A program made the translations under genes and the position numbers. Shown piece by piece: positions 1-57,824 of a stretch of DNA of 57,824 nt (position 1 is its first letter; each line of letters starts with the position of its first letter). This DNA comes from an uncultured Clostridium sp. (GTDB taxonomy: Bacteria > Bacillota_I > Bacilli_A > RF39 > UBA660). The stretch spans positions 1 through 57,824 of the forward strand of contig CANEGO010000007.1 in NCBI GenBank assembly GCA_947427095.1, in the 5' to 3' direction. The notes under the pieces were generated by a model. It was not told where the DNA came from. It saw only the letters and a list, made by a program, of their open reading frames with translations, and did not search any database.

Positions 1-437
1 AATAACTTATATAAGTTATTTTTACCTGTGGTAAAAATCTCAAACCCCTTTTCAATTTCACCCGTGGTCAAGCCCATATTATCTACATTAATTTTTTTAT
101 TAGTTTTGATATAAAAGTATGTAGTAAGCATATGTCTTGGTTTAAAAGTTTTTGACCTATAATCCCAAAAATCATCGTAAAAAGCTTCTATTTCTAATAC
201 TTTTTCTAACATTTCGTCGGTTAGTATAATTCCAGTTTCTTCTTTTATCTCTCTTTTTATAGCAACTTCTTCTTTTTCATCACCATCACACTTAACACCA
301 GGAAATATATATACTCCGCCTTCCTTGCTAATAACTATTTTTCCTTCTTTATTTTCTATTATTGCTCTTACTTTTCTAAAGTTAAGCCAACTAGAACTAG
401 GAACTAAATTCTTATCATTTAAAATAATTTTTTTCAT
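1..437 (-). CDS. NUDIX hydrolase, 3' part cut by window edge
   Basis: Reading from the ATG at 437, the minus strand encodes at least 145 residues and runs off the window. The Nudix box is visible around residues 50-75 (a REIKEETGI core preceded by an acidic stretch), typical of enzymes that hydrolyse nucleoside diphosphates linked to another group. The usual PGG before the box reads PGV, so the first Gly of the GX5EX7REUXEEXGU signature is Val. The start codon directly follows the gpsA stop (TAA then ATG), so the two are probably translationally coupled. Substrate cannot be told from the sequence. Confidence 0.8.
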   Translation of the reverse strand, partial: MKKIILNDKNLVPSSSWLNFRKVRAIIENKEGKIVISKEGGVYIFPGVKCDGDEKEEVAIKREIKEETGIILTDEMLEKVLEIEAFYDDFWDYRSKTFKPRHMLTTYFYIKTNKKINVDNMGLTTGEIEKGFEIFTTGKNNLYKL

Positions 438-1412
438 TTACTCTTTTTCCTTTAAAAATGGTAATATCTCATTTATGTTACGGTAACCAAATACAACGTC
501 ATATACGAAATCTATAAATGGCATCTTAACTCTTTTACTTTTTATTAAACCATAAATTGATTTTAAGGTATATACTCCTTCAACAGTTGTGTTATTTAAA
601 TATTCTTCTAACTCTTTTTTAGATGCACCACTACCAAGCTTTTTACCATAAGTATAATTACGCGAAGAATTAGAAGTACAAGTAAGTAGTATATCTCCAA
701 ATCCCGCGAAAGACATTATAGTTTTTTCATTACCACCTAATTTTTTTATTAATTTTCTAGTATCGTTTATACTTTCTGTTAAAAACATGGCTTTAGTAGA
801 CTCTGATACCTTCATTCCATCTAACATTCCAGAGGTTAAAGCAATAATGTTTTTTAATGTACCACAAAGTTCTACCCCTAAAAAATCGTTAGTTGATCTT
901 ATCTTTAACGTATCACTTGAAAGTGCTTTAATAACAACTTCTTTAGTTTTATTATTAGTGGTTGCAAGGGATAATCCAACTAGTTCATCTTTTGCCATAT
1001 CCTTAGCAAAGGATGGCCCTGATATCGTACATAGCTTCTTGGTTTTTAATTTTGTCTTAACAATGTCACTAGCAAAATTATTAGTATTTTGTTCTATTCC
1101 CTTAGATGCTATAACAATATGTTTATCTTTTACATATGGTTTTATTTCTTCACAAACACTAGATAAAAACTTAGTTGCAACCGCAATAACTACTATATCA
1201 CTTCCATCTATTGCTTTACCTGTGTTTTTTGTATAAACAAAATTATTTGGCATCTTAACTCCAGGCAAAGCCTTTTCGTTCATTTTAGTTTTTGTTAAAG
1301 TATCTATCTCTTCTTTTACCTTAGACCAAATTATTATTTTATTATCATTTTTATTAAATCTTAGAGCAAGTCCTAACGCATATGCTCCCGCGCCTAATAT
1401 TGTTATATTCAT
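438..1412 (-). CDS. gpsA: Glycerol-3-phosphate dehydrogenase [NAD(P)+]
   Basis: GpsA reduces dihydroxyacetone phosphate to sn-glycerol 3-phosphate, the backbone for membrane phospholipids. The Rossmann motif GAGAYALGLA lies at the N-terminus, followed by the family motifs KGIE, SGPSFAKD, LKNIIAL and GFGDILLTCTS. The length of 324 residues is normal for the family. A TTG at 1421 would add three codons, but it touches the AAGGGGAG ribosome site; the ATG at 1412 has a 9-base spacing and is chosen. An extended -10 element (TGTTATAAT, about 1432-1439) lies just upstream. The following NUDIX gene abuts its stop codon. Confidence 0.95.
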   Translation of the reverse strand: MNITILGAGAYALGLALRFNKNDNKIIIWSKVKEEIDTLTKTKMNEKALPGVKMPNNFVYTKNTGKAIDGSDIVVIAVATKFLSSVCEEIKPYVKDKHIVIASKGIEQNTNNFASDIVKTKLKTKKLCTISGPSFAKDMAKDELVGLSLATTNNKTKEVVIKALSSDTLKIRSTNDFLGVELCGTLKNIIALTSGMLDGMKVSESTKAMFLTESINDTRKLIKKLGGNEKTIMSFAGFGDILLTCTSNSSRNYTYGKKLGSGASKKELEEYLNNTTVEGVYTLKSIYGLIKSKRVKMPFIDFVYDVVFGYRNINEILPFLKEKE

Positions 1413-1474
1413 TATTATCAACTCCCCTTTTATTATAACATTAACTTTTAAATTTAATTATTAATAATTATTAG

Positions 1475-2380
1475 TTATACGTTTATTTTACTAAGTAAGT
1501 TTTTAATAATTATCCTATCCTCTATTTTTGTTATTGCAAATATTTTTGAACCTATATAATTTATGGATGCACCTAAATGATATAAATCCTTATCATCTAT
1601 TATTATAAACCTATCATGAAAAGTATTTACATATTTAATATCTAATAATGGATATTCTTTGTTAAATTTATCTATATCGGTATTATTTAATTTATTCTTA
1701 TTTTTATCCGTTATTAAAAGTACTTTTACATTAATATCTTTTTTAGATAATATATCAAGTGCTACTTTATCAATGTAATTATCTATTACTATGATTTTTA
1801 CTTTAGCTTTACTTATAATATCTATAATTAAACTATACGCATCATATATTTCTCCATCATAAAATATTTTATTTTTAAATTGTTCTTTGTGATCAAGCCT
1901 ATCAAATAACATCATTATTTTATCATCATGTTCAAATAATGTTCTTTGAATAAATTCTGTTTTATTTTCTACAGATATCATTCTTTTAAATAAATCTTTA
2001 TTTTCGTTTATAAACTTTCTCATTTCTACAAACGTATCCATTATTTTTAACGTTGCCTCTACTGCATTTTTTGTTTTAAGTATAGTTGATAACATATATA
2101 TTCCTTGTTCCGTAAATACAGTGTGTCCTTTTCTAGAGCCACCCTTATTTAACTTTGAAGTCAAATTTTTTGACTTCAAAGTTAAACATTCTAACTCGCT
2201 TATTCTAAAACAATATCTTTTTGGAAATTTATTAGGATTATTTTTTATAGCTTGATTTATTTCTTTAGTACCATTTTTGCAACCATATATTTTTGCTAAA
2301 TCACTATCTAGCATAACTTCTTTTCCTCTTACTTCATAAATCATGTCTTTAATATTAATGTTTTCTGCTATATCATGCAT
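1475..2380 (-). CDS. ORF6N-domain protein with PLD-like C-terminal domain
   Basis: Residues about 13-120 look like an ORF6N (KilA-N/Bro-N type) DNA-binding domain: an E-V-R-G-K-E-V-M-L-D-S-D-L-A-K-I-Y-G start, a FPKRYCFRIS segment and the hallmark VFTEQGIYMLS. A short helical linker follows. The C-terminal third (about 175-301) resembles a single phospholipase-D-type half, with H255-D-R and a following hydrophobic IIID and GAS strand, as in other ORF6N proteins ending in HDRF-type domains. Such proteins are common in prophages and mobile islands and their role is not established. A perfect hairpin lies inside the gene (residues about 66-78). No phage genes flank it. Confidence 0.7.
   Translation of the reverse strand: MHDIAENINIKDMIYEVRGKEVMLDSDLAKIYGCKNGTKEINQAIKNNPNKFPKRYCFRISELECLTLKSKNLTSKLNKGGSRKGHTVFTEQGIYMLSTILKTKNAVEATLKIMDTFVEMRKFINENKDLFKRMISVENKTEFIQRTLFEHDDKIMMLFDRLDHKEQFKNKIFYDGEIYDAYSLIIDIISKAKVKIIVIDNYIDKVALDILSKKDINVKVLLITDKNKNKLNNTDIDKFNKEYPLLDIKYVNTFHDRFIIIDDKDLYHLGASINYIGSKIFAITKIEDRIIIKNLLSKINV
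2148..2186. repeat. Perfect 18-bp inverted repeat inside the ORF6N gene
   Basis: Arms 2148-2165 and 2169-2186 are exact reverse complements with a 3-base loop (TTT). The sequence is coding (residues about 66-78 of the ORF6N protein), where it specifies an L-T-L-K-S-K-N-L-T-S-K-L-N stretch. It lacks a following T-run, so it is not a standard terminator. Confidence 0.9.
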
Positions 2381-2412
2381 TATTTCTTCCCCTTCTTACA
2401 AGACACTAAAAA

Positions 2413-2471
2413 AAGTGACTTCTTTGATTTTAACTTGTAATTACACACACTAAAATCAAATTACATCACTT
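2413..2471 (-). terminator. Long imperfect hairpin downstream of the paralogue pair
   Basis: The arms pair as AAGTGA (2413-2418) with TCACTT (2466-2471) and TTTGATTTTA (2423-2432) with TAAAATCAAA (2451-2460), with small internal loops. On the minus strand the stem ends in TCACTT followed by further Ts, fitting a terminator for the genes ending at 2543. A competing pairing of TAACTTGT (2431-2438) with ACAAGTTA (about 2482-2490) also exists. Confidence 0.5.
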
Positions 2472-2542
2472 AAATTTTTCCCACAAGTTAATGCTTATTA
2501 TTCTATCAAATTATATAAATAATTTCTACTCTTTTCTAATTT

Positions 2543-4213
2543 TTATTTCATATCTTTTTTTACATTCATTTTCTTTATTAAAACTCCTAATTCACTTTTA
2601 GCTATTGGATTACCACTTTCTATTTCTTCTTGAGCCCTATCTTTCCAAGTTCCTCTGTGATAAATTCTTCTGCATAACTTACCATTTATAATTTCTGCTT
2701 TACTCATCTTAGATAGCAAGTAAAAACTCGGTAAATCCATTACGTATATTGCTTCTCCAAAAGCTAAACGCTTAGTTTTTTCGTTTTCATAGTATTTATC
2801 TAATATAACCTTACCATTACTATAACAATAACCTACATATCCACTAAAAGTAGATTTGCCCTTTAACATACAAAATGGATTTGATGAGTCAAAGAATGAT
2901 TTTTTATCCATGTATAAATTCATTAAATGTTCTTTAAATTCTTCTTCATCTCTTACTTTGGTTTCTTTACTGACTTTATTAATTAAATCAGTAGTTTCTT
3001 TATTTATCGTCTCATCATTAGGCAACAAAAAATCCCAATTAAGTCTTATGTCAGTTAAATAATCATCCATGTAAGAATTAATTTCTTCTGGTGTCATACC
3101 ATTAAAATAATCTCTAGAAAAATCTATAAAATTTAATTCAGGACTTTCTACTAACATATTTCTAAATTCTTTTTCTATGTATTTATAATTAATAGTAATA
3201 CGATTAATATGATTACCTTTGTTTTTTCCAAAATAATCAAATACCTCTAAAGTAGTATTTTTTTTATTAACCTCACATTCTTTTAAATAACTTGCAACAT
3301 AATACAAATACTTTTGTTTATCATTGTAATTAAGAACACCATTAATTAAATAATGATAAGCGGTAAACAAAGACAATTTATCTTCATCTATCTTACAACT
3401 TTTTGTAAAATAAATAGGCATTTTATCTAAAAATTCTAAATAACTTTTAAGATTATTAGCATATATACTATACATCGATGAGGCTGAATCAATGTATTTT
3501 TCTAATGAAAAGCCACCTTTAAAATATTCATAATACTCTGAATAACTACCAAAACCTTTATTCATATTTTGAATTGCTGCTAATTTCATAGGTAAGATTT
3601 CACAACTTTCTATTGCAAGCACCTCTTTAAATTTCTCTTTAAAATCAATATATTCTTCATAAATAATTGGAAATTTTTTTCTTAATTCTTTTTCTGTTTT
3701 AACATTTCGTAAATTTTCTATTCCTTTATTTAACTCATATGAAATATTCTCATAATCTGTTTTCTCATAAAATACTTCCAGTTTTTTACTTAGTAAGGCA
3801 TCATAAATATTATGAAGTGCTAATTTGCTAGATATTACTAAACGAGTTTTTAAATCATCATCTGTTGAAAACGAAAAAGCAAAGCCAAAAGATGGAATAA
3901 GAAAAGAATATTTTATTCCGAACTCTTTATTTATGGATGAAAAAATAGATTTTACATTTTCTAATATTATAAGGCTTAGCGTTTGCTTATCTTCACTTAG
4001 CTCTCCTAATTCTGAAAAATATATACAATATTCTACAGGAGCAGTTACTGGAACTCCAATATTTAAACAATTGAAAGTATCGAATCTTTTTTCTTGTTTT
4101 TTATCCTTATCAATATAACTTTTGTTTCCTAAGCCAAGGCCATCCGTTATGTTGATGCCATAGTCAGGAACTTTAGAATTTTTATTATTTAAAACTTTTA
4201 AATTATCGGACAT
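2543..4213 (-). CDS. Uncharacterised protein, paralogue of the adjacent upstream gene
   Basis: I do not recognise this family. The 556-residue protein is clearly homologous over most of its length to the gene at 4217-5932, sharing LNIG near the N-terminus, PELNFIDFSR, GMTPEEIN, LNWDFLLPNDE and a C-terminal block with KVILDKY, RLAFG-AIY-MDL, LLSKMSKAEIINGKLC and RIYHRGTW. There is no signal peptide or membrane segment, so it is probably cytoplasmic. It starts 3 bases after the stop of its partner, with its ribosome site inside the partner's last codons, so the pair is co-translated. The invariant His-Arg-Gly-Thr-Trp motif is a candidate functional site. Confidence 0.8.
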   Translation of the reverse strand: MSDNLKVLNNKNSKVPDYGINITDGLGLGNKSYIDKDKKQEKRFDTFNCLNIGVPVTAPVEYCIYFSELGELSEDKQTLSLIILENVKSIFSSINKEFGIKYSFLIPSFGFAFSFSTDDDLKTRLVISSKLALHNIYDALLSKKLEVFYEKTDYENISYELNKGIENLRNVKTEKELRKKFPIIYEEYIDFKEKFKEVLAIESCEILPMKLAAIQNMNKGFGSYSEYYEYFKGGFSLEKYIDSASSMYSIYANNLKSYLEFLDKMPIYFTKSCKIDEDKLSLFTAYHYLINGVLNYNDKQKYLYYVASYLKECEVNKKNTTLEVFDYFGKNKGNHINRITINYKYIEKEFRNMLVESPELNFIDFSRDYFNGMTPEEINSYMDDYLTDIRLNWDFLLPNDETINKETTDLINKVSKETKVRDEEEFKEHLMNLYMDKKSFFDSSNPFCMLKGKSTFSGYVGYCYSNGKVILDKYYENEKTKRLAFGEAIYVMDLPSFYLLSKMSKAEIINGKLCRRIYHRGTWKDRAQEEIESGNPIAKSELGVLIKKMNVKKDMK

Positions 4214-4216
4214 AAT

Positions 4217-5932
4217 TTAACCCTTCTTACTTTTTAATTTTTTAAATTCATATGCTAAAGAATTATCCATTGAAACAGCTTCTCCACTATTTATTATTTC
4301 TAAGGTTCTTTCTTTCCAAGTACCTCTATGATAAATTCTTTGGCATAACTTGCCATTTATTATCTCTGCTTTACTCATTTTAGATAACATATAAAAACTT
4401 GCTAAGTCCATTATGTATATTGCATCTCCAAAAGCTAATCTACCTGTATTTTCGTTAGCAAAATACTTATCTAAAATTACTTTACCATTATAATAGCAAA
4501 ATGCTCTATAGCCATTAAAAGCGGATTTTCCTTCTAAAATGCAGAAAGGTTCAGACGATTCAAATAATTCTTTCTTTTCATAATATAATTCTAGCTTTTG
4601 CTTCTTAAATGCCTCTTCATCTTTAACTTTAGTTCGCTTACTTTCCTTATTAATTAACTCTAATGTTTTTCTTTCAATTGATTCATCATTAGGAAGTAAG
4701 AAATCCCAATTTAATCTAACATATTCTAAATACTCTTCCATGTACATATTTATTTCTTCTGGAGTCATACCAATAAATCTTTGCCTTGATAAATCAATAA
4801 AGTTAAGCTCTGGACTCTTTACCAAAATCTCCTTAAACGCTTCTTTTAAATAATCATAGTTAATTTTTATCTTTTTCTCTTTAGTACCTGGCATTATATT
4901 ATAAACTTCAATTGATGTATTATTATGTTTAGTTTTAAATTCTCTTAAATAACTTGCGATATAATATAAATAATTTTGCGTATTTTCTTCACTTGTTTTA
5001 GCATTTACTAAATGTATATATGCAACTAATAAAGCCATTTTATTTTCGTTTACCATACAACTTTCAGTAAAGTAAATAGGAGTTGATGACATTAGCTTAA
5101 GAACATCCTTTAGATTACTAAAGTATTTATCATACATATCAGAGATCTCTGATATGTATTTTTCTATAGAAAAATTTTTTGCAAATTCTTTATACTCATC
5201 AAAATTGCCATAAATATTATTAAATACCTTAATACAATTTATTTTAATGGCTAGTGGTTTATCATCAATTAAATCAATTAGTTTAATATAGTTTTTATGT
5301 TCTTCATATTGTTGATATAAATTTGGATACTTCCTTTTAAATTCCTTTGGATATTTTATACTTCTTAAATCTTTTAATCGTTCCTTTAATAAACTCCCTG
5401 ATAGTTCAAGGTTGTCCCATGCTTCTTTTTTATATCCTGTTTTAACTTTAAACATATTCATTAGTTCTAGATAAAAGCCAAATGACGAAAACACTAGCGA
5501 AGTTTTTAAATTTTCATCCGTATAAACTGAATAACTAGTTTTAGTATATGGTCTTAAAAAAGAGTATTTGACGCCGATTTCTTTATTTATATTTTCAAAT
5601 AAGGCATTTTTATTGTAATCTATAACATTCCCGAATTTCTTCTCATCAGATGAATCACTTATTTCTATCAAATCAGCATATGGGATTGCCGATAGCAAAG
5701 GCAAAGTTGTTGGTATTCCTATGTTTAAACAATCAAAGTCACTATATTTTGCAGTACCTTTTATTTCGTTAAAATCGCTTAAAATTTCATCTGCCATATT
5801 TTTTTTGCTTATCTTTTTTTCTTTATTTCCATTAATCAAAATCGTTTTAGGAAAATTATTTTTACTCATGTTTTGAAGATTATGTTGTTCAAAGATATTT
5901 AATTCTTTTTTCATATCAGTTTTTATTTCCAT
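4217..5932 (-). CDS. Uncharacterised protein, paralogue of the adjacent downstream gene
   Basis: A 571-residue protein of unknown family, starting behind a strong AAAGGAGGGG ribosome site. It shares the same block order as the gene at 2543-4213: an N-terminal LNIGIPTT segment, the middle PELNFIDLSR, GMTPEEINMYM and LNWDFLLPNDES, and a C-terminal KVILDKY, RLAFGDAIYIMDL, SKAEIINGKLC and RIYHRGTWKER. The N-terminal 40 residues are basic and differ most between the two. No transmembrane helix or known catalytic motif was seen. Divergence is high enough that the duplication is old, yet both copies are intact, suggesting both are needed, perhaps as a heteromer (inference). Confidence 0.8.
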   Translation of the reverse strand: MEIKTDMKKELNIFEQHNLQNMSKNNFPKTILINGNKEKKISKKNMADEILSDFNEIKGTAKYSDFDCLNIGIPTTLPLLSAIPYADLIEISDSSDEKKFGNVIDYNKNALFENINKEIGVKYSFLRPYTKTSYSVYTDENLKTSLVFSSFGFYLELMNMFKVKTGYKKEAWDNLELSGSLLKERLKDLRSIKYPKEFKRKYPNLYQQYEEHKNYIKLIDLIDDKPLAIKINCIKVFNNIYGNFDEYKEFAKNFSIEKYISEISDMYDKYFSNLKDVLKLMSSTPIYFTESCMVNENKMALLVAYIHLVNAKTSEENTQNYLYYIASYLREFKTKHNNTSIEVYNIMPGTKEKKIKINYDYLKEAFKEILVKSPELNFIDLSRQRFIGMTPEEINMYMEEYLEYVRLNWDFLLPNDESIERKTLELINKESKRTKVKDEEAFKKQKLELYYEKKELFESSEPFCILEGKSAFNGYRAFCYYNGKVILDKYFANENTGRLAFGDAIYIMDLASFYMLSKMSKAEIINGKLCQRIYHRGTWKERTLEIINSGEAVSMDNSLAYEFKKLKSKKG

Positions 5933-5993
5933 AACGCCCCTCCTTTTTGATGTAACGTTTATGATAACATATTATTGTTATTATTACAATCTT

Positions 5994-6881
5994 TCATTTC
6001 ATTCTTATTTTTACGGTATCAGTATTGGAGATATTACCTATTAATAAAGATGAAGAGGGATTATGTTTTTTTATATTTTCTTTTACGTTTTTTTCATCAT
6101 AATTAGCATAGCAATAGCGACACATATGCATGCACGTGTTATATTCTCCTATATCTACCATCGAAACACACTTACACTTTTTGCCTCTTGCAGTCCACGT
6201 TTTAAATTTAGTTTTGCCAGTTAAAGCTTTCGCTACTTCTTTAGTAACGCAATCAGATACTTTAAATCCGTATTCGCTTAAGTTACGTTTTTCTGCGCAA
6301 GTTTGAACAGTCATACCATGTTTTTTGGCACTATTATAAAAAGAAGTTCCAATCACCTTATAATCTTCTTCAGTTAACGTTTTAGGCTTTAAATAAGGCA
6401 AGTTATACCTAACATTTTGATACATATCCAAAAAAGATATTATTATTTTACTTACATATCCATCAAGTAATTCACACATTCTATCAAAGTTTTTAACATG
6501 ATATTCTAACGAGTAATTATCATTTATAAATACTGGATCATACCTTACCCATATTTTAGCTTTTCCTATTTTTTTAGACAATTTTTTAATAGCTTCTATT
6601 ACCTTTCCCTTAGAAGGTACGTTTGGTTCTATATCTTTTTTATAAGGTGTTAAAGTAACATGGAATATAAATGGTATTTTTATGTTATCTAGCTTATTAA
6701 GAATTGGAATAGGATTTTTAGTACAAAAAACAATTCCATCAACATCGCTAAAGTTTATTCTGCTTATCTTCTTAGGATAAAACGGATTTCTAACATCAAC
6801 AAATCCCATATTTAACCTTTTCATAAACCAGCTGGTATAAAAAGCTACTATATCAGTTCTACCGCTTACGTTTAATATCAT
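5994..6881 (-). CDS. DUF1848 family radical-SAM-like protein
   Basis: The protein begins MILNVSGRTDIVAFY and continues with VDVRNPF, the pattern of DUF1848 proteins. The C-terminal part carries a cysteine cluster, C-K-C followed by CMHMCRYCYANYD, which resembles the CxxxCxxC iron-sulfur site of radical SAM enzymes; DUF1848 function is not established. Cysteine residues near TVQTCAEK and VSDCVTKE are also typical of the family. The start at 6881 is preferred over the GTG at 6890 because GGCGGTGG then sits 5 bases upstream and the family usually starts here. It lies after the paralogue pair in the same direction, with about 50 bases between them. Confidence 0.85.
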   Translation of the reverse strand: MILNVSGRTDIVAFYTSWFMKRLNMGFVDVRNPFYPKKISRINFSDVDGIVFCTKNPIPILNKLDNIKIPFIFHVTLTPYKKDIEPNVPSKGKVIEAIKKLSKKIGKAKIWVRYDPVFINDNYSLEYHVKNFDRMCELLDGYVSKIIISFLDMYQNVRYNLPYLKPKTLTEEDYKVIGTSFYNSAKKHGMTVQTCAEKRNLSEYGFKVSDCVTKEVAKALTGKTKFKTWTARGKKCKCVSMVDIGEYNTCMHMCRYCYANYDEKNVKENIKKHNPSSSLLIGNISNTDTVKIRMK

Positions 6882-6978
6882 GTAATCCACCGCCTTAAAA
6901 TAATTATATCTTTTATATAATATCTTATATCTTTTATTATTTAGCTATATGGTCTTCCATCTATTATTTTATATTAAA

Positions 6979-7683
6979 CTAATTCTTAATATGAAGCTTA
7001 CAAAAATAACCTACTATTAAATTATATAATTCATTAACACTTATTTCATTTAAATTAAAAATAAAAGATCCATCAACTTCGTTAGAACCAATACTAAAGT
7101 CATTAATTAAGTTAGGATATTTTTTTATTAAATACTCTAAGCTAGGCCCATCCCCATGTTTATAAACATTACAAACATTTCTATATTTATCAATAGTTTC
7201 TTTAAAATCCTCATCAAATTTGAAATTTTCCGACTTTTCTAAAATCTTTATTGCACCAAATAAAGAATTAACTGAAGAGTGTAAATCTAAGTTAACAAAA
7301 GATATCAATTCCTTTTCAAACGTTAAGTATATTTGCATAATAAAACTCATGATTATATTATGCCTAACATACCTTATAGCATAAAACGCGTCCAAAGACT
7401 TATTTATAGTTCTTATTTCATTATTAGGCAAATCATCTGAACATGGCCTTAAAGTAACTTTTGCCTCATCTATATCCAAAATAATGTCTTTCATAAAACT
7501 AGATAAATTTGGTTTTATTTGATTTAAAAACTTACTGTCTGAATCATTTAATTTAATATGAGAAAACACTTTTTCTATCGTACCATCATTATCAAAACCT
7601 GATATTATTAAGTCAAATTCATTTTTTATCGTATCTAAAATTAATTTTATTTTTCTAAAAAAGGGTTCATATTTTCCATTCAT
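6979..7683 (-). CDS. Uncharacterised helical protein, possibly HEPN-like
   Basis: A 234-residue, largely alpha-helical protein with no signal peptide. Residues 168-178 read RNVCNVYKHGD, which recalls the polar Arg/Asn...His motif of HEPN-type domains, although the spacing (Arg-x7-His) is longer than the classical Rx4-6H. A long hydrophobic helix (about 108-130) would fit the helical bundle. No toxin/antitoxin partner is evident beside it. An extended -10 (TGTTATAAT, 7722-7729) lies upstream, so it probably has its own promoter. The HEPN link is a guess. Confidence 0.55.
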   Translation of the reverse strand: MNGKYEPFFRKIKLILDTIKNEFDLIISGFDNDGTIEKVFSHIKLNDSDSKFLNQIKPNLSSFMKDIILDIDEAKVTLRPCSDDLPNNEIRTINKSLDAFYAIRYVRHNIIMSFIMQIYLTFEKELISFVNLDLHSSVNSLFGAIKILEKSENFKFDEDFKETIDKYRNVCNVYKHGDGPSLEYLIKKYPNLINDFSIGSNEVDGSFIFNLNEISVNELYNLIVGYFCKLHIKN

Positions 7684-7732
7684 TTTATCACCATAATACC
7701 TTAATAACTACATTATTTTTTATTATAACATA

Positions 7733-7752
7733 AAAAGGCCTATTAGCCTTTT
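7733..7752 (-). terminator. Terminator after the D,D-carboxypeptidase gene
   Basis: AAAAGGC (7733-7739) pairs with GCCTTTT (7746-7752) across a 6-base loop. The minus-strand product ends in a T-rich run, and the hairpin overlaps the stop codon region of the gene at 7751. Confidence 0.7.
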
Positions 7753-9028
7753 AAATATTTCCTGAGAATATACTCTTTATTGATCTTTTATATAATTCTA
7801 ATATGTTAGCTTTTTCTACATCCTTTTTTACTGTTAGTTCAACTTTACTTATTACTTCATTTCCATCCTTTAAATTTAATATACCTATTTTATCTCCACT
7901 TTTAATTGGTAATTTCATCTTATCTAATTTTATTTCATAATTTAAACTTTTATTTTCTTCTCCTCTTTCTTTTAACACACTAGCGTCACTTTTAGGAACT
8001 ATTAAAACGGTTTCATTTTTAGCTTTTGAAATTGTTTTTCTTGATACTATCTCACCTTTTTTTACCTCTACTTGCATCTCATAAGAATTAAATCCGTAAT
8101 CAAGTAAAGTGGACATGTTGCTGTTTCTTTTTTTACTATCACTCGCACCCATAATTGTTGCAATAAGCCTCATACTATCTTTTTTAGCCGTTGCAGTAAG
8201 ACAATATCCGGCTTCTTTAGTATAACCAGTTTTAAGCCCATCCGCACCATCATAAGTTTTAATCAATTTATTAGTATTAACTAACCAAAATTTGTTATCA
8301 GTATTTTGTCTTAAATAATCTTCATAAATGGTAGTAAATTCAAATATTTTTTCATGTTTAACTAATTCCCTAGCCATCAAAGACATATCGTATGCTGATG
8401 AATAATGATTAGCTTCATCTAATCCCACCGCGTTTTTAAAGTTAGTATCTTTAAGTCCTAACTCTTTAGCCTTAGCATTCATTTTGCTTACAAACTTTTC
8501 TTCTGTTCCTGCTATTCTTTCCGCGAAAACAACCGTTGCATCATTAGCAGACCCAATTGCAACAGCTTTAAATAAATCTTTTACACTCATTTTTTCATTA
8601 GGTTGTAAAAATATTTGTGAGCCACCCATAGATGCAGCATATTCGCTTGCAACTAAGGTATCAGTCCATTTTAGTTTACCATCTTCTATCGCTTCCATGA
8701 TAAGAATCATACTCATTATCTTCGTCATAGAAGCTGGAGCATACCTATCATGGGCGTTTTTTTCATAAAGAATTTTCCCGGTTGACGCCTCAATTAGTAT
8801 TGCACTTTTGCCATCATTTAATAATCCATCATTTAATGTCTTGGAATCGGTTTCTTCACTAACATTTTTCTCATTACAACTTTCATCTTTACAACCATCT
8901 TCCGTTTCAATCACATTTTCTTTTTTGGTAGTGGTTACCTTAACATCATCATTTTCGCTACTTACGTTAGCAAAAACAAATGGTACAAAAAGAAACATAC
9001 AAATAATAAAAAAACATATTTTTTTCAT
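7751..9028 (-). CDS. dacF: D-alanyl-D-alanine carboxypeptidase (PBP5/DacF type)
   Basis: This enzyme trims the terminal D-Ala from peptidoglycan stem peptides outside the membrane. A signal peptide spans residues 1-20 (hydrophobic FFIICMFLFVPFVFA). After a low-complexity acidic linker (20-70) the penicillin-binding fold shows the catalytic S100-M-T-K103, the S160-A-N162 triad and K266-T-G. A C-terminal PBP5-type beta domain is followed by an amphipathic helix (ILELYKRSIKSIF) that probably attaches to the membrane. The start at 9028 follows AGAGGTG. DacF is usually sporulation-linked in Bacilli, but dacA-like vegetative use is equally possible. Confidence 0.92.
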   Translation of the reverse strand: MKKICFFIICMFLFVPFVFANVSSENDDVKVTTTKKENVIETEDGCKDESCNEKNVSEETDSKTLNDGLLNDGKSAILIEASTGKILYEKNAHDRYAPASMTKIMSMILIMEAIEDGKLKWTDTLVASEYAASMGGSQIFLQPNEKMSVKDLFKAVAIGSANDATVVFAERIAGTEEKFVSKMNAKAKELGLKDTNFKNAVGLDEANHYSSAYDMSLMARELVKHEKIFEFTTIYEDYLRQNTDNKFWLVNTNKLIKTYDGADGLKTGYTKEAGYCLTATAKKDSMRLIATIMGASDSKKRNSNMSTLLDYGFNSYEMQVEVKKGEIVSRKTISKAKNETVLIVPKSDASVLKERGEENKSLNYEIKLDKMKLPIKSGDKIGILNLKDGNEVISKVELTVKKDVEKANILELYKRSIKSIFSGNI

Positions 9029-9086
9029 TTAAACACCTCTAATAAAAAATATGTCTTTTATTACAATTTATACATTCAAGTTTTAT

Positions 9087-10361
9087 TTATTTAACAACCG
9101 TATAAACAAGAGGAAAGCCCTCCTCTTTCTTTTCACTTAGCATAAATGATTTTAATATGTTTTTATTATCAGCTTTTATCTCGTCATAGTAAACGGTTGC
9201 TAAAACATCCCCTTTTGATACATGTTCCCCAATATGCTTTCTAATAACAATGCCAACGCCATAATTTATCTTATCCTCTTTATTTATTCTTCCGGATCCC
9301 ATTTTCAGACATTCCATGGCAAGAAGGGTTTCATCTATATCCCTTACGTATCCATCTAAAGTAGCATAAACATCATAAGTGTTTTTTGACGTCTTAATAT
9401 CATTTATGTCACCACCTTGATATTTAACAAATTCTTTAAATTTATTTAATGCCTTTTTTGATGTAAAAGCATCTAACGCTTCTTTTTTTGCCTCTTCAAA
9501 AGACACTTTTTTACCCATGCTTATCATGTAAGATGAGAGTGTCAAACATAAATTTGTTAATCTATTATCACCATTACCTTCCAAGGTTTGTATTGCTTCT
9601 TTAATTTCTAAGGCATTACCTATAGAATTGCCAAGCGGCTCATTCATATCGGTTATAAGTGCGATAGTTTCTTTATTAAATTTTTTACCAAGATAAACCA
9701 TGGTTTTGGCTAATTCTACCGATTCCTCAAAATCAGTTATTAATGCTCCTGACCCAGTTTTAACATCCAGAACTATTTTATCTGCTCCCGCCGCTATTTT
9801 CTTACTCATTATTGAGGAGGCAATTAAAGGAACCGACCTTGTTGTTCCTGTAACATCTCTTAATGCGTACATTTTTTTATCAGCCGGAACGATTTCTTTT
9901 GTCTGCTCCGCATCAACAATACCAATTTCTTTTACTTGTTTTATAAAATCTTCCTCACTTAAATCTGACCTAAAACCATTAATGGATTCTAGTTTATCAA
10001 TTGTACCACCAGTGTGTCCAAGCCCTCTTCCAGATAATTTAGCAACACTAACACCGCAAGCAGAAACGATTGGCGCAACAATAAGGGTTGTCTTATCTCC
10101 TACCCCTCCAGTAGAATGTTTATCAACCTTAATGCCGGGTATTTTTGATAAATCTATTACATCCCCACTTTCAATCATGGCCTTTGTTAGATAATATGTT
10201 TCATCCGTGTTCATACCATTAATACAAATTGCCATCAACAAAGATGACATTTGTGCATCAGATATAATATTCATTACGTAAGCATTAACCGCGTAAGTAA
10301 TCTCATCAGCCGTAAGTATTTTTTTATCTTTTTTCTTTTCAATAATACTAGTTATATTCAT
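9087..10361 (-). CDS. pdp: Pyrimidine-nucleoside / thymidine phosphorylase
   Basis: Catalyses phosphorolysis of thymidine or uridine to base and (deoxy)ribose 1-phosphate in nucleoside salvage. The family signature KHSTGGVGDKTT and the following SGRGLGHTGGT and DKLESI are intact, as are DVKTGSGAL and the C-terminal GxGIVI-RKH barrel-sandwich region. The chosen ATG at 10361 gives 424 residues and has AAGGGG nine bases upstream; a longer frame to 10409 would add a stretch with no homology. Whether it prefers thymidine (DeoA) or both pyrimidines (Pdp) cannot be decided here. Confidence 0.93.
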   Translation of the reverse strand: MNITSIIEKKKDKKILTADEITYAVNAYVMNIISDAQMSSLLMAICINGMNTDETYYLTKAMIESGDVIDLSKIPGIKVDKHSTGGVGDKTTLIVAPIVSACGVSVAKLSGRGLGHTGGTIDKLESINGFRSDLSEEDFIKQVKEIGIVDAEQTKEIVPADKKMYALRDVTGTTRSVPLIASSIMSKKIAAGADKIVLDVKTGSGALITDFEESVELAKTMVYLGKKFNKETIALITDMNEPLGNSIGNALEIKEAIQTLEGNGDNRLTNLCLTLSSYMISMGKKVSFEEAKKEALDAFTSKKALNKFKEFVKYQGGDINDIKTSKNTYDVYATLDGYVRDIDETLLAMECLKMGSGRINKEDKINYGVGIVIRKHIGEHVSKGDVLATVYYDEIKADNKNILKSFMLSEKKEEGFPLVYTVVK

Positions 10362-10403
10362 TGCATCAATCCCCTTATTATATATGTTAATATTATAGCA
10401 AAA

Positions 10404-10421
10404 AAACAAACTAATTTGTTT
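10404..10421 (-). terminator. Short hairpin after the lipoprotein gene
   Basis: AAACAAA (10404-10410) and TTTGTTT (10415-10421) form a short AT-rich stem with T-runs on both strands, just beyond the stop of the lipoprotein gene. The stem is weak. Confidence 0.45.
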
Positions 10422-10432
10422 GTTTTTTATAA

Positions 10433-10960
10433 TTATTTTAACTTTGATAGCACAATAGTTGTTTCATCAGCATCTTTAAAATATGAAGTAGCATCAAACT
10501 TATCCATTTTTATTTCGTTTTCACCGTCTGTTATTTTAATAGATCCCATTTTAGCTAATACGTAATAACTACTTTCAAAAGCTTTTATCTCATCTAATAA
10601 AATCTCATTATCTGTAATTATTTTATCTAGGTCTTCTTCACTTAAGCAATTAACATAATTCGTATAATAAACATCACAATTAGTATTACCACTCGTGTAT
10701 AAGCTAATTGTATAATCACTAATAGCACTATGGAACGTTAAATCAGAATCGATGTATCCATATTTTTCATTACCAATAGGAGCTTTACTTACCTTATCTA
10801 TTAAGGTCATAACCACTAATTGTTCCCCATTTTCATTTTCTAATTTAACATTTTCATTAACGTCTTTTTTTGCTTTATTACCGCATCCTGTAACTTGAGT
10901 TAATAAAACTAAAGACATAGTAAATGCTAATGCATTTTTTACCAACTTATATTTTTTCAT
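10433..10960 (-). CDS. Predicted lipoprotein, function unknown
   Basis: A 175-residue protein with a basic N-terminus, a hydrophobic helix and a lipobox ending QVTGC, giving a lipidated Cys26 on the outer face of the membrane. The mature part is acidic, about 150 residues, and matches no domain I recognise. It contains a pair of further cysteines (around residues 94 and 104) that might form a disulfide. The gene has its own weak hairpin downstream and lies between the nucleoside phosphorylase and ssb without sharing an obvious operon. Confidence 0.75.
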   Translation of the reverse strand: MKKYKLVKNALAFTMSLVLLTQVTGCGNKAKKDVNENVKLENENGEQLVVMTLIDKVSKAPIGNEKYGYIDSDLTFHSAISDYTISLYTSGNTNCDVYYTNYVNCLSEEDLDKIITDNEILLDEIKAFESSYYVLAKMGSIKITDGENEIKMDKFDATSYFKDADETTIVLSKLK

Positions 10961-11025
10961 ATTTTATCATTCCTTTAAGCATTACTATTATAAAACAACC
11001 ATTATAAAAGTCAATAATTAAATAA

Positions 11026-11054
11026 AACAAAACAGACTACTCATCTGTTTTGTT
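11026..11054 (-). terminator. Terminator of the ssb-like gene
   Basis: An 11-bp perfect stem (arms 11026-11036 and 11044-11054, loop of 7) overlaps the ssb stop codon region and is followed on the minus strand by a T-rich stretch. Confidence 0.75.
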
Positions 11055-11378
11055 AGATTTTCTAGAGGATAAAAACGTAACTTTTTCTGCAACAACCTCA
11101 GTTATTTGCTTAGGCTTTTCATCATCTGATTCTATTTTTCTTGTTTGTACTCTTCCTTTTACCCCTAATAAATCCCCCTTTTTACAATATTCACTAGTAG
11201 ACTCTGCAACAGCACTCCAAAGAACACAATCAATAAAATCAGTGTCATATTCACCATTAGAGTTTTTATAACTTCTTGGTACCGCAAGGGTTATATTAGT
11301 TACGTTCCTACCATTTTCTGTTTTTCTAAGTTCTGGATCCCTTACCAGCCTTCCTATTACTACTAATTGATTTAACAT
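11037..11378 (-). CDS. ssb: Single-stranded DNA-binding protein, tail-less
   Basis: An OB-fold SSB: MLNQLVVIGRLVRDPELR, the TNITLAVPRSYKN strand, TDFIDCVLW and the KGDLLGVKGRVQTRK hairpin are all typical. The protein has only 113 residues and ends SSRKSNKTDE, so it lacks both the Gly/Gln/Pro-rich linker and the acidic DDIPF-like tip used by replicative SSBs to recruit partners. That fits a secondary, SsbB-like protein (competence or DNA uptake) or a plasmid-type SSB; a full-length replicative ssb is expected elsewhere, commonly beside rpsF/rpsR. It stands alone with its own terminator. Confidence 0.88.
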   Translation of the reverse strand: MLNQLVVIGRLVRDPELRKTENGRNVTNITLAVPRSYKNSNGEYDTDFIDCVLWSAVAESTSEYCKKGDLLGVKGRVQTRKIESDDEKPKQITEVVAEKVTFLSSRKSNKTDE

Positions 11379-11472
11379 TTTTATTTCTCCTTTCGTGAAA
11401 TACTATACATTTTAAGGCCTAAACAAACAAAAATCCAAAAATTAATTTTATCCATATCATTAAATAAAAAAA

Positions 11473-11511
11473 ATAGAGCCAAGATTATAAAAATATATAA
11501 TTTGGTTCTAT
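11473..11511 (-). terminator. Terminator after the glycosyltransferase gene
   Basis: ATAGAGCCAA (11473-11482) pairs with TTGGTTCTAT (11502-11511) with one G-T wobble. On the minus strand the stem is followed by seven Ts, a standard intrinsic terminator. It ends the transcript that includes the glycosyltransferase and possibly the suf genes. Confidence 0.8.
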
Positions 11512-11564
11512 ATAAATAATAAAATTTAAAATTTTATAAATCAAAAAACAAAATTCGACAATAT

Positions 11565-12749
11565 TTATATTACACTATTATAAATATCTATAAGTTTATC
11601 TATTAATGATGACTGAGCATAATTATCGTATGCGTATTTTGCTATTAAATCAGAATCAAAAGAAGTTTCTTTATTAATTATTTTGTTTACATATTTAGAT
11701 AACATAACATAATCATCCACCTTAGTTATAAAACCAACTTCTTTGTTTATTATTCCAGGTAATCCGCCAACACTTGATGCAATAACTGGTGTGCCACATG
11801 CCAGCGCTTCTACCGCAACTAGTCCAAAAGCTTCGAATCTAGAAGGCACTAAAGAAACATTAGATATATTATATAATTTTCTTAATGTTTCATGATTTAA
11901 GTTGCCTACGAAAAACGTATTTTTTAAACCTAAATCATCTGATAATAAGCGAAGATCATCAAACAACTCTCCATTACCTGCTAATATTGTAGCAACATCA
12001 TTCTTTTCATAATATTCAGCTGCTTTTAAAATAACATCAACACCTTTTATATTAGTCATTTTTCCTGCATAGCAAATAATTTTATCATAGTTTTTTTCTA
12101 TTCCAAGTTCTTTTAAAACTTCGGATTTTTTATAATCCGATTTATAAAATACTTTTTCATCATATCCATTTTTTAGTTGAACTAATTTATCTTTAGATGC
12201 TGGGAAATTATTTAGTACTAAATAATTATTATCATCAGAAATACTGATGATTTTTTTGCATTTTAAAACGGCATTATTTGTGTATTCATGAAATCTTGTA
12301 CTTCTTTGATGTCCTATTATATCAGTTCCATGTGCTGTTATTACAACCGGAATATTATGTTTTACTGCCAAAGAAGATAATATCCATATGTGCTGAACAT
12401 GAATAATGTCTGGTTTAAACTCTTTTACCTCTTCTTTTATAGCAATGTCAAAAGCTCTTTTATACAATTCTATTTCTTTATCTGTCATATCAAAAAAGTT
12501 ATTAGTGCTTCTAGGATGAGTGGTAAAACAAGGAAAATTAAATGGTAATTGTCCTTCTATATACTCACCATCATAAAAATATACCGGATGAAGCTTTATA
12601 TTATCATATCGCTTATAACTCTTTGTGGTCTCAGGCATTATAATACAAACTTCATGCCCTTTATTAACTAAACTTTTTGCTATGTTTACAGTATAAACCC
12701 CACTACCTGATCCCTCTAACGGGAAATGATTAACCAATAAAATTCTCAT
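11565..12749 (-). CDS. Glycosyltransferase family 4 (GT-B fold)
   Basis: A 394-residue GT4 enzyme. The N-terminal acceptor domain begins MRILLVNHFPLEGSGSGVYTVNIA with the glycine-rich loop after the first strand. The C-terminal nucleotide-sugar domain has KGVDVILKA, the FVGNL strand and the family E-x7-E motif in EAFGLVAVEALACGTPV. No membrane helix is present, so it acts at the cytoplasmic face. Acceptor and donor cannot be told; glycolipid synthesis or BshA-like roles are possible but unsupported. It follows sufB on the same strand after 39 bases that contain an extended -10 (TGTTATAAT, near 12769), so it may be transcribed on its own. Confidence 0.85.
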   Translation of the reverse strand: MRILLVNHFPLEGSGSGVYTVNIAKSLVNKGHEVCIIMPETTKSYKRYDNIKLHPVYFYDGEYIEGQLPFNFPCFTTHPRSTNNFFDMTDKEIELYKRAFDIAIKEEVKEFKPDIIHVQHIWILSSLAVKHNIPVVITAHGTDIIGHQRSTRFHEYTNNAVLKCKKIISISDDNNYLVLNNFPASKDKLVQLKNGYDEKVFYKSDYKKSEVLKELGIEKNYDKIICYAGKMTNIKGVDVILKAAEYYEKNDVATILAGNGELFDDLRLLSDDLGLKNTFFVGNLNHETLRKLYNISNVSLVPSRFEAFGLVAVEALACGTPVIASSVGGLPGIINKEVGFITKVDDYVMLSKYVNKIINKETSFDSDLIAKYAYDNYAQSSLIDKLIDIYNSVI

Positions 12750-12788
12750 AATTACTCCTTTTTATTTTATTATAACATAAAAGAAGCG

Positions 12789-14123
12789 CTATATCTTGCA
12801 CTCCTTTATTGTTTCTCCTTTTAATAATTGATTTAGTTCAACAGCATACTCAAGAGGTAATTCTTCTCTAAAAGCTTCTAAAAATCCCATTATTAAAAGT
12901 TCCGTAGCTTTCTCTTCACTAATCCCCCTAGACATTAAATAAAATAGTACGTTAGGATCTATTTTTGAAACAGTAGCTTCGTGTTCAATAAAACTAGAAC
13001 CATTATAACAAGCATTTATTGGAAAAGTATCACTTTTAGATTTATCATCTAACAAAATTGTATCACACTTAACATTCGAATGAGAATCAGTTGCATCTTT
13101 AGTTATTTTTACTAATCCGCGGTATGATGCATTTCCGCCAATTCTGGCAATAGACTTAGATAAAATGTTACTTTTAGTGTGTTTTCCTAAATGAATCATC
13201 TTAGCACCAGTATCTTGTACTTGTCCTTTAGTTGCCACCGCAATTGTTATGCAACTACCTTTAGAATAATCCCCCTTTAATACACATGCTGGATACTTCA
13301 TAGTAACCTTAGAACCAATATTTCCATCAATCCACTCCATTACACCAGACTCTTCTACTAAAGCTCTTTTTGTAACTAAGTTATATACGTCATTAGACCA
13401 ATTTTGAATGGTAGTATAACGGCATCTTGCACCTTTTTCAACAAATATTTCAACTACCGCAGCATGAAGAGAGTCTGATGAATACGTAGGAGCCGTACAA
13501 CCTTCTATATAATGCAAGTCACTTCCCTCATCAACTATTATAAGCGTCCTTTCAAATTGACCCATGTCTTTCGAATTAATTCTAAAATAACTTTGAAGCG
13601 GTCTATCTAATTTAGTGTGTGGAGGAACATATATAAATGTACCACCACTCCATACGGCTCCATTTAATGAAGCGTACTTATTATCATCATTTTTAACTAA
13701 TGTGCCAAAGTATTTTTTAAATATTTCAGGATACTTTTTCAAAGCAGTGTCGGTATCTAAAAAAATCACATTCTTATCTTTTAATTCCTTAAGCATATTA
13801 TTATATAAACCTTCTGATTCATACTGTACGTGTACACCACCCAAGTACTCTTCCTCAGCTTTTTGAATACCAATATCTTCAAATGTTTTCCTAATATTGT
13901 CAGAAACATTATTCCAATCATTTGTTAAACCATCGTCTAGTGACTTATAATATCTAATATCTTCTAGATTAAGTTCTATCTTAGGCCCAAACGATGGATT
14001 TTTAGCTTTTTTAAATTTCTCATAAGAATCAAGACGATAATCTAGCATCCATTTAGGCTCGTTTTTCAACTCTGAAATTTTCCTAATTTTTTCTTCATTC
14101 AGTCCCTTTTTAAATTCAATCAT
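12789..14123 (-). CDS. sufB: Fe-S cluster assembly scaffold SufB
   Basis: SufB is the scaffold subunit of the SufBCD complex on which iron-sulfur clusters are built in the cytosol. The N-terminus carries the typical KNEPKWML and the body has GGTFIYVPPHTKLDRPLQSYFRINS, the EGCTAP segment, VEKGARCRYTTIQNWS and the C-terminal HEATVSKI and LMSRGISEEKA blocks. Length (444 residues) is slightly short of the usual 465. It is the last suf gene of the operon, preceded by an uncharacterised gene rather than directly by sufU as is usual in Bacilli. Confidence 0.95.
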   Translation of the reverse strand: MIEFKKGLNEEKIRKISELKNEPKWMLDYRLDSYEKFKKAKNPSFGPKIELNLEDIRYYKSLDDGLTNDWNNVSDNIRKTFEDIGIQKAEEEYLGGVHVQYESEGLYNNMLKELKDKNVIFLDTDTALKKYPEIFKKYFGTLVKNDDNKYASLNGAVWSGGTFIYVPPHTKLDRPLQSYFRINSKDMGQFERTLIIVDEGSDLHYIEGCTAPTYSSDSLHAAVVEIFVEKGARCRYTTIQNWSNDVYNLVTKRALVEESGVMEWIDGNIGSKVTMKYPACVLKGDYSKGSCITIAVATKGQVQDTGAKMIHLGKHTKSNILSKSIARIGGNASYRGLVKITKDATDSHSNVKCDTILLDDKSKSDTFPINACYNGSSFIEHEATVSKIDPNVLFYLMSRGISEEKATELLIMGFLEAFREELPLEYAVELNQLLKGETIKECKI

Positions 14124-14139
14124 CCTGATTACTTCCTTT

Positions 14140-14559
14140 CTATTTTTTTATTAATTTTGGATCCTTTCCCAATCCATCATCCATAAAATTAAAATATAAA
14201 CCTACTTTTCTTAATCTTTGCACTAATTCTTCTTTAGTAAATTCTCCGGTTATACCAATATCCCTTATAGGATTAGCATTCATAACAAACAACTCGGTAA
14301 CAGATTGCTTTAATAAAACACGTTCAGCTTCACTTACCTTATTAAAATATAAATATCCAAAAGTTTCATCATTAATTATATCCAAAAATCTTAATACTCC
14401 ATAATTATCTTTTTGTAATGTACCTACCATATATCCTCTAAAGGTACAAGTTAAATTAAAATTATCGGTTTTATTATTTCTCAAATCTTCATCCATAAAT
14501 TCTAAACTTCTTGCATACATAATGTTTGTAGAATTAATTATTTGTTCTTTATTTCCCAT
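14140..14559 (-). CDS. Uncharacterised protein inside the suf operon
   Basis: A 139-residue protein of unknown family lying between sufU and sufB, with 6 and 16 bases to its neighbours and a good AAGGAAGT ribosome site. It has a single cysteine (in FNLTCTFRGYMVG), no signal peptide and no membrane helix. It does not look like SufA, SufE, SufT or a frataxin. The body alternates strands and helices; a FMDDGLGKDPKLIKK tail ends it. Its position strongly suggests a part in Fe-S cluster assembly or its control, but nothing in the sequence gives a mechanism. Confidence 0.75.
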   Translation of the reverse strand: MGNKEQIINSTNIMYARSLEFMDEDLRNNKTDNFNLTCTFRGYMVGTLQKDNYGVLRFLDIINDETFGYLYFNKVSEAERVLLKQSVTELFVMNANPIRDIGITGEFTKEELVQRLRKVGLYFNFMDDGLGKDPKLIKK

Positions 14560-14565
14560 GTTTTA

Positions 14566-14991
14566 CTACTTCCTTTCTTGCGCTAATATTTTCTCTAATC
14601 CTTCAAATGGCAATAGTGCACATTTTTTTCTATTAGCTTGTTTATATATTTCGTTAAATACTAAAGCCTCACCTAAAACTTCTTCATTATAAGGCCTTTC
14701 ATCAATCATTGCTTCATAGTTATTTATTATGTTTTCTGCTTCTTTTATAGTTTTGCCAATTATTAAATTCATCATTATAGAAGAAGCAGATGTTGATATA
14801 GCACAAGCCTCACCATCAAACCTAGCATCTTTTATTACCCCGTTATCTATTTTCACCATAAAATCTAAATTATCAATACAAGATGATGAATTCATGTTGA
14901 TTTTTACATATCCATCATCGCTTATAAGACCTTTGTTAATCGGATTACTATAGTGTTCTAAAATAATACTTTTCCTTAAGTTCTCGTCCAT
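14566..14991 (-). CDS. sufU: Zinc-dependent sulfurtransferase SufU
   Basis: SufU accepts sulfur from the SufS cysteine desulfurase and passes it to SufBCD. The zinc/sulfur site is intact: C38-I-D40 (in SSSCID), C63 (GEACAIS) and C124 (RKKCALLPF), matching the Cys-Asp-Cys-Cys set of the family. The insertion between helices that distinguishes SufU from IscU is present. The ATG at 14991 has AGGAGG eight bases upstream. It sits 9 bases after sufS in the operon. Confidence 0.95.
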   Translation of the reverse strand: MDENLRKSIILEHYSNPINKGLISDDGYVKINMNSSSCIDNLDFMVKIDNGVIKDARFDGEACAISTSASSIMMNLIIGKTIKEAENIINNYEAMIDERPYNEEVLGEALVFNEIYKQANRKKCALLPFEGLEKILAQERK

Positions 14992-15000
14992 TTAAACCTC

Positions 15001-16197
15001 CTATAATGAATCATATAATATATTATCGTTATCTAATGCACTAACTAACTTATCTACATCTTCTTTTGTGTTATAAAAATAAAGGCTAGCACGGCAAGTA
15101 TTTCTTACACCTAACACTTCTGATAAAGTTTTAGCACAGTGACTACCCACTCTAACACAAATACCTTTTTTATTTAAATAAGCTGCGACGTCCTGAGCAA
15201 AAACATCTTTTACGTTAAAAGTAACAATACCATTTGGTATATCTTTATTATAAATAATAATGTTTTTTAATTTTGAAAGTTCTGATACCAAATATTTTTT
15301 TAAATCAACTTCATACTTATGCACGTTTTCCATACCAAGTTCATTTAAATAATCAATTGCTTTAGAAAAACCGATGATTCCCGCAACATGGGGAGTTCCA
15401 GCCTCAAACTTTTCTGGAATATCTTTATATTCTACGTTCATTAAGCTATCAAAGAATGCGTTCATACCACCACCAGTTATTATTGGATTCATTTCTTTTA
15501 ATAATTTTTCTTTTCCATAAAGTACCCCAAGACCTGTTGGCCCGAGCATTTTATGAGCTGAAAAAGCTAAAAAATCTACGTCCAAAGAAGATACATCAAC
15601 CATCTGATGCGGAACACTTTGCGCACCATCAATTACAACTAATATGTTATTTTGATGAGCGTATTGTATTATTTCTTTTATCGGCCTTATATCTCCCATT
15701 ACGTTTGTTACATGCGCAAGAGAAATTACTTTAGTATTTTTAGTAACACCTTTTTTAACGTTATCTAAAGTAACCATTAAATCTGAATTTAAATCGATGT
15801 ACTTAATCTTAGCATTAGTTTTTTTTGCAACATAAAACCATGGTAAAAGAAGCGATGCATGTTCTGCTTTAGTTGTTAATATTTCATCTCCTGGTTTAAG
15901 AAAGTTTTGAAAATATCCCATGATTATCATATTTAAGCTTTCCGTTGCTCCAGACGTAAAAATTATTTCTTTATAATCCTTAGCGTTTATAAACCTAGCA
16001 ACTTTTTTCCTAGTTTCAGTTATCTTATCATCCACCTTACGACTCATATCATAATCTCCACGATGAGCATTAGCACTATAATTCATATAATAATCACTAA
16101 CCGCCTCTATAACTGAATTTGGTTTTAAAGTCGTGGCACAATTATCTAAATACGTAATACCAGAGGATAAAATATTAAAATCTTTATTGAAATCCAC
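15001..16197 (-). CDS. sufS: Cysteine desulfurase SufS
   Basis: A PLP-dependent desulfurase that removes sulfur from L-cysteine for Fe-S cluster assembly. It starts with GTG behind GGAGGTG. Visible motifs are YLDNCATTLKP at the N-terminus, FTSGATESLNM for phosphate binding, AEHASLLLPW, the PLP lysine in FSAHKMLGPTGLGVLYG and the active cysteine in RVGSHCAKT near residue 360. Group II desulfurases usually read RxGHHCAQP; here it is GSHCAKT, a small variation. The length (398 residues) is normal. It overlaps no neighbour and is followed by SufU, its expected partner. Confidence 0.95.
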   Translation of the reverse strand: MDFNKDFNILSSGITYLDNCATTLKPNSVIEAVSDYYMNYSANAHRGDYDMSRKVDDKITETRKKVARFINAKDYKEIIFTSGATESLNMIIMGYFQNFLKPGDEILTTKAEHASLLLPWFYVAKKTNAKIKYIDLNSDLMVTLDNVKKGVTKNTKVISLAHVTNVMGDIRPIKEIIQYAHQNNILVVIDGAQSVPHQMVDVSSLDVDFLAFSAHKMLGPTGLGVLYGKEKLLKEMNPIITGGGMNAFFDSLMNVEYKDIPEKFEAGTPHVAGIIGFSKAIDYLNELGMENVHKYEVDLKKYLVSELSKLKNIIIYNKDIPNGIVTFNVKDVFAQDVAAYLNKKGICVRVGSHCAKTLSEVLGVRNTCRASLYFYNTKEDVDKLVSALDNDNILYDSL

Positions 16198-16203
16198 TTA
16201 ATG

Positions 16204-16956
16204 TCACCTCCATTCTTCTTTTAATTCTTTTCTTAAATTTTCTTTTTCATTAAAACAGACATCTAATGTTCCAATTAACAACCCATTTATAAGCAGAATC
16301 TTTGATTCCATCAAAGTAAGTCCTCTACTCATTAAATAAAATAGCTCATCTTTATTAAAACTTCCAATAAACGCTGCGTGTTTTGCCTCGCACTCGTATT
16401 CATCTATTAACAAAATTGGATTTATCTTACTTTCATTAACATTATTTAAAGTTATAATCTTACTATCTTGATTAACACAGCATCCTTTACTCTTTTTAGG
16501 AACATAACTAGATACATCAAACTCAATCGATCCATCATCCTTAGTTACACCATTATTATAAATAAAACTATTAGTTAAGTTTTTATTATGATTAACCTTT
16601 ATAAAGTATTTAAGTTTTTTCTTTGCAACAACCGAGTTATGCATTAAAACGTTAGAATCTTCATTATTAAGGTCAACATTTAAAAAGACATTACCACAAC
16701 CATACGAGACGTTATTAAATGAAACGGTGCCTTTATTTACGTTTATATCATAGATAACATCACTTTTTTTATCTGAAATAACCAAAACATTTAAATTTGC
16801 ATCAAAAACGTTAAAAACATACTCGTTAAAAGAATCATTTCGTATCAAGATATTAACATCATGAGTTACGTTAACAATTATTTTATCCCTTTTTACTATT
16901 CCTATCTTATCATTACCGCTTCCTATTAATATCCTATTCACTTGCTTCACTTCCAT
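16204..16956 (-). CDS. sufD: SufD-like Fe-S assembly protein (short form)
   Basis: Positioned between sufC and sufS where SufD belongs, and its C-terminal part (CEAKHAAFIGSFNKDELFYLMSRGLTLMESKILLINGLL) matches the SufB/SufD C-terminal signature. At 251 residues it is much shorter than usual SufD (about 430) and has lost the N-terminal helical region, keeping the beta-helix and C-terminal helices. The reading frame overlaps the end of sufC. The ATG at 16956 lacks a clear ribosome site; a GTG at 16941 has GGAAG eight bases upstream and is a realistic alternative start. It forms the SufB-SufD heterodimer in other bacteria. Confidence 0.85.
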   Translation of the reverse strand: MEVKQVNRILIGSGNDKIGIVKRDKIIVNVTHDVNILIRNDSFNEYVFNVFDANLNVLVISDKKSDVIYDINVNKGTVSFNNVSYGCGNVFLNVDLNNEDSNVLMHNSVVAKKKLKYFIKVNHNKNLTNSFIYNNGVTKDDGSIEFDVSSYVPKKSKGCCVNQDSKIITLNNVNESKINPILLIDEYECEAKHAAFIGSFNKDELFYLMSRGLTLMESKILLINGLLIGTLDVCFNEKENLRKELKEEWR

Positions 16957-17704
16957 CAAATGCGCTTGTCACAACTTTTTCAAAGTTAAAACCATTAGTT
17001 TCAATTTCCATTGCTAATTTATAATCACCAGTTTTAACGATCTTACCTTCTTTTACTACGTGAACAAAATCAGGTTTAACATAATTTAATAAATGCGTGT
17101 AATGAGTAATAATCAAATAAGATGAATTAGAATGCTTTTCCTTATACACGTTAATATTATCACCAACAATTTTCAAAGCATCAACATCAACCCCTGAATC
17201 TATTTCGTCTAACATGATAAAAGATGGTTCTAACATAAGCATTTGAAGTATTTCGTTTTTCTTTTTTTCTCCACCTGAAAAACCTTTGTTAACGCTTCTA
17301 TGAACCATTTCTTCAGGCATTTTAAGGCTTTCTTTAGCTTCATCTATTTTTTTTATAAAAGAATATAAATTTATATTTTTACCTTCTTTACTAGAAAGAG
17401 CAGTTCTCAAAAAATCTGCATTTGTAACGCCATCTATTTCTAAAGGATTTTGCATAGCTAAAAAAATACCTTTTCTTGCTCTTTCATCAGTAGTTAGCTT
17501 TAATATACTTTTGCCGTTATATATAATATCTCCGTTTAATACTTTATAATTAGGATCCGCCATAATAACTTTAGTAAGCGTAGACTTACCAACCCCATTA
17601 GGCCCCATTATAACGTGTACTTCTCCATCGTTAATGGTTAGATTAAATTTATCTAAAACTATTTTATTTTCTACCTTTACGGTTAAATCTTTTATTTCTA
17701 ACAT
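16934..17704 (-). CDS. sufC: Fe-S assembly ATPase SufC
   Basis: The ABC-type ATPase of the SufBCD complex, which drives conformational change of the scaffold. Walker A GPNGVGKST (residues about 32-40), the Q-loop region AMQNP, the signature FSGGEKKKNEILQM and Walker B FIMLDEIDSGVD are all present, with the D-loop and switch His in IITHYTHLL. It is the first gene of the suf operon. The start at 17704 (MLEIKDL) fits the family better than the ATG at 17722; neither has a strong ribosome site. Its 3' end overlaps sufD. Confidence 0.95.
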   Translation of the reverse strand: MLEIKDLTVKVENKIVLDKFNLTINDGEVHVIMGPNGVGKSTLTKVIMADPNYKVLNGDIIYNGKSILKLTTDERARKGIFLAMQNPLEIDGVTNADFLRTALSSKEGKNINLYSFIKKIDEAKESLKMPEEMVHRSVNKGFSGGEKKKNEILQMLMLEPSFIMLDEIDSGVDVDALKIVGDNINVYKEKHSNSSYLIITHYTHLLNYVKPDFVHVVKEGKIVKTGDYKLAMEIETNGFNFEKVVTSAFDGSEASE

Positions 17705-17792
17705 ATAATCAGCTTCTTTCATGTATTTATTTTAACACTTTTTACTATTTTTTTATATACAACCAACAAAAAAACAGAGAATTCTCTCTATT

Positions 17793-18256
17793 TTATCTAT
17801 TCTTAACTAAAGTAGTTGATTCTTGCTCTTTATTATTTTGTTCATTATCAACGAAATATGTTTCCGGTTCAAATTTTTCTAATTTTGCATAATTATCAGT
17901 AAAACCACTACCAGTAACAAAATAATAACCATTAATGCTTTCTTTAACAGACACCTTATCTTCCATAGCATCTATTGCACATTTATCAACCGTTTCATAT
18001 CCGATAGTTCTATTAAAATCATTATCCAATAATAACTTAGAAAATGGAGCATAATGAATGGAATAATTAGATACTTGTCCTTCATATAAAATGAAAGTAT
18101 TATTACATAGTACATCATAAAACTCATACTTTTCTCCATTTTTTCGTATGTATCCATAAGATTTTCCTACTTTAAAAGAATCATTTTTTCATCAACAAAA
18201 GCAACAACACCCAAAGTATTACCACTTTCATCATATAAACTTATTGGCCATATATA
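17793..18256 (-). pseudogene. Frameshifted, 5'-truncated gene remnant of unknown family
   Basis: A continuous protein can be read on the minus strand only if one base is restored in the T6 run at 18184-18189 (A6 on the coding strand): the upstream part reads LYDESGNTLGVVAFVDEK and the downstream part DSFKVGKSYGYIRKNGEKY onward to 17793. Upstream, the frame is closed by a TAG at 18257-18259 and has no start codon. The product has no motif I recognise. Either a dead gene fragment or, less likely, an assembly or sequencing indel in a homopolymer. A small GAATTC-centred hairpin with a T-run follows the stop near 17775-17786. Confidence 0.6.
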
Positions 18257-18302
18257 CTAACATATTTGTTCGTTTCTGTCAATTTTAACTACATATCAAA
18301 GT

Positions 18303-19697
18303 TTAGTGGACATAGCGATCAATTAAATCATACGGATTAACACAAACTTCTTTATTTCTTCTATATAAATACTCACAGCCAACAATATATACAACATCAT
18401 CTTTTTGTTTCATTTCAAGCGCTTTTTCTATTGCTTTTTCTCTATCATATATTACTTCATAATTATCACATGAAAGCGTGCCTGTCATGCCTTCTAGTGC
18501 TAAAGAAATACCGCTCTTATTTCTATCGGTTGTAAAAATAACATAATCAGAGTATTTCGTGGATATCTTTCCAAACTCTTTATATTCAAAGATATCTCTT
18601 TCTTCTAATCTTCCTATTACCGAAATTATCTTTCCTTTTTTATTTTTAGATAAAAACTTCATATCCTTTCTTAACGCATCGGCAGTAACAGCAAAATCAA
18701 TGATTACACCTTTATAATTCTCCATTCTACCTTTCATACTAAAATTATTTATTGCAGAAATACAATCCTCTATAGTTAACCCTAACAGTATACAAGTTAA
18801 AACTGATGCACAAACATTATAAACGTTGTTAATACCTATTAACTTTGTTTTAATATTATATTCTTTACCTTTATAAACGATTATAAAATCTGTTTCATAT
18901 AGACTTTCTTTTATATCTTTAAAATATAAATCTGCCTTATCATTTTTACCAAAAGTAAAAACCTTTGCAGTACTTTTATCCTTAAAATAATGATGATTTA
19001 TGTCATCAGCATTTAAAACCAAATAACCATTTTTCTTTATTTTATGAACTATCTTAAGTTTCGAAGAAAGATAATCTTTTATATCACTATGTTCACCAAT
19101 ATGAGCTTCAGAAAAATTTGTAACTAATGCTATATCAAAAGTAATGTTACCAATACGATTTTGTTTTAGTCCGTAGCTAGAACTTTCTATAACAATATTA
19201 TCAACTTCATTTTCTTTAAATTTATCAATTGTCTTATATAACTTATCAATCGGTAAAGTTGTATTAGGAACGCCAAATTCTTCAAAATTATACTTTTTAG
19301 AGTGAATGCCATTAGTTCCAATGCATCCACAATTTAGCTTACAATTCAAAATTTCATTTATTAAATTACATACCGTAGTCTTACCAGCTGTTCCAGTAAC
19401 TCCTACTACGTTTTTAAACTTATCATTAGGATTACCATAGTACCAGTCCATTATCTCTGGAATGTTAAAATTAACATCATTAACCATAATTACTGGCACT
19501 CTAACGTTTACGTTTCTATCACATACAAGTGCAATGGCACCGTTTTCTATTGCCTCATTAATAAAATCATGCGCATCACTATTTATGCCCTTACGACATA
19601 TAAATAAATCCCCTTTTTCTACTTGTTTAGAATTTAATTGTACCCCACTTATTACTACGTCTATTCCACAATTAAACAAAGTCTTTAAATTTTTCAT
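18303..19697 (-). CDS. murE: Mur ligase, MurE-like
   Basis: MurE adds the third residue of the peptidoglycan stem peptide to UDP-MurNAc-dipeptide in the cytosol. The N-terminal UDP-binding domain (DLFICRKGINSDAHDFINEAI), the ATP loop GVTGTAGKTTV, the NFSEAHIGEHSDIKDYLSSKLKI region with the carbamylated-lysine position and the C-terminal DFAVTADALRKDM are recognisable. The amino-acid-selecting loop, DNPR in DAP-type enzymes, reads TDRNKSG here, so the third residue cannot be inferred. The ATG at 19697 follows GTAGGTGAT; the 16 codons further upstream are not conserved. An extended -10 TGTTATAAT (near 19714) precedes it. Confidence 0.8.
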   Translation of the reverse strand: MKNLKTLFNCGIDVVISGVQLNSKQVEKGDLFICRKGINSDAHDFINEAIENGAIALVCDRNVNVRVPVIMVNDVNFNIPEIMDWYYGNPNDKFKNVVGVTGTAGKTTVCNLINEILNCKLNCGCIGTNGIHSKKYNFEEFGVPNTTLPIDKLYKTIDKFKENEVDNIVIESSSYGLKQNRIGNITFDIALVTNFSEAHIGEHSDIKDYLSSKLKIVHKIKKNGYLVLNADDINHHYFKDKSTAKVFTFGKNDKADLYFKDIKESLYETDFIIVYKGKEYNIKTKLIGINNVYNVCASVLTCILLGLTIEDCISAINNFSMKGRMENYKGVIIDFAVTADALRKDMKFLSKNKKGKIISVIGRLEERDIFEYKEFGKISTKYSDYVIFTTDRNKSGISLALEGMTGTLSCDNYEVIYDREKAIEKALEMKQKDDVVYIVGCEYLYRRNKEVCVNPYDLIDRYVH

Positions 19698-19764
19698 ATT
19701 ATCACCTACTAAAATTATAACATATTGGATAATTATATGATACAATCTAAGTAGAGGTGATTAT

Positions 19765-20163
19765 ATGAAAGACTGCATTTTCTGTAAAATTATTAATAAT
19801 GAAATACCAAGTATGAAGATTTATGAAGATGATATTATCCTAGCATTTTTAGACGTAAATCCAGATAGTGATGGGCATACTCTTATTATACCTAAAACTC
19901 ATTATAAGGATATAAATGATATTCCTGATGATGTTTTACTTCATATTTATAAAACATCTAAAAAAATAATGAAATTATTACAAAATAAGTTAAATTGCGA
20001 CGGTTTTAGTTTACTTCAAAATAACGGTGATGTTCAAGAAGTTAAACATTATCATTTACACATAAAACCATATTATAATGGTAAAAAGCCTAATGAATTA
20101 ATAAAGCATCAAGAATTTATTAGTGATCCTAAAAAAATATATGAAAAAATTAAAGAAGCTTAA
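19765..20163 (+). CDS. hit: HIT-family nucleotide hydrolase/binding protein
   Basis: A 132-residue histidine-triad protein of the Hint/HITA type that cleaves purine nucleoside phosphoramidates. The zinc-type CIFCKI (Cys4, Cys7) is at the N-terminus and the triad H95-Y-H97-L-H99 near residue 95-99 is followed by the family IKP. The ATG follows AGAGGTGAT. It is transcribed divergently from the MurE-like gene, whose start lies 67 bases away, and shares a bidirectional terminator with the VanY gene downstream. Confidence 0.93.
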   Translation: MKDCIFCKIINNEIPSMKIYEDDIILAFLDVNPDSDGHTLIIPKTHYKDINDIPDDVLLHIYKTSKKIMKLLQNKLNCDGFSLLQNNGDVQEVKHYHLHIKPYYNGKKPNELIKHQEFISDPKKIYEKIKEA

Positions 20164-20178
20164 ACTTAGAGCTTCTTT
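20152..20178. terminator. Bidirectional terminator between hit and the VanY gene
   Basis: AAAGAAGCT (20152-20160) pairs with AGCTTCTTT (20170-20178). T-rich tracts follow on both strands, so it can end both convergent genes; it overlaps both stop regions. Confidence 0.75.
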
Positions 20179-21575
20179 TAATTTATTCCTAGATACTCTT
20201 CTAAAGTTAAACCGCTGGCTTTTACTTTTGTTGCAACATCTACTCCAAGATATCTAACATGCCAAGGTTCATATATATAACCCGTTATATCTGTTTTATT
20301 TTTTGGATACCTAACTATAAAACCATATAAGTGGGCGTTTTCTTCTATCCATTTTGCCTCATCGGTATTTTCAAAAGTTCTATCAACGCTTCCTATATCA
20401 AAGGCAAAACCTGTTTGATGCTCTGAATGTCCTGGTTTAGCAGAATAAGTATTGGCTTTTTCCTCACCATCTTTTAAAGCGTACTTTTGAAATAATTCTT
20501 TTTGTGTTTTATAGGATCGGTACCCCGAAATCAAGTTTAAATCAAGACCTAAAACCATTGCATCATTTTGCATTTTTTCTAATGCCTTATATGCCTTTTT
20601 ATTAACCTTTGGATCATAATCTTCAGGAAGTGAGTAATCCTTATTAACAAATATTATTCCGTTTACGTAAGTAATACCATCTTTTTGTTCTATAATCGGT
20701 TCTGTTTTACTAACCGCACTATTTTTTTCCTTTATGACAACATTTCTATACACCTTTGATTTATTACCATTCGTATCAGTTACACTATAGGTTATTTTAT
20801 ATGTTCCTGGTTTTTTTGTATCAATAGTGTTTTTAACCTTTACTTTACTTGTTATATCACCATCATAATTATCTATCGCAGAAAAACCTTCCTCTACGTA
20901 CTTACTTCCATAGTCCAATGCTACATTTTCTTCTCCAATTAAATTAATTATAGGCTTTTCGCTATCAACAATATTTATAACCCGATACAATCTTTTTGTA
21001 TAATAATTATCAACCTTAAGATTATACGAAATAACGTAAGATCCTGTTTTATTATTATTTAAATTAGAAAATACGTCTACTTTTTTTGTATCTTTTCCAT
21101 TTATTTTACTTACTACGTAGGGATCGGTAAAATCCGATTTATATTCTATATTATAACTATTATAGCCATTTAATTTAAATAAAGAATAATTTCCATCGTG
21201 AACTCTTTTATAATCTTTTTTTACAGAATCACAAAAACTATTTGTTTTATAGACCCTCTTATAAATATTTTTTCCAAAAGACTTATAACCATCATGGTTT
21301 AAATCTTTTACGTATGCATCATAAATTGTCTTATCAATGGTTTTTATTGTTAATATCTCCGTCACATAACAATTAAACCATTTATTATTAAAAGTAACTT
21401 TTGTATTTACTTTATAATTTCCGCCATCATGATCATAACTATAATCTGACTTAAAAAAAGGAAGAGAAAAAAATAAAGATAATAATAAATAAAATACAAG
21501 GCAAATAACTAATATTAAAAAAATCAAATTAAATACTTTAATTCTTTTATTTCTAAACTTAATTGTAACCAACAA
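20178..21575 (-). CDS. Membrane-anchored D,D/L,D-carboxypeptidase, VanY family, with Ig-like domain
   Basis: A 465-residue envelope enzyme. An N-terminal anchor helix spans about 14-36 with the rest outside. Residues about 208-282 form a DUF5011/Ig-like repeat (PIINLIGEENVALDYG through NYDGDITSKV to SVTDTNGN). The C-terminal VanY peptidase (about 315-460) has the zinc ligands H386 and D393 in SEHQTGFAFD and H439 in EPWHVRYLG, plus the LISGYRSYKTQ motif. It trims D-Ala or tetrapeptide stems in the wall. The region 45-200 is unique and Lys/Tyr rich. The start lies close to an AT-rich stretch with no strong ribosome site. Confidence 0.88.
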   Translation of the reverse strand: MLVTIKFRNKRIKVFNLIFLILVICLVFYLLLSLFFSLPFFKSDYSYDHDGGNYKVNTKVTFNNKWFNCYVTEILTIKTIDKTIYDAYVKDLNHDGYKSFGKNIYKRVYKTNSFCDSVKKDYKRVHDGNYSLFKLNGYNSYNIEYKSDFTDPYVVSKINGKDTKKVDVFSNLNNNKTGSYVISYNLKVDNYYTKRLYRVINIVDSEKPIINLIGEENVALDYGSKYVEEGFSAIDNYDGDITSKVKVKNTIDTKKPGTYKITYSVTDTNGNKSKVYRNVVIKEKNSAVSKTEPIIEQKDGITYVNGIIFVNKDYSLPEDYDPKVNKKAYKALEKMQNDAMVLGLDLNLISGYRSYKTQKELFQKYALKDGEEKANTYSAKPGHSEHQTGFAFDIGSVDRTFENTDEAKWIEENAHLYGFIVRYPKNKTDITGYIYEPWHVRYLGVDVATKVKASGLTLEEYLGIN

Positions 21576-21694
21576 AAATCACCCCATATCTAACATTATT
21601 GTATCTCTTTTTATAAAAATTAACAATAAAATTAAAATAGGATCCTAAACTGTGAAGCTGTCAATAATAAATAGGTGTGTTAATAAGAAAAAAA

Positions 21695-21712
21695 GAAGCT
21701 AAATTTAGCTTC
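21695..21712 (-). terminator. Terminator of the YjcZ-like micro-genes
   Basis: A perfect 18-bp palindrome (GAAGCTAAA and TTTAGCTTC) is followed on the minus strand by six Ts, three bases beyond the stop of the gene at 21715. Confidence 0.8.
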
Positions 21713-21714
21713 CT

Positions 21715-21858
21715 TTAGCATATAAATGAACCAACTATTATAGCAAGTAGGATATAAAGTACTATTACTAGTAAAAATCCATTGCCTCTACCTCTTGAGC
21801 ATGTGTTTCCACATGTGTTGCAAGAGCTAGTAGTTGTGGTTGTTCCGCAACATGCCAT
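21715..21858 (-). CDS. YjcZ-like small sporulation membrane protein (47 aa)
   Basis: A short gene with a very strong AAAAGGAGG ribosome site ten bases before the ATG at 21858. The 47-residue product has a Cys/Thr-rich head (MACCGTTTTTSSCNTC and further cysteines), a short basic RGRG hinge and one transmembrane helix, GFLLVIVLYILLAIIVGSF, matching the YjcZ family pattern of tiny sporulation-associated membrane proteins. The six or more cysteines are unusual for the family. It follows the 29-residue gene at 21886 by 27 bases and should be co-transcribed with it. Confidence 0.75.
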   Translation of the reverse strand: MACCGTTTTTSSCNTCGNTCSRGRGNGFLLVIVLYILLAIIVGSFIC

Positions 21859-21885
21859 AGTTTACAAACCTCCTTTTATACTAGA

Positions 21886-21975
21886 CTAAACAAAAGCACC
21901 TATTATGATTACTAATAAGATAAATAATACTAATATGATTCCAGCGCTAGAAGCACAATTACAATTGTTTCCCAT
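21886..21975 (-). CDS. YjcZ-like small sporulation membrane protein (29 aa)
   Basis: A 29-residue micro-protein starting MGNNCNCASSAG and continuing with a single hydrophobic helix, IILVLFILLVIIIGAF, the YjcZ-type pattern. GGAGG precedes the ATG. A sigmaK-like -10 element sits 30 bases upstream (22006-22014), which supports expression in the mother cell late in sporulation. Function of the family is unknown; products are found in or near the spore envelope. Confidence 0.75.
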   Translation of the reverse strand: MGNNCNCASSAGIILVLFILLVIIIGAFV

Positions 21976-22005
21976 AATTCATTCCTCCTTTTTGTCTTTT
22001 CAAAG

Positions 22006-22014
22006 TATTTTATG
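22006..22014 (-). promoter_or_regulatory. SigmaK-like -10 element
   Basis: The minus strand reads CATAAAATA, an exact match to the sigmaK -10 pattern CATANNNTA, with AC dinucleotides about 15-17 bases further upstream where the short sigmaK -35 belongs. It faces the two YjcZ-like genes. Confidence 0.5.
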
Positions 22015-22053
22015 GTATTTGTAACAAAAGTGTGAGTATCTTTATCAAAAAAG

Positions 22054-22082
22054 TTGCACGAAAGCATATAATTTGTTATGAT
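22054..22082 (+). promoter_or_regulatory. SigmaA promoter of prsA
   Basis: TTGCAC (22054-22059) and TATGAT (22077-22082) are separated by 17 bases, ending 34 bases before the prsA start. It is divergent from the sigmaK-like element. Confidence 0.7.
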
Positions 22083-22116
22083 ATATAAGTAAAATTAATA
22101 GGAGGAATAAATAAAA

Positions 22117-23364
22117 ATGGCAGAAAAAAAGAATGCAGCAAGTAAAAATAAGAATGTGAAAAAAACTACTAACACAGCTTCTAAAGCGCCTGCTAAAAAG
22201 CAAGATACAAAGGCGAAAGTAAATAAGCCTACTAGTAAAAAAAGCATAAAAACAAAAGAAGTTAAAAAGGACGTAATAACAGAAGAAAAAGTAGTAGATA
22301 CTTATGCTTCAAAATTAAAAAAGGACAAAAAGGAATCAAGAATTAAAAAATGGTTTAATGATTTAACCCTAGAAAGAATAATAATAGGTGGCGTTATCAT
22401 AATAGCGTTATTATTAATTATTTTAATCTTCGTTTCAACAAAAAATACTAAAACTAAAAATGGAGATGATATAGTAGTAAGTGTTGATGGTAAAACTATC
22501 ACTGCTAATGAATTATACTCTGAGTTAAAAAAGCAAAACGGAAAAAACGTGGCAATAAATATAGTTGATGATTATATATTAAACAAGGAATACAAAACAA
22601 CTGATGACATGAAAAAATCAGCTGAAAATACAATTGATAGTTATAAATCTACATATGGTGATAACTATGAAGCTTTCCTTGAGTATAACGGAATTAACGA
22701 CGATAAAGAATTAAAAGAAATACTAATAAAGAATAGTAAATTAACACTTGTTACAGAAGATTATATAAAAAATAATTTAGCTGAGAAAGAAATGAAGGAA
22801 TATTATGAAAATAATATATATGGTGATATATCTGCTAAACATATTTTAATTTCTTTCGATTATGACGACGATGCTAGTGATGAGGAAAAAGAAGCAAAAG
22901 AGAATGAAGCTAAATTAAAAGCCGAAGAAATAATTGAAAAACTAAAAAAAGGAGAAGACTTTAGTACCCTTGCTAAAGAATATTCAGAAGATGAAGGTTC
23001 AAAGGAAAATGGTGGAGATTTAGGTTACTTTAATACTGGAGACATGGTTCAAGAATTCGAAGATGCCGCTTATAAACTAGCGGTTAATGAATATACTACT
23101 ACCCCTATTAAAACAACTTACGGATATCACATAATAATGAAAACTGGACAAAAAGAAAAACCAAGTTATAAAAAATCAAAGGATACAATAATTGAAAAAT
23201 TAGTTGAACAAAAGAAAACAAATGATAGTACAATAAGTGTTAAAGCAATGATTGCTTTAAGGGAAAAATACAAAATAAAAATAAAAGATAAAACCATTAA
23301 AAGTGATTATAATAGCTATATAAAAGAAGCTACAACAACCACTACTACAACAAATAATAATTAG
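22117..23364 (+). CDS. prsA: Membrane-anchored peptidyl-prolyl isomerase, PrsA/parvulin type
   Basis: A 415-residue foldase. The first 85 residues are a Lys/Ala/Thr-rich cytoplasmic tail, followed by one transmembrane helix (about 88-107, IIIGGVIIIALLLIILIFV) and an outside SurA/PrsA-type chaperone domain with a parvulin core (AKHILISF, GEDFSTLAKEYSEDEGSKENGGDLGYF, TTYGYHIIMK). Bacillus PrsA is a lipoprotein; here there is no lipobox and the anchor is an uncleaved signal-anchor helix. It helps fold exported proteins. The C-terminus is a Thr/Asn run. It has its own sigmaA promoter and terminator. Confidence 0.9.
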   Translation: MAEKKNAASKNKNVKKTTNTASKAPAKKQDTKAKVNKPTSKKSIKTKEVKKDVITEEKVVDTYASKLKKDKKESRIKKWFNDLTLERIIIGGVIIIALLLIILIFVSTKNTKTKNGDDIVVSVDGKTITANELYSELKKQNGKNVAINIVDDYILNKEYKTTDDMKKSAENTIDSYKSTYGDNYEAFLEYNGINDDKELKEILIKNSKLTLVTEDYIKNNLAEKEMKEYYENNIYGDISAKHILISFDYDDDASDEEKEAKENEAKLKAEEIIEKLKKGEDFSTLAKEYSEDEGSKENGGDLGYFNTGDMVQEFEDAAYKLAVNEYTTTPIKTTYGYHIIMKTGQKEKPSYKKSKDTIIEKLVEQKKTNDSTISVKAMIALREKYKIKIKDKTIKSDYNSYIKEATTTTTTTNNN

Positions 23365-23366
23365 AA

Positions 23367-23390
23367 AAACTAGTTCATATGAACTAGTTT
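23367..23390. terminator. Bidirectional terminator, perfect 24-bp palindrome
   Basis: The palindrome is centred on CATATG and flanked by As and Ts, giving a T-run on either strand. It lies between the convergent prsA and NUDIX genes and overlaps the NUDIX 3' end. Confidence 0.85.
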
Positions 23391-23998
23391 TTTGTTGGAA
23401 AATAATTTATTTTTTCAAATACTTGCTCTTCTTTTTCACAAATATCGGAAACATTTTTAAAATAATCTTTGTCCATTGTACATTGCTTATCTTGATATTC
23501 TGTAACTGAAAATAATCTCTTATCAAGAAGCAAGTTTTTCTTTAAAATTATTAAAGCATTTCTAACATGAACTTCCATTCCAGGAATAGTAACATCTTTT
23601 TGTTTATCAAAGTCTTTTATGTTTTTATAACTAAAATTATAATTTACTATTTCCTCTGGTTTAATCCATCTATACTCTTCGCAACTAGGATTTTCTTTTA
23701 TATTTCTATTAATAGATCTTACTAAAAATACTAGCCCTTGAGATGATGAATTATCCTCTTCTCTTGAAAAATGATAGACCGATAAAAAAGCTATATCATT
23801 AGTAAAAGAAAGACCTGTTTCCTCTTTTAATTCTCTATATAAAGCACCAATAACATCCTCACTCTTTTCACACTTACCTCCTGGGAAAACCCATTTACCA
23901 GCCATGTTTTTAGCATTTCTAGATCTTTTTATAAATAAAAATTCGCCATTATTTTCTATTACCGCAGTAACAGGTATAGTATGTTTATTATTCATCAT
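23384..23998 (-). CDS. NUDIX hydrolase with C-terminal extension
   Basis: The Nudix box is complete: GGKCEKSEDVIGALYRELKEE with TGL after it, preceded by KRSRNAKNMAGKWVFP as in MutT/8-oxo-dGTP or ADP-ribose type enzymes. The catalytic domain takes residues 1-135; a roughly 65-residue tail rich in Lys and Asp (QYQDKQCTMDKDYFKNVSD) has no recognised match. The start overlaps the recX stop by 11 bases, so it is translationally coupled to recX. The substrate is not predictable. Confidence 0.85.
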   Translation of the reverse strand: MMNNKHTIPVTAVIENNGEFLFIKRSRNAKNMAGKWVFPGGKCEKSEDVIGALYRELKEETGLSFTNDIAFLSVYHFSREEDNSSSQGLVFLVRSINRNIKENPSCEEYRWIKPEEIVNYNFSYKNIKDFDKQKDVTIPGMEVHVRNALIILKKNLLLDKRLFSVTEYQDKQCTMDKDYFKNVSDICEKEEQVFEKINYFPTKN

Positions 23999-24764
23999 AA
24001 CCTTCCTTTATTATACTAGTTATATCACTACTAGTATATCCTTTTGTGTATAGTTTTTGAGCTATAAAATAAGTTAACTTACTTCCCTCATATTTATTCT
24101 TATATTTATTATAAAGTTTATTATAATCTTTTTTTAACTTATCAGGATCTGATTTAAGATTATAATTGGAAAGCTCCTTTAATATCATACTCTTATCATA
24201 ACCTAAATTACTAAAATAACTAACCAATTTAACTTTAAGGGAATTAGTACTTCCTTTTTTTATTCTGATTTGCTTTTCTACTAAATTAGAAAGTTTTTCT
24301 CGGGTTATAGAATCATCAATTTCCTCTATTACTTCATTTACAATACTTTCATCTATACCATACTTCAAAAGTTCTCTTTTAATCTTAAAAGGCCCAGACG
24401 TAGAAATTATTAGTCTATCATTAACAAATGCTTTAGCAAACTTAAAATCATTTAAATATCCTTCCTGAATTAATTTTTTAATTACGTTTTCTATTAAGGT
24501 ACTACTTATGTTCTTTTTAATTAAATATTCTTTTAATTCTTTAATACTACGCATTCTAATTGCTATATAATTAATAGCTATATTATAAGCATGTACATCT
24601 GTATTTTGTTTCATTAACTCATCTAATAAATTATTATCTATTTCTTTTGTAATTAGTAAATTATTATTTATAATAACATCTTCATATAAGGTTATGCTTT
24701 CATTATTATCTAGCAAAATCTTATATTTATCTTTTGAAGTTTTTTTAAAACTTATTATCTTCAT
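23988..24764 (-). CDS. recX: Regulatory protein RecX
   Basis: RecX binds RecA filaments and modulates recombination and SOS. The three-helix repeats are visible: RMRSIKELKEYLIKKN, LIQEGYLNDFKFAKAFVNDR (the conserved G-Y-L-N/D-D-x-x-F-A motif) and the C-terminal LSNLGYDKSMI and LYTKGYTSSDI repeats. The ATG at 24764 has AAGGAGG five bases upstream; the nine preceding codons are discarded. At 258 residues it is of Bacillus type (long form). It is followed by the overlapping NUDIX gene and preceded by rpoZ. Confidence 0.9.
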   Translation of the reverse strand: MKIISFKKTSKDKYKILLDNNESITLYEDVIINNNLLITKEIDNNLLDELMKQNTDVHAYNIAINYIAIRMRSIKELKEYLIKKNISSTLIENVIKKLIQEGYLNDFKFAKAFVNDRLIISTSGPFKIKRELLKYGIDESIVNEVIEEIDDSITREKLSNLVEKQIRIKKGSTNSLKVKLVSYFSNLGYDKSMILKELSNYNLKSDPDKLKKDYNKLYNKYKNKYEGSKLTYFIAQKLYTKGYTSSDITSIIKEGYDE

Positions 24765-24795
24765 CAAAACCTCCTTATAAGAAAAAAACATAATA

Positions 24796-24990
24796 CTATT
24801 TAATTTGTATTAAGTCTTCCATCACTTCTTCAAGCGCTCTACCTATATTTTTACTACATTTATACTTACTTTCTGGCATTTGATAATGATCTTTTTCAGT
24901 CATTTCTTTTGCTCTTCTTGATGCAACATGTACAAGTAAGTACTTTGATCCAACCTTAGTAAGTAGTTTATCAATCGATGGATAAATCAC
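24796..24990 (-). CDS. rpoZ: RNA polymerase omega subunit
   Basis: A 64-residue omega subunit, which helps assemble and stabilise RNA polymerase. It has MIYPSIDKLL at the start, the conserved SKYLLVHVASRRAKEM helix and the KNIGRALEEVMEDLI helix. The start is a GTG at 24990, with GGGAG about nine bases upstream; a GTG three codons earlier overlaps the ribosome site. In Bacilli rpoZ usually follows gmk, which is absent here. Confidence 0.92.
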   Translation of the reverse strand: MIYPSIDKLLTKVGSKYLLVHVASRRAKEMTEKDHYQMPESKYKCSKNIGRALEEVMEDLIQIK

Positions 24991-25053
24991 TAATATCACA
25001 CTCCCTATTTTTAGTATATACCTAGTGTAATACTAATATCAATAGATTGTACA

Positions 25054-25533
25054 TTATTTTACATTATTTTTATTATCAAGGCTTTTTTCATATTCTGAGC
25101 AAGGGGTAAATATTACTGGATCATTTCCAAAAAATAGATTAACATCATTATCAAACTTTTCTATTTCAGAAGATGATGCTCCACTTTTAATCTTAAAATC
25201 TCTTACTTTTTTTAAATAACCCATTAACATTACATCGCTTCTTTTATCGATTTCACTAAGAGCTCCTAACGAATTGTCTAAAGATGAAATTCTAATACCT
25301 TCCTGAATTATTAAAAATATTGATTCATAGTCTTCCTTGGTTAATCCTGATTTTAAAAAAACTTTAACCGGATCTTTACCTTCGTGAATATCCATGCATC
25401 CTTTAGTTCCTATTAACGTAATGAGTTTTGGAAAAAATAAATGGACGTATTCTAAATCTTGACTATTTTCTCCTAATAAATTACTAATTCTTATATCTAT
25501 AAGTTCCTTTATTGGATTACTGATATCTTTCAT
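25054..25533 (-). CDS. Uncharacterised protein (159 aa)
   Basis: Not recognised. A helical, cytoplasmic protein with two cysteines (in TKGCMDI and FTPCSEY). The start ATG at 25533 has GGAGG five bases upstream, better than the ATG at 25545. It contains a TKEDYESIFLIIQEGIRISSLDNSLG segment and an acidic C-terminus. It is upstream of rpoZ on the same strand and behind a TATAAT near 25550, so it could lead an operon with rpoZ, recX and the NUDIX gene. Confidence 0.65.
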   Translation of the reverse strand: MKDISNPIKELIDIRISNLLGENSQDLEYVHLFFPKLITLIGTKGCMDIHEGKDPVKVFLKSGLTKEDYESIFLIIQEGIRISSLDNSLGALSEIDKRSDVMLMGYLKKVRDFKIKSGASSSEIEKFDNDVNLFFGNDPVIFTPCSEYEKSLDNKNNVK

Positions 25534-25623
25534 AACCGCCTCCATGATATATAAACATTATATCATAAAATGAAAAAAATTCCTAATTAGGAATTTCTTT
25601 TTCATATTTATTTAATGCTTAAA

Positions 25624-26427
25624 CTATATATGATATTCACCATTTTTATCATAACCTATGTCTTTCAAATAGTTATTTAATATATTTTTTCTTTCATCTG
25701 GAATACCATTATAATCATGTCTTTTTAATATTTCGGCTATTTTTATATTATCGAAACCTTCGTTTTCTAATAAGCAAGATATTTCACTAATCATATCTAT
25801 AATCCTTATCGTTTCATCCCCTAAGTTTTTTGATTTCATAATATTTTTTCTTAATTTTAATACTTCAATAATACTTGCGGGAATAAGTCTTTTATCAAAG
25901 TAATCATTTGCAACATTATCTAAATTTGTAAGTACATAACTTTTTTCATAAGAATTATTTTTTACAGATTCATAAATTTTATGAGCTGATATATCTAAAG
26001 AGTCAGTTAGCGGATTGCAACAAGAAAGCATTTTGCTTATCATACCACATAACTTTAAAGTTGCTAAATAAGTATTTTCACAATTTAGTAAACACAAACC
26101 ACTTAAATCTTTTATAGAAGTAGTAATTTCAGATTTTTCATTCACCACAAATGGTAAAATATCATTAATAGCTAATAACTCATTATTTTCTTGTTGTTCC
26201 ATTTTAATAAAAAAACTTCTATAACTATCATATTTTTTAGGGATAAAAGCCTCCGAATATAATATCGATAAAATTTGAAGTAATAAATCATCATCAATAT
26301 TAAAATTCTCATTATCAACCTTTATTTCTAATTCCTTAAAAGTTTTACTATCAACTTTTACTTGTAATATACATCTCCCATACTTATAAATACTATCAAT
26401 CATTTTACTTAACTCAAAAATTAGCAT
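25624..26427 (-). CDS. Uncharacterised protein (267 aa)
   Basis: Not recognised. An acidic, mostly helical cytoplasmic protein with a cluster of cysteines in the middle (GLCLLNCENTY and MLSCCNPL). No signal peptide or membrane helix. The ATG follows GGAAG nine bases upstream, and a -10-like TATAAT precedes it near 26460. The product of the neighbouring gene at 25054 is equally unknown; a functional link is only suggested by position. Confidence 0.65.
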   Translation of the reverse strand: MLIFELSKMIDSIYKYGRCILQVKVDSKTFKELEIKVDNENFNIDDDLLLQILSILYSEAFIPKKYDSYRSFFIKMEQQENNELLAINDILPFVVNEKSEITTSIKDLSGLCLLNCENTYLATLKLCGMISKMLSCCNPLTDSLDISAHKIYESVKNNSYEKSYVLTNLDNVANDYFDKRLIPASIIEVLKLRKNIMKSKNLGDETIRIIDMISEISCLLENEGFDNIKIAEILKRHDYNGIPDERKNILNNYLKDIGYDKNGEYHI

Positions 26428-26508
26428 ATAAATCTTCCATCTCCTAACAATTGCTTAGTATTATATCATAACTTTTTATATTATCAACATTTTAATTATT
26501 CTAAAAAA

Positions 26509-26530
26509 GATTCCCATTTTATTGGGAATC
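26509..26530 (-). terminator. Terminator of the CotD-like gene
   Basis: GATTCCCA (26509-26516) and TGGGAATC (26523-26530) form a strong stem, followed on the minus strand by six Ts. Confidence 0.85.
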
Positions 26531-26535
26531 CTTTT

Positions 26536-26811
26536 CTAGAAGTTTTGTCCGCAGCAACCTGGATCAATGTTTGTTACTGTATTTTCTTCAGAACAGCTGT
26601 ATTCAGGTCTATATGTATGTTCTATTATGTGATTGTTAATAACTCTTGTGTGTATAGGGCAAACATGTTCCACTTGATGGCAAATGTTTCTTTCTACACA
26701 TCTTTCAATTACTGGTTCAACTATTGGTCCACAACCACATTGATTCATGTCGCCAAAGCCTTCTTGTTGCCAATTGTTTTTACAACAACACTTGTTATTA
26801 TTAAAAAACAT
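26536..26811 (-). CDS. cotD: CotD-like inner spore coat protein
   Basis: A 91-residue Cys/His-rich protein: CCCKNNW at the start, GCGPIVEPV, then the HVCPIHTRVINNHIIEHTY block that corresponds to the His-rich core of CotD, and GCCGQNF at the end. Eleven or more cysteines suggest cross-linking or metal binding in the coat. AAGGGGG precedes the ATG. A mother-cell type promoter (26834-26865) lies just upstream and a strong terminator just downstream, so it is a single-gene transcript. Confidence 0.8.
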   Translation of the reverse strand: MFFNNNKCCCKNNWQQEGFGDMNQCGCGPIVEPVIERCVERNICHQVEHVCPIHTRVINNHIIEHTYRPEYSCSEENTVTNIDPGCCGQNF

Positions 26812-26833
26812 TTAAAATCCCCCTTACCTACTT

Positions 26834-26865
26834 TATAGTATGAGAGTTTTAAATGTTTGAATAGG
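26834..26865 (-). promoter_or_regulatory. SigmaE/sigmaK-like promoter of the CotD gene
   Basis: The minus strand has CCTATT (26860-26865), 17 bases, then CATACTATA (26834-26842). The -10 fits both the sigmaE (CATACANT) and sigmaK (CATANNNTA) patterns. It ends 23 bases before the start codon. Confidence 0.55.
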
Positions 26866-26897
26866 TTATAGTTTAAAATTAACTACTTTTATACATT

Positions 26898-28205
26898 TTA
26901 AAAGGGCATCTTAAAATTACCGTTTTTCATCATTTTCATCATTTTTTGCATTTGTTCAAATTGAGTAAGTAGTTTATTTACTTCTTGTACTGTTGTTCCA
27001 CTACCATTTGCTATTCTTTGCTTTCTTGATGCTTTTATTATTTCAGGATGTTTTCTTTCTTTTATCGTCATAGAAGATATTATAGCTTCTAGCCTAGCAA
27101 ACTGTTTAGGGTCAATATTAATGTTATTAAGTCCCATCTTCCTAGCCCCTGGAAGTAATTTAAGTAAGTTTTCAAGGGGGCCAAGCTTCTTAATTTGTTT
27201 AAGCTGGGATAAAAAATCTTCTAAATCCATTTTACCAGCTTGAATTTTTTTAGCTGTGGACAAAGCTTCTTTTTCATCAATAACAGATTCTGCCTTTTCA
27301 ATTATAGACATGATATCTCCATTACCTAATATTCTAGATACCATTCTTTCTGGATTAAATTCATCTAGCCCATCTAACTTTTCAGACGTACCAATAAACT
27401 TGATAGGAACACCTGTTAGATGTTTCGCAGATAAAGCAACTCCACCTTTAGTATCTCCGTCCATTTTTGTTAAAATAGTTCCGGTAAGTGGTAACTTATC
27501 ATTAAATCCGGTAATTACGTTTATTGCATCTTGCCCTATCATCGCATCAATAACTAGTATTATCTCATTAGGTTTCACTTTTTCATTGATGTTTTTAAGT
27601 TCATTCATTAATTCATCATCAACGTGAAGTCTTCCAGCCGTATCTATTAAAACTAAATCATAACCACTTTCCTTAGCATGATTAACACCATTTTTAACTA
27701 TTTGGATAGCATCACCTTGCCCTTCATCATAAACTTCAATATTAAGCTCACGACCAAGTGTTTTAAGCTGCTCTATTGCTGCCGGTCTATATACGTCTGC
27801 TGCAATAAACATAGGTTTTTTAGCCTTTTTCTTTCTAAACAAATTACCTAACTTACCAATTGTGGTTGTTTTACCAGACCCTTGAAGACCAACTAACATA
27901 ATAATAGAAGGATTATCATTTAAAATAAGTTCTGCTTTATCATTACCTAATAAGTTTAATAATTCATCCTTTAAAATCTTTAAAAATACCTCTCCAGGTT
28001 TCAGAGATTTCTTAACCTCCTCTCCCAGTGCTTTTTCTTTAACTTTATTAGTAAACTCCTTTACCACCTTATAGTTAACGTCAGCCTCTAAAAGCGCAAG
28101 TCTTACATCTCTCATCGCGTCCTTTATATTATCTTCGGTTATTGTTCCATAACCTTTTATTTTACCTATCGCATTTTCTAGTTTTTCAGTTAAGCTTTCA
28201 AACAT
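26898..28205 (-). CDS. ffh: Signal recognition particle protein Ffh (SRP54)
   Basis: Ffh binds signal sequences and SRP RNA and delivers ribosomes to FtsY at the membrane. The N-domain (MFESLTEKLENAIGKIKG) is followed by the GTPase motifs GLQGSGKTTT, DTAGRL, the insertion-box DVYRPAAIEQL, TKMDGDTKGG and the closing FIGTSEKLDGL. The M-domain contains the RNA-binding SMTIKERKHPEII and IANGSGTTVQEVNKLL motifs and ends MMKMMKNG. The length (435) is normal. It is the last gene of ftsY-ylxM-ffh. Confidence 0.97.
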   Translation of the reverse strand: MFESLTEKLENAIGKIKGYGTITEDNIKDAMRDVRLALLEADVNYKVVKEFTNKVKEKALGEEVKKSLKPGEVFLKILKDELLNLLGNDKAELILNDNPSIIMLVGLQGSGKTTTIGKLGNLFRKKKAKKPMFIAADVYRPAAIEQLKTLGRELNIEVYDEGQGDAIQIVKNGVNHAKESGYDLVLIDTAGRLHVDDELMNELKNINEKVKPNEIILVIDAMIGQDAINVITGFNDKLPLTGTILTKMDGDTKGGVALSAKHLTGVPIKFIGTSEKLDGLDEFNPERMVSRILGNGDIMSIIEKAESVIDEKEALSTAKKIQAGKMDLEDFLSQLKQIKKLGPLENLLKLLPGARKMGLNNINIDPKQFARLEAIISSMTIKERKHPEIIKASRKQRIANGSGTTVQEVNKLLTQFEQMQKMMKMMKNGNFKMPF

Positions 28206-28216
28206 TTTTAATCACC

Positions 28217-28513
28217 TTAATCAAATATTCTTTCTATTTCTTCTTTCAACTCTTTATTATCTATTTTACTTATTATAAGCTTAAGTTTTTTCTCTTTATC
28301 ATATAACTTTAGTTTTTCTTCATAAAACATAAGCTTACTTTCAGTGCTTTTAATGTGCTTATGAACCGCATTACGACTAATACCACTATTTTCTGCTATT
28401 TCTCCTAGTGATAAATTGTCAAAGTAATAATCTTCAAAATACTTTTTATTATCCTCATTTAATAATTCGCCATAGTAATCATATAAAATAATTAAATCAT
28501 TTCTATTTTTCAT
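28217..28513 (-). CDS. ylxM: SRP-associated helix-turn-helix protein YlxM
   Basis: A 98-residue sigma70-region-4-like HTH protein: LSLGEIAENSGISRNAVHKHIKSTESKL is the helix-turn-helix. YlxM proteins sit beside ffh or ftsY in Firmicutes and are linked to SRP function. The start ATG follows the ftsY stop with one base between, and the ribosome site AAGGA is in the ftsY 3' end, so translation is coupled. Confidence 0.9.
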   Translation of the reverse strand: MKNRNDLIILYDYYGELLNEDNKKYFEDYYFDNLSLGEIAENSGISRNAVHKHIKSTESKLMFYEEKLKLYDKEKKLKLIISKIDNKELKEEIERIFD

Positions 28514-28514
28514 A

Positions 28515-29486
28515 TTACATCATGTCCTTAAATAATCCATATATATATTTTTCTATATCAAAGGTTTCTAAATCTTCTTCCTTTTCCCCAAGGCCAATAT
28601 ATCTAACTGGAATCCCCACTTCATCTTTTATAGCAAGAACTATACCACCTTTTGCGGTACCATCTAGCTTTGTTAAAATAATACCAGTTAAGTTAGTTAT
28701 TTCCTTAAAAGCTTTAGCTTGGCTTATACCATTTTGTCCTGTTGTAGCATCTATTATTAAAAACGTTTCATGAGGAGCTCCTGATATAATTTTATCACCA
28801 ACGTTATTTATTTTTTCAAGTTCTTTCATTAAGTTAACTTTATTTTGTAATCTACCTGCAGTATCTATTAATACCATATCATAACTATCCTTTAACGCCC
28901 TTTCTAAACCTTGATACACAACGCTTGCAGGATCAGTTGTAGTGTTGTCACTTACCACCTCACAACCTATTTTAACCCCCCAAGAAATAAGTTGTTCTAC
29001 TGCTCCGGCTCTAAAAGTATCCGCTGCAACTAAAAGTACTTTTTTACCTTCTTTTTTAAATCTAGATGCAAGCTTTGCAATCGTTGTTGTTTTTCCAACT
29101 CCGTTTACTCCCACAAATAAAAGAACGGTTGGTCCATTTTCATTATAATTTATTTTGTTTGATAAAATTTCATCATTTACGTATATTATAAATAGTTCAT
29201 CAACAATTATTTCTGTTAACATATTAGGATCTGTTATTTTTTCTTTTGATACTCTAAGTTGAAGTTTATCCATAAAATCCATAACCGTATTAACCCCAAT
29301 ATCAGCATTAATTAATAACTCTTCTAATTCTTCAAAATAATTATCATTTATCTCATCGTATTCCTTAGAAAGATTAGCAAGTTTATTAACAAAACTTTTC
29401 CTTGTTTTAGAAAGTCCTTTTTCGTAAGTTGACACACTCTTATCTTCTTTTTTTAAAGCATCTTTTATTTTACTAAATAGTCCCAT
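28515..29486 (-). CDS. ftsY: SRP receptor FtsY
   Basis: The membrane-associated SRP receptor GTPase. After a short basic/acidic N-terminus (MGLFSKIKDALKKEDKS) and N-domain, the G-domain carries GVNGVGKTTT, DTFRAGAVEQL, DTAGRLQNK, TKLDGTAKGG and RYIGLGEKEEDL. The long acidic A-domain of enteric FtsY is absent, as usual in Firmicutes. The first 14 bases overlap the end of the unknown gene at 29473. Confidence 0.96.
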   Translation of the reverse strand: MGLFSKIKDALKKEDKSVSTYEKGLSKTRKSFVNKLANLSKEYDEINDNYFEELEELLINADIGVNTVMDFMDKLQLRVSKEKITDPNMLTEIIVDELFIIYVNDEILSNKINYNENGPTVLLFVGVNGVGKTTTIAKLASRFKKEGKKVLLVAADTFRAGAVEQLISWGVKIGCEVVSDNTTTDPASVVYQGLERALKDSYDMVLIDTAGRLQNKVNLMKELEKINNVGDKIISGAPHETFLIIDATTGQNGISQAKAFKEITNLTGIILTKLDGTAKGGIVLAIKDEVGIPVRYIGLGEKEEDLETFDIEKYIYGLFKDMM

Positions 29487-30420
29487 ATCCTTTATTATCT
29501 TCCCTTCTGTTAAACTTCTTTATTCCTAACACATAATCCATACAATACCATTGAAAATTTGAATTGTTTTCTTTAATGCTATTTGTAACCATATCTATCA
29601 TGGGTTCTAAATCTAAAAACTCAGCTTCACTTTTAAGATCTTTAACATCATTAGCAAACATATATGCCATACCAGTTGTTTGAGTATTTTTGTTTCCTGT
29701 ATAAATAAATAAGTTTATAATGAAAGCAACTAATTCCTTTTGTTTACCACTAAATTGCTTATCCAAACACAAATGCTTTACTATACTCATTGGAAAATTA
29801 TCATTATCATCAAGTAAAGCTTTTTTTACTCTTTTATTTTCTATTTTAGTTTCTTTATCAATTGAACTAGAAATTATTTTACCTTCGTACACACCATAAT
29901 AAACACTATATAATATTTGATCATTCCCACTATTTTTAAGCGATAAAAAATTAATAAAATTACTAATTGCTTCGTAATTTTCTTCCACGCTTAAATGTCT
30001 TATAATCTCTGCTGCTTTTAACATGATTGCAACAACCATGGTAATCGAAAAATGTTCACTAAGTTTTCCTTTTAACAAATAAATTTCCTCATAACACCTA
30101 CTTAAAAATGTACTTGGGCATAACTTCATGAAGTTATTTAATATATATAATGATGTCAATTCATTATATTCATATTTATTACTTGCTTTATTTACATCAT
30201 CTTTTAATTCATCTTCGAACATTTTAGTAAGATAATTAGACGAAGTAACTAAGTTCGTTATACTTTTTTGAATTTCTTCTGCGTTCTTTAAAGTTTTAAT
30301 TTTGTTTCCGGTTTTTAAAGCTTCTTCACTATAATCTAATATGGCCTTTGCTAAATAATCAGTCCTAGCAAGTTTTTCTAAAGCTTCTTTTATTAGTCTA
30401 TAATTTAAAAACGGTTTCAT
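29473..30420 (-). CDS. Uncharacterised protein upstream of ftsY
   Basis: Not recognised. A 315-residue helical cytoplasmic protein, start ATG at 30420 with AGAGGTG upstream. Cysteines lie in LCPSTFLSRCYEE and KHLCLDKQF. It overlaps ftsY by 14 bases and is the first gene of the ftsY-ylxM-ffh unit. In Bacillus this place is held by smc or rnc; it resembles neither. The tail runs FQWYCMDYVLGIKKFNRR. Its promoter (30441-30469) is divergent from that of the RNase J gene. Confidence 0.7.
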   Translation of the reverse strand: MKPFLNYRLIKEALEKLARTDYLAKAILDYSEEALKTGNKIKTLKNAEEIQKSITNLVTSSNYLTKMFEDELKDDVNKASNKYEYNELTSLYILNNFMKLCPSTFLSRCYEEIYLLKGKLSEHFSITMVVAIMLKAAEIIRHLSVEENYEAISNFINFLSLKNSGNDQILYSVYYGVYEGKIISSSIDKETKIENKRVKKALLDDNDNFPMSIVKHLCLDKQFSGKQKELVAFIINLFIYTGNKNTQTTGMAYMFANDVKDLKSEAEFLDLEPMIDMVTNSIKENNSNFQWYCMDYVLGIKKFNRREDNKGYGTI

Positions 30421-30440
30421 AATAAACACCTCTGTCAATT

Positions 30441-30469
30441 ATTATAACAAACAATAGACAAAAGTTCAA
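30441..30469 (-). promoter_or_regulatory. Promoter for the ftsY unit
   Basis: On the minus strand TTGAAC (30464-30469), 17 bases, TATAAT (30441-30446). It overlaps the divergent RNase J promoter, so the two could compete for polymerase. Confidence 0.55.
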
Positions 30470-30483
30470 AAAAATAGTATAAT
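30455..30483 (+). promoter_or_regulatory. Promoter for the RNase J gene
   Basis: TAGACA (30455-30460), 17 bases, TATAAT (30478-30483). An imperfect hairpin of GTTAAT with ATTAAC (about 30491-30512) lies in the leader before the ribosome site. Confidence 0.6.
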
Positions 30484-30542
30484 TTTATTCGTTAATTCTT
30501 TTTTAATTATTAACCAAAAAAGAAAGGAGTTTATAAATATAA

Positions 30543-32222
30543 ATGAAAATTTTTGATACTAATCGTGCTGAAACACTAGTAGTTGCGCTAGGTGGTTTAG
30601 GAGAAGTCGGAAAAAATATGTACGCAATAATGCACGATGATGAAATTATTATAATCGATGCCGGAGTAATGTTCCCAAAAGATGAGTTAATGGGAATTGA
30701 TTACGTCATTCCAGACTTTTCTTTTCTTAAGAAAAATGAAGAAAAGATAAAGGCTTTATTTATTACCCATGGCCATGAGGATCATATAGGAGCGATTGCG
30801 TTTTTACTACAAACGGTAAACGTCCCTTACATATATGCTCCAAATCAAGCTTGTGGATTAATTAAAAGAAAACTTATGGATAGAAACATAAGTTATGATA
30901 ACTTAAAAGTTTATAACGAAAATACGAAAGTAAAATTTAAACATCTAACAGTTGAGTTTTTTGCAACAACTCACTCAATACCAGATTCACATGGAATTAT
31001 AATAAGCACTCCAAATGGTAAAATAGTTGAAACTGGAGATTTTAAGTTTGACTTAACACCAATTGGGCCAATGAGTAATATTCATAAAATGTCTGATACT
31101 GGAAAATCAGGTGTTAAGCTTTTAATGAGCGAATCAACTAATGCTTTATCCTCTGGCTTTTCAATGAGTGAATCAAAGGTAGAAGAAGAATTACAAGAAA
31201 TATTTGAGAAGAAAAAAGGTAGAATTATCGTGGCTACTTTTGCATCAAATATTTATAGACTTAAACATATAGTAGAAACATGTAAAAAAAATAATAGAAA
31301 AATTGCTTTATTTGGAAGAAGCATGGAAAATAATATTGAAATATCAATTGAAGGTGGATACATAAAGGATGATAAAATATTTGTATCACCTGATGTTGCC
31401 AATACTCTTCCTCCAGAAGAAATATGCTTACTTTGTACCGGATCCCAAGGAGAACCTCTTGCGGCGTTATCAAGAATTGCAAATGGTACTCATAAACAAA
31501 TAAAATTAAGACCAACTGATACGGTTATCTTTTCTTCTAATCCTATTCCAGGTAATAATGCTAGCGTTGCTAAAACAATAAATCAGTTATATTTACAAGG
31601 TGTTGAAGTCTTTGTAAATAATTCAGAAAATGAAATACATACATCTGGGCATGCTAACCAAGAGGAATTAAAATTAATGATAAGATTGTTAAAGCCAGAA
31701 TACTTTATGCCAATACATGGTGAATATAGAATGCTTAAAGCTCATCAAGATCTAGCCATAGACTGCGACATTCCAAAAGAGAAAACATTCTTACTTGAAA
31801 ATGGAGACGTCCTAGCATTAAATAAAAATGGCGTAAGAAAAGTCGGCAACATAGGAGCTGATGATGTATACGTTGATGGTAATAGAATTGGAGATATTGG
31901 AAACGTTGTTATAAGGGATAGAAAAATAATGGCAAATGATGGTATATTAGTTGCCATATGCAATATTAACATGGATAATCATAAACTATTAGGTAAAATA
32001 AACATAACGACACGTGGTTTTATTTTAGTAAATGAAAACGAAGAATTATTAAAACAGATTGAAGAGGTTGCAACTAATACAGTAAATAAAGAATTAACAA
32101 AGAAAAATGTCAATTATAGTGAGTTAAAAGGACAAATAATAAGTAACCTATTAACCTTTGTGTTTGAAAAAACCGGTAGGAGACCTATAATATTACCAGT
32201 TATATTAGATGTAAAAAAATAG
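30543..32222 (+). CDS. rnj: Ribonuclease J
   Basis: A beta-CASP metallo-beta-lactamase RNase with 5'-3' exo- and endonuclease activity in mRNA decay and rRNA maturation. The zinc motif T-H76-G-H78-E-D80-H81-I-G is intact, as are the GGLGEVGKNMY start, IPDSHG, ETGDFKFD and the beta-CASP signatures SNPIPGN and TSGHA. The C-terminal domain reads EEVATNTV onward and ends VILDVKK. Length (559) is normal. Transcribed alone between divergent and convergent neighbours. Confidence 0.96.
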   Translation: MKIFDTNRAETLVVALGGLGEVGKNMYAIMHDDEIIIIDAGVMFPKDELMGIDYVIPDFSFLKKNEEKIKALFITHGHEDHIGAIAFLLQTVNVPYIYAPNQACGLIKRKLMDRNISYDNLKVYNENTKVKFKHLTVEFFATTHSIPDSHGIIISTPNGKIVETGDFKFDLTPIGPMSNIHKMSDTGKSGVKLLMSESTNALSSGFSMSESKVEEELQEIFEKKKGRIIVATFASNIYRLKHIVETCKKNNRKIALFGRSMENNIEISIEGGYIKDDKIFVSPDVANTLPPEEICLLCTGSQGEPLAALSRIANGTHKQIKLRPTDTVIFSSNPIPGNNASVAKTINQLYLQGVEVFVNNSENEIHTSGHANQEELKLMIRLLKPEYFMPIHGEYRMLKAHQDLAIDCDIPKEKTFLLENGDVLALNKNGVRKVGNIGADDVYVDGNRIGDIGNVVIRDRKIMANDGILVAICNINMDNHKLLGKINITTRGFILVNENEELLKQIEEVATNTVNKELTKKNVNYSELKGQIISNLLTFVFEKTGRRPIILPVILDVKK

Positions 32223-32245
32223 ATGTTTTAAAACATCTATTTTTT
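32214..32245. terminator. Bidirectional terminator, 32-bp perfect palindrome
   Basis: Arms 32214-32229 and 32230-32245 are exact reverse complements centred on TTTTAAAA, with A- and T-runs at either end. It serves the convergent RNase J and TasA-like genes and overlaps both coding ends. Confidence 0.85.
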
Positions 32246-32924
32246 AATTAGTTGGACATTGAACCTTATTATATAAAACATCATCAATCTCCGATATATC
32301 ACTACCATCAATAAAACCATCGTGATTAAAATCATACATTGTCGGACAGCTTATTGGATCTTCTGGATCTAATATATAACTAGCACAATCATTAACAATT
32401 TGTTCCATTTTTTTTAATTCATTACAGGCTTCCACCTTATTTGCTACCTGCTTATATCCAACTTCCAATACTACTGTTGCATTTTCCTCCTCTGTACTAT
32501 TATTATTTTCATCCCAGTATATTCTTATGGTTGAAGCTTTTATATCATTAGAAGCATAATATAAGTTATTAATAACAAAATATGTTTTTATTCGCTCGGT
32601 CTCTCCTTTTATATTATATCCCGTATAAAGTGCATCTATCGTTCCTGCGTTCTTAACGCTATAAGTCACATCTACATATGCTCCTGGGTATTCTAAACGA
32701 GGAATATTTATTGTAAGTATTTTTCCATCAGCACTTATATTTGTGGTTGCCCCACTAGATCCAGTCTCTTTAGATATACTTGCATTTAACATTTTTATAT
32801 TAAAATCCCCTTTTGCTGTTGCAGTACCATTAATTGTAATAGTCTCACTAAATATTGCATAACCTACCATCATGGTTACCATAAGGGCTAACACTCCTAT
32901 TATTATTCCTTTTTGTTTATTCAT
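32244..32924 (-). CDS. TasA/camelysin-like secreted protein with C-terminal EF-hand
   Basis: A 226-residue surface protein. Residues 6-25 are a signal or anchor helix (GIIIGVLALMVTMMVGYAIF) followed by SETITINGTATAKGDFNI, a pattern of SipW-processed TasA/camelysin-type proteins. Residues 40-160 are a beta-rich domain. The C-terminus (198-209) is a canonical 12-residue calcium loop, D-F-N-H-D-G-F-I-D-G-S-D, as in dockerin repeats, but only one copy is present. Four cysteines near the C-terminus may form disulfides. The gene sits behind a promoter with a G9 tract in the spacer. TasA-like assembly is a guess. Confidence 0.7.
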   Translation of the reverse strand: MNKQKGIIIGVLALMVTMMVGYAIFSETITINGTATAKGDFNIKMLNASISKETGSSGATTNISADGKILTINIPRLEYPGAYVDVTYSVKNAGTIDALYTGYNIKGETERIKTYFVINNLYYASNDIKASTIRIYWDENNNSTEEENATVVLEVGYKQVANKVEACNELKKMEQIVNDCASYILDPEDPISCPTMYDFNHDGFIDGSDISEIDDVLYNKVQCPTN

Positions 32925-32961
32925 ACATTTACTCCTTTACTACCTTTATTATTACCTATTC

Positions 32962-32989
32962 ATAATAACATATACCCCCCCCCAGTCAA
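32962..32989 (-). promoter_or_regulatory. Candidate phase-variable promoter (G9 in the spacer)
   Basis: On the minus strand TTGACT (32984-32989) is followed by nine Gs (C9 at 32975-32983), seven more bases, then TATTAT (32962-32967). The spacer is 16 bases, one short of the 17-base optimum, and a run of nine identical Gs within it is prone to slippage. AAAGGAG then leads to the TasA-like gene start at 32924. Confidence 0.65.
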
Positions 32990-33014
32990 TATTTTAAAAA
33001 CTTGTGTAAAATAA

Positions 33015-33038
33015 AAAAGATAGTCTTAACTATCTTTT
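33015..33038 (-). terminator. Terminator of the two-component system
   Basis: AAAAGATAGT (33015-33024) and ACTATCTTTT (33029-33038) form a 10-bp stem with a 4-base loop, overlapping the histidine kinase stop codon region and followed by a T-run on the minus strand. Confidence 0.75.
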
Positions 33039-34504
33039 GGAAAATATACTCTAAACGTAACACCATCTTTACAATTTATAACATCACATTTACCATCATG
33101 TAAATCCATTATTGCTTTTACAATCGTAAGACCGAGACCTGTACCTTCCTTATTTCTAGTACTTTTATCTTTATAATAAGAATTGAATATATTTTCAAGA
33201 TCTTCCTTCTTAATATTATCACCGGAATTAAATACTTCGTAACAAAAATACTCCTCTTTAATATAAGTTTTAATTTTAATAATATTTTCATTTTTAACGA
33301 ATTTAATTGCGTTCATTATAATGTTTTCTATAACCTTCGTTAATTGTTTTTTATCAGCTCTTATAACTTGATTACCATTAAATGACGTTTTTAAAATAAT
33401 TTTTTTATTACTAATTTTTACATTTAATTTTTCTATTTCTTTTTTTATAATCTCCTCTACATTAACCTTCGTTTTATCTAAAGAAATATTACCACTTTCT
33501 AATTTAGATAGTTCTAAAAATTCATGCACCAAATCACTTAATCTTTCGGATTCACTTATTACTAATTCTATATTTTTTCTTGATTCTTTATCTTTTATAT
33601 CACTTAACATCAACTGGGAATATCCAGATATTATTGTAAGTGGGGTTTTAAACTCATGAGATATATTTGCTATTAATTTTTTTCTAGCATTTTCCTGTTT
33701 TTCTTTTTCTATTAAGTCTTTCTTTAACTGTTTATTAGCTTCCTCTAATTTCTTTATATTTTCTTCTAGCTTATCACTCATTTTATTAATATTACTAAAT
33801 AAATCGCCTAACTCATCATTGGTGTTAACCTCTATTTTTTTATTGAAATTGAGATTAGCTATATCATCGGTAACATCCTTTATTTCATCAATTTTTTTAC
33901 CAAAAATCTTTGATATAAGATATGAAATAAATAAAAGTATAGCAAAAGTAATAATGGAAGTTATAACAATTACGATTATTGTTGTTTTAGCATCTTTCCT
34001 AATTGATTCTATAGAAGTAGATATTATTGTATATCCATCTTCTACACGTCCTACTAAATGTAAATCATAGCCACTTTTTCTATAATTTTTTAAAGTTATT
34101 ATTCTACTTTTATCATTCTCTAAAGAATTTAATAGCATTAAATCAAGATCAGTAAACCTACTATTCATCTTATCACTAAATATAGTATAAGAAACATTTA
34201 AATTACTATCCAATAGTTTTATCTTTATACCATTGTTATTAGCATTATATATAGTATCGATTAGTTTATCTTCATAATTAACACTTTTAATTACCTTTGA
34301 ATACTCTTTTTTTAACTCCTTTTTTTCTAATCCTAAATATATATCATTAATCGATATTTTAACAATTAATAAATTAATGATTATATTTAAAATTATGAAT
34401 ATCCCTACCCCTATGAATATTTTAAATTTAATTGATACTCTTTTTTTATTTAACAAATATATAACCTGTTCCTGAAGACGTTTTAATGTATTTTTTATCT
34501 TCAT
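33026..34504 (-). CDS. Sensor histidine kinase
   Basis: A 492-residue PhoR/VicK-style kinase. Transmembrane helices lie at about 27-48 and 175-198, enclosing an extracytoplasmic sensor of about 125 residues. HAMP follows (199-250), then HisKA with the phospho-accepting H283 in ANISHEFKTPLTIISGYSQL, and HATPase with VIENIIMNAIKF (N box) and GTGLGLTIVKAI (G box). Its start overlaps the end of the response regulator gene by 59 bases, an unusually long overlap; a TTG near residue 18 at the regulator stop codon is an alternative start. Signal unknown. Confidence 0.92.
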   Translation of the reverse strand: MKIKNTLKRLQEQVIYLLNKKRVSIKFKIFIGVGIFIILNIIINLLIVKISINDIYLGLEKKELKKEYSKVIKSVNYEDKLIDTIYNANNNGIKIKLLDSNLNVSYTIFSDKMNSRFTDLDLMLLNSLENDKSRIITLKNYRKSGYDLHLVGRVEDGYTIISTSIESIRKDAKTTIIVIVITSIITFAILLFISYLISKIFGKKIDEIKDVTDDIANLNFNKKIEVNTNDELGDLFSNINKMSDKLEENIKKLEEANKQLKKDLIEKEKQENARKKLIANISHEFKTPLTIISGYSQLMLSDIKDKESRKNIELVISESERLSDLVHEFLELSKLESGNISLDKTKVNVEEIIKKEIEKLNVKISNKKIILKTSFNGNQVIRADKKQLTKVIENIIMNAIKFVKNENIIKIKTYIKEEYFCYEVFNSGDNIKKEDLENIFNSYYKDKSTRNKEGTGLGLTIVKAIMDLHDGKCDVINCKDGVTFRVYFPKDS

Positions 34505-35090
34505 CTATTTTCCTTCTTATCCTTTTAATATTAGTATCAACAACCCTATCATCTCCGAAATAGTCTATTCCCCATACCCTATTTAGTATTTGATCGCGGG
34601 TTAAAATCATATTTGGGTTTTCAAAAAAATATTCTAAAATTAAATATTCTTTTTTAGTAAGAGATATTAACTTACCACTTTTTATTATGCTGCGTTGCTC
34701 TTTTACAAGCTCTAAGTCATTAGTATCATCAAGGTTAATTAGTTTTTTTATCCTAAGCAAAAGCACTTCAAGATTAAAAGGTTTAGTTATAAAGTCATTT
34801 GCACCTACTTCAAGTCCTTCTATTTCATCTTCATCTTCACTTTTAGCAGTAAGCATAATAATTGGTACATTACTTATTTTTCTTATTTTTTTTGTACAAG
34901 TAACTCCATCCATTTCTGGCATCATTACATCCATTAATACCAAATTAATGCTATCCTTGTTCTTAGTAAATAAATCAAGTCCTTTAACACCATTTTCAGC
35001 TTCAAGACATTTAATATCATATTTACTTAAATACTTTTTAATTATTGTTCTAATACTTATTTCATCTTCTATAATTAAAACTTTAAGCAT
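34446..35090 (-). CDS. Response regulator, OmpR/PhoB family
   Basis: A 214-residue DNA-binding regulator. The receiver domain has the acidic pair in IIEDE (residues 8-10), phosphorylation site D54 in LVLMDVMMPEMDG, the switch Thr in IMLTAKS and Lys in DFITKPF. The winged-helix output domain ends LNRVWGIDYFGDDRVVDTNIKRIRRKI and TGYIFVK. It is transcribed with its kinase from a near-consensus promoter at 35117-35145. The regulon cannot be told from this window. Confidence 0.94.
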   Translation of the reverse strand: MLKVLIIEDEISIRTIIKKYLSKYDIKCLEAENGVKGLDLFTKNKDSINLVLMDVMMPEMDGVTCTKKIRKISNVPIIMLTAKSEDEDEIEGLEVGANDFITKPFNLEVLLLRIKKLINLDDTNDLELVKEQRSIIKSGKLISLTKKEYLILEYFFENPNMILTRDQILNRVWGIDYFGDDRVVDTNIKRIRRKIDEDKKYIKTSSGTGYIFVK

Positions 35091-35116
35091 AATACTCCTC
35101 CTGATATTTATATTCT

Positions 35117-35145
35117 ATTATAATGTTTTGTTCAAAATGTGTCAA
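35117..35145 (-). promoter_or_regulatory. Consensus sigmaA promoter of the two-component operon
   Basis: On the minus strand TTGACA (35140-35145), exactly 17 bases, TATAAT (35117-35122), followed by AGGAGGAG and the regulator ATG. Both hexamers match the consensus fully. Confidence 0.85.
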
Positions 35146-35149
35146 AATA

Positions 35150-35174
35150 AAAGATATAGGTTTACTATATCTTT
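35150..35174 (-). terminator. Terminator after the coiled-coil gene
   Basis: AAAGATATAG (35150-35159) pairs with CTATATCTTT (35165-35174) around a 5-base loop; T-rich on the minus strand. It separates the coiled-coil gene from the two-component promoter. Confidence 0.75.
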
Positions 35175-35829
35175 ATACCTCCGAAGACTTATACAAAGCT
35201 ATTCTTTGACCATTTTGCTTTTTATAATTATCTAAGTCTACATATAGTTTTCTATACTCTTTTAAAATATCTTCTGGCAAAATGTACATAGATGCAATAT
35301 ATCCCTCATTATAAGCCATCATTAGTTCATAATGTAAGGAAAGTTGAGTTTGATTTTCTGACGCATCCTCCGCTATTTTATTAAACTTAGAATACGTAGG
35401 ATATTCTTTTAATGCATCATTTATTGAATCTATTTTACTATTAGAGTAACTTAAAAATTCCTTAACTATTAAATCTCTTTGTTCTAAGTAATAAAGCTTG
35501 TCTTTTTCTAATTTTAATATTTCATCTTCGTTATCAAAATTTTTATTAAATTCAATATCTTTGTTAACTTCATCTACTCTAGCTTCAATTATCCCAATTA
35601 AAGTTATAAAAAAATGGTAATCTGCAACTAGCTCTTCTTGGTGTAAAAACGCCGGAGTAGAACTACTACCTTTAGTAATTAAGTCTATCATACTTTGCGT
35701 ATTAATATCATTTATATCTTTTAATTTTTTCTGATTAGTTAATAATTTAAGTTTGGTATTTTCTAGCTTTAGATTTTCCACGTCATTTTCTTTTATTTCT
35801 GGTTTACTTTTTTTTCTAAAACTTAACAT
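35173..35829 (-). CDS. Uncharacterised coiled-coil protein (218 aa)
   Basis: Not recognised. A Lys/Glu/Asn-rich helical protein with likely coiled coil at about 12-45 and 85-125 (heptad-rich LKLENTKLKLL and LEKDKLYYLEQRDLIV). No membrane helix or signal peptide. AAAGGAG precedes the ATG at a good distance. It has its own terminator and is not part of the two-component operon. Confidence 0.65.
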   Translation of the reverse strand: MLSFRKKSKPEIKENDVENLKLENTKLKLLTNQKKLKDINDINTQSMIDLITKGSSSTPAFLHQEELVADYHFFITLIGIIEARVDEVNKDIEFNKNFDNEDEILKLEKDKLYYLEQRDLIVKEFLSYSNSKIDSINDALKEYPTYSKFNKIAEDASENQTQLSLHYELMMAYNEGYIASMYILPEDILKEYRKLYVDLDNYKKQNGQRIALYKSSEV

Positions 35830-35954
35830 ATAAATTCTCCTTTAATAATTTAAATTTTGCTGTTATTATATCATATATTTTATATAAATACACGTAATTT
35901 ATAACTTCTACAAAATATTACAATTAACAGGGATTGGAATGATACATAAAAAAA

Positions 35955-35983
35955 GAAGAAAACTACTCTTCAGTATTTTCTTC
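35955..35983 (-). terminator. Terminator of pnp
   Basis: GAAGAAAA (35955-35962) and TTTTCTTC (35976-35983) form a stem that overlaps the pnp 3' end; on the minus strand a T-run follows. Confidence 0.5.
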
Positions 35984-38161
35984 CTTCTTAGTTTCTTTCT
36001 TTTCTGGCTTTTCATCTTTAATCTTATCTTTTACTAAAACTTCTTTTCTAGATAAGTTTAGCTTACCGTTTTTAAATCCTGTTGCTTTAACAATGATATC
36101 GTCTCCTTCGGACACTACATCTGATGCTTTTGCAACACGTTTATCAGATAATTGAGAGATATGAACTAATCCTTCGCATCCTTCCCAAAGTTCTACGAAA
36201 CATCCTAATTCATCAATTACCTTAACTACACGGCCAGTATATACGTTACCCACTTCAACTTCTTTTACTACGTTTCTTATCATTTCAGCAGTTCTATCAA
36301 TTATTTCCCCATCAGTGTGATATATGATTACCCTTCCATCTTCTTCTATATCTACCTTAACAGCGTTCATGTCAGTTACTGTTTCAACGTTTGAAGACTC
36401 AAGTATTATCTTGGTAATCATGTCTCCACCCTTACCAATTACGTCTTTTATTTTGGCTGGATCAATGGTAAAGACAAGAGTCTTAGGAGCATACTTACTA
36501 ACTTCTTTTCTTGGTTCTTTAATTTGTTTAGCGATTGTTTTTAATATTTCAAGTCTTGCTTTTTTAGCTTGCGCTAAAGCTTCTTTTAAAATTTCTTTAG
36601 TTATACCTTTAATTTTAATATCCATTTGAAGTGCACAAATACCATCTTTTGTTCCTGCAACCTTAAAGTCCATGTCTCCTAAGTGGTCTTCCATACCTTG
36701 GATATCAGTTAAGATTGTATAATCATCACCATCGGTAATAAGTCCCATTGCAATACCTGCAACTGGTGCTTTAATAGGTACACCTGCCGCCATAAGGGCC
36801 ATACAACCAGCACAAATAGAAGCTTGTGATGATGATCCATTACTTTCTAATATTTCAGATACAACACGAATCGTATATGGGAATTCTTCTTCTGATGGAA
36901 TAACTTGTGCTAAAGCTCTTTCTCCCAATGCACCATGACCTATTTCACGACGACCTGGTGCACCATATCTACCTGTTTCACCAACAGAAAATTGTGGAAA
37001 GTTATAATGAAGCATAAATCTTTTTTGATCTTCTGGTGATAGCCCATCTATTATTTGATGTTCTCCTAAAGCCCCTAGTGTTACAACTGATAAACTTTGA
37101 GTTTCACCACGAGTAAATAACGCTGACCCATGAGTTCTTGGAAGCAAGTCTATATCAGTAGAAAGTGGTCTTATTTCAGTCATCTTTCTACCGTCGGCAC
37201 GTTTCTTTTCTTTAACTACTATCTTTCTAAATACGTCGTATTCAACTTCTGCTAAGCAAAGTTTAACCTTAGTTAGTAACTCATTAAGCTCTTCTTTTTC
37301 CATTTCTTCATTTTCATATTCAAATTTAGCTACAACGTCTTCTTTAACTTTATCAATAGCTTCATATTTTTCTAACTTATCTTTAATACGCATAGCTTTA
37401 TCAAGTGGTTCTTTAGCAAGACTTTGAATTTCTTCTTTAAGTTCGTCAGTTATTTCAAGAACCTCATATTCCATCTTTTCCTGACCAACTTCTTTAATAA
37501 TCTTTTCTTCAAACTTAATTAATTCTTTTATAGCATCATGTCCAAACATTAAAGCTTCTAACATATCGTCTTCGCTTACCTCTTTGGCCCCTGCTTCAAC
37601 CATGTTTATAGCATCCTTTGTTCCTGCGACAGTTAATTCTATATCACTTTTATCAAGCTCTTCTACGGTAGGATTAATAACCAATTTACCATCAACTCTT
37701 CCTACTTTAACACCCGCAATCGGTCCGTCAAAAGGAACCTTACTAATCGAAGTTGCGATAGATGAACCTAACATTGCCGTTAATTCTGGTGAATTATCTG
37801 GATCAACCGATAAAACAGTATTAACTATTTGCACTTCATTCCTAAAATTTTCTGGGAACAAAGGACGCATTGGTCTATCAATCATACGAGCAGCAAGTGT
37901 TGCATTTTCAGTAGGCCTTCCTTCCCTTTTAATAAATCCACCTGGTATTTTACCTACTGAATACAACTTTTCTTGATATAAAACCATTAAAGGGAAAAAG
38001 TCAGATAACACGTTAGCTGTTTTACTTACGCAAACGGTAGATAAAACGACTGTATCACCGTATCTTACAAGTACTGCACCATGAGCTTGTTTAGCTAATT
38101 CTCCTACTTCAACGGTTAAAGTTCTTCCTCTAAATTCTGTTTCAAATATTCTTTTTTCCAT
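35963..38161 (-). CDS. pnp: Polynucleotide phosphorylase
   Basis: PNPase degrades RNA 3' to 5' by phosphorolysis and is a degradosome partner of RNase J. Two RNase PH-like domains ([32 protein letters not shown]; then [17 protein letters not shown] with TRGETQ), an all-helical linker, the KH domain ([15 protein letters not shown]) and the S1 domain ([22 protein letters not shown]) are all seen in order. The acidic/Lys-rich tail ([12 protein letters not shown]) is normal. Length (732) is typical. It follows rpsO after a partial terminator. Confidence 0.97.
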
Positions 38162-38191
38162 TTTAACTCTCCTTCATACAATATATAAAAA

Positions 38192-38212
38192 GACACCCAA
38201 AAAAAGAGTGCC
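38192..38212 (-). terminator. Attenuating terminator between rpsO and pnp
   Basis: On the minus strand GGCACTC pairs with GGGTGTC (wobble pairs included), separated by seven Ts and followed by five Ts. The rpsO-pnp order is the usual one and read-through would still feed pnp. Confidence 0.6.
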
Positions 38213-38226
38213 TACTTTTTAAAATA

Positions 38227-38493
38227 TTACTTTCTTAGTCCTAAGCTCTTAATTAATTCACGATATCTGTTAACATCAGCTTTTTTTAAGTAGTTAAGTA
38301 AATTTCTTCTTTTACCAACCTTCATTAACAAACCTCTTTTTGAGTGGAAATCGTGAATGTTTTCCTTTAAGTGATTAGTTAAAACATTAATTTCTTCAGT
38401 AAGAACAGCAATCTGTACTTCTGGTGATCCTGTATCACCAACGTGTGTTGCATACTTACTTATAATAGCTTGTTTAACTTCCTTTTTTAACAT
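38227..38493 (-). CDS. rpsO: Small ribosomal subunit protein S15
   Basis: An 88-residue S15 that binds the central domain of 16S rRNA early in 30S assembly. The signature [32 protein letters not shown] and the [11 protein letters not shown] stretch are intact. GGAGG leads to the ATG. A structured leader lies upstream and fits autoregulation by S15. Confidence 0.97.
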
Positions 38494-38521
38494 CTTTGTT
38501 CCTCCTTATTTAAATTATTCG

Positions 38522-38570
38522 CCTTCATCCAAGATATGGTTAGGAGTACTTTCCTATAACCTAGATGAGG
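38522..38570 (-). promoter_or_regulatory. S15-leader-like RNA hairpin before rpsO
   Basis: On the minus strand CATCTAGG pairs with CTTGGATG and GGTTATAGGA with TCCTAACC, giving a long two-part stem with a 2-base bulge and a small loop. It lies between the promoter (38581-38609) and the rpsO start, where S15 leaders occur in Firmicutes; the class and binding site cannot be proved by eye. Confidence 0.6.
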
Positions 38571-38580
38571 TAACACTAAT

Positions 38581-38609
38581 AATATACACTTATTTTATAA
38601 AATATGCAA
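38581..38609 (-). promoter_or_regulatory. rpsO promoter
   Basis: On the minus strand TTGCAT (38604-38609), 17 bases, TATATT (38581-38586). Transcription would start just before the leader hairpin. Confidence 0.65.
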
Positions 38610-38626
38610 GCACTTTTTAAAATTCA

Positions 38627-39571
38627 CTACTTAGCCTTAACATTTTCTTTCTCGTATACAGGTATTCTCAAAGTAGAACCAGCATATATCGTATAACCAT
38701 CAGTATTTGTATTATACTTACATAAAGCATTTCTCGTAATACCATATTTATTTACTATTTTACCTACTGTATCATCTTGTTTTACCTCGTAATAAACAAA
38801 ATCAATTGGTTCTAATGACTGTAAATATTCTTCATATTTAACTTCCATTTCTTCTGCAATAGATTGATCTTTTGTATATATTATGATGGTTTCATTTGAC
38901 CATATATCTGAATATCTTTCATTTCCCTTTGAGTCCGTTATTTTTTCTGCATTAAATCTATTTTTTAAACCACTAATCGTATCATCATCTTGCACCAAAT
39001 ATTTAAATTTATAAATTCTATTCTTTTGTATTGCCTCTTCTCGTCTTTCTTTTGCTATACTTTGAATTTCCAAAGCTTTATCATTAGATACTACTACTTC
39101 TACACTTTCTCCTCTTTCAATAGATTTTTCTAATTTATTATTAGATGCATGTATATTATATTTCTTTATACCAAACTCTTCGCATAAAGATTCAATAGTA
39201 TCATCAGAATATAGTTTCACTTCAACCGTTGTTAAATTTTTTTCAATAGCTATTCCACCTATAATTGTTCCTACCAAAGTACCACATATTGCTATCTTTA
39301 CTAAAGTTTTTTTCTCTGGTACTTTTAATTTAATAACTTTATCGTAACTCATCCCAAGCGCTTTATCATACACTTCTTTCGATCCATAATGCTTAACAGT
39401 TTTTAAGAATTTCTTATGTAACGAAATTGAAACCAATGCATACATTTTATCTTTGCCAGTTAGTTTTTCAGTTTTCGTTTTTAAAATATTAATATTGTTG
39501 TCAATAATGCTAAAAAGTTTTTCCTCACTTACATTTCTGTTTATACCTAATAGAGTATAATAATTTATCAT
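38627..39571 (-). CDS. J-domain-like / transmembrane / LysM protein
   Basis: A 314-residue protein with an unusual domain order. Residues 4-75 resemble a J domain (YYTLLGINRNVSEEKL with SKEVYDKAL near the end) but the HPD catalytic triad is missing. A transmembrane helix spans about 88-108 (TLVKIAICGTLVGTIIGGIAI). The outer part carries a helical region and a C-terminal LysM (about 265-305, YYEVKQDDTVGKIVNKYGITRNALCKYN through AGSTLRIP) for peptidoglycan binding. It probably spans membrane and wall. Not operonic with rpsO (over 130 bases apart); the partner of the J-like part is unknown. Confidence 0.75.
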   Translation of the reverse strand: MINYYTLLGINRNVSEEKLFSIIDNNINILKTKTEKLTGKDKMYALVSISLHKKFLKTVKHYGSKEVYDKALGMSYDKVIKLKVPEKKTLVKIAICGTLVGTIIGGIAIEKNLTTVEVKLYSDDTIESLCEEFGIKKYNIHASNNKLEKSIERGESVEVVVSNDKALEIQSIAKERREEAIQKNRIYKFKYLVQDDDTISGLKNRFNAEKITDSKGNERYSDIWSNETIIIYTKDQSIAEEMEVKYEEYLQSLEPIDFVYYEVKQDDTVGKIVNKYGITRNALCKYNTNTDGYTIYAGSTLRIPVYEKENVKAK

Positions 39572-39664
39572 TTATATCACCATCTTAATAATATCAATCA
39601 ATTTAAACAAAGTCAATAATCTTAAATTCTACCGTTCCTTGTTTACGACAAATTTGTTATATAT

Positions 39665-40669
39665 TTATTTTGTTTTTTTATAATAAGCAGCATTAATCTT
39701 ACAATTTATAGAGTCCTTAAACAATACTTCCTCTTCTTTTATCTTATTTATAATTACATCTAATATATTAAGGTTATTAAAACTTTCTTTATTCAAAGTA
39801 ACAAAGGATAAAAATAGTAACGCACTTCCAAATAGCAAAATAAATTTTTCTCTATCTTTAAAGAAATAATAATATGAAATATATTCTATATTACCAGTTT
39901 TAAGTAACGCTTTTTCCAACATATCAATTTCTTTTTTATCTAGTGTTTCATTCATTAATATATCATATATTATATTTGCAGGTGCATAATGTCCAATTAC
40001 CTTAAGTAACCTAACATAGTCTTCTTCCTGATAATATTTATTTTTTATAATATCAAAAGCTATTTCATAATTAGTACATCCTAATTTTAAAAATGTTTTT
40101 ACATAATCTTTTTTATCTTCTTCATTTAATTGTGCAATAACGTTTAGGTAGTCACTTTTAAACCGGAAAGATTTAAAATAAATCTGATTTAACACTTCGT
40201 TTGGTAATTCTTTTTTCACTTTTAAAAGATAATAATAATCTGGCCTATTTAATAGTTCTTTTGCAAAATAAACTCCATACTTATCTATTATTTCTTTTAT
40301 ATTAATATTTCTTAAAACTTTTTTAATTTCATCATCATTAAAATACTTTTTAGGATCATCTATATAAATCATTACACCATATGCAATTGTTGAAACATAT
40401 TTATTATCGTTTATTAGTTTCTTTATAACATATACCCTGTCATTATCTCCTAAATACTTGCTCTTTGCTATTTTATTTACACAAATTAGGGAAGCATCTA
40501 CCAAAAGGTTAAGTACTAAATTACGTTTATTACCCTCAAAATCCTTAACTACTTCAAGTAAAACATCTAAAGAATAACCATAATCGATATAAATCGATAC
40601 AAGTTCTTTAAGTTTTACAAGATTTTCTTCGTTTTTAATGCTTTTTATTAACATAGTTGAATTTTTCAT
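39665..40669 (-). CDS. Uncharacterised helical protein (334 aa)
   Basis: Not recognised. A Lys/Tyr/Asn-rich, all-helical cytoplasmic protein resembling a HEAT or TPR-like array by helix spacing (for example LLEVVKDFEGNKRNLVLNLLV and YVKTFLKLGCTNYEIAFDIIKNKY), but no repeat motif is clear. One hydrophobic stretch near residue 280-295 (FILLFGSALLFLSFV) may be a membrane segment. It precedes truB in the same direction. Confidence 0.6.
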   Translation of the reverse strand: MKNSTMLIKSIKNEENLVKLKELVSIYIDYGYSLDVLLEVVKDFEGNKRNLVLNLLVDASLICVNKIAKSKYLGDNDRVYVIKKLINDNKYVSTIAYGVMIYIDDPKKYFNDDEIKKVLRNINIKEIIDKYGVYFAKELLNRPDYYYLLKVKKELPNEVLNQIYFKSFRFKSDYLNVIAQLNEEDKKDYVKTFLKLGCTNYEIAFDIIKNKYYQEEDYVRLLKVIGHYAPANIIYDILMNETLDKKEIDMLEKALLKTGNIEYISYYYFFKDREKFILLFGSALLFLSFVTLNKESFNNLNILDVIINKIKEEEVLFKDSINCKINAAYYKKTK

Positions 40670-40740
40670 CTATTATCTTCCTCTTTTCTTTTTTATTAGT
40701 TTTGGTTTAACTTTATATGTAGTTTTTTTAATTTTCTCCT

Positions 40741-41592
40741 TTATATAAACATCTTATATGGTTTCATTTTGGTATTGTCTTTATCATAAGTTTTATATAT
40801 TGCAACTACTTCATTATTATATATAAAAGTCACCATGTCTTTATCATAAGTGTTGTCTATTAAGCCACCATTTTTAATTATATTAAATAATTTGTCTTTT
40901 ATTATAACACAGGCTTCATCTTTTAAAACATCAGTTATAGATAATATTTTATAATTGTTATCTTTTATATCCCCTAATGTATTTGAATCTTTTATAGTAA
41001 ACCTTCCTTGCCTAGTTCTTACCAAATCACTCATAACCCCAATTATACCTAATTTATCATTTATATCTTTAATTAAACTCCTTATGTAAGTTCCTTTTGA
41101 TACCGTCACCTTAAAACTATATTCTTCTTTAGAAAAACTTAACAATTCTATGTTACTGATTCTAACCACCCTTTTTGGAAGTACTACTTTCTCATTATTT
41201 CTAGCATATTCGTATAACTTTTTACCATTTATCTTAACCGCACTATAAATAGGTACTTCCTGGTTATACATTCCAACAAAAGAATTAAGTACGTTTAATA
41301 ATTCATTTTTATTTATAAGTGTTTCTCCCGTTTTTAATACTTTACCATCCGTATCTAAAGTATCAGTTAATACTCCCAATTTAACAGTTGCTATATATTC
41401 CTTGTCACTACTAGTTAAAACTTCCACTAACTTAGTAGCTTTTCCAACACATAAAGCAAGCACCCCCGTTGCAAGCGGATCAAGTGTTCCAGTGTGACCT
41501 ACTTTTTTGGTTTTTAAAATTTTACACGTCTCATTAACAACGTCACGACTTGTTATTCCTTTAGGTTTATTAATAATAATTATACCATCCAT
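40741..41592 (-). CDS. truB: tRNA pseudouridine(55) synthase
   Basis: TruB makes pseudouridine-55 in the T loop of tRNAs. The catalytic motif VGHTGTLDPLATGVL (Asp in GTLDP), the NKPKGITSRDVV start, EVPIYSAVKINGKKLYEYAR and the SKGTYIRSLIKDI motif are intact. The 283-residue length is usual, with a short C-terminal PUA-like extension. In Bacillus it follows rbfA; here rbfA lies some 6 kb away, so the operon is split. Confidence 0.95.
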   Translation of the reverse strand: MDGIIIINKPKGITSRDVVNETCKILKTKKVGHTGTLDPLATGVLALCVGKATKLVEVLTSSDKEYIATVKLGVLTDTLDTDGKVLKTGETLINKNELLNVLNSFVGMYNQEVPIYSAVKINGKKLYEYARNNEKVVLPKRVVRISNIELLSFSKEEYSFKVTVSKGTYIRSLIKDINDKLGIIGVMSDLVRTRQGRFTIKDSNTLGDIKDNNYKILSITDVLKDEACVIIKDKLFNIIKNGGLIDNTYDKDMVTFIYNNEVVAIYKTYDKDNTKMKPYKMFI

Positions 41593-41620
41593 TTACATCA
41601 CCAAATATATTTTATCACAA

Positions 41621-41647
41621 AAAAGAAAGTATCAATTACTTTCTTTT
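41621..41647 (-). terminator. Terminator after the 668-residue gene
   Basis: AAAAGAAAGTA (41621-41631) and TACTTTCTTTT (41637-41647) form a perfect 11-bp stem with a 5-base loop, overlapping the stop of the gene at 41636. Confidence 0.8.
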
Positions 41648-43642
41648 AACATATCTACTTGGTCTCTTATTTTCTTTATAATCATCACCATCGTAATAAC
41701 TAATTACATCGTCAACTTCATTATTACTTTCCGTATTGTTCATATGGTAAGGCATACCATTATTATTTCTACGATACTCATCAATCATTTGGATTTCATC
41801 TAAATATCCGTTATACTCGCTAACAGAAAGAAGAGTTTTTTCACTACCATCCGCACTAGTAACAGTAACATCTTTTATACTTTCTAAATAATCAATAGCT
41901 TGTTCCTTGTATTTTTCATCATAAGTACCAGAAGATATTAATTCCAAATATTGATCTAGAATTGTAATAACACGTGATTTGTCTTCTTTAATTGATTCAT
42001 CCTTTAACTTCCTAGATAATCCCTTCGTTAATAATTTAGAAATTTTGTTAGTAGCTCTTGTTTGGTACATTTTTTCATCACTATTTTCATCTATTTTTTT
42101 AAATCCAGAATTATTAAGGCCCTCTTTATATAACTTAAGTTTCTTATTTGCTAATTTGTTTCTTGCCTTGAATAATCTAAAGCCACTTACAACGTCACTT
42201 TCAGAAATAATATTATTTATTCTATCTATTTTATTTTGAATTTTTTCTTTCTTTTTATCATCAGTTGCTTTAGCAAGTTTTTCATTTAATTTTTTTAATC
42301 TACCTTTATTAAAATTTCTTGCGATCTTAGTTCCCGCAACAAAGTTAACTATACCACCCATCATTTCTCTAAACATATCGGCAGCACTATGCTTATTAAT
42401 ATCTTCTTTAGTTAAATTGTTTTGATAATTATTTTGAACTTGGTTATTATAAACGGTTATTATTCTATTATAATTATCATCTATGGTAGATATATAAGAA
42501 CTATTTAAATATTGATAACGATCCGTTAATTCAACTATTTCATCTGATGATACATCTTTATCATCAGCGATACTTTGAAGAATTTTTTCCATTAATTCAT
42601 CAAAACGCTGTTTATTTTTTTCACATACTTTTAATAATCTTTCAGAAAGTTCTGTTCTTTCTTTAACTTCTGGAAGCCCTGTAACAGCTTCATAAGCTTG
42701 GTTAAAATCTCTTGATTTTTCAGTAGTTTCTACTATTTCAACAAGATTTCTTGCTTTTTCAATTAGAGCATCGTCTGCATCTTTAGACTTAATTTGTTCA
42801 TCAACTAACTTAACTTCTTCTAATAAAGTCTTTTTATCATCGCTTTCAGGTAAAGCATTAATTAAATCCATTGCCTTTTGTAAATCTTCTTTATTTAATG
42901 TTGCTTTTGCTTTATCTAACGCATCTTTTGCTTTTTTCACATCTTCATTATTAACAGGTTCATCCTCAGTAATTGAATTAATATCTCTTCTTATTTTAGC
43001 AAGCATAACGTGTAGAGTATTCTTTACAGAAATATCTTCAATTTCGTCTAATTTTTCTAAAGCACTGTGTAAAAAGTCAAAAGCAGAATCTTTATTTTTT
43101 TCTTTAACCGCGTTCTCAGCTTTAATTAAAAGTAATTTAACTTTATATTGATTAATAAGTTCTTGATTAACAAGCATATCTATTTTATCACTAATTAATT
43201 TTAAGTTATCTTTAGTGTGTTCCATTTGAATTAAGTTTTCTATTTCAGAAACAATAAATTTATCTTGAACATACATAACGTCATAAACCTCTTTAATTAT
43301 ATCAATAAGACATTTATTTTCGTAATCATTTATGTTATTTGAATTAAATAACTCTTGTCTTAAAATAGATATTTTTTTCAACTCTTTTACATCTAAAGTT
43401 TCTATTACCCTTTTTATTCTATTTAAAATAGGCATAATATTATTAATTCTATCTCTTTTTATTTTACTAGTAGAAACTTCGACAAGCTTTTTATCAAACT
43501 TTAACCTTTCCTCAACACTTGCTGTTTTTAATTTGCTAAGATAATAATCATATGCTGCTTTGTCTTCTTCAGTTAATTCAACATCAGAATTAATATAATT
43601 TTCTAAATCAGTTATTTTTTTACTTAATGTATCTGGTTTCAT
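41636..43642 (-). CDS. Large uncharacterised coiled-coil protein (668 aa)
   Basis: Not recognised. Extremely rich in Asp, Lys, Glu and Asn with long helices and probable coiled coil through much of its length, and no signal peptide. A Lys-rich segment near residues 445-480 (ARNFNKGRLKKLNEKLAKATDDKKKEK) may bind nucleic acid or membrane. It resembles no SMC, FtsZ-regulator or phage tail protein I know. The start at 43642 has GGGGGAG eight bases upstream; a TTG two codons earlier overlaps. It ends with its own terminator. Confidence 0.65.
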   Translation of the reverse strand: MKPDTLSKKITDLENYINSDVELTEEDKAAYDYYLSKLKTASVEERLKFDKKLVEVSTSKIKRDRINNIMPILNRIKRVIETLDVKELKKISILRQELFNSNNINDYENKCLIDIIKEVYDVMYVQDKFIVSEIENLIQMEHTKDNLKLISDKIDMLVNQELINQYKVKLLLIKAENAVKEKNKDSAFDFLHSALEKLDEIEDISVKNTLHVMLAKIRRDINSITEDEPVNNEDVKKAKDALDKAKATLNKEDLQKAMDLINALPESDDKKTLLEEVKLVDEQIKSKDADDALIEKARNLVEIVETTEKSRDFNQAYEAVTGLPEVKERTELSERLLKVCEKNKQRFDELMEKILQSIADDKDVSSDEIVELTDRYQYLNSSYISTIDDNYNRIITVYNNQVQNNYQNNLTKEDINKHSAADMFREMMGGIVNFVAGTKIARNFNKGRLKKLNEKLAKATDDKKKEKIQNKIDRINNIISESDVVSGFRLFKARNKLANKKLKLYKEGLNNSGFKKIDENSDEKMYQTRATNKISKLLTKGLSRKLKDESIKEDKSRVITILDQYLELISSGTYDEKYKEQAIDYLESIKDVTVTSADGSEKTLLSVSEYNGYLDEIQMIDEYRRNNNGMPYHMNNTESNNEVDDVISYYDGDDYKENKRPSRYVKRK

Positions 43643-43730
43643 ATTCAAATCTCCCCCTTTTGTTTGAATGCCGTATATAATATCATCATTTTACAATTTT
43701 GTCAATATTTTAAAAATCTAATCTTCTGTA

Positions 43731-44318
43731 TTAAAAATTTCTTCTTTTTATTCTTGCATTACCATTAAAAGGTTCATGCGAATTATTATTTAAACTGTTA
43801 TCTGCCACCAAATCTTTATCAACATAATAAACGCTTTCTTCCATTCCTTTTGGACTAGTTATCATACTAAGGTTATTATTATTTTCATGAATGCTATCTA
43901 ACCTTGGCTCTTCAATTATTTGTATGTCTTTTTCAGTACCATCTAAAGTGACGTTAATTATTTTCATACTTTTCATATGTTTATTTGTATGAACATTACT
44001 TTTCACTAAAGAATCTTTACTTATCCTAATACCCTTATCATTTAATTTCTTTGCAAAAGATGAAATAGCTTCATAAGACTTTTTATAATCATCATCTAAA
44101 ATAAATAAATCAATTAAATTTTTGCTAACTAAACCAAAAATTAAAGACGAAGCCACACAATAGAAAAAGAAGATAATAGGAATAGAATAAAAAGTAATAC
44201 ATCCTGATAATAACACACTAATACCACACAAAATATCATATATAATACTAATCCTAAGCACCTTTTTCTTACTTTTATACCCCTTAATAAACTTTATATA
44301 ATCTGATAGTTTTTTCAC
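43731..44318 (-). CDS. Uncharacterised two-helix membrane protein (195 aa)
   Basis: Not recognised. Two transmembrane helices (about 24-45 and 47-72) separated by a short loop are followed by a roughly 120-residue cytoplasmic part rich in Asn and Ser. The start is GTG with GGGGTG upstream. The C-terminal tail NARIKRRNF is basic. It lies upstream of the 668-residue gene on the same strand and may be co-transcribed. Confidence 0.6.
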   Translation of the reverse strand: MKKLSDYIKFIKGYKSKKKVLRISIIYDILCGISVLLSGCITFYSIPIIFFFYCVASSLIFGLVSKNLIDLFILDDDYKKSYEAISSFAKKLNDKGIRISKDSLVKSNVHTNKHMKSMKIINVTLDGTEKDIQIIEEPRLDSIHENNNNLSMITSPKGMEESVYYVDKDLVADNSLNNNSHEPFNGNARIKRRNF

Positions 44319-44388
44319 AACAAAACACCCCTTTTTTGTGACTTATATTATACACAAAGCAAGATAAATGTCAATAATAGAGCAATTT

Positions 44389-45288
44389 TCACTTAACAAG
44401 GCCTTGTTTTTTCATTACTTTTATAAGTCTTTTATGGTTATCAGAACTAAGATCTGTTAATGGCAAACGTAGAGCTCCACTTTCTATTAAACCCATTTCA
44501 TAACATGCTTTCTTTATTGGTATTGGGTTAACCTCACAAAAAAGTACATCAGAAAGTTCTTTTTGTTCATCTTGTAATTTATTTGCATACTCTACGTCAC
44601 CATCTAAGTAGTGAATAACTAAATCATGTGTCTTAGTTGGAGTTATATTAGCACAAACAGAAATAACGCCTACTCCTCCATTTTCTAAAACATTAATAAC
44701 ATCATCGTCATTACCAGAATATAAATCAAACTCTAACTTTTCTTTTCTTGCTAACTCAGAGATTTTTTCTACCTGCATGGTTTTTCCAGAGGCTTCTTTT
44801 ATACCAACTATATTTTTGTTTTCTAAAGCTATTTTTATAGCCGTTTCCGGCTCTATGTTACAACCCGTTCTACTAGGCACATTATACATTATTATTGGTA
44901 ATTTAGTATTTTTTGCAATCGCCTCGTAATGTTTTTCAAGTCCATACTGAGTTGCTTTATTATAATACGGGGTTACAACAAGAAGTCCATTTGCCCCTAA
45001 TTCTTCTGCTTTTTTGCTCATCATAACAGCATGCATGGTATTATTAGAACCAGTACCCGCAATAACAGGAACTCTTCCTTTAACTATTTCAACACATTTT
45101 TTTATAACATTTAAATGTTCTTCATCATCAAGTGTTGGTGCCTCACCAGTTGTACCACAAATAATTATTGCATCAGTTTCATTTTCTATCTGATAATTAA
45201 TCATCCTTTCTAAAGATTCATAATCAACTGTTAAATCATTTTTAAATGGTGTTATTAAAGCTACACCAGAGCCTTTAAATATACTCAT
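44389..45288 (-). CDS. dapA: 4-hydroxy-tetrahydrodipicolinate synthase
   Basis: DapA condenses pyruvate and aspartate semialdehyde at the entry to lysine and diaminopimelate synthesis. The chosen ATG (45288) follows AGGAGG six bases upstream and gives 299 residues; a frame reaching 45390 lacks homology. Visible: GTTGEAPTL, the catalytic Y135 in IIMYNVPSRTG, Schiff-base K164 in GIKEASG and the SGNDDD loop. No other dap genes are here. Together with the MurE-like gene this suggests DAP or lysine in the wall. Confidence 0.95.
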   Translation of the reverse strand: MSIFKGSGVALITPFKNDLTVDYESLERMINYQIENETDAIIICGTTGEAPTLDDEEHLNVIKKCVEIVKGRVPVIAGTGSNNTMHAVMMSKKAEELGANGLLVVTPYYNKATQYGLEKHYEAIAKNTKLPIIMYNVPSRTGCNIEPETAIKIALENKNIVGIKEASGKTMQVEKISELARKEKLEFDLYSGNDDDVINVLENGGVGVISVCANITPTKTHDLVIHYLDGDVEYANKLQDEQKELSDVLFCEVNPIPIKKACYEMGLIESGALRLPLTDLSSDNHKRLIKVMKKQGLVK

Positions 45289-45339
45289 ATAAATCCTCCT
45301 AGTTATAACATATGAAATCAAATTTAATAAAAAACAAAA

Positions 45340-45358
45340 AGCAGGTTTTTTACCTGCT
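45340..45358 (-). terminator. Terminator of the GNAT-kinase gene
   Basis: AGCAGGT (45340-45346) and ACCTGCT (45352-45358) pair around five bases; five Ts follow on the minus strand. It overlaps the stop of the gene at 45350. Confidence 0.8.
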
Positions 45359-46708
45359 AGATTTAAATACAAAATAACCAATAACCGCAATCACAACCAT
45401 GATAAATGATAGTATAATTACGCTAATTTTACCACTTTTATGGCCAGAATCATCTATATTTTCAGTAATATACATTTCGTTTAAATAACGTTCATAAGAA
45501 TCAGTTAAATAATATCTATCCTTACCTTTAAATATATGGTCATAATAATTTTTAAAGCTTACTGGCAACTTGTTCTTATTCTTGTTATATATTCTCTCTA
45601 TTTCTTGAAAATTGGCATCATTAGGAATTTTTTTATCTATTAAAAGTTGTAAAGTAGTAATGGCAAAGGCATAAAGATCAGTTTTTTCAGATACAATTTT
45701 ATTTAGCGGATCCCTATACTTTTGATCTACCTCATTATTAATAACATTATTTTTAATAACAAAGCAATCGCAATCTATTAACTTAACTTTTCCTTCTTTG
45801 TCAAAGAAAATATTATCTGGATTTAAATCACATATATATATGTTTTTTTCATGAAGTTTTTTCATTACTTTTTCTATTTCTTTTATCTTATCTATCTTTT
45901 GCTCAAAACTATAACTTTCACTTCTAGTCCATAAAGCTTCTCCTTCTGGCAAATATTCCATAATGTATCCTACGAATACACCATCATAATATACTAGATG
46001 TTTTGGTTTTACAATTTCCGAGATATCTATGTTTTTTATATATTTAAGTGTTTCTTCCCTATCCTTAACATACGTAAATGAAGTAGAGGTAAACATCTTA
46101 AGTATTCTTCCGTCTTGGGTCAAATAAATATTACCTGATCTACCCTGAGCTATTTTTTTTACTAGTTTAAGACTTTTATAATCAATAGAATCACTTGGTA
46201 TATCCCTAAATTTGTCATTAAGCATTCTAACCCTAACAGCAGAATTAACGCCTACACTTAAAAGACTACCATCCTCATTAATTCCCACTTCATAAAATCC
46301 AAGCGATTGATATAGCTGAAGCATAATAGAATCATGTTCATCTACTGTTACAACTACGTTTCGGCAACCAACCTCACCCGCGATATATATAACCCCTTCG
46401 ATTAATAAAACTTCCATGTTCTTATTTTTAAATTCATCAAGCACATATAATTTATTTATTTCGACTTGAGAAATGTTATTATTATTTTTAAATTCAAAGG
46501 TAGCATAACCAATAAGCATCTTATTAGTTTGAATAACAATGGTAATTTTATTTCTAAAGTACTCAGGAATAACATAATCATCTAAGTCTAATAAACAATC
46601 TTTTTTTGCCTCTTCGCTAGAAAAAGTATTAACAATATCAGCAAAAACATCAAAGTCAGTTTCTAATATTCCAAGATTAAGGTTTTCCTTTTTTACCAAA
46701 TTTATCAT
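45350..46708 (-). CDS. GNAT-like / protein kinase-like / transmembrane fusion
   Basis: A 452-residue protein with three parts. Residues 1-165 look like a GNAT acetyltransferase (strand pattern KITIVIQTNKMLIGYATFE, VEINKLYVL, LYQSLGFYEVG), but the acetyl-CoA loop reads KNKNME without the usual glycines. Residues 180-405 form a small protein kinase domain: glycine-rich loop QGRSGNIY (188-195), lysine K204, catalytic-loop D294-L-N-P-D-N299 and the metal-binding D312-C-D in place of DFG. Residues about 427-447 are a single transmembrane helix at the C-terminus, so the enzyme domains face the cytoplasm. No close relative is known to me. Confidence 0.7.
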   Translation of the reverse strand: MINLVKKENLNLGILETDFDVFADIVNTFSSEEAKKDCLLDLDDYVIPEYFRNKITIVIQTNKMLIGYATFEFKNNNNISQVEINKLYVLDEFKNKNMEVLLIEGVIYIAGEVGCRNVVVTVDEHDSIMLQLYQSLGFYEVGINEDGSLLSVGVNSAVRVRMLNDKFRDIPSDSIDYKSLKLVKKIAQGRSGNIYLTQDGRILKMFTSTSFTYVKDREETLKYIKNIDISEIVKPKHLVYYDGVFVGYIMEYLPEGEALWTRSESYSFEQKIDKIKEIEKVMKKLHEKNIYICDLNPDNIFFDKEGKVKLIDCDCFVIKNNVINNEVDQKYRDPLNKIVSEKTDLYAFAITTLQLLIDKKIPNDANFQEIERIYNKNKNKLPVSFKNYYDHIFKGKDRYYLTDSYERYLNEMYITENIDDSGHKSGKISVIILSFIMVVIAVIGYFVFKSSR

Positions 46709-46740
46709 ATAATACCACCCTTACCTTATTACTAATACAA

Positions 46741-46905
46741 TTATACAATGTTTTTACTTTTATTTCTACAAAAAAAGATAATTTTCCAAATTATCTTTTC
46801 GATAAAGTTCTGCATTAAAAAATAAGAAGTGATATCATAATTAATAGTTGCAATATTTTCTGATAATTTTGGATGTTTTGGTAAACTAAGTTCTTCTAAA
46901 TACAT
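46741..46905 (-). CDS. Possible small ORF or gene remnant (54 aa)
   Basis: An ATG at 46905 opens a 54-codon frame to 46741, with AGGAG 14 bases before it, which is far. The first half (MYLEELSLPKHPKLSENIAT) looks protein-like, while the last third lies over a 12-bp perfect hairpin (arms 46773-46784 and 46788-46799). It may be the 5' end of a lost gene. The rest of the gap 46709-46969 is AT-rich and unremarkable. Confidence 0.25.
   Translation of the reverse strand: MYLEELSLPKHPKLSENIATINYDITSYFLMQNFIEKIIWKIIFFCRNKSKNIV
46773..46799. terminator. Perfect 12-bp hairpin in the gap before the GNAT-kinase gene
   Basis: Arms AAAAGATAATTT (46773-46784) and AAATTATCTTTT (46788-46799) with a 3-base loop and T-rich flanks on both strands. 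It could terminate transcripts reading through from rbfA. Confidence 0.5.
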
Positions 46906-46952
46906 TCACACATATACAACTCCTAAGTCAATATTTTTTTTATATAATTAAA

Positions 46953-46988
46953 AAAAGAAATAAACTAATCTACTCGTTTATTTCTTTT
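46953..46988 (-). terminator. Terminator of the rimP-nusA-infB-rbfA operon
   Basis: A 13-bp perfect stem (46953-46965 and 46976-46988) with a 10-base loop overlaps the rbfA stop region; T-rich on the minus strand. Confidence 0.8.
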
Positions 46989-47308
46989 ATAATTTTTTCT
47001 ATTTTATTACCGTACGATATGGACTCATCATATATAAATCTTAAATCCGGAATTTTTCTTATTTCTAATTTTCTTTTTGCAAGTTCAGTCTTAATAAAAC
47101 CTTTAGCTGCGTTTAAATCATGCATGCACTTTTCTTTTTTTGAATCATTAAGCACCGTACAATACACTTGTGCCAAAGAAAGATCAGTATCTACCTTACA
47201 CGCAGTAATAGTTACAAATTTAATGTCCTCATCATACACTTCGTTTTGCAATATATCACTAATTTCTCTTATTAGCATATTTGCTATTCTTTCAGTTTTA
47301 ACACTCAT
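46970..47308 (-). CDS. rbfA: Ribosome-binding factor A
   Basis: RbfA binds immature 30S subunits and helps mature the 16S 5' end. A KH-like fold of 112 residues: RIANMLIREISDILQNEV, VTITACKVDTDLSLAQVYCTV and a KRKLEIRKIPDLRFIYDESI motif. It starts 3 bases after the infB stop with an AGAGGT ribosome site, so the two are co-translated. Confidence 0.93.
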   Translation of the reverse strand: MSVKTERIANMLIREISDILQNEVYDEDIKFVTITACKVDTDLSLAQVYCTVLNDSKKEKCMHDLNAAKGFIKTELAKRKLEIRKIPDLRFIYDESISYGNKIEKIIKEINE

Positions 47309-47311
47309 AAA

Positions 47312-49453
47312 TTACCTCTTTATTTCCACTAGTTCGTAAGCTTCTATTATATCTTTTTCTTTTATATCCTGATAATTTTCTAAGGTAATTCCACATTCAA
47401 AACCAGCTTTAACTTCTTTAGCTTGATCTTTTTCTCTTTGAATAGTGTTTATTGCACCATCATATATTACTACGCCATCACGAATAACACGTGCTTTAGC
47501 ACTAATTTTAATAACACCATCCAACACATAGCAACCTGCAATATTACCGGTTTTAGAAAATTTGTATATTTTTCTTATTTCAGCTTGTCCTAACGTTTTT
47601 TCTTCATATTCAGGATCAAGCATTCCTTTCATTGCTGATTCCATTTCTTCTACAACTTTATAAATTATGTTATGAAGTCTTACGTCAACGCCATATTCTT
47701 TTGCAATATCTAATATTTTCCCAGTTGGTCTTACGTTAAATCCAATAATTATTGCACTAGATGCATTTGCAAGTACTATGTCACTTTCGGTAATTGTTCC
47801 AACACCGCTTCTAATTACGTTTAATTTGCATCCCTCAACATCTATTTTGGATAAAGTATTTTTAACAGCCTCTTCACTACCTTTTACATCAGCTTTTAAA
47901 ACTATGTTAATTTCTTTTAATCCTTCAGAAATTTTACCAAATAAATCATCTAAGCTTAAAGCACTTGCTAGTGTATTTGATTTTAATTTAGCTGTTTCAC
48001 TTCTTTGTTCTGCTACACTATGCGCCTGCTTTTCTGATTCAAACGCCATGAATTTATCACCAGCGGTTGGAACTCCTGATATACCAGTTACCTCAACTGG
48101 AGTTGCTGGAAGAGCCTCAACAACCTCTTCACCCAAATCATTTTTAAGCGTTCTTATCTTACCAAAAAATTCACCAATAACAACTGGATCCCCCAATCTT
48201 AAAGTACCGTTTTGAACAAGTAAGGTAACTACTGATCCAACGTTTTTATCTAATTTAGATTCTATTACCGTTCCCATCGCATATCGAGAAGGATTAGCTT
48301 TTAGTTCTTCCATTTCAGCAATCAATAATAAATTTTCTAATAACTTATCGATTCCATCATGAGTTTTAGCTGAAATAGGAACAAATAATGTATCTCCACC
48401 CCAAGCTTCTGGAGTAAGTCCTCGTTCACTCATTTCGCGCATTACTCTATCCGGATCTGCTCCTGGTTTATCCATTTTATTTACCGCAACTATAATAGGA
48501 ACATTAGCTGCCTTTGCATGATCAATCGCTTCTATAGTTTGAGGCATAACACCATCATCTGCTGCAACAATTATAATTACTATATCAGTAATAGATGCTC
48601 CACGTGCTCTCATTTCGGTAAAAGCAGCATGCCCCGGAGTATCAATAAAGGTAATTTTTTTATCATTATATTTAACTTGATAAGCACCAATGTGCTGTGT
48701 TATACCACCAAACTCACCATCCACAACACTACTTTTTCTAATAGCATCTAAAAGTGAAGTTTTTCCGTGGTCAACATGTCCCATAATTGTAACAACTGGT
48801 GGTCTTTCTACCAAATCTTTGGGATCATCATTTATTTCAAACTTTTCAAAATTAGAAATATCTGCCGTCTCTTCCTTTTTTAAAGTTTTATTAAATTCAA
48901 GTGCAATAACAGAAGCATCATCAAAACTTATTTTTGCATTCATGTTTGTCATTATACCTATAGACATAAGTTTCTTTAAGAGTTCCGATACCGAAACATT
49001 AAGACTACCTGCAAGTTCTTTAATTGTCATACCGTCTTTATATAAGACAACGTTTTCTAATGCATCACCATAATTAGAGACCAATTTTTCTTTGTTTTTA
49101 TACATTGCCTTTTTAGCATCTTTTATGTCCTTTTGTTTACTTTTGTTTTTCTTCTTTTTCAAAGGCGCTGGTTCACTACTATAAATAGTATCTTTCTTAT
49201 CAATTAAGGTATCAACCACTTCATCATAGTAATCATCTTCCTCTATCTTTTTGATTATTTCCTCGTCTTGTTCTATTCCCTTAGTGGAATCTCCTTCTTC
49301 CTCGTTTGAAAACGCATTATCAAGTAAAACAATTGCCTCATCATCTAACATATCATCTTCGCTTGAGACATTTATATCTAATTTTTCACACATTTTTAAA
49401 ATTTCTTGGGTATTTTTATTCATATCATTTGCGTATTCCAAAACACTCATCAT
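47312..49453 (-). CDS. infB: Translation initiation factor IF-2
   Basis: IF-2 is the GTPase that brings initiator tRNA to the 30S and promotes subunit joining. After a short acidic/Lys-rich N-domain with IF2_N ([24 protein letters not shown]), the G domain has [40 protein letters not shown] and the later VPISAKT. Domains II-IV follow, ending [12 protein letters not shown]. The 713-residue length fits Firmicutes with a reduced N-domain. It lies between ylxR and rbfA. Confidence 0.97.
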
Positions 49454-49477
49454 ATTTAACCACGTCCTTTCTTTTAT

Positions 49478-49741
49478 TTATTTACTTATAATTTCCTCTA
49501 ATTCTTTATAAACACTTTCTGGAATTTCAGTTTCCAAATAACGCTCTAAAATATTTGTTTTTTTTGCAATATTCAAAACTTCTAAATCCTTTTTTAAATA
49601 TGCACCATGACCATTTAATTTACCTGTCAAATCAACTGAAACCAAACCTTGATTATCTCTTACTACCCTTACAAGTTCTTGTTTAGGATACTTATCTTTA
49701 GTAACAACGCAAGAGCGCATTGGTATTTTTCTTTGCTTCAA
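49478..49741 (-). CDS. ylxR: RNA-binding protein YlxR (RnpM)
   Basis: An 87-residue DUF448 protein: PMRSCVVTKDKYPKQELVRVVRD and the GKLNGHGAYLKKDLEV motif are the family signature. YlxR binds RNA and has been linked to RNase P modulation. The start is TTG at 49741 with AAGGTG upstream. It is followed by infB with no ylxQ (L7Ae-type) gene between, unlike Bacillus. Confidence 0.92.
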   Translation of the reverse strand: MKQRKIPMRSCVVTKDKYPKQELVRVVRDNQGLVSVDLTGKLNGHGAYLKKDLEVLNIAKKTNILERYLETEIPESVYKELEEIISK

Positions 49742-49768
49742 CTTAAATCACCTTACCTTATGATACAT

Positions 49769-50854
49769 TTAGTCGGTTAGAACAATTTTTTCTTCTCTAA
49801 CTTGCTCTTCTGTTTTAACATCTATTCTATAATGTGTTAAACGAGCTGCAAGTCTTACGTTTTGTCCTTTTTTACCAATTGCTAGTGATAAGTTATCACC
49901 CTCTGCAATAGCAAGAGCTTCGTTTTTTTTCTCGTCTAAAATATAAACCTTTACATCGTGGGCAGGAGAAAGTGCGTTTTTAATAAAAGTTATTGGGTCT
50001 TTATCATACATAACAACATCTATTTTTTCACCACCCAATTCTTCGGTTATACGATTAATTCTAGAACCTTTTTCACCAATGCAGGCACCAACAGCATCAA
50101 CCTTTTCATCTTCAGAATAAACAGCGATTTTACTTCTTACTCCAGCATCCCTTGCGACACTATATAAAATTACTGTTCCGTCATTTAATTCTGGTATTTC
50201 ATTTTCAAGTAGTCTTTTAACAAAACCATAATGGCTTCTTGATAGTAGTATTAAAGGACTCTTACCAGAATCATCTATCTTTGTAACGTATACCTTAACT
50301 ACTGAACCCATTATTAAAGTCTCGCCTTTTATTAATTCTGTCTTAGGAAGTATACCGTGCATCCTTCCTAAATCAACATAATAGTTTTGAGCATCCTCCC
50401 TTGATAAAGTTCCTACTAATAATTCTCCTTCTTTATCTTCAAACTCGGCCATTATACTTTGTCTTTCTGCTTCCCTTACCTTTTGAACTAATATTTGTTT
50501 TGCAGTTGATGTTGCAACGCGTCCAAAATCTTTTAGTACGACTTCTTCTTCAATTGTTTCACCAGGTTTAATATCTGGAACTATCTTCTTAGCATCCTCA
50601 AGTAATATTTCTACAGTTTCCTCTCCGTCTTCGTCTTCCTCACCATCAGTGTATTCATTAACTACCTTTTGATATGAATATCCTTTTATTTCGCCAGTAT
50701 CCTTATTTATATCTATTCTAATGTTTGGAAGACCCGTTTCTTTAGTATAAGCCTTCTGAAGTGCCACTTCCATTCCATCAAAAATAATATCCTCACTTAC
50801 CTGTTTTTCCTCACAAATGTTCTTTAATGCTTTTACAAATTCCTTACTATTCAT
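49769..50854 (-). CDS. nusA: Transcription termination/antitermination factor NusA
   Basis: NusA binds RNA polymerase and nascent RNA and affects pausing, termination and antitermination. The N-terminal polymerase-binding domain (MNSKEFVKALKNICEEKQV), S1 domain (LLVGTLSREDAQNYYVDLGRMHGILPK), KH1 (GACIGEKGSRINRITEEL) and KH2 (LAIGKKGQNVRLAARL) are present in order. At 361 residues it has no C-terminal acidic repeats, as in Bacillus. It follows rimP by 2 bases. Confidence 0.95.
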   Translation of the reverse strand: MNSKEFVKALKNICEEKQVSEDIIFDGMEVALQKAYTKETGLPNIRIDINKDTGEIKGYSYQKVVNEYTDGEEDEDGEETVEILLEDAKKIVPDIKPGETIEEEVVLKDFGRVATSTAKQILVQKVREAERQSIMAEFEDKEGELLVGTLSREDAQNYYVDLGRMHGILPKTELIKGETLIMGSVVKVYVTKIDDSGKSPLILLSRSHYGFVKRLLENEIPELNDGTVILYSVARDAGVRSKIAVYSEDEKVDAVGACIGEKGSRINRITEELGGEKIDVVMYDKDPITFIKNALSPAHDVKVYILDEKKNEALAIAEGDNLSLAIGKKGQNVRLAARLTHYRIDVKTEEQVREEKIVLTD

Positions 50855-50856
50855 TT

Positions 50857-51108
50857 TTATTTATCTCCTTTTTCCATAGAACATACATCTAGTACGTACG
50901 CATCATCAAATTCATCTTCTATTTTATCAATTAATGGATTAATAATTTCCGTTGCACTAACACAAGTATCAACATCAACGAAAGGTTCCTTATCAATTAC
51001 CACTCGCAAAAAGTACATAGATCCATCTTTTTCATAACTAACATTACATAATTTGACGTTAATTTTCTTTAAGGGTTCCTCAATTAACGCCCTAACTTTC
51101 TCAATCAT
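50857..51108 (-). CDS. rimP: Truncated ribosome maturation factor RimP (N-domain only)
   Basis: RimP assists 30S maturation. The gene occupies its usual place directly before nusA and encodes the N-terminal alpha/beta domain: LKKINVKLCNVSYEKDGSMYFLRVVIDK and the DVDTCVSATEIINPLID motif. Only 83 residues are present against about 150 normally; the end reads YVLDVCSMEKGDK where the family has VSSPG-LDRPL followed by the SH3-like C-domain, which is absent. The ATG at 51108 is placed 8 bases from AAGGAGAG. Being followed immediately by nusA, it is a genuine short gene rather than a cut-off. Confidence 0.8.
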   Translation of the reverse strand: MIEKVRALIEEPLKKINVKLCNVSYEKDGSMYFLRVVIDKEPFVDVDTCVSATEIINPLIDKIEDEFDDAYVLDVCSMEKGDK

Positions 51109-51129
51109 AAACATTCTCTCCTTAATTAT

Positions 51130-51159
51130 AAAGAGCAGGGCTTTTAAGTCCTACTCTTT
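51130..51159 (-). promoter_or_regulatory. Leader hairpin before rimP
   Basis: In the 5' region the minus strand forms a stem of GAGTAGGAC with GCCCTGCTC (wobbles and one mismatch included) between the promoter and the rimP ribosome site. It may be an attenuator or a binding site for NusA or a ribosomal factor; only the structure is seen. Confidence 0.5.
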
Positions 51160-51171
51160 GTTGCTACAAGT

Positions 51172-51199
51172 ATTATAACATAATTGTACGGGATTGCAA
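51172..51199 (-). promoter_or_regulatory. Promoter of the rimP-nusA operon
   Basis: On the minus strand TTGCAA (51194-51199), 16 bases, TATAAT (51172-51177), with an extended TG just before the -10. Confidence 0.65.
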
Positions 51200-51237
51200 T
51201 CTTTTTTATTTTGAAATTTAATTTTATTAATAAAATT

Positions 51238-51480
51238 CTAGTCCTGATTGCCTTTATTTATTTTTTTAACTATACACGGATGGGGATTTATCCTATCAAC
51301 TAAATCTTCGTCTACATAGTCAATGTTATTTTCAATTCTTCTATATGCTGAAGCTAAAGAAATTATTGTAACTAAAGTATTTTATCCAATTAAACTATTT
51401 GGAGAATATTCATAATCATCTAAAAAAGGTAAAAATTGTATCGCTATGTAATTAATCTCCAAACGGCTTTGCCTTATAAT
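51238..51480 (-). pseudogene. Decayed coding sequence of unknown family
   Basis: A minus-strand frame reads RLEINYIAIQFLPFLDDYEYS, then a TAA at 51382-51384, then NTLVTIISLASAYRRI through DEDLVDRINPHPCIV to a stop at 51238. The composition is protein-like on both sides of the stop and no start codon or ribosome site is present. It is a gene relic between the rimP promoter and the CPBP protease gene. The family is not recognised. Confidence 0.5.
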
Positions 51481-51571
51481 AATTCGTCACATCTTTAAAG
51501 CGGAGATATTATATATTTTATTTCAAAAAAGAGCAAGGCTTATGATATAATTTATAATAGAGGTGATTAAA

Positions 51572-52297
51572 TTGGCGGACGACATAGTAAAAAATATCTA
51601 TAATAAATACTTTAAAAATTGGTTTAAAAAGAATTATAAGTTTTTGATAACAATCTTGTTATACATCTTATATCAGAGTAACTTTATACTATCTTTAGTA
51701 AACTCATTTGGTATAAGCATTAATAAAATACCTAAAAACCCTAGGATATTTTGCTTTTTTTTAAGTGATTTAATATACGTTGTTATTTTGATTTTAATAT
51801 TTAAAAAAGATATAAAAAAAGGTCTAAAAGACTTAAAAGAAAATTTTACGAATAGAACCATACTATCACTTAATTGCTGGATTGTAGGATGTCTTTTAAT
51901 GACTATTTCATCAATTATAATTAGCCTAATTTTAAAACAAGAGGTTTCAACAAATGAAGCACTAGTTAGACAAAGTATTAAAATCGCACCCTTATACATG
52001 CTATTTACATGTTCTATAGTAGCTCCAATATTTGAAGAAATGGTATTTAGAAAATCACTTTATGGTTTAATTAAGTTTAAATGGTTATTTATATTGGTAA
52101 GTGGTCTTGGGTTTGGTCTCTTACACGTTTTAGGAAGTTATAGCAATCCACTTGATTTTTTATATATAGTTCCTTACGGTTCCATGGGATGTTGTTTTGC
52201 GTATCTTTTAACCAAAACAAATAATATAACACTCCCAATAATAATTCACATGTTACATAATACTATATTAGTTTTATCCCAAATAATTGGAGGTTAA
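51572..52297 (+). CDS. CPBP-family intramembrane metalloprotease (CAAX/Rce1-like)
   Basis: A multi-pass membrane protein with about seven hydrophobic helices and the three CPBP motifs: E-E-M-V-F-R (glutamates E155/E156 and R160), the F-G-L-L-H helix (H185) and the C-terminal H-M-L-H-N motif (near 226-230). These proteases or their relatives cleave after prenylation in eukaryotes; in bacteria they often act in bacteriocin immunity or processing. The TTG at 51572 is preferred over the GTG at 51563 because the GAGGTG ribosome site covers the latter. The next gene starts one base after its stop. Confidence 0.88.
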   Translation: MADDIVKNIYNKYFKNWFKKNYKFLITILLYILYQSNFILSLVNSFGISINKIPKNPRIFCFFLSDLIYVVILILIFKKDIKKGLKDLKENFTNRTILSLNCWIVGCLLMTISSIIISLILKQEVSTNEALVRQSIKIAPLYMLFTCSIVAPIFEEMVFRKSLYGLIKFKWLFILVSGLGFGLLHVLGSYSNPLDFLYIVPYGSMGCCFAYLLTKTNNITLPIIIHMLHNTILVLSQIIGG

Positions 52298-52298
52298 C

Positions 52299-53123
52299 AT
52301 GACTAATGACGAAACAAAAAGAAAAAAAAGAAAACTAAGATGGCAAATAAAATTATTAATGCTAGTTATTGGAATTATATTATACTCTTTTTTTATTGGA
52401 ACAAAGGGAATTTTTGTTAAAGAATATAAGATAACTACAAATAAAATAGAAAGTGGTATGCATGGTTTAAAAATTCTGCAATTCTCAGATTTGCACTATG
52501 GTTCTTCCGTAAATAATAAAACCGTTAAAGATCTTGTAATAAAAATTAATGAAACAAAACCAGATATAGTTATATTTACCGGTGATCTAATAGATGAAAG
52601 ACACAAACTCACCCTTGACGAAAAAGAATTTATAATAAGTAATCTAAATGATATTAATGCTGAATTAGGAAAATATTATGTAACTGGAGAAGAAGACTTT
52701 GAGGAAGCAACATCAATATTAAATTTATCTGGCTTCGTAAATTTAAACACTAGCGAACAACTAGTTTATTTAAAAAGTTCAAGTCCAATCGTGTTAATGG
52801 GAAAAGATTCATTAAAAACTTATTTCGAATTAAATAAAGAAAATCCATTTTTTAAAATACTTGCCATCCACAACCCAAATGATATAAATGCTTATAAAAA
52901 TTATGATATAGACCTTGCAATATCAGGGCACACTCATGGTGGTGGAATAAATATTCCCAAATTAAAAGAACTATTAATTGACGGGGATTATACAAAGAAT
53001 TATCAAAAAGTAAACGAAACCAAACTATTTATTAACCCTGGAATTGGGACCAGTAAGATAAACGCAAGGCTCTTTAACCACCCTACAATATATCTTTACA
53101 GAATAAATAAAACGTCTTCTTAA
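52299..53123 (+). CDS. Membrane-bound metallophosphoesterase with degenerate motif III
   Basis: A YkuE/YaeI-type calcineurin-like phosphoesterase with an N-terminal membrane helix (about 16-34). Metal-binding motifs are D64-L-H66, G95-D96-x-x-D99 (GDLID), H191 (AIHNPN) and GHTHGG (210-215). The usual GNHD/E motif, which bridges metals and gives a catalytic His, reads GEED (130-133), so activity may be altered or lost. Relatives hydrolyse lipid pyrophosphates. The ATG at 52299 follows GGAGG; it is co-translated with the CPBP gene one base upstream. Confidence 0.82.
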   Translation: MTNDETKRKKRKLRWQIKLLMLVIGIILYSFFIGTKGIFVKEYKITTNKIESGMHGLKILQFSDLHYGSSVNNKTVKDLVIKINETKPDIVIFTGDLIDERHKLTLDEKEFIISNLNDINAELGKYYVTGEEDFEEATSILNLSGFVNLNTSEQLVYLKSSSPIVLMGKDSLKTYFELNKENPFFKILAIHNPNDINAYKNYDIDLAISGHTHGGGINIPKLKELLIDGDYTKNYQKVNETKLFINPGIGTSKINARLFNHPTIYLYRINKTSS

Positions 53124-53140
53124 AAAGACGTTTTATTTAT
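53103..53140. terminator. Bidirectional terminator across overlapping stop codons
   Basis: A 16-bp stem (53103-53118 with 53125-53140, 6-base loop), with A/T-rich flanks on both strands. The loop and stem contain the convergent stop codons of the two genes that meet here. Confidence 0.85.
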
Positions 53141-54325
53141 TGGAATCACTATTCTAACCGTGGTACCCTTTGTTTCCTTCGAAAAATAAGTAATACTTCC
53201 CTCGTGCCTTTCTATTATTTCCTTAGATAAGCAAACACCAAGACCAGTACCATTTTTCTTTGTTGTATAAAAAGCGGTACCAATTTTTTTGCTGGTTTCA
53301 TCATCCATTCCACATCCATTATCCCTTACGTTTATTACATAGTTTTTATTTATTACCTTTCCCTCTAAAATAACCATCCCAGTATCTTTAATTGATTCCT
53401 TTGCATTCTTAACTAAATTTATTAAAACTTGTTTAAGTCTGTTATAATCTCCATTTATTAACACTTCGTCTTCTAATATATCACTCTTAAATTTTACGTT
53501 TCCATTAAATGCGAGAGAAACTTCATCACATACATCTTCCATCAGCATGGTTATGTCCATCATGTTTTTATCTACGTGTATTTTAGAAACATCCGAAAAG
53601 TCTTTTAGTAAGGTTAGCGTCCTATCTATTTCTTGATCTATTATATTAATGTATTTATTTGCCTTTTTTGTATCATTTATATTAAACATATCAAGATACC
53701 CCTTACAAACTGCTAATGGATTTTTAATTTCATGAGTTATCTTAAATAAAGATTCATATAGTTTTTTTTCTTTAGTTATACTTTCAAGAGAATAATACAT
53801 TTTAACCATATTCTCAATTTTAGCATAGAATGATATTATAAAATAAAATACAAAGTACATAATTATAAATAATATAACGATTGATAAGAAATTGACTTCG
53901 AAATTACGCGGTATATTAAAAGCAATTATAGTGCCAAATAAAATTTTTATAATAGTAAAAATATTTATTACCTTATACTTAGAAAAGAAAGATATTATAA
54001 ATATTAAACTATATTCAGATAATAATAAATAAGGAGAAACACAATATAAATCAGATAAAAAAACGGATATGCAAAACGATAATACTAAAGAAGGAACTAT
54101 TCTTTTTTTATAAAGTGCTAGTAAAAACGGAATGTTAATTATAAAACCGTACATTACCGATAAATCTCCAAATCTACTACATATATAATAACTTGAAAAT
54201 ATAGCCAAATCTAAAAACAAAAATTTTTCTTCCTCAAATCTTACTTTACTGTAAACTAAATAAAGAAAATAACATAATAAAGGAAATAATAAATATATAA
54301 TATCTAAAAAAACGGAAACTACCAT
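53120..54325 (-). CDS. Membrane histidine kinase, sporulation-kinase (KinB/KinD-like)
   Basis: A 401-residue sensor with about six N-terminal transmembrane helices (residues 5-170) and almost no extracytoplasmic domain. The cytoplasmic part has the dimerisation/phospho-helix KITHEIKNPLAVCKGYLDMF (H198) and an ATPase domain with VLINLVKNAKES, VRDNGCGMD and GTGLGVCLSKEIIERH. This design is that of KinB-type kinases that feed the sporulation phosphorelay, which agrees with the coat genes around, but no response regulator is adjacent so the target is inference. Its stop overlaps that of the metallophosphoesterase gene by 3 bases. Confidence 0.85.
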   Translation of the reverse strand: MVVSVFLDIIYLLFPLLCYFLYLVYSKVRFEEEKFLFLDLAIFSSYYICSRFGDLSVMYGFIINIPFLLALYKKRIVPSLVLSFCISVFLSDLYCVSPYLLLSEYSLIFIISFFSKYKVINIFTIIKILFGTIIAFNIPRNFEVNFLSIVILFIIMYFVFYFIISFYAKIENMVKMYYSLESITKEKKLYESLFKITHEIKNPLAVCKGYLDMFNINDTKKANKYINIIDQEIDRTLTLLKDFSDVSKIHVDKNMMDITMLMEDVCDEVSLAFNGNVKFKSDILEDEVLINGDYNRLKQVLINLVKNAKESIKDTGMVILEGKVINKNYVINVRDNGCGMDDETSKKIGTAFYTTKKNGTGLGVCLSKEIIERHEGSITYFSKETKGTTVRIVIPINKTSF

Positions 54326-54414
54326 AACAATCCCCTTTCATTGAGAATGATTATATCAAGTTTCCGTGTCTTTTTTTGTCGAATTTTGTTTAAATTTATT
54401 AAATTTTGTAAGAA

Positions 54415-54729
54415 TTATTCCTCATTTAGTTGATCAATATATTTCTTTAATTTCTTTGCATCATCTTGAAAAATAATTTTCATCGTATTATCTATTTCAA
54501 CGATGCCCCTTGCTCCTAGTTTTTGAATACCCTCTTTATTAACCTTTGATGGATCTTTTAGGGTAACCTTAAACCTAGATACACTAACCTCCATATTAGT
54601 TATGTTTTTTATTCCACCTAAATACTCTACTAACTTATTCGCTTCATACTTAAAATCTGGTTTATTAGCCTTTATTACTACCAAGGCAATTATAACAAGA
54701 ACCATAACAATAATAAAATACTTTAACAT
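54415..54729 (-). CDS. Membrane-anchored PTS EIIB-like protein lacking the catalytic cysteine
   Basis: A 104-residue protein with an N-terminal transmembrane helix (about 4-22) followed by a glucose-type EIIB fold: ANKLVEYLGGIKNITNMEVSVSRFKVTLKDPSKVNKEGIQKLGARGIVEI. In true EIIB the segment after the first strand reads D-A-C-I-T-R-L-R, with the cysteine phosphorylated by EIIA; here it is E-V-S-V-S-R-F-K, so no phosphotransfer is possible by that route. No EIIA or EIIC gene is near. A regulatory or structural role is likely. GGTGAT precedes the start. Confidence 0.75.
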   Translation of the reverse strand: MLKYFIIVMVLVIIALVVIKANKPDFKYEANKLVEYLGGIKNITNMEVSVSRFKVTLKDPSKVNKEGIQKLGARGIVEIDNTMKIIFQDDAKKLKKYIDQLNEE

Positions 54730-54882
54730 ATCATCACCCTAAAACAAATTATATAACATCATTAATAAAAAATCAAGTTACCAAAATACTTACAAATTAC
54801 TGATACTAGGGCTTTTAAAGTGGTACTAATTACCATCATTTGAATAAGCTAATAATGAAAAAGATAGAAAGGGTGAAATATT

Positions 54883-55290
54883 ATGTGTGACAATTCTAAT
54901 TCTAGTTCAAAATGCAACTGTATCGCAGAAATACTAAAAGTTATAAACATTCTTCAAAGCGAAGTTTGTCCTGGTGATTCATGTTTAGAAACATGTACAA
55001 GAGCATTCTTTGGTCCAAACTCATCAGTTGATTTTAATACTAGACCGGTAACTCTATACACCTGTAACGGTACATTAGTTTCAATACCAGTATCTAACAT
55101 ACCTGGAGAAACTACAACTTCAAGTACATTCAGGGTTGAAAAAGTAGATGGTTGTTGTGCAACTCTTAGAGTATTAACATTTGATGCAGGAACATCGACT
55201 TATACAGCAACAAACTCATTCTTCACAATAAATACAGATTGCTTATGCGCTATAAAATGTCTAGGGGACACTTTTGTTGAAGGTGTTTAA
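54883..55290 (+). CDS. CotY/CotZ-family spore coat or exosporium protein
   Basis: A 135-residue Cys-rich protein: CNCIAEILKVINILQSEV at the N-terminus, CLETC, FRVEKVDGCCATLRVL in the middle and DCLCAIKCLGDTF at the end correspond to the CotY/CotZ/ExsY pattern of cross-linked crust and exosporium proteins. Twelve cysteines are present. GGGTGAA precedes the ATG. A strong terminator follows at 55292-55317, so it is a single-gene unit. Specific paralogue cannot be told. Confidence 0.85.
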   Translation: MCDNSNSSSKCNCIAEILKVINILQSEVCPGDSCLETCTRAFFGPNSSVDFNTRPVTLYTCNGTLVSIPVSNIPGETTTSSTFRVEKVDGCCATLRVLTFDAGTSTYTATNSFFTINTDCLCAIKCLGDTFVEGV

Positions 55291-55291
55291 A

Positions 55292-55317
55292 AAAAGACCA
55301 CTTATATGTGGTCTTTT
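55292..55317. terminator. Bidirectional terminator after the coat gene
   Basis: AAAAGACCAC (55292-55301) pairs with GTGGTCTTTT (55308-55317) over a 6-base loop, with A- and T-runs on either side; it serves the coat gene and the convergent small gene at 55316. Confidence 0.85.
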
Positions 55318-55648
55318 ATTTTATATCTAAAATTTCATTTATGTATATTCTTTCACCATCAAATGTTAACAAGTAGTTATCTTTAACTCCTACTATTTTT
55401 TTATTTATATTTTTTCCATTTTTGTACACAATAGTAACATCAGCTTGATAAACATAATCCGGTCTTGAAAAAATATTGTTTATTTTTCTTAAAAGCTCCA
55501 CCTCATCTACGTCCTTTTTCTCTATAATTTCTGTTTCATCACTTTTACTAACATTATTATCCTCGTTATGATAATAAAACTCTTTTTGAACCTTTCCTTT
55601 TATTTTATCTATGGGGTTCTTAAAAATTTCTGGAAACTTATCTCTCAT
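55316..55648 (-). CDS. Uncharacterised small protein beside the coat gene (110 aa)
   Basis: Not recognised. An acidic and basic mixed protein with a Lys-rich N-terminus (MRDKFPEIFKNPIDKIKGKVQKEF), an acidic middle and a C-terminal beta-rich segment (VTIVYKNGKNINKKIVGVKDNYLLTF). AGGAGG precedes the ATG. A CATAAAATT element upstream resembles a sigmaK -10 with one mismatch. Its place opposite the coat gene suggests a spore role, but nothing shows it. Confidence 0.65.
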   Translation of the reverse strand: MRDKFPEIFKNPIDKIKGKVQKEFYYHNEDNNVSKSDETEIIEKKDVDEVELLRKINNIFSRPDYVYQADVTIVYKNGKNINKKIVGVKDNYLLTFDGERIYINEILDIK

Positions 55649-55701
55649 AACAAAATCCTCCTATAGAATTTTATGTTATTAAAATAAAATCATGATAAAA
55701 G

Positions 55702-56823
55702 GTGGTGATTATCATAAATAATAATAAAAAAATAAAATATTATTTAATGGTCATTTTAGTGGTGTTTTTTGTTATAAGTCTTGTTACGATATACAGTACG
55801 TCTCTTTCTTCAAACAACGACGCTTTCAAAAAACAACTTATGTGGTATTTAATTGGTTTTCTAATAATTTATATAACTTCAAAATTAAATTTAAAAAAGA
55901 TACTAGATGTATCAGTAATCTTATACGTCTTTATAAACATTTTACTTTTCCTACTTCTTATTTTTGGGACTGAAGTAAATGGCTCTAAATGTTGGTTTAC
56001 AATTCCAGGGGTAGGTTCACTACAGCCTAGTGAGTTTGCTAAGATAATTTTAATATTGATAAACGCAAAAGTATTTGAATGGTTTAATAAAAAATATCCA
56101 AAAAGAAAATTTAGTAATGATGTTAAGCTATTTTTAATGATCATGGCAATCACTTTAATTCCTAGTATATTAACCTTTTTGGAACCAGATACAGGAATGG
56201 TAATAATATACTTTCTAATATCATTTATAATGATATTTATCTTTGGAATTAGAAAAAGTATTTTTTTAATAATATTTACCATTGGCTTAATATTTATATC
56301 TAGTTTCTTATATTTTTATTTTAATTATGAAAATGATTTTATAAATATTTTTGGAACATCCTTTTTCTATCGAATCGATAGATTACTTGACTGGACAAAT
56401 AAAAGTGGTATGCAACTTACAAACGCAATGGCTGCTATTAAATCAGCTGGATTATTTGGGTTTGGTATTGGAAATACCCCAATATATATACCAGAAGCCC
56501 ATACTGATTTTATTTTTTCGATATACGCAAGTAACTTTGGTTTAATAGGAACAATATTTTTATTAATAATAATATTGTTATTTGATTTTGTCTTATTTAA
56601 ATTAGCTAAAGATACTAATGATAAAAATTATAAGTTTATAATTTCTGGTTTTCTAGCGATGCTTTTGTATCAACAAATTCAAAACATAGGAATGAACGTT
56701 GGTCTTTTACCAATTACCGGAATAACGCTTCCGTTTATAAGTTATGGTGGGTCTTCCCTTATAAGTTACATGCTAGGAGTTGCTTTTATCTTAAATTATG
56801 ATAGAAATATAAATAAAAAATAA
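55702..56823 (+). CDS. FtsW/RodA/SpoVE-family peptidoglycan polymerase
   Basis: A SEDS glycosyltransferase that polymerises lipid II into glycan with a partner PBP. Ten or so transmembrane helices, with GSLQPSEFAKI, EPDTG (catalytic Asp region), the IPEAHTDFIFSIYASNFGLIG loop and LPITGITLPFISYGGSSL at the C-terminus. Length (373) is normal. FtsW, RodA or SpoVE cannot be separated by eye; the neighbouring coat genes favour SpoVE. The start is unclear: GTGs at 55702 and 55705 overlap the GGTGGTGA ribosome site, and an ATA at 55714 has normal spacing but is a rare start codon. Confidence 0.9.
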   Translation: MVIIINNNKKIKYYLMVILVVFFVISLVTIYSTSLSSNNDAFKKQLMWYLIGFLIIYITSKLNLKKILDVSVILYVFINILLFLLLIFGTEVNGSKCWFTIPGVGSLQPSEFAKIILILINAKVFEWFNKKYPKRKFSNDVKLFLMIMAITLIPSILTFLEPDTGMVIIYFLISFIMIFIFGIRKSIFLIIFTIGLIFISSFLYFYFNYENDFINIFGTSFFYRIDRLLDWTNKSGMQLTNAMAAIKSAGLFGFGIGNTPIYIPEAHTDFIFSIYASNFGLIGTIFLLIIILLFDFVLFKLAKDTNDKNYKFIISGFLAMLLYQQIQNIGMNVGLLPITGITLPFISYGGSSLISYMLGVAFILNYDRNINKK

Positions 56824-56880
56824 CCATTATCATTGCAAGTTATTACCGAATAATATAAAATTATAATAGAGGTGGTTTAG

Positions 56881-57687
56881 ATGATTGTATATGATGCTAA
56901 TAAGTTGCAAAGAACTATTGTTGATAATAATGATCAATACGAATACGAAATAAATAAAAAAATAAGTATGTTTAAACAAACTCTCTTATCAGAAATTGAA
57001 GAAATTTTTAAGTATTACAGAATTTATGTTTCTCTTTCTTCTATAGAAACATTACTAAATGATATTACTTTTTCCATAAAAAATAATCTGGGATATAAAA
57101 AAATAATTATAATAATAAGTGATGCCATTTCTGAACTTTTGTCTAGTAGTCAAAATAAAGCCCAAATACTAAAGGAGGCATTTGAAAGACAAAATCTTAT
57201 AAATAGACAAATAGATTTAAATGATAGCTTTATTGAACTAAAAAGAAATTTTAGCAATTTAGACATTAATCAAGCCACGTTAAATGAAATATTATCAGCT
57301 ATAAAAAGAAGGCTTATTTTCTTACAAACTGAGGTTGGTGAATTAACCAATTTGTATATTAAAACAAATAAAAGTAAAATAGAAAAAGAAATGCGAGAAG
57401 TTGACGTCGATATTAATGTTGAAAACAAAAATATAATAAATATTTTAAATAAATGTCAAAAAGCAGTTAATGAACTGGATGAGGATAAAGCAATCGTATT
57501 TTTACAGAATGAATTTAGTATGCTAAATAACGATGAAATTAATCTAATAATCACCGCCATAGTTAGACAAATGCCTTTTGGTGTTCCAAAATTAGAACAA
57601 TTTTTAAAGGAAAAGAAAGAAGAAGTTCAAAGTAATAATAGTGTTAACCTAGAACGCAACACTATATTACTTGGCGGCATTCTTTAA
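56881..57687 (+). CDS. Uncharacterised helical protein (268 aa)
   Basis: Not recognised. A helical, Asn/Lys/Glu-rich cytoplasmic protein with no signal peptide; coiled-coil-like segments near 95-165 and 190-235. AGAGGTGG precedes the ATG. It ends with VNLERNTILLGGIL, which could be a short interaction tail. It is followed by a strong terminator and has no obvious partner. Confidence 0.65.
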   Translation: MIVYDANKLQRTIVDNNDQYEYEINKKISMFKQTLLSEIEEIFKYYRIYVSLSSIETLLNDITFSIKNNLGYKKIIIIISDAISELLSSSQNKAQILKEAFERQNLINRQIDLNDSFIELKRNFSNLDINQATLNEILSAIKRRLIFLQTEVGELTNLYIKTNKSKIEKEMREVDVDINVENKNIINILNKCQKAVNELDEDKAIVFLQNEFSMLNNDEINLIITAIVRQMPFGVPKLEQFLKEKKEEVQSNNSVNLERNTILLGGIL

Positions 57688-57710
57688 ATAAAATTTAACA
57701 TAAATAATAA

Positions 57711-57734
57711 AAACTCTTGTTTATACAAGAGTTT
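57711..57734 (+). terminator. Terminator after the 268-residue gene
   Basis: AAACTCTTGT (57711-57720) and ACAAGAGTTT (57725-57734) form a 10-bp stem with a 4-base loop followed by a T-run on the plus strand. Confidence 0.9.
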
Positions 57735-57744
57735 TTTTCTACTA

Positions 57745-57821
57745 TGGTGACGCGTATGGGATTTGAACCCATGAATGCCGCCGTGAAAGGGCGGTGTGTT
57801 AAACCACTTCACCAACGCGCC
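57745..57821 (-). tRNA. tRNA-Glu (anticodon UUC)
   Basis: On the minus strand a full cloverleaf reads GGCGCGT acceptor, D-arm TGGTGAAGTGGTTTAACAC, anticodon stem CCGCC with loop CTTTCAC and GGCGG, T-arm ATGGG-TTTGAAT-CCCAT, acceptor ACGCGTC, discriminator A and an encoded CCA (57745-57747). The anticodon TTC reads glutamate codons. The gene is close to the window end, and more tRNAs could follow beyond it. Confidence 0.95.
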
Positions 57822-57824
57822 AGT

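Follow-up and report, generated by a model that had tools for sequence, protein, structure and literature searches.

A poly-G promoter spacer in an uncultured gut Bacilli genome is a candidate phase-variable switch, one of about 21 such promoters in its genome

A run of nine Gs occupies the promoter spacer of a secreted-protein gene in the 57,824-nt stretch of DNA analysed here (the window), which comes from the genome of an uncultured gut bacterium. It is likely that transcription of this gene is tuned by slipped-strand mispairing in the manner of Neisseria porA, within a regulon characterised by a DnaA-type box. The promoter is one of about 21 of this design in the genome. Through these slip-prone promoters, individual cells could very probably turn many surface proteins up or down at random.

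The predicted promoter lies on the minus strand. Its -35 hexamer TTGACT (32,984-32,989) is followed directly by the G9 homopolymer (32,975-32,983; C9 on the plus strand) and then by TATATGT (32,968-32,974), whose last five bases, TATGT (32,968-32,972), make up an extended -10 or -16 region in which TGT (the TGN motif) precedes the predicted -10 hexamer TATTAT (32,962-32,967), giving a 16-nt spacer. Downstream on the same strand are a ribosome-binding site, AAAGGAG (32,932-32,938), and the ATG of a gene for a 226-aa secreted protein of TasA/SipW-type-like character (32,244-32,924), which starts 50 nt from the tract. A DnaA-box-like element, TTTTACACA (33,003-33,011, minus strand), sits 13 nt 5' of the -35 and belongs to the motif class that this genome also has at its oriC. 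The initial annotation had described TTGACT and TATTAT flanking a 16-base spacer with nine Gs on the minus strand, and its coordinates, spacer and run length are all exact. It had also called the tract the longest G/C run in an AT-rich window, which is correct: the second longest run in these 57.8 kb of 28% G+C is 6. Under a first-order Markov model, G/C runs of 9 or more are expected 0.017 times per window and about 0.4 times per 1.28-Mb genome; the genome has 22. The -35/-10 pair by itself is unremarkable (9 promoter-like matches in 1 kb vs 6.7 in shuffles). The strength of the promoter call derives from the recurrence of the pattern genome-wide and not from a lone -35/-10 pair.

The source genome (1.28 Mb, 27 contigs, 93% complete) contains 22 G-runs of 8 or more, and every one of them is at least 9 long: 13 runs of 6-7 were counted, none of 8, eight of nine, eight of ten, five of eleven and one G16. 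All but one of the 22 sit between TTGAC(N) and a -10 hexamer, which is TATTAT in 14 of these 21 promoters. An ORF starts 35-54 nt past the tract in 20 of the 21, and the remaining promoter leaves its contig ahead of the start codon. A search of the same genome for TTGACN-G8 returned 16 matches vs 0 for the reversed control.

The genus is Candidatus Aphodocola, a group of uncultured gut Bacilli; this naming rests on one relative, G010, whose sequence does not differ from that of Ca. Aphodocola excrementigallinarum DVMT01000059.1. With one genome compared per Aphodocola species, G-runs of 8 or more are present in 13/18 genomes, at 2 to 31 each. Outside the genus, TTGACN-G8 also occurs in 8 sampled genomes of the same family, whereas approximately 340 sampled genomes from other families of the class all lack it (control 0). 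Among the matches listed in a pattern scan of named genomes, similar promoters were found in other uncultured gut Bacilli and Clostridia, with single cases elsewhere. Also among the matches listed are three TTGACA-G13/14 promoter-like sites (L128, L164, L174) in an uncultured alphaproteobacterial MAG, E02__bin238, apparently a parallel case in another phylum, and single promoter-like sites in Anaerocaecibacter muris (L143, G14), Helicobacter labacensis (L191, G16) and Ca. Avitreponema (L132, G14). Contig C27 of genome G014 (L279) carries seven tracts in a tandem array of short secreted-protein genes, one poly-G promoter per gene, and further arrays of this kind, again with a separate poly-G promoter for every gene, were seen at L265, L269-L271 and L275.

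Across 112 poly-G promoters, tract length ranges from 8 to 11 (commonest 9) and the spacer from 14 to 21 nt, and an extended -10 TGN is present in 109. In the main class (n=84), TTGAC stands directly before the tract and the spacer is 16 nt in 55 promoters and 17 nt in 16; in the second class (n=28), TTGAC is followed by 2-5 nt before the tract and spacers are mostly 17-20. Tract and flank lengths offset each other (r=-0.31), and total spacing varies less than it would under independent tract and flank lengths (p=0.0016, 10,000 permutations), a test in which promoters were treated as independent and relatedness ignored, the promoter counts being phylogenetically non-independent. Total spacing is constrained and therefore seems to matter to how the promoter works, as it must in a spacing switch. 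The tract has G on the sense strand in all 112 promoters and C in none, a bias that slippage alone does not demand; common descent or a strand requirement are possible reasons for it.

Tract length differs between closely comparable copies. Orthologues of a sigma-factor-like gene have G10, G10 and G8 in G000, G008 and G006, respectively, a group of genes encoding MGVxKN-VGRPS ranges from G8 to G10 over six species, and tandem copies in G014 have G10 and G9 within flanks that are identical for 49 nt upstream and 116 nt downstream. A further case is found at contig ends. The last features on contig C22 are a GerM-like gene and a promoter with G11, and contig C10, reversed, starts with the same promoter with G10, followed by a TasA-like gene and dgkB. 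The end of C22 and C10 overlap by exactly 55 nt, as do the starts of C10 and C6, which is the signature of an assembler's de Bruijn word of 55. In five relatives (G004, G006, G007, G010, G012) dgkB comes immediately after the GerM-like gene, so C22 and C10 are halves of one locus. Since this one locus has both G11 and G10, reads of both lengths existed, indicating that both alleles were present in the sampled population; PCR or sequencing slippage could account for this in part. An assembler normally discards rare variants. At the window locus one allele is visible, the consensus G9, and the homologue in G016 likewise has G9. The initial annotation had proposed comparing tract length among relatives; across the set it runs from 8 to 11, with orthologues differing, and is not fixed at nine.

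A porA-like mechanism would work as follows. G9 would be the segment at which a sigma-70-type promoter with an extended -10 is prone to slip. Replication slippage, presumably frequent, would add or remove single Gs and change the -35/-10 spacing, here 16 nt. The same slippage step would move the DnaA-box-like site by one base relative to the -10 and RNA polymerase. Tract length would tune or switch transcription of the secreted-protein gene randomly from cell to cell, as in Neisseria porA, and with about 21 independent tracts a population may hold many combinations of surface states. Loss of mismatch repair was considered as a driver of slippage and rejected, as MutS is present in 17/18 genomes.

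The porA promoter of Neisseria meningitidis likewise has a poly-G tract of 9-11 G between -35 and -10, ahead of a surface-protein gene, with expression graded by length: 11G gives high expression, 10G 2.2-fold lower and 9G 13-fold lower (PMC3639595). Taking porA as a yardstick, transcription here would be expected to respond when the 16-nt spacer gains or loses one base, and the extended -10 may soften the effect. Unlike the promoters described here, about 21 in an uncultured member of the gut Bacilli, porA is one gene in a Gram-negative pathogen, and its excerpted account describes no DnaA-box-like element (PMC3639595). In Neisseria nadA, an SSR lies between NadR operators and its repeat length alters the spacing between upstream element and core promoter (PMC2791445), as does that of the T-tract rheostat of Helicobacter pylori sabA (PMC4081817). 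In both of these the repeat is upstream of the core promoter, whereas the Aphodocola tract lies inside the -35/-10 spacer and would alter both distances at once. The vlp lipoprotein genes of Mycoplasma hyorhinis form a surface family with a homopolymer promoter per gene in a small AT-rich genome; they resemble the present set as a surface gene family with its own homopolymer promoters, but the homopolymer is poly-A and the gene family is another one.

The upstream box, of the form TTTTNCACA and approximately 13 nt from the -35, did not figure in the initial annotation, nor did the regulon. TTWTNCACA is found upstream in 76/98 Aphodocola poly-G promoters vs a mean of 2.7 and a maximum of 7 in dinucleotide shuffles. 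Of the 76, 65 have the box start 44-46 nt before the -10, and 61 have 13-14 nt between box and -35. Few poly-G promoters outside Aphodocola carry it (2/20 and 0/11). A search for the combined pattern TTTTNCACA-TTGAC-TATTAT gave about 85 matches, spread over 15/18 congeners, and the control gave none. In approximately 14 of the combined-pattern promoters the G run is broken or decayed (e.g. GGTGGGGGG, GGGGAGGGGGG) and box, -35 and -10 are retained, as expected of switches locked by mutation. The box motif is the DnaA-box consensus, and at the oriC of the window's genome TTTTCCACA, with some TTATCCACA, is clustered immediately 5' of dnaA and again in the stretch separating dnaA from dnaN. DnaA may bind these promoters. 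In a second promoter group (L040:814-6373, L036), an extra TAATCCACA/TAATGCACA right after the -10 means that DnaA-box-like sequences flank the promoter on both sides. Tentatively, the Aphodocola surface regulon might run on composite promoters, in which the DnaA box would couple transcription to DnaA, and with it to replication or growth state, and the poly-G spacer would add random slippage; a tract change could then shift both the -35/-10 spacing and the geometry between DnaA and RNA polymerase, joining cell-cycle control with phase variation.

These promoters can also be read in another way: the G tract may be a fixed structural or protein-binding element whose length differences are neutral, with control exerted by the upstream DnaA-box-like element. 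The fixed place of TTWTNCACA in 76/98 promoters of the genus fits such an element, as does the confinement of G to the sense strand. Nearly all tracts in G014 are G9 (27/30 exactly 9), a greater uniformity than a highly mutable tract should show and thus a point against switching, and extended -10 promoters are less dependent on -35 spacing, which counts against it as well. However, the roughly 14 box promoters with interrupted tracts keep their box, -35 and -10, showing that a pure G9 is not strictly needed; lengths of 8-11 within a constrained total suggest that selection acts on the spacing; and G10 and G11 occur at one locus. I consider a fixed element unlikely. The slippage-tuned promoter, put forward in the initial annotation as a candidate phase-variable switch, is strengthened by the 21 like promoters in one genome, by the 13/18 congeners, by the length differences among orthologues and by G10/G11 at one sister locus.

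Judging from predicted translations, poly-G promoters seem mostly to drive surface proteins. A hydrophobic N-terminus is found in 77/99 poly-G-driven ORFs (from the genus and two other genera) vs 10/46 ORFs of the window. About 11 of the 21 promoters drive paralogues of the window protein (MNKxKGIIIGVLALMVTMMVGYAIFSETITINGTATAKG...), and the other poly-G-driven genes encode lipoproteins, two sigma-factor-like proteins and proteins without family; searches of these other genes against Pfam and NCBIfam gave mostly no family.

The window protein itself had been called TasA-like with an EF-hand, and the first of these labels holds in part. An EF-hand or dockerin-like loop, DFNHDGFIDGSD (residues 198-209; 32,298-32,333, minus strand), can be read in the translation by eye as DxNxDGxIDxxD, but Pfam gave it no score. 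The TasA likeness finds support in 39% identity to one TasA-like paralogue in a cluster with a SipW-like peptidase and in a weak match of the family profile to the archaeal bundling pilin AbpX (E=0.001), but the window protein matched no TasA or camelysin model in Pfam or NCBIfam. That cluster, on contig C3 (L355:4450-9252), contains the SipW-like signal peptidase, TasA-like paralogues with ordinary promoters and a LysM/GH25-like protein, and is probably the core matrix-protein locus. The peptidase (L355:7461-8657) scores 93.9 bits against TIGR02228 (cut-off 51.85) and 60 bits against the SipW model, below its cut-off of 190; a core paralogue scores 15.3 against the SipW-type signal peptide model TIGR04088 (cut-off 19). 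The AlphaFold model of the window protein has a pLDDT of 70, and about 90 in its beta-sandwich; Foldseek and VIA-align matched it to generic Ig-like and adaptin-ear folds (Z up to 7.0), none of these matches being decisive, with TasA absent among the matches listed. As with Bacillus subtilis TasA and SipW, a SipW-like peptidase lies beside paralogues that are short secreted beta-sandwich proteins; unlike B. subtilis TasA, there is no TasA family-model match here, and the core paralogues have ordinary promoters whereas satellite paralogues are poly-G controlled. On present sequence comparisons, TasA/SipW-type-like would be a fair description of the window protein.

By comparison with congeners, the window promoter and gene form an accessory cassette, an 800-nt unit (32,223-33,025, minus strand), between RNase J and a histidine kinase. 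In six congeners without the cassette (G002, G003, G004, G005, G006, G010), RNase J and the histidine kinase converge across a short gap. Next to RNase J, G016 has a homologue of the window gene and G014 has a different poly-G surface gene. Promoter and gene seem to be gained and lost together. The tract could then be carried along passively in a promoter cassette that is copied together with surface genes, varying in length with no selected switching role, a reading to which the site empty in six congeners, the other poly-G gene beside RNase J in G014 and the promoter sequence common to paralogues all lend themselves. However, the design recurs before genes that have no relation to one another (sigma-factor-like, GNAT-like, lipoproteins), other genera of the family have it with different flanks, and tracts of G9-11 in a genome of 28% G+C would be expected to erode without selection. 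A mere passenger is very improbable. That the tracts are a sequencing or assembly artefact, such as poly-G from two-colour chemistry, is scarcely credible and was rejected for 21/22 of them: the G16 at the end of contig C2 (L037 end) does look like an assembly or sequencing artefact, but the tracts are contig-internal, share one promoter context, come from several independent studies (including that of Ca. Aphodocola excrementigallinarum) and have 0 control matches.

None of the papers found reports poly-G promoter switching in this group; they concern known pathogens or commensals. The class of mechanism is already known; what looks new is its scale, its host and the composite architecture. 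Homopolymer switches of the promoter type have mostly been described one gene at a time, in pathogens adapted to a host, whereas here some two dozen near-identical putative switches per genome occur in an uncultured commensal gut genus, as well as in other genera of its family. This suggests that varying the surface at random is central to the way of life of these gut Bacilli with their small genomes, and the DnaA-box-like element raises a new possible link between replication control and phase variation.

Finally, two genes under poly-G promoters in the window's genome encode proteins that resemble sigma-70 and have long additional domains, which in one of the two include TPR repeats: L045:1037-3457 (806 aa, G10) and L033 from 3288 on the minus strand (at least 1096 aa, G9). 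A defence role for the 806-aa protein was considered and rejected, as its PADLOC match to MzaA spans the sigma-70 domains only. Genes resembling that of the 806-aa protein are poly-G controlled in two other species (L055 in G008, L292 in G006), and if a sigma factor were switched at random, entire sets of genes could change state with it.
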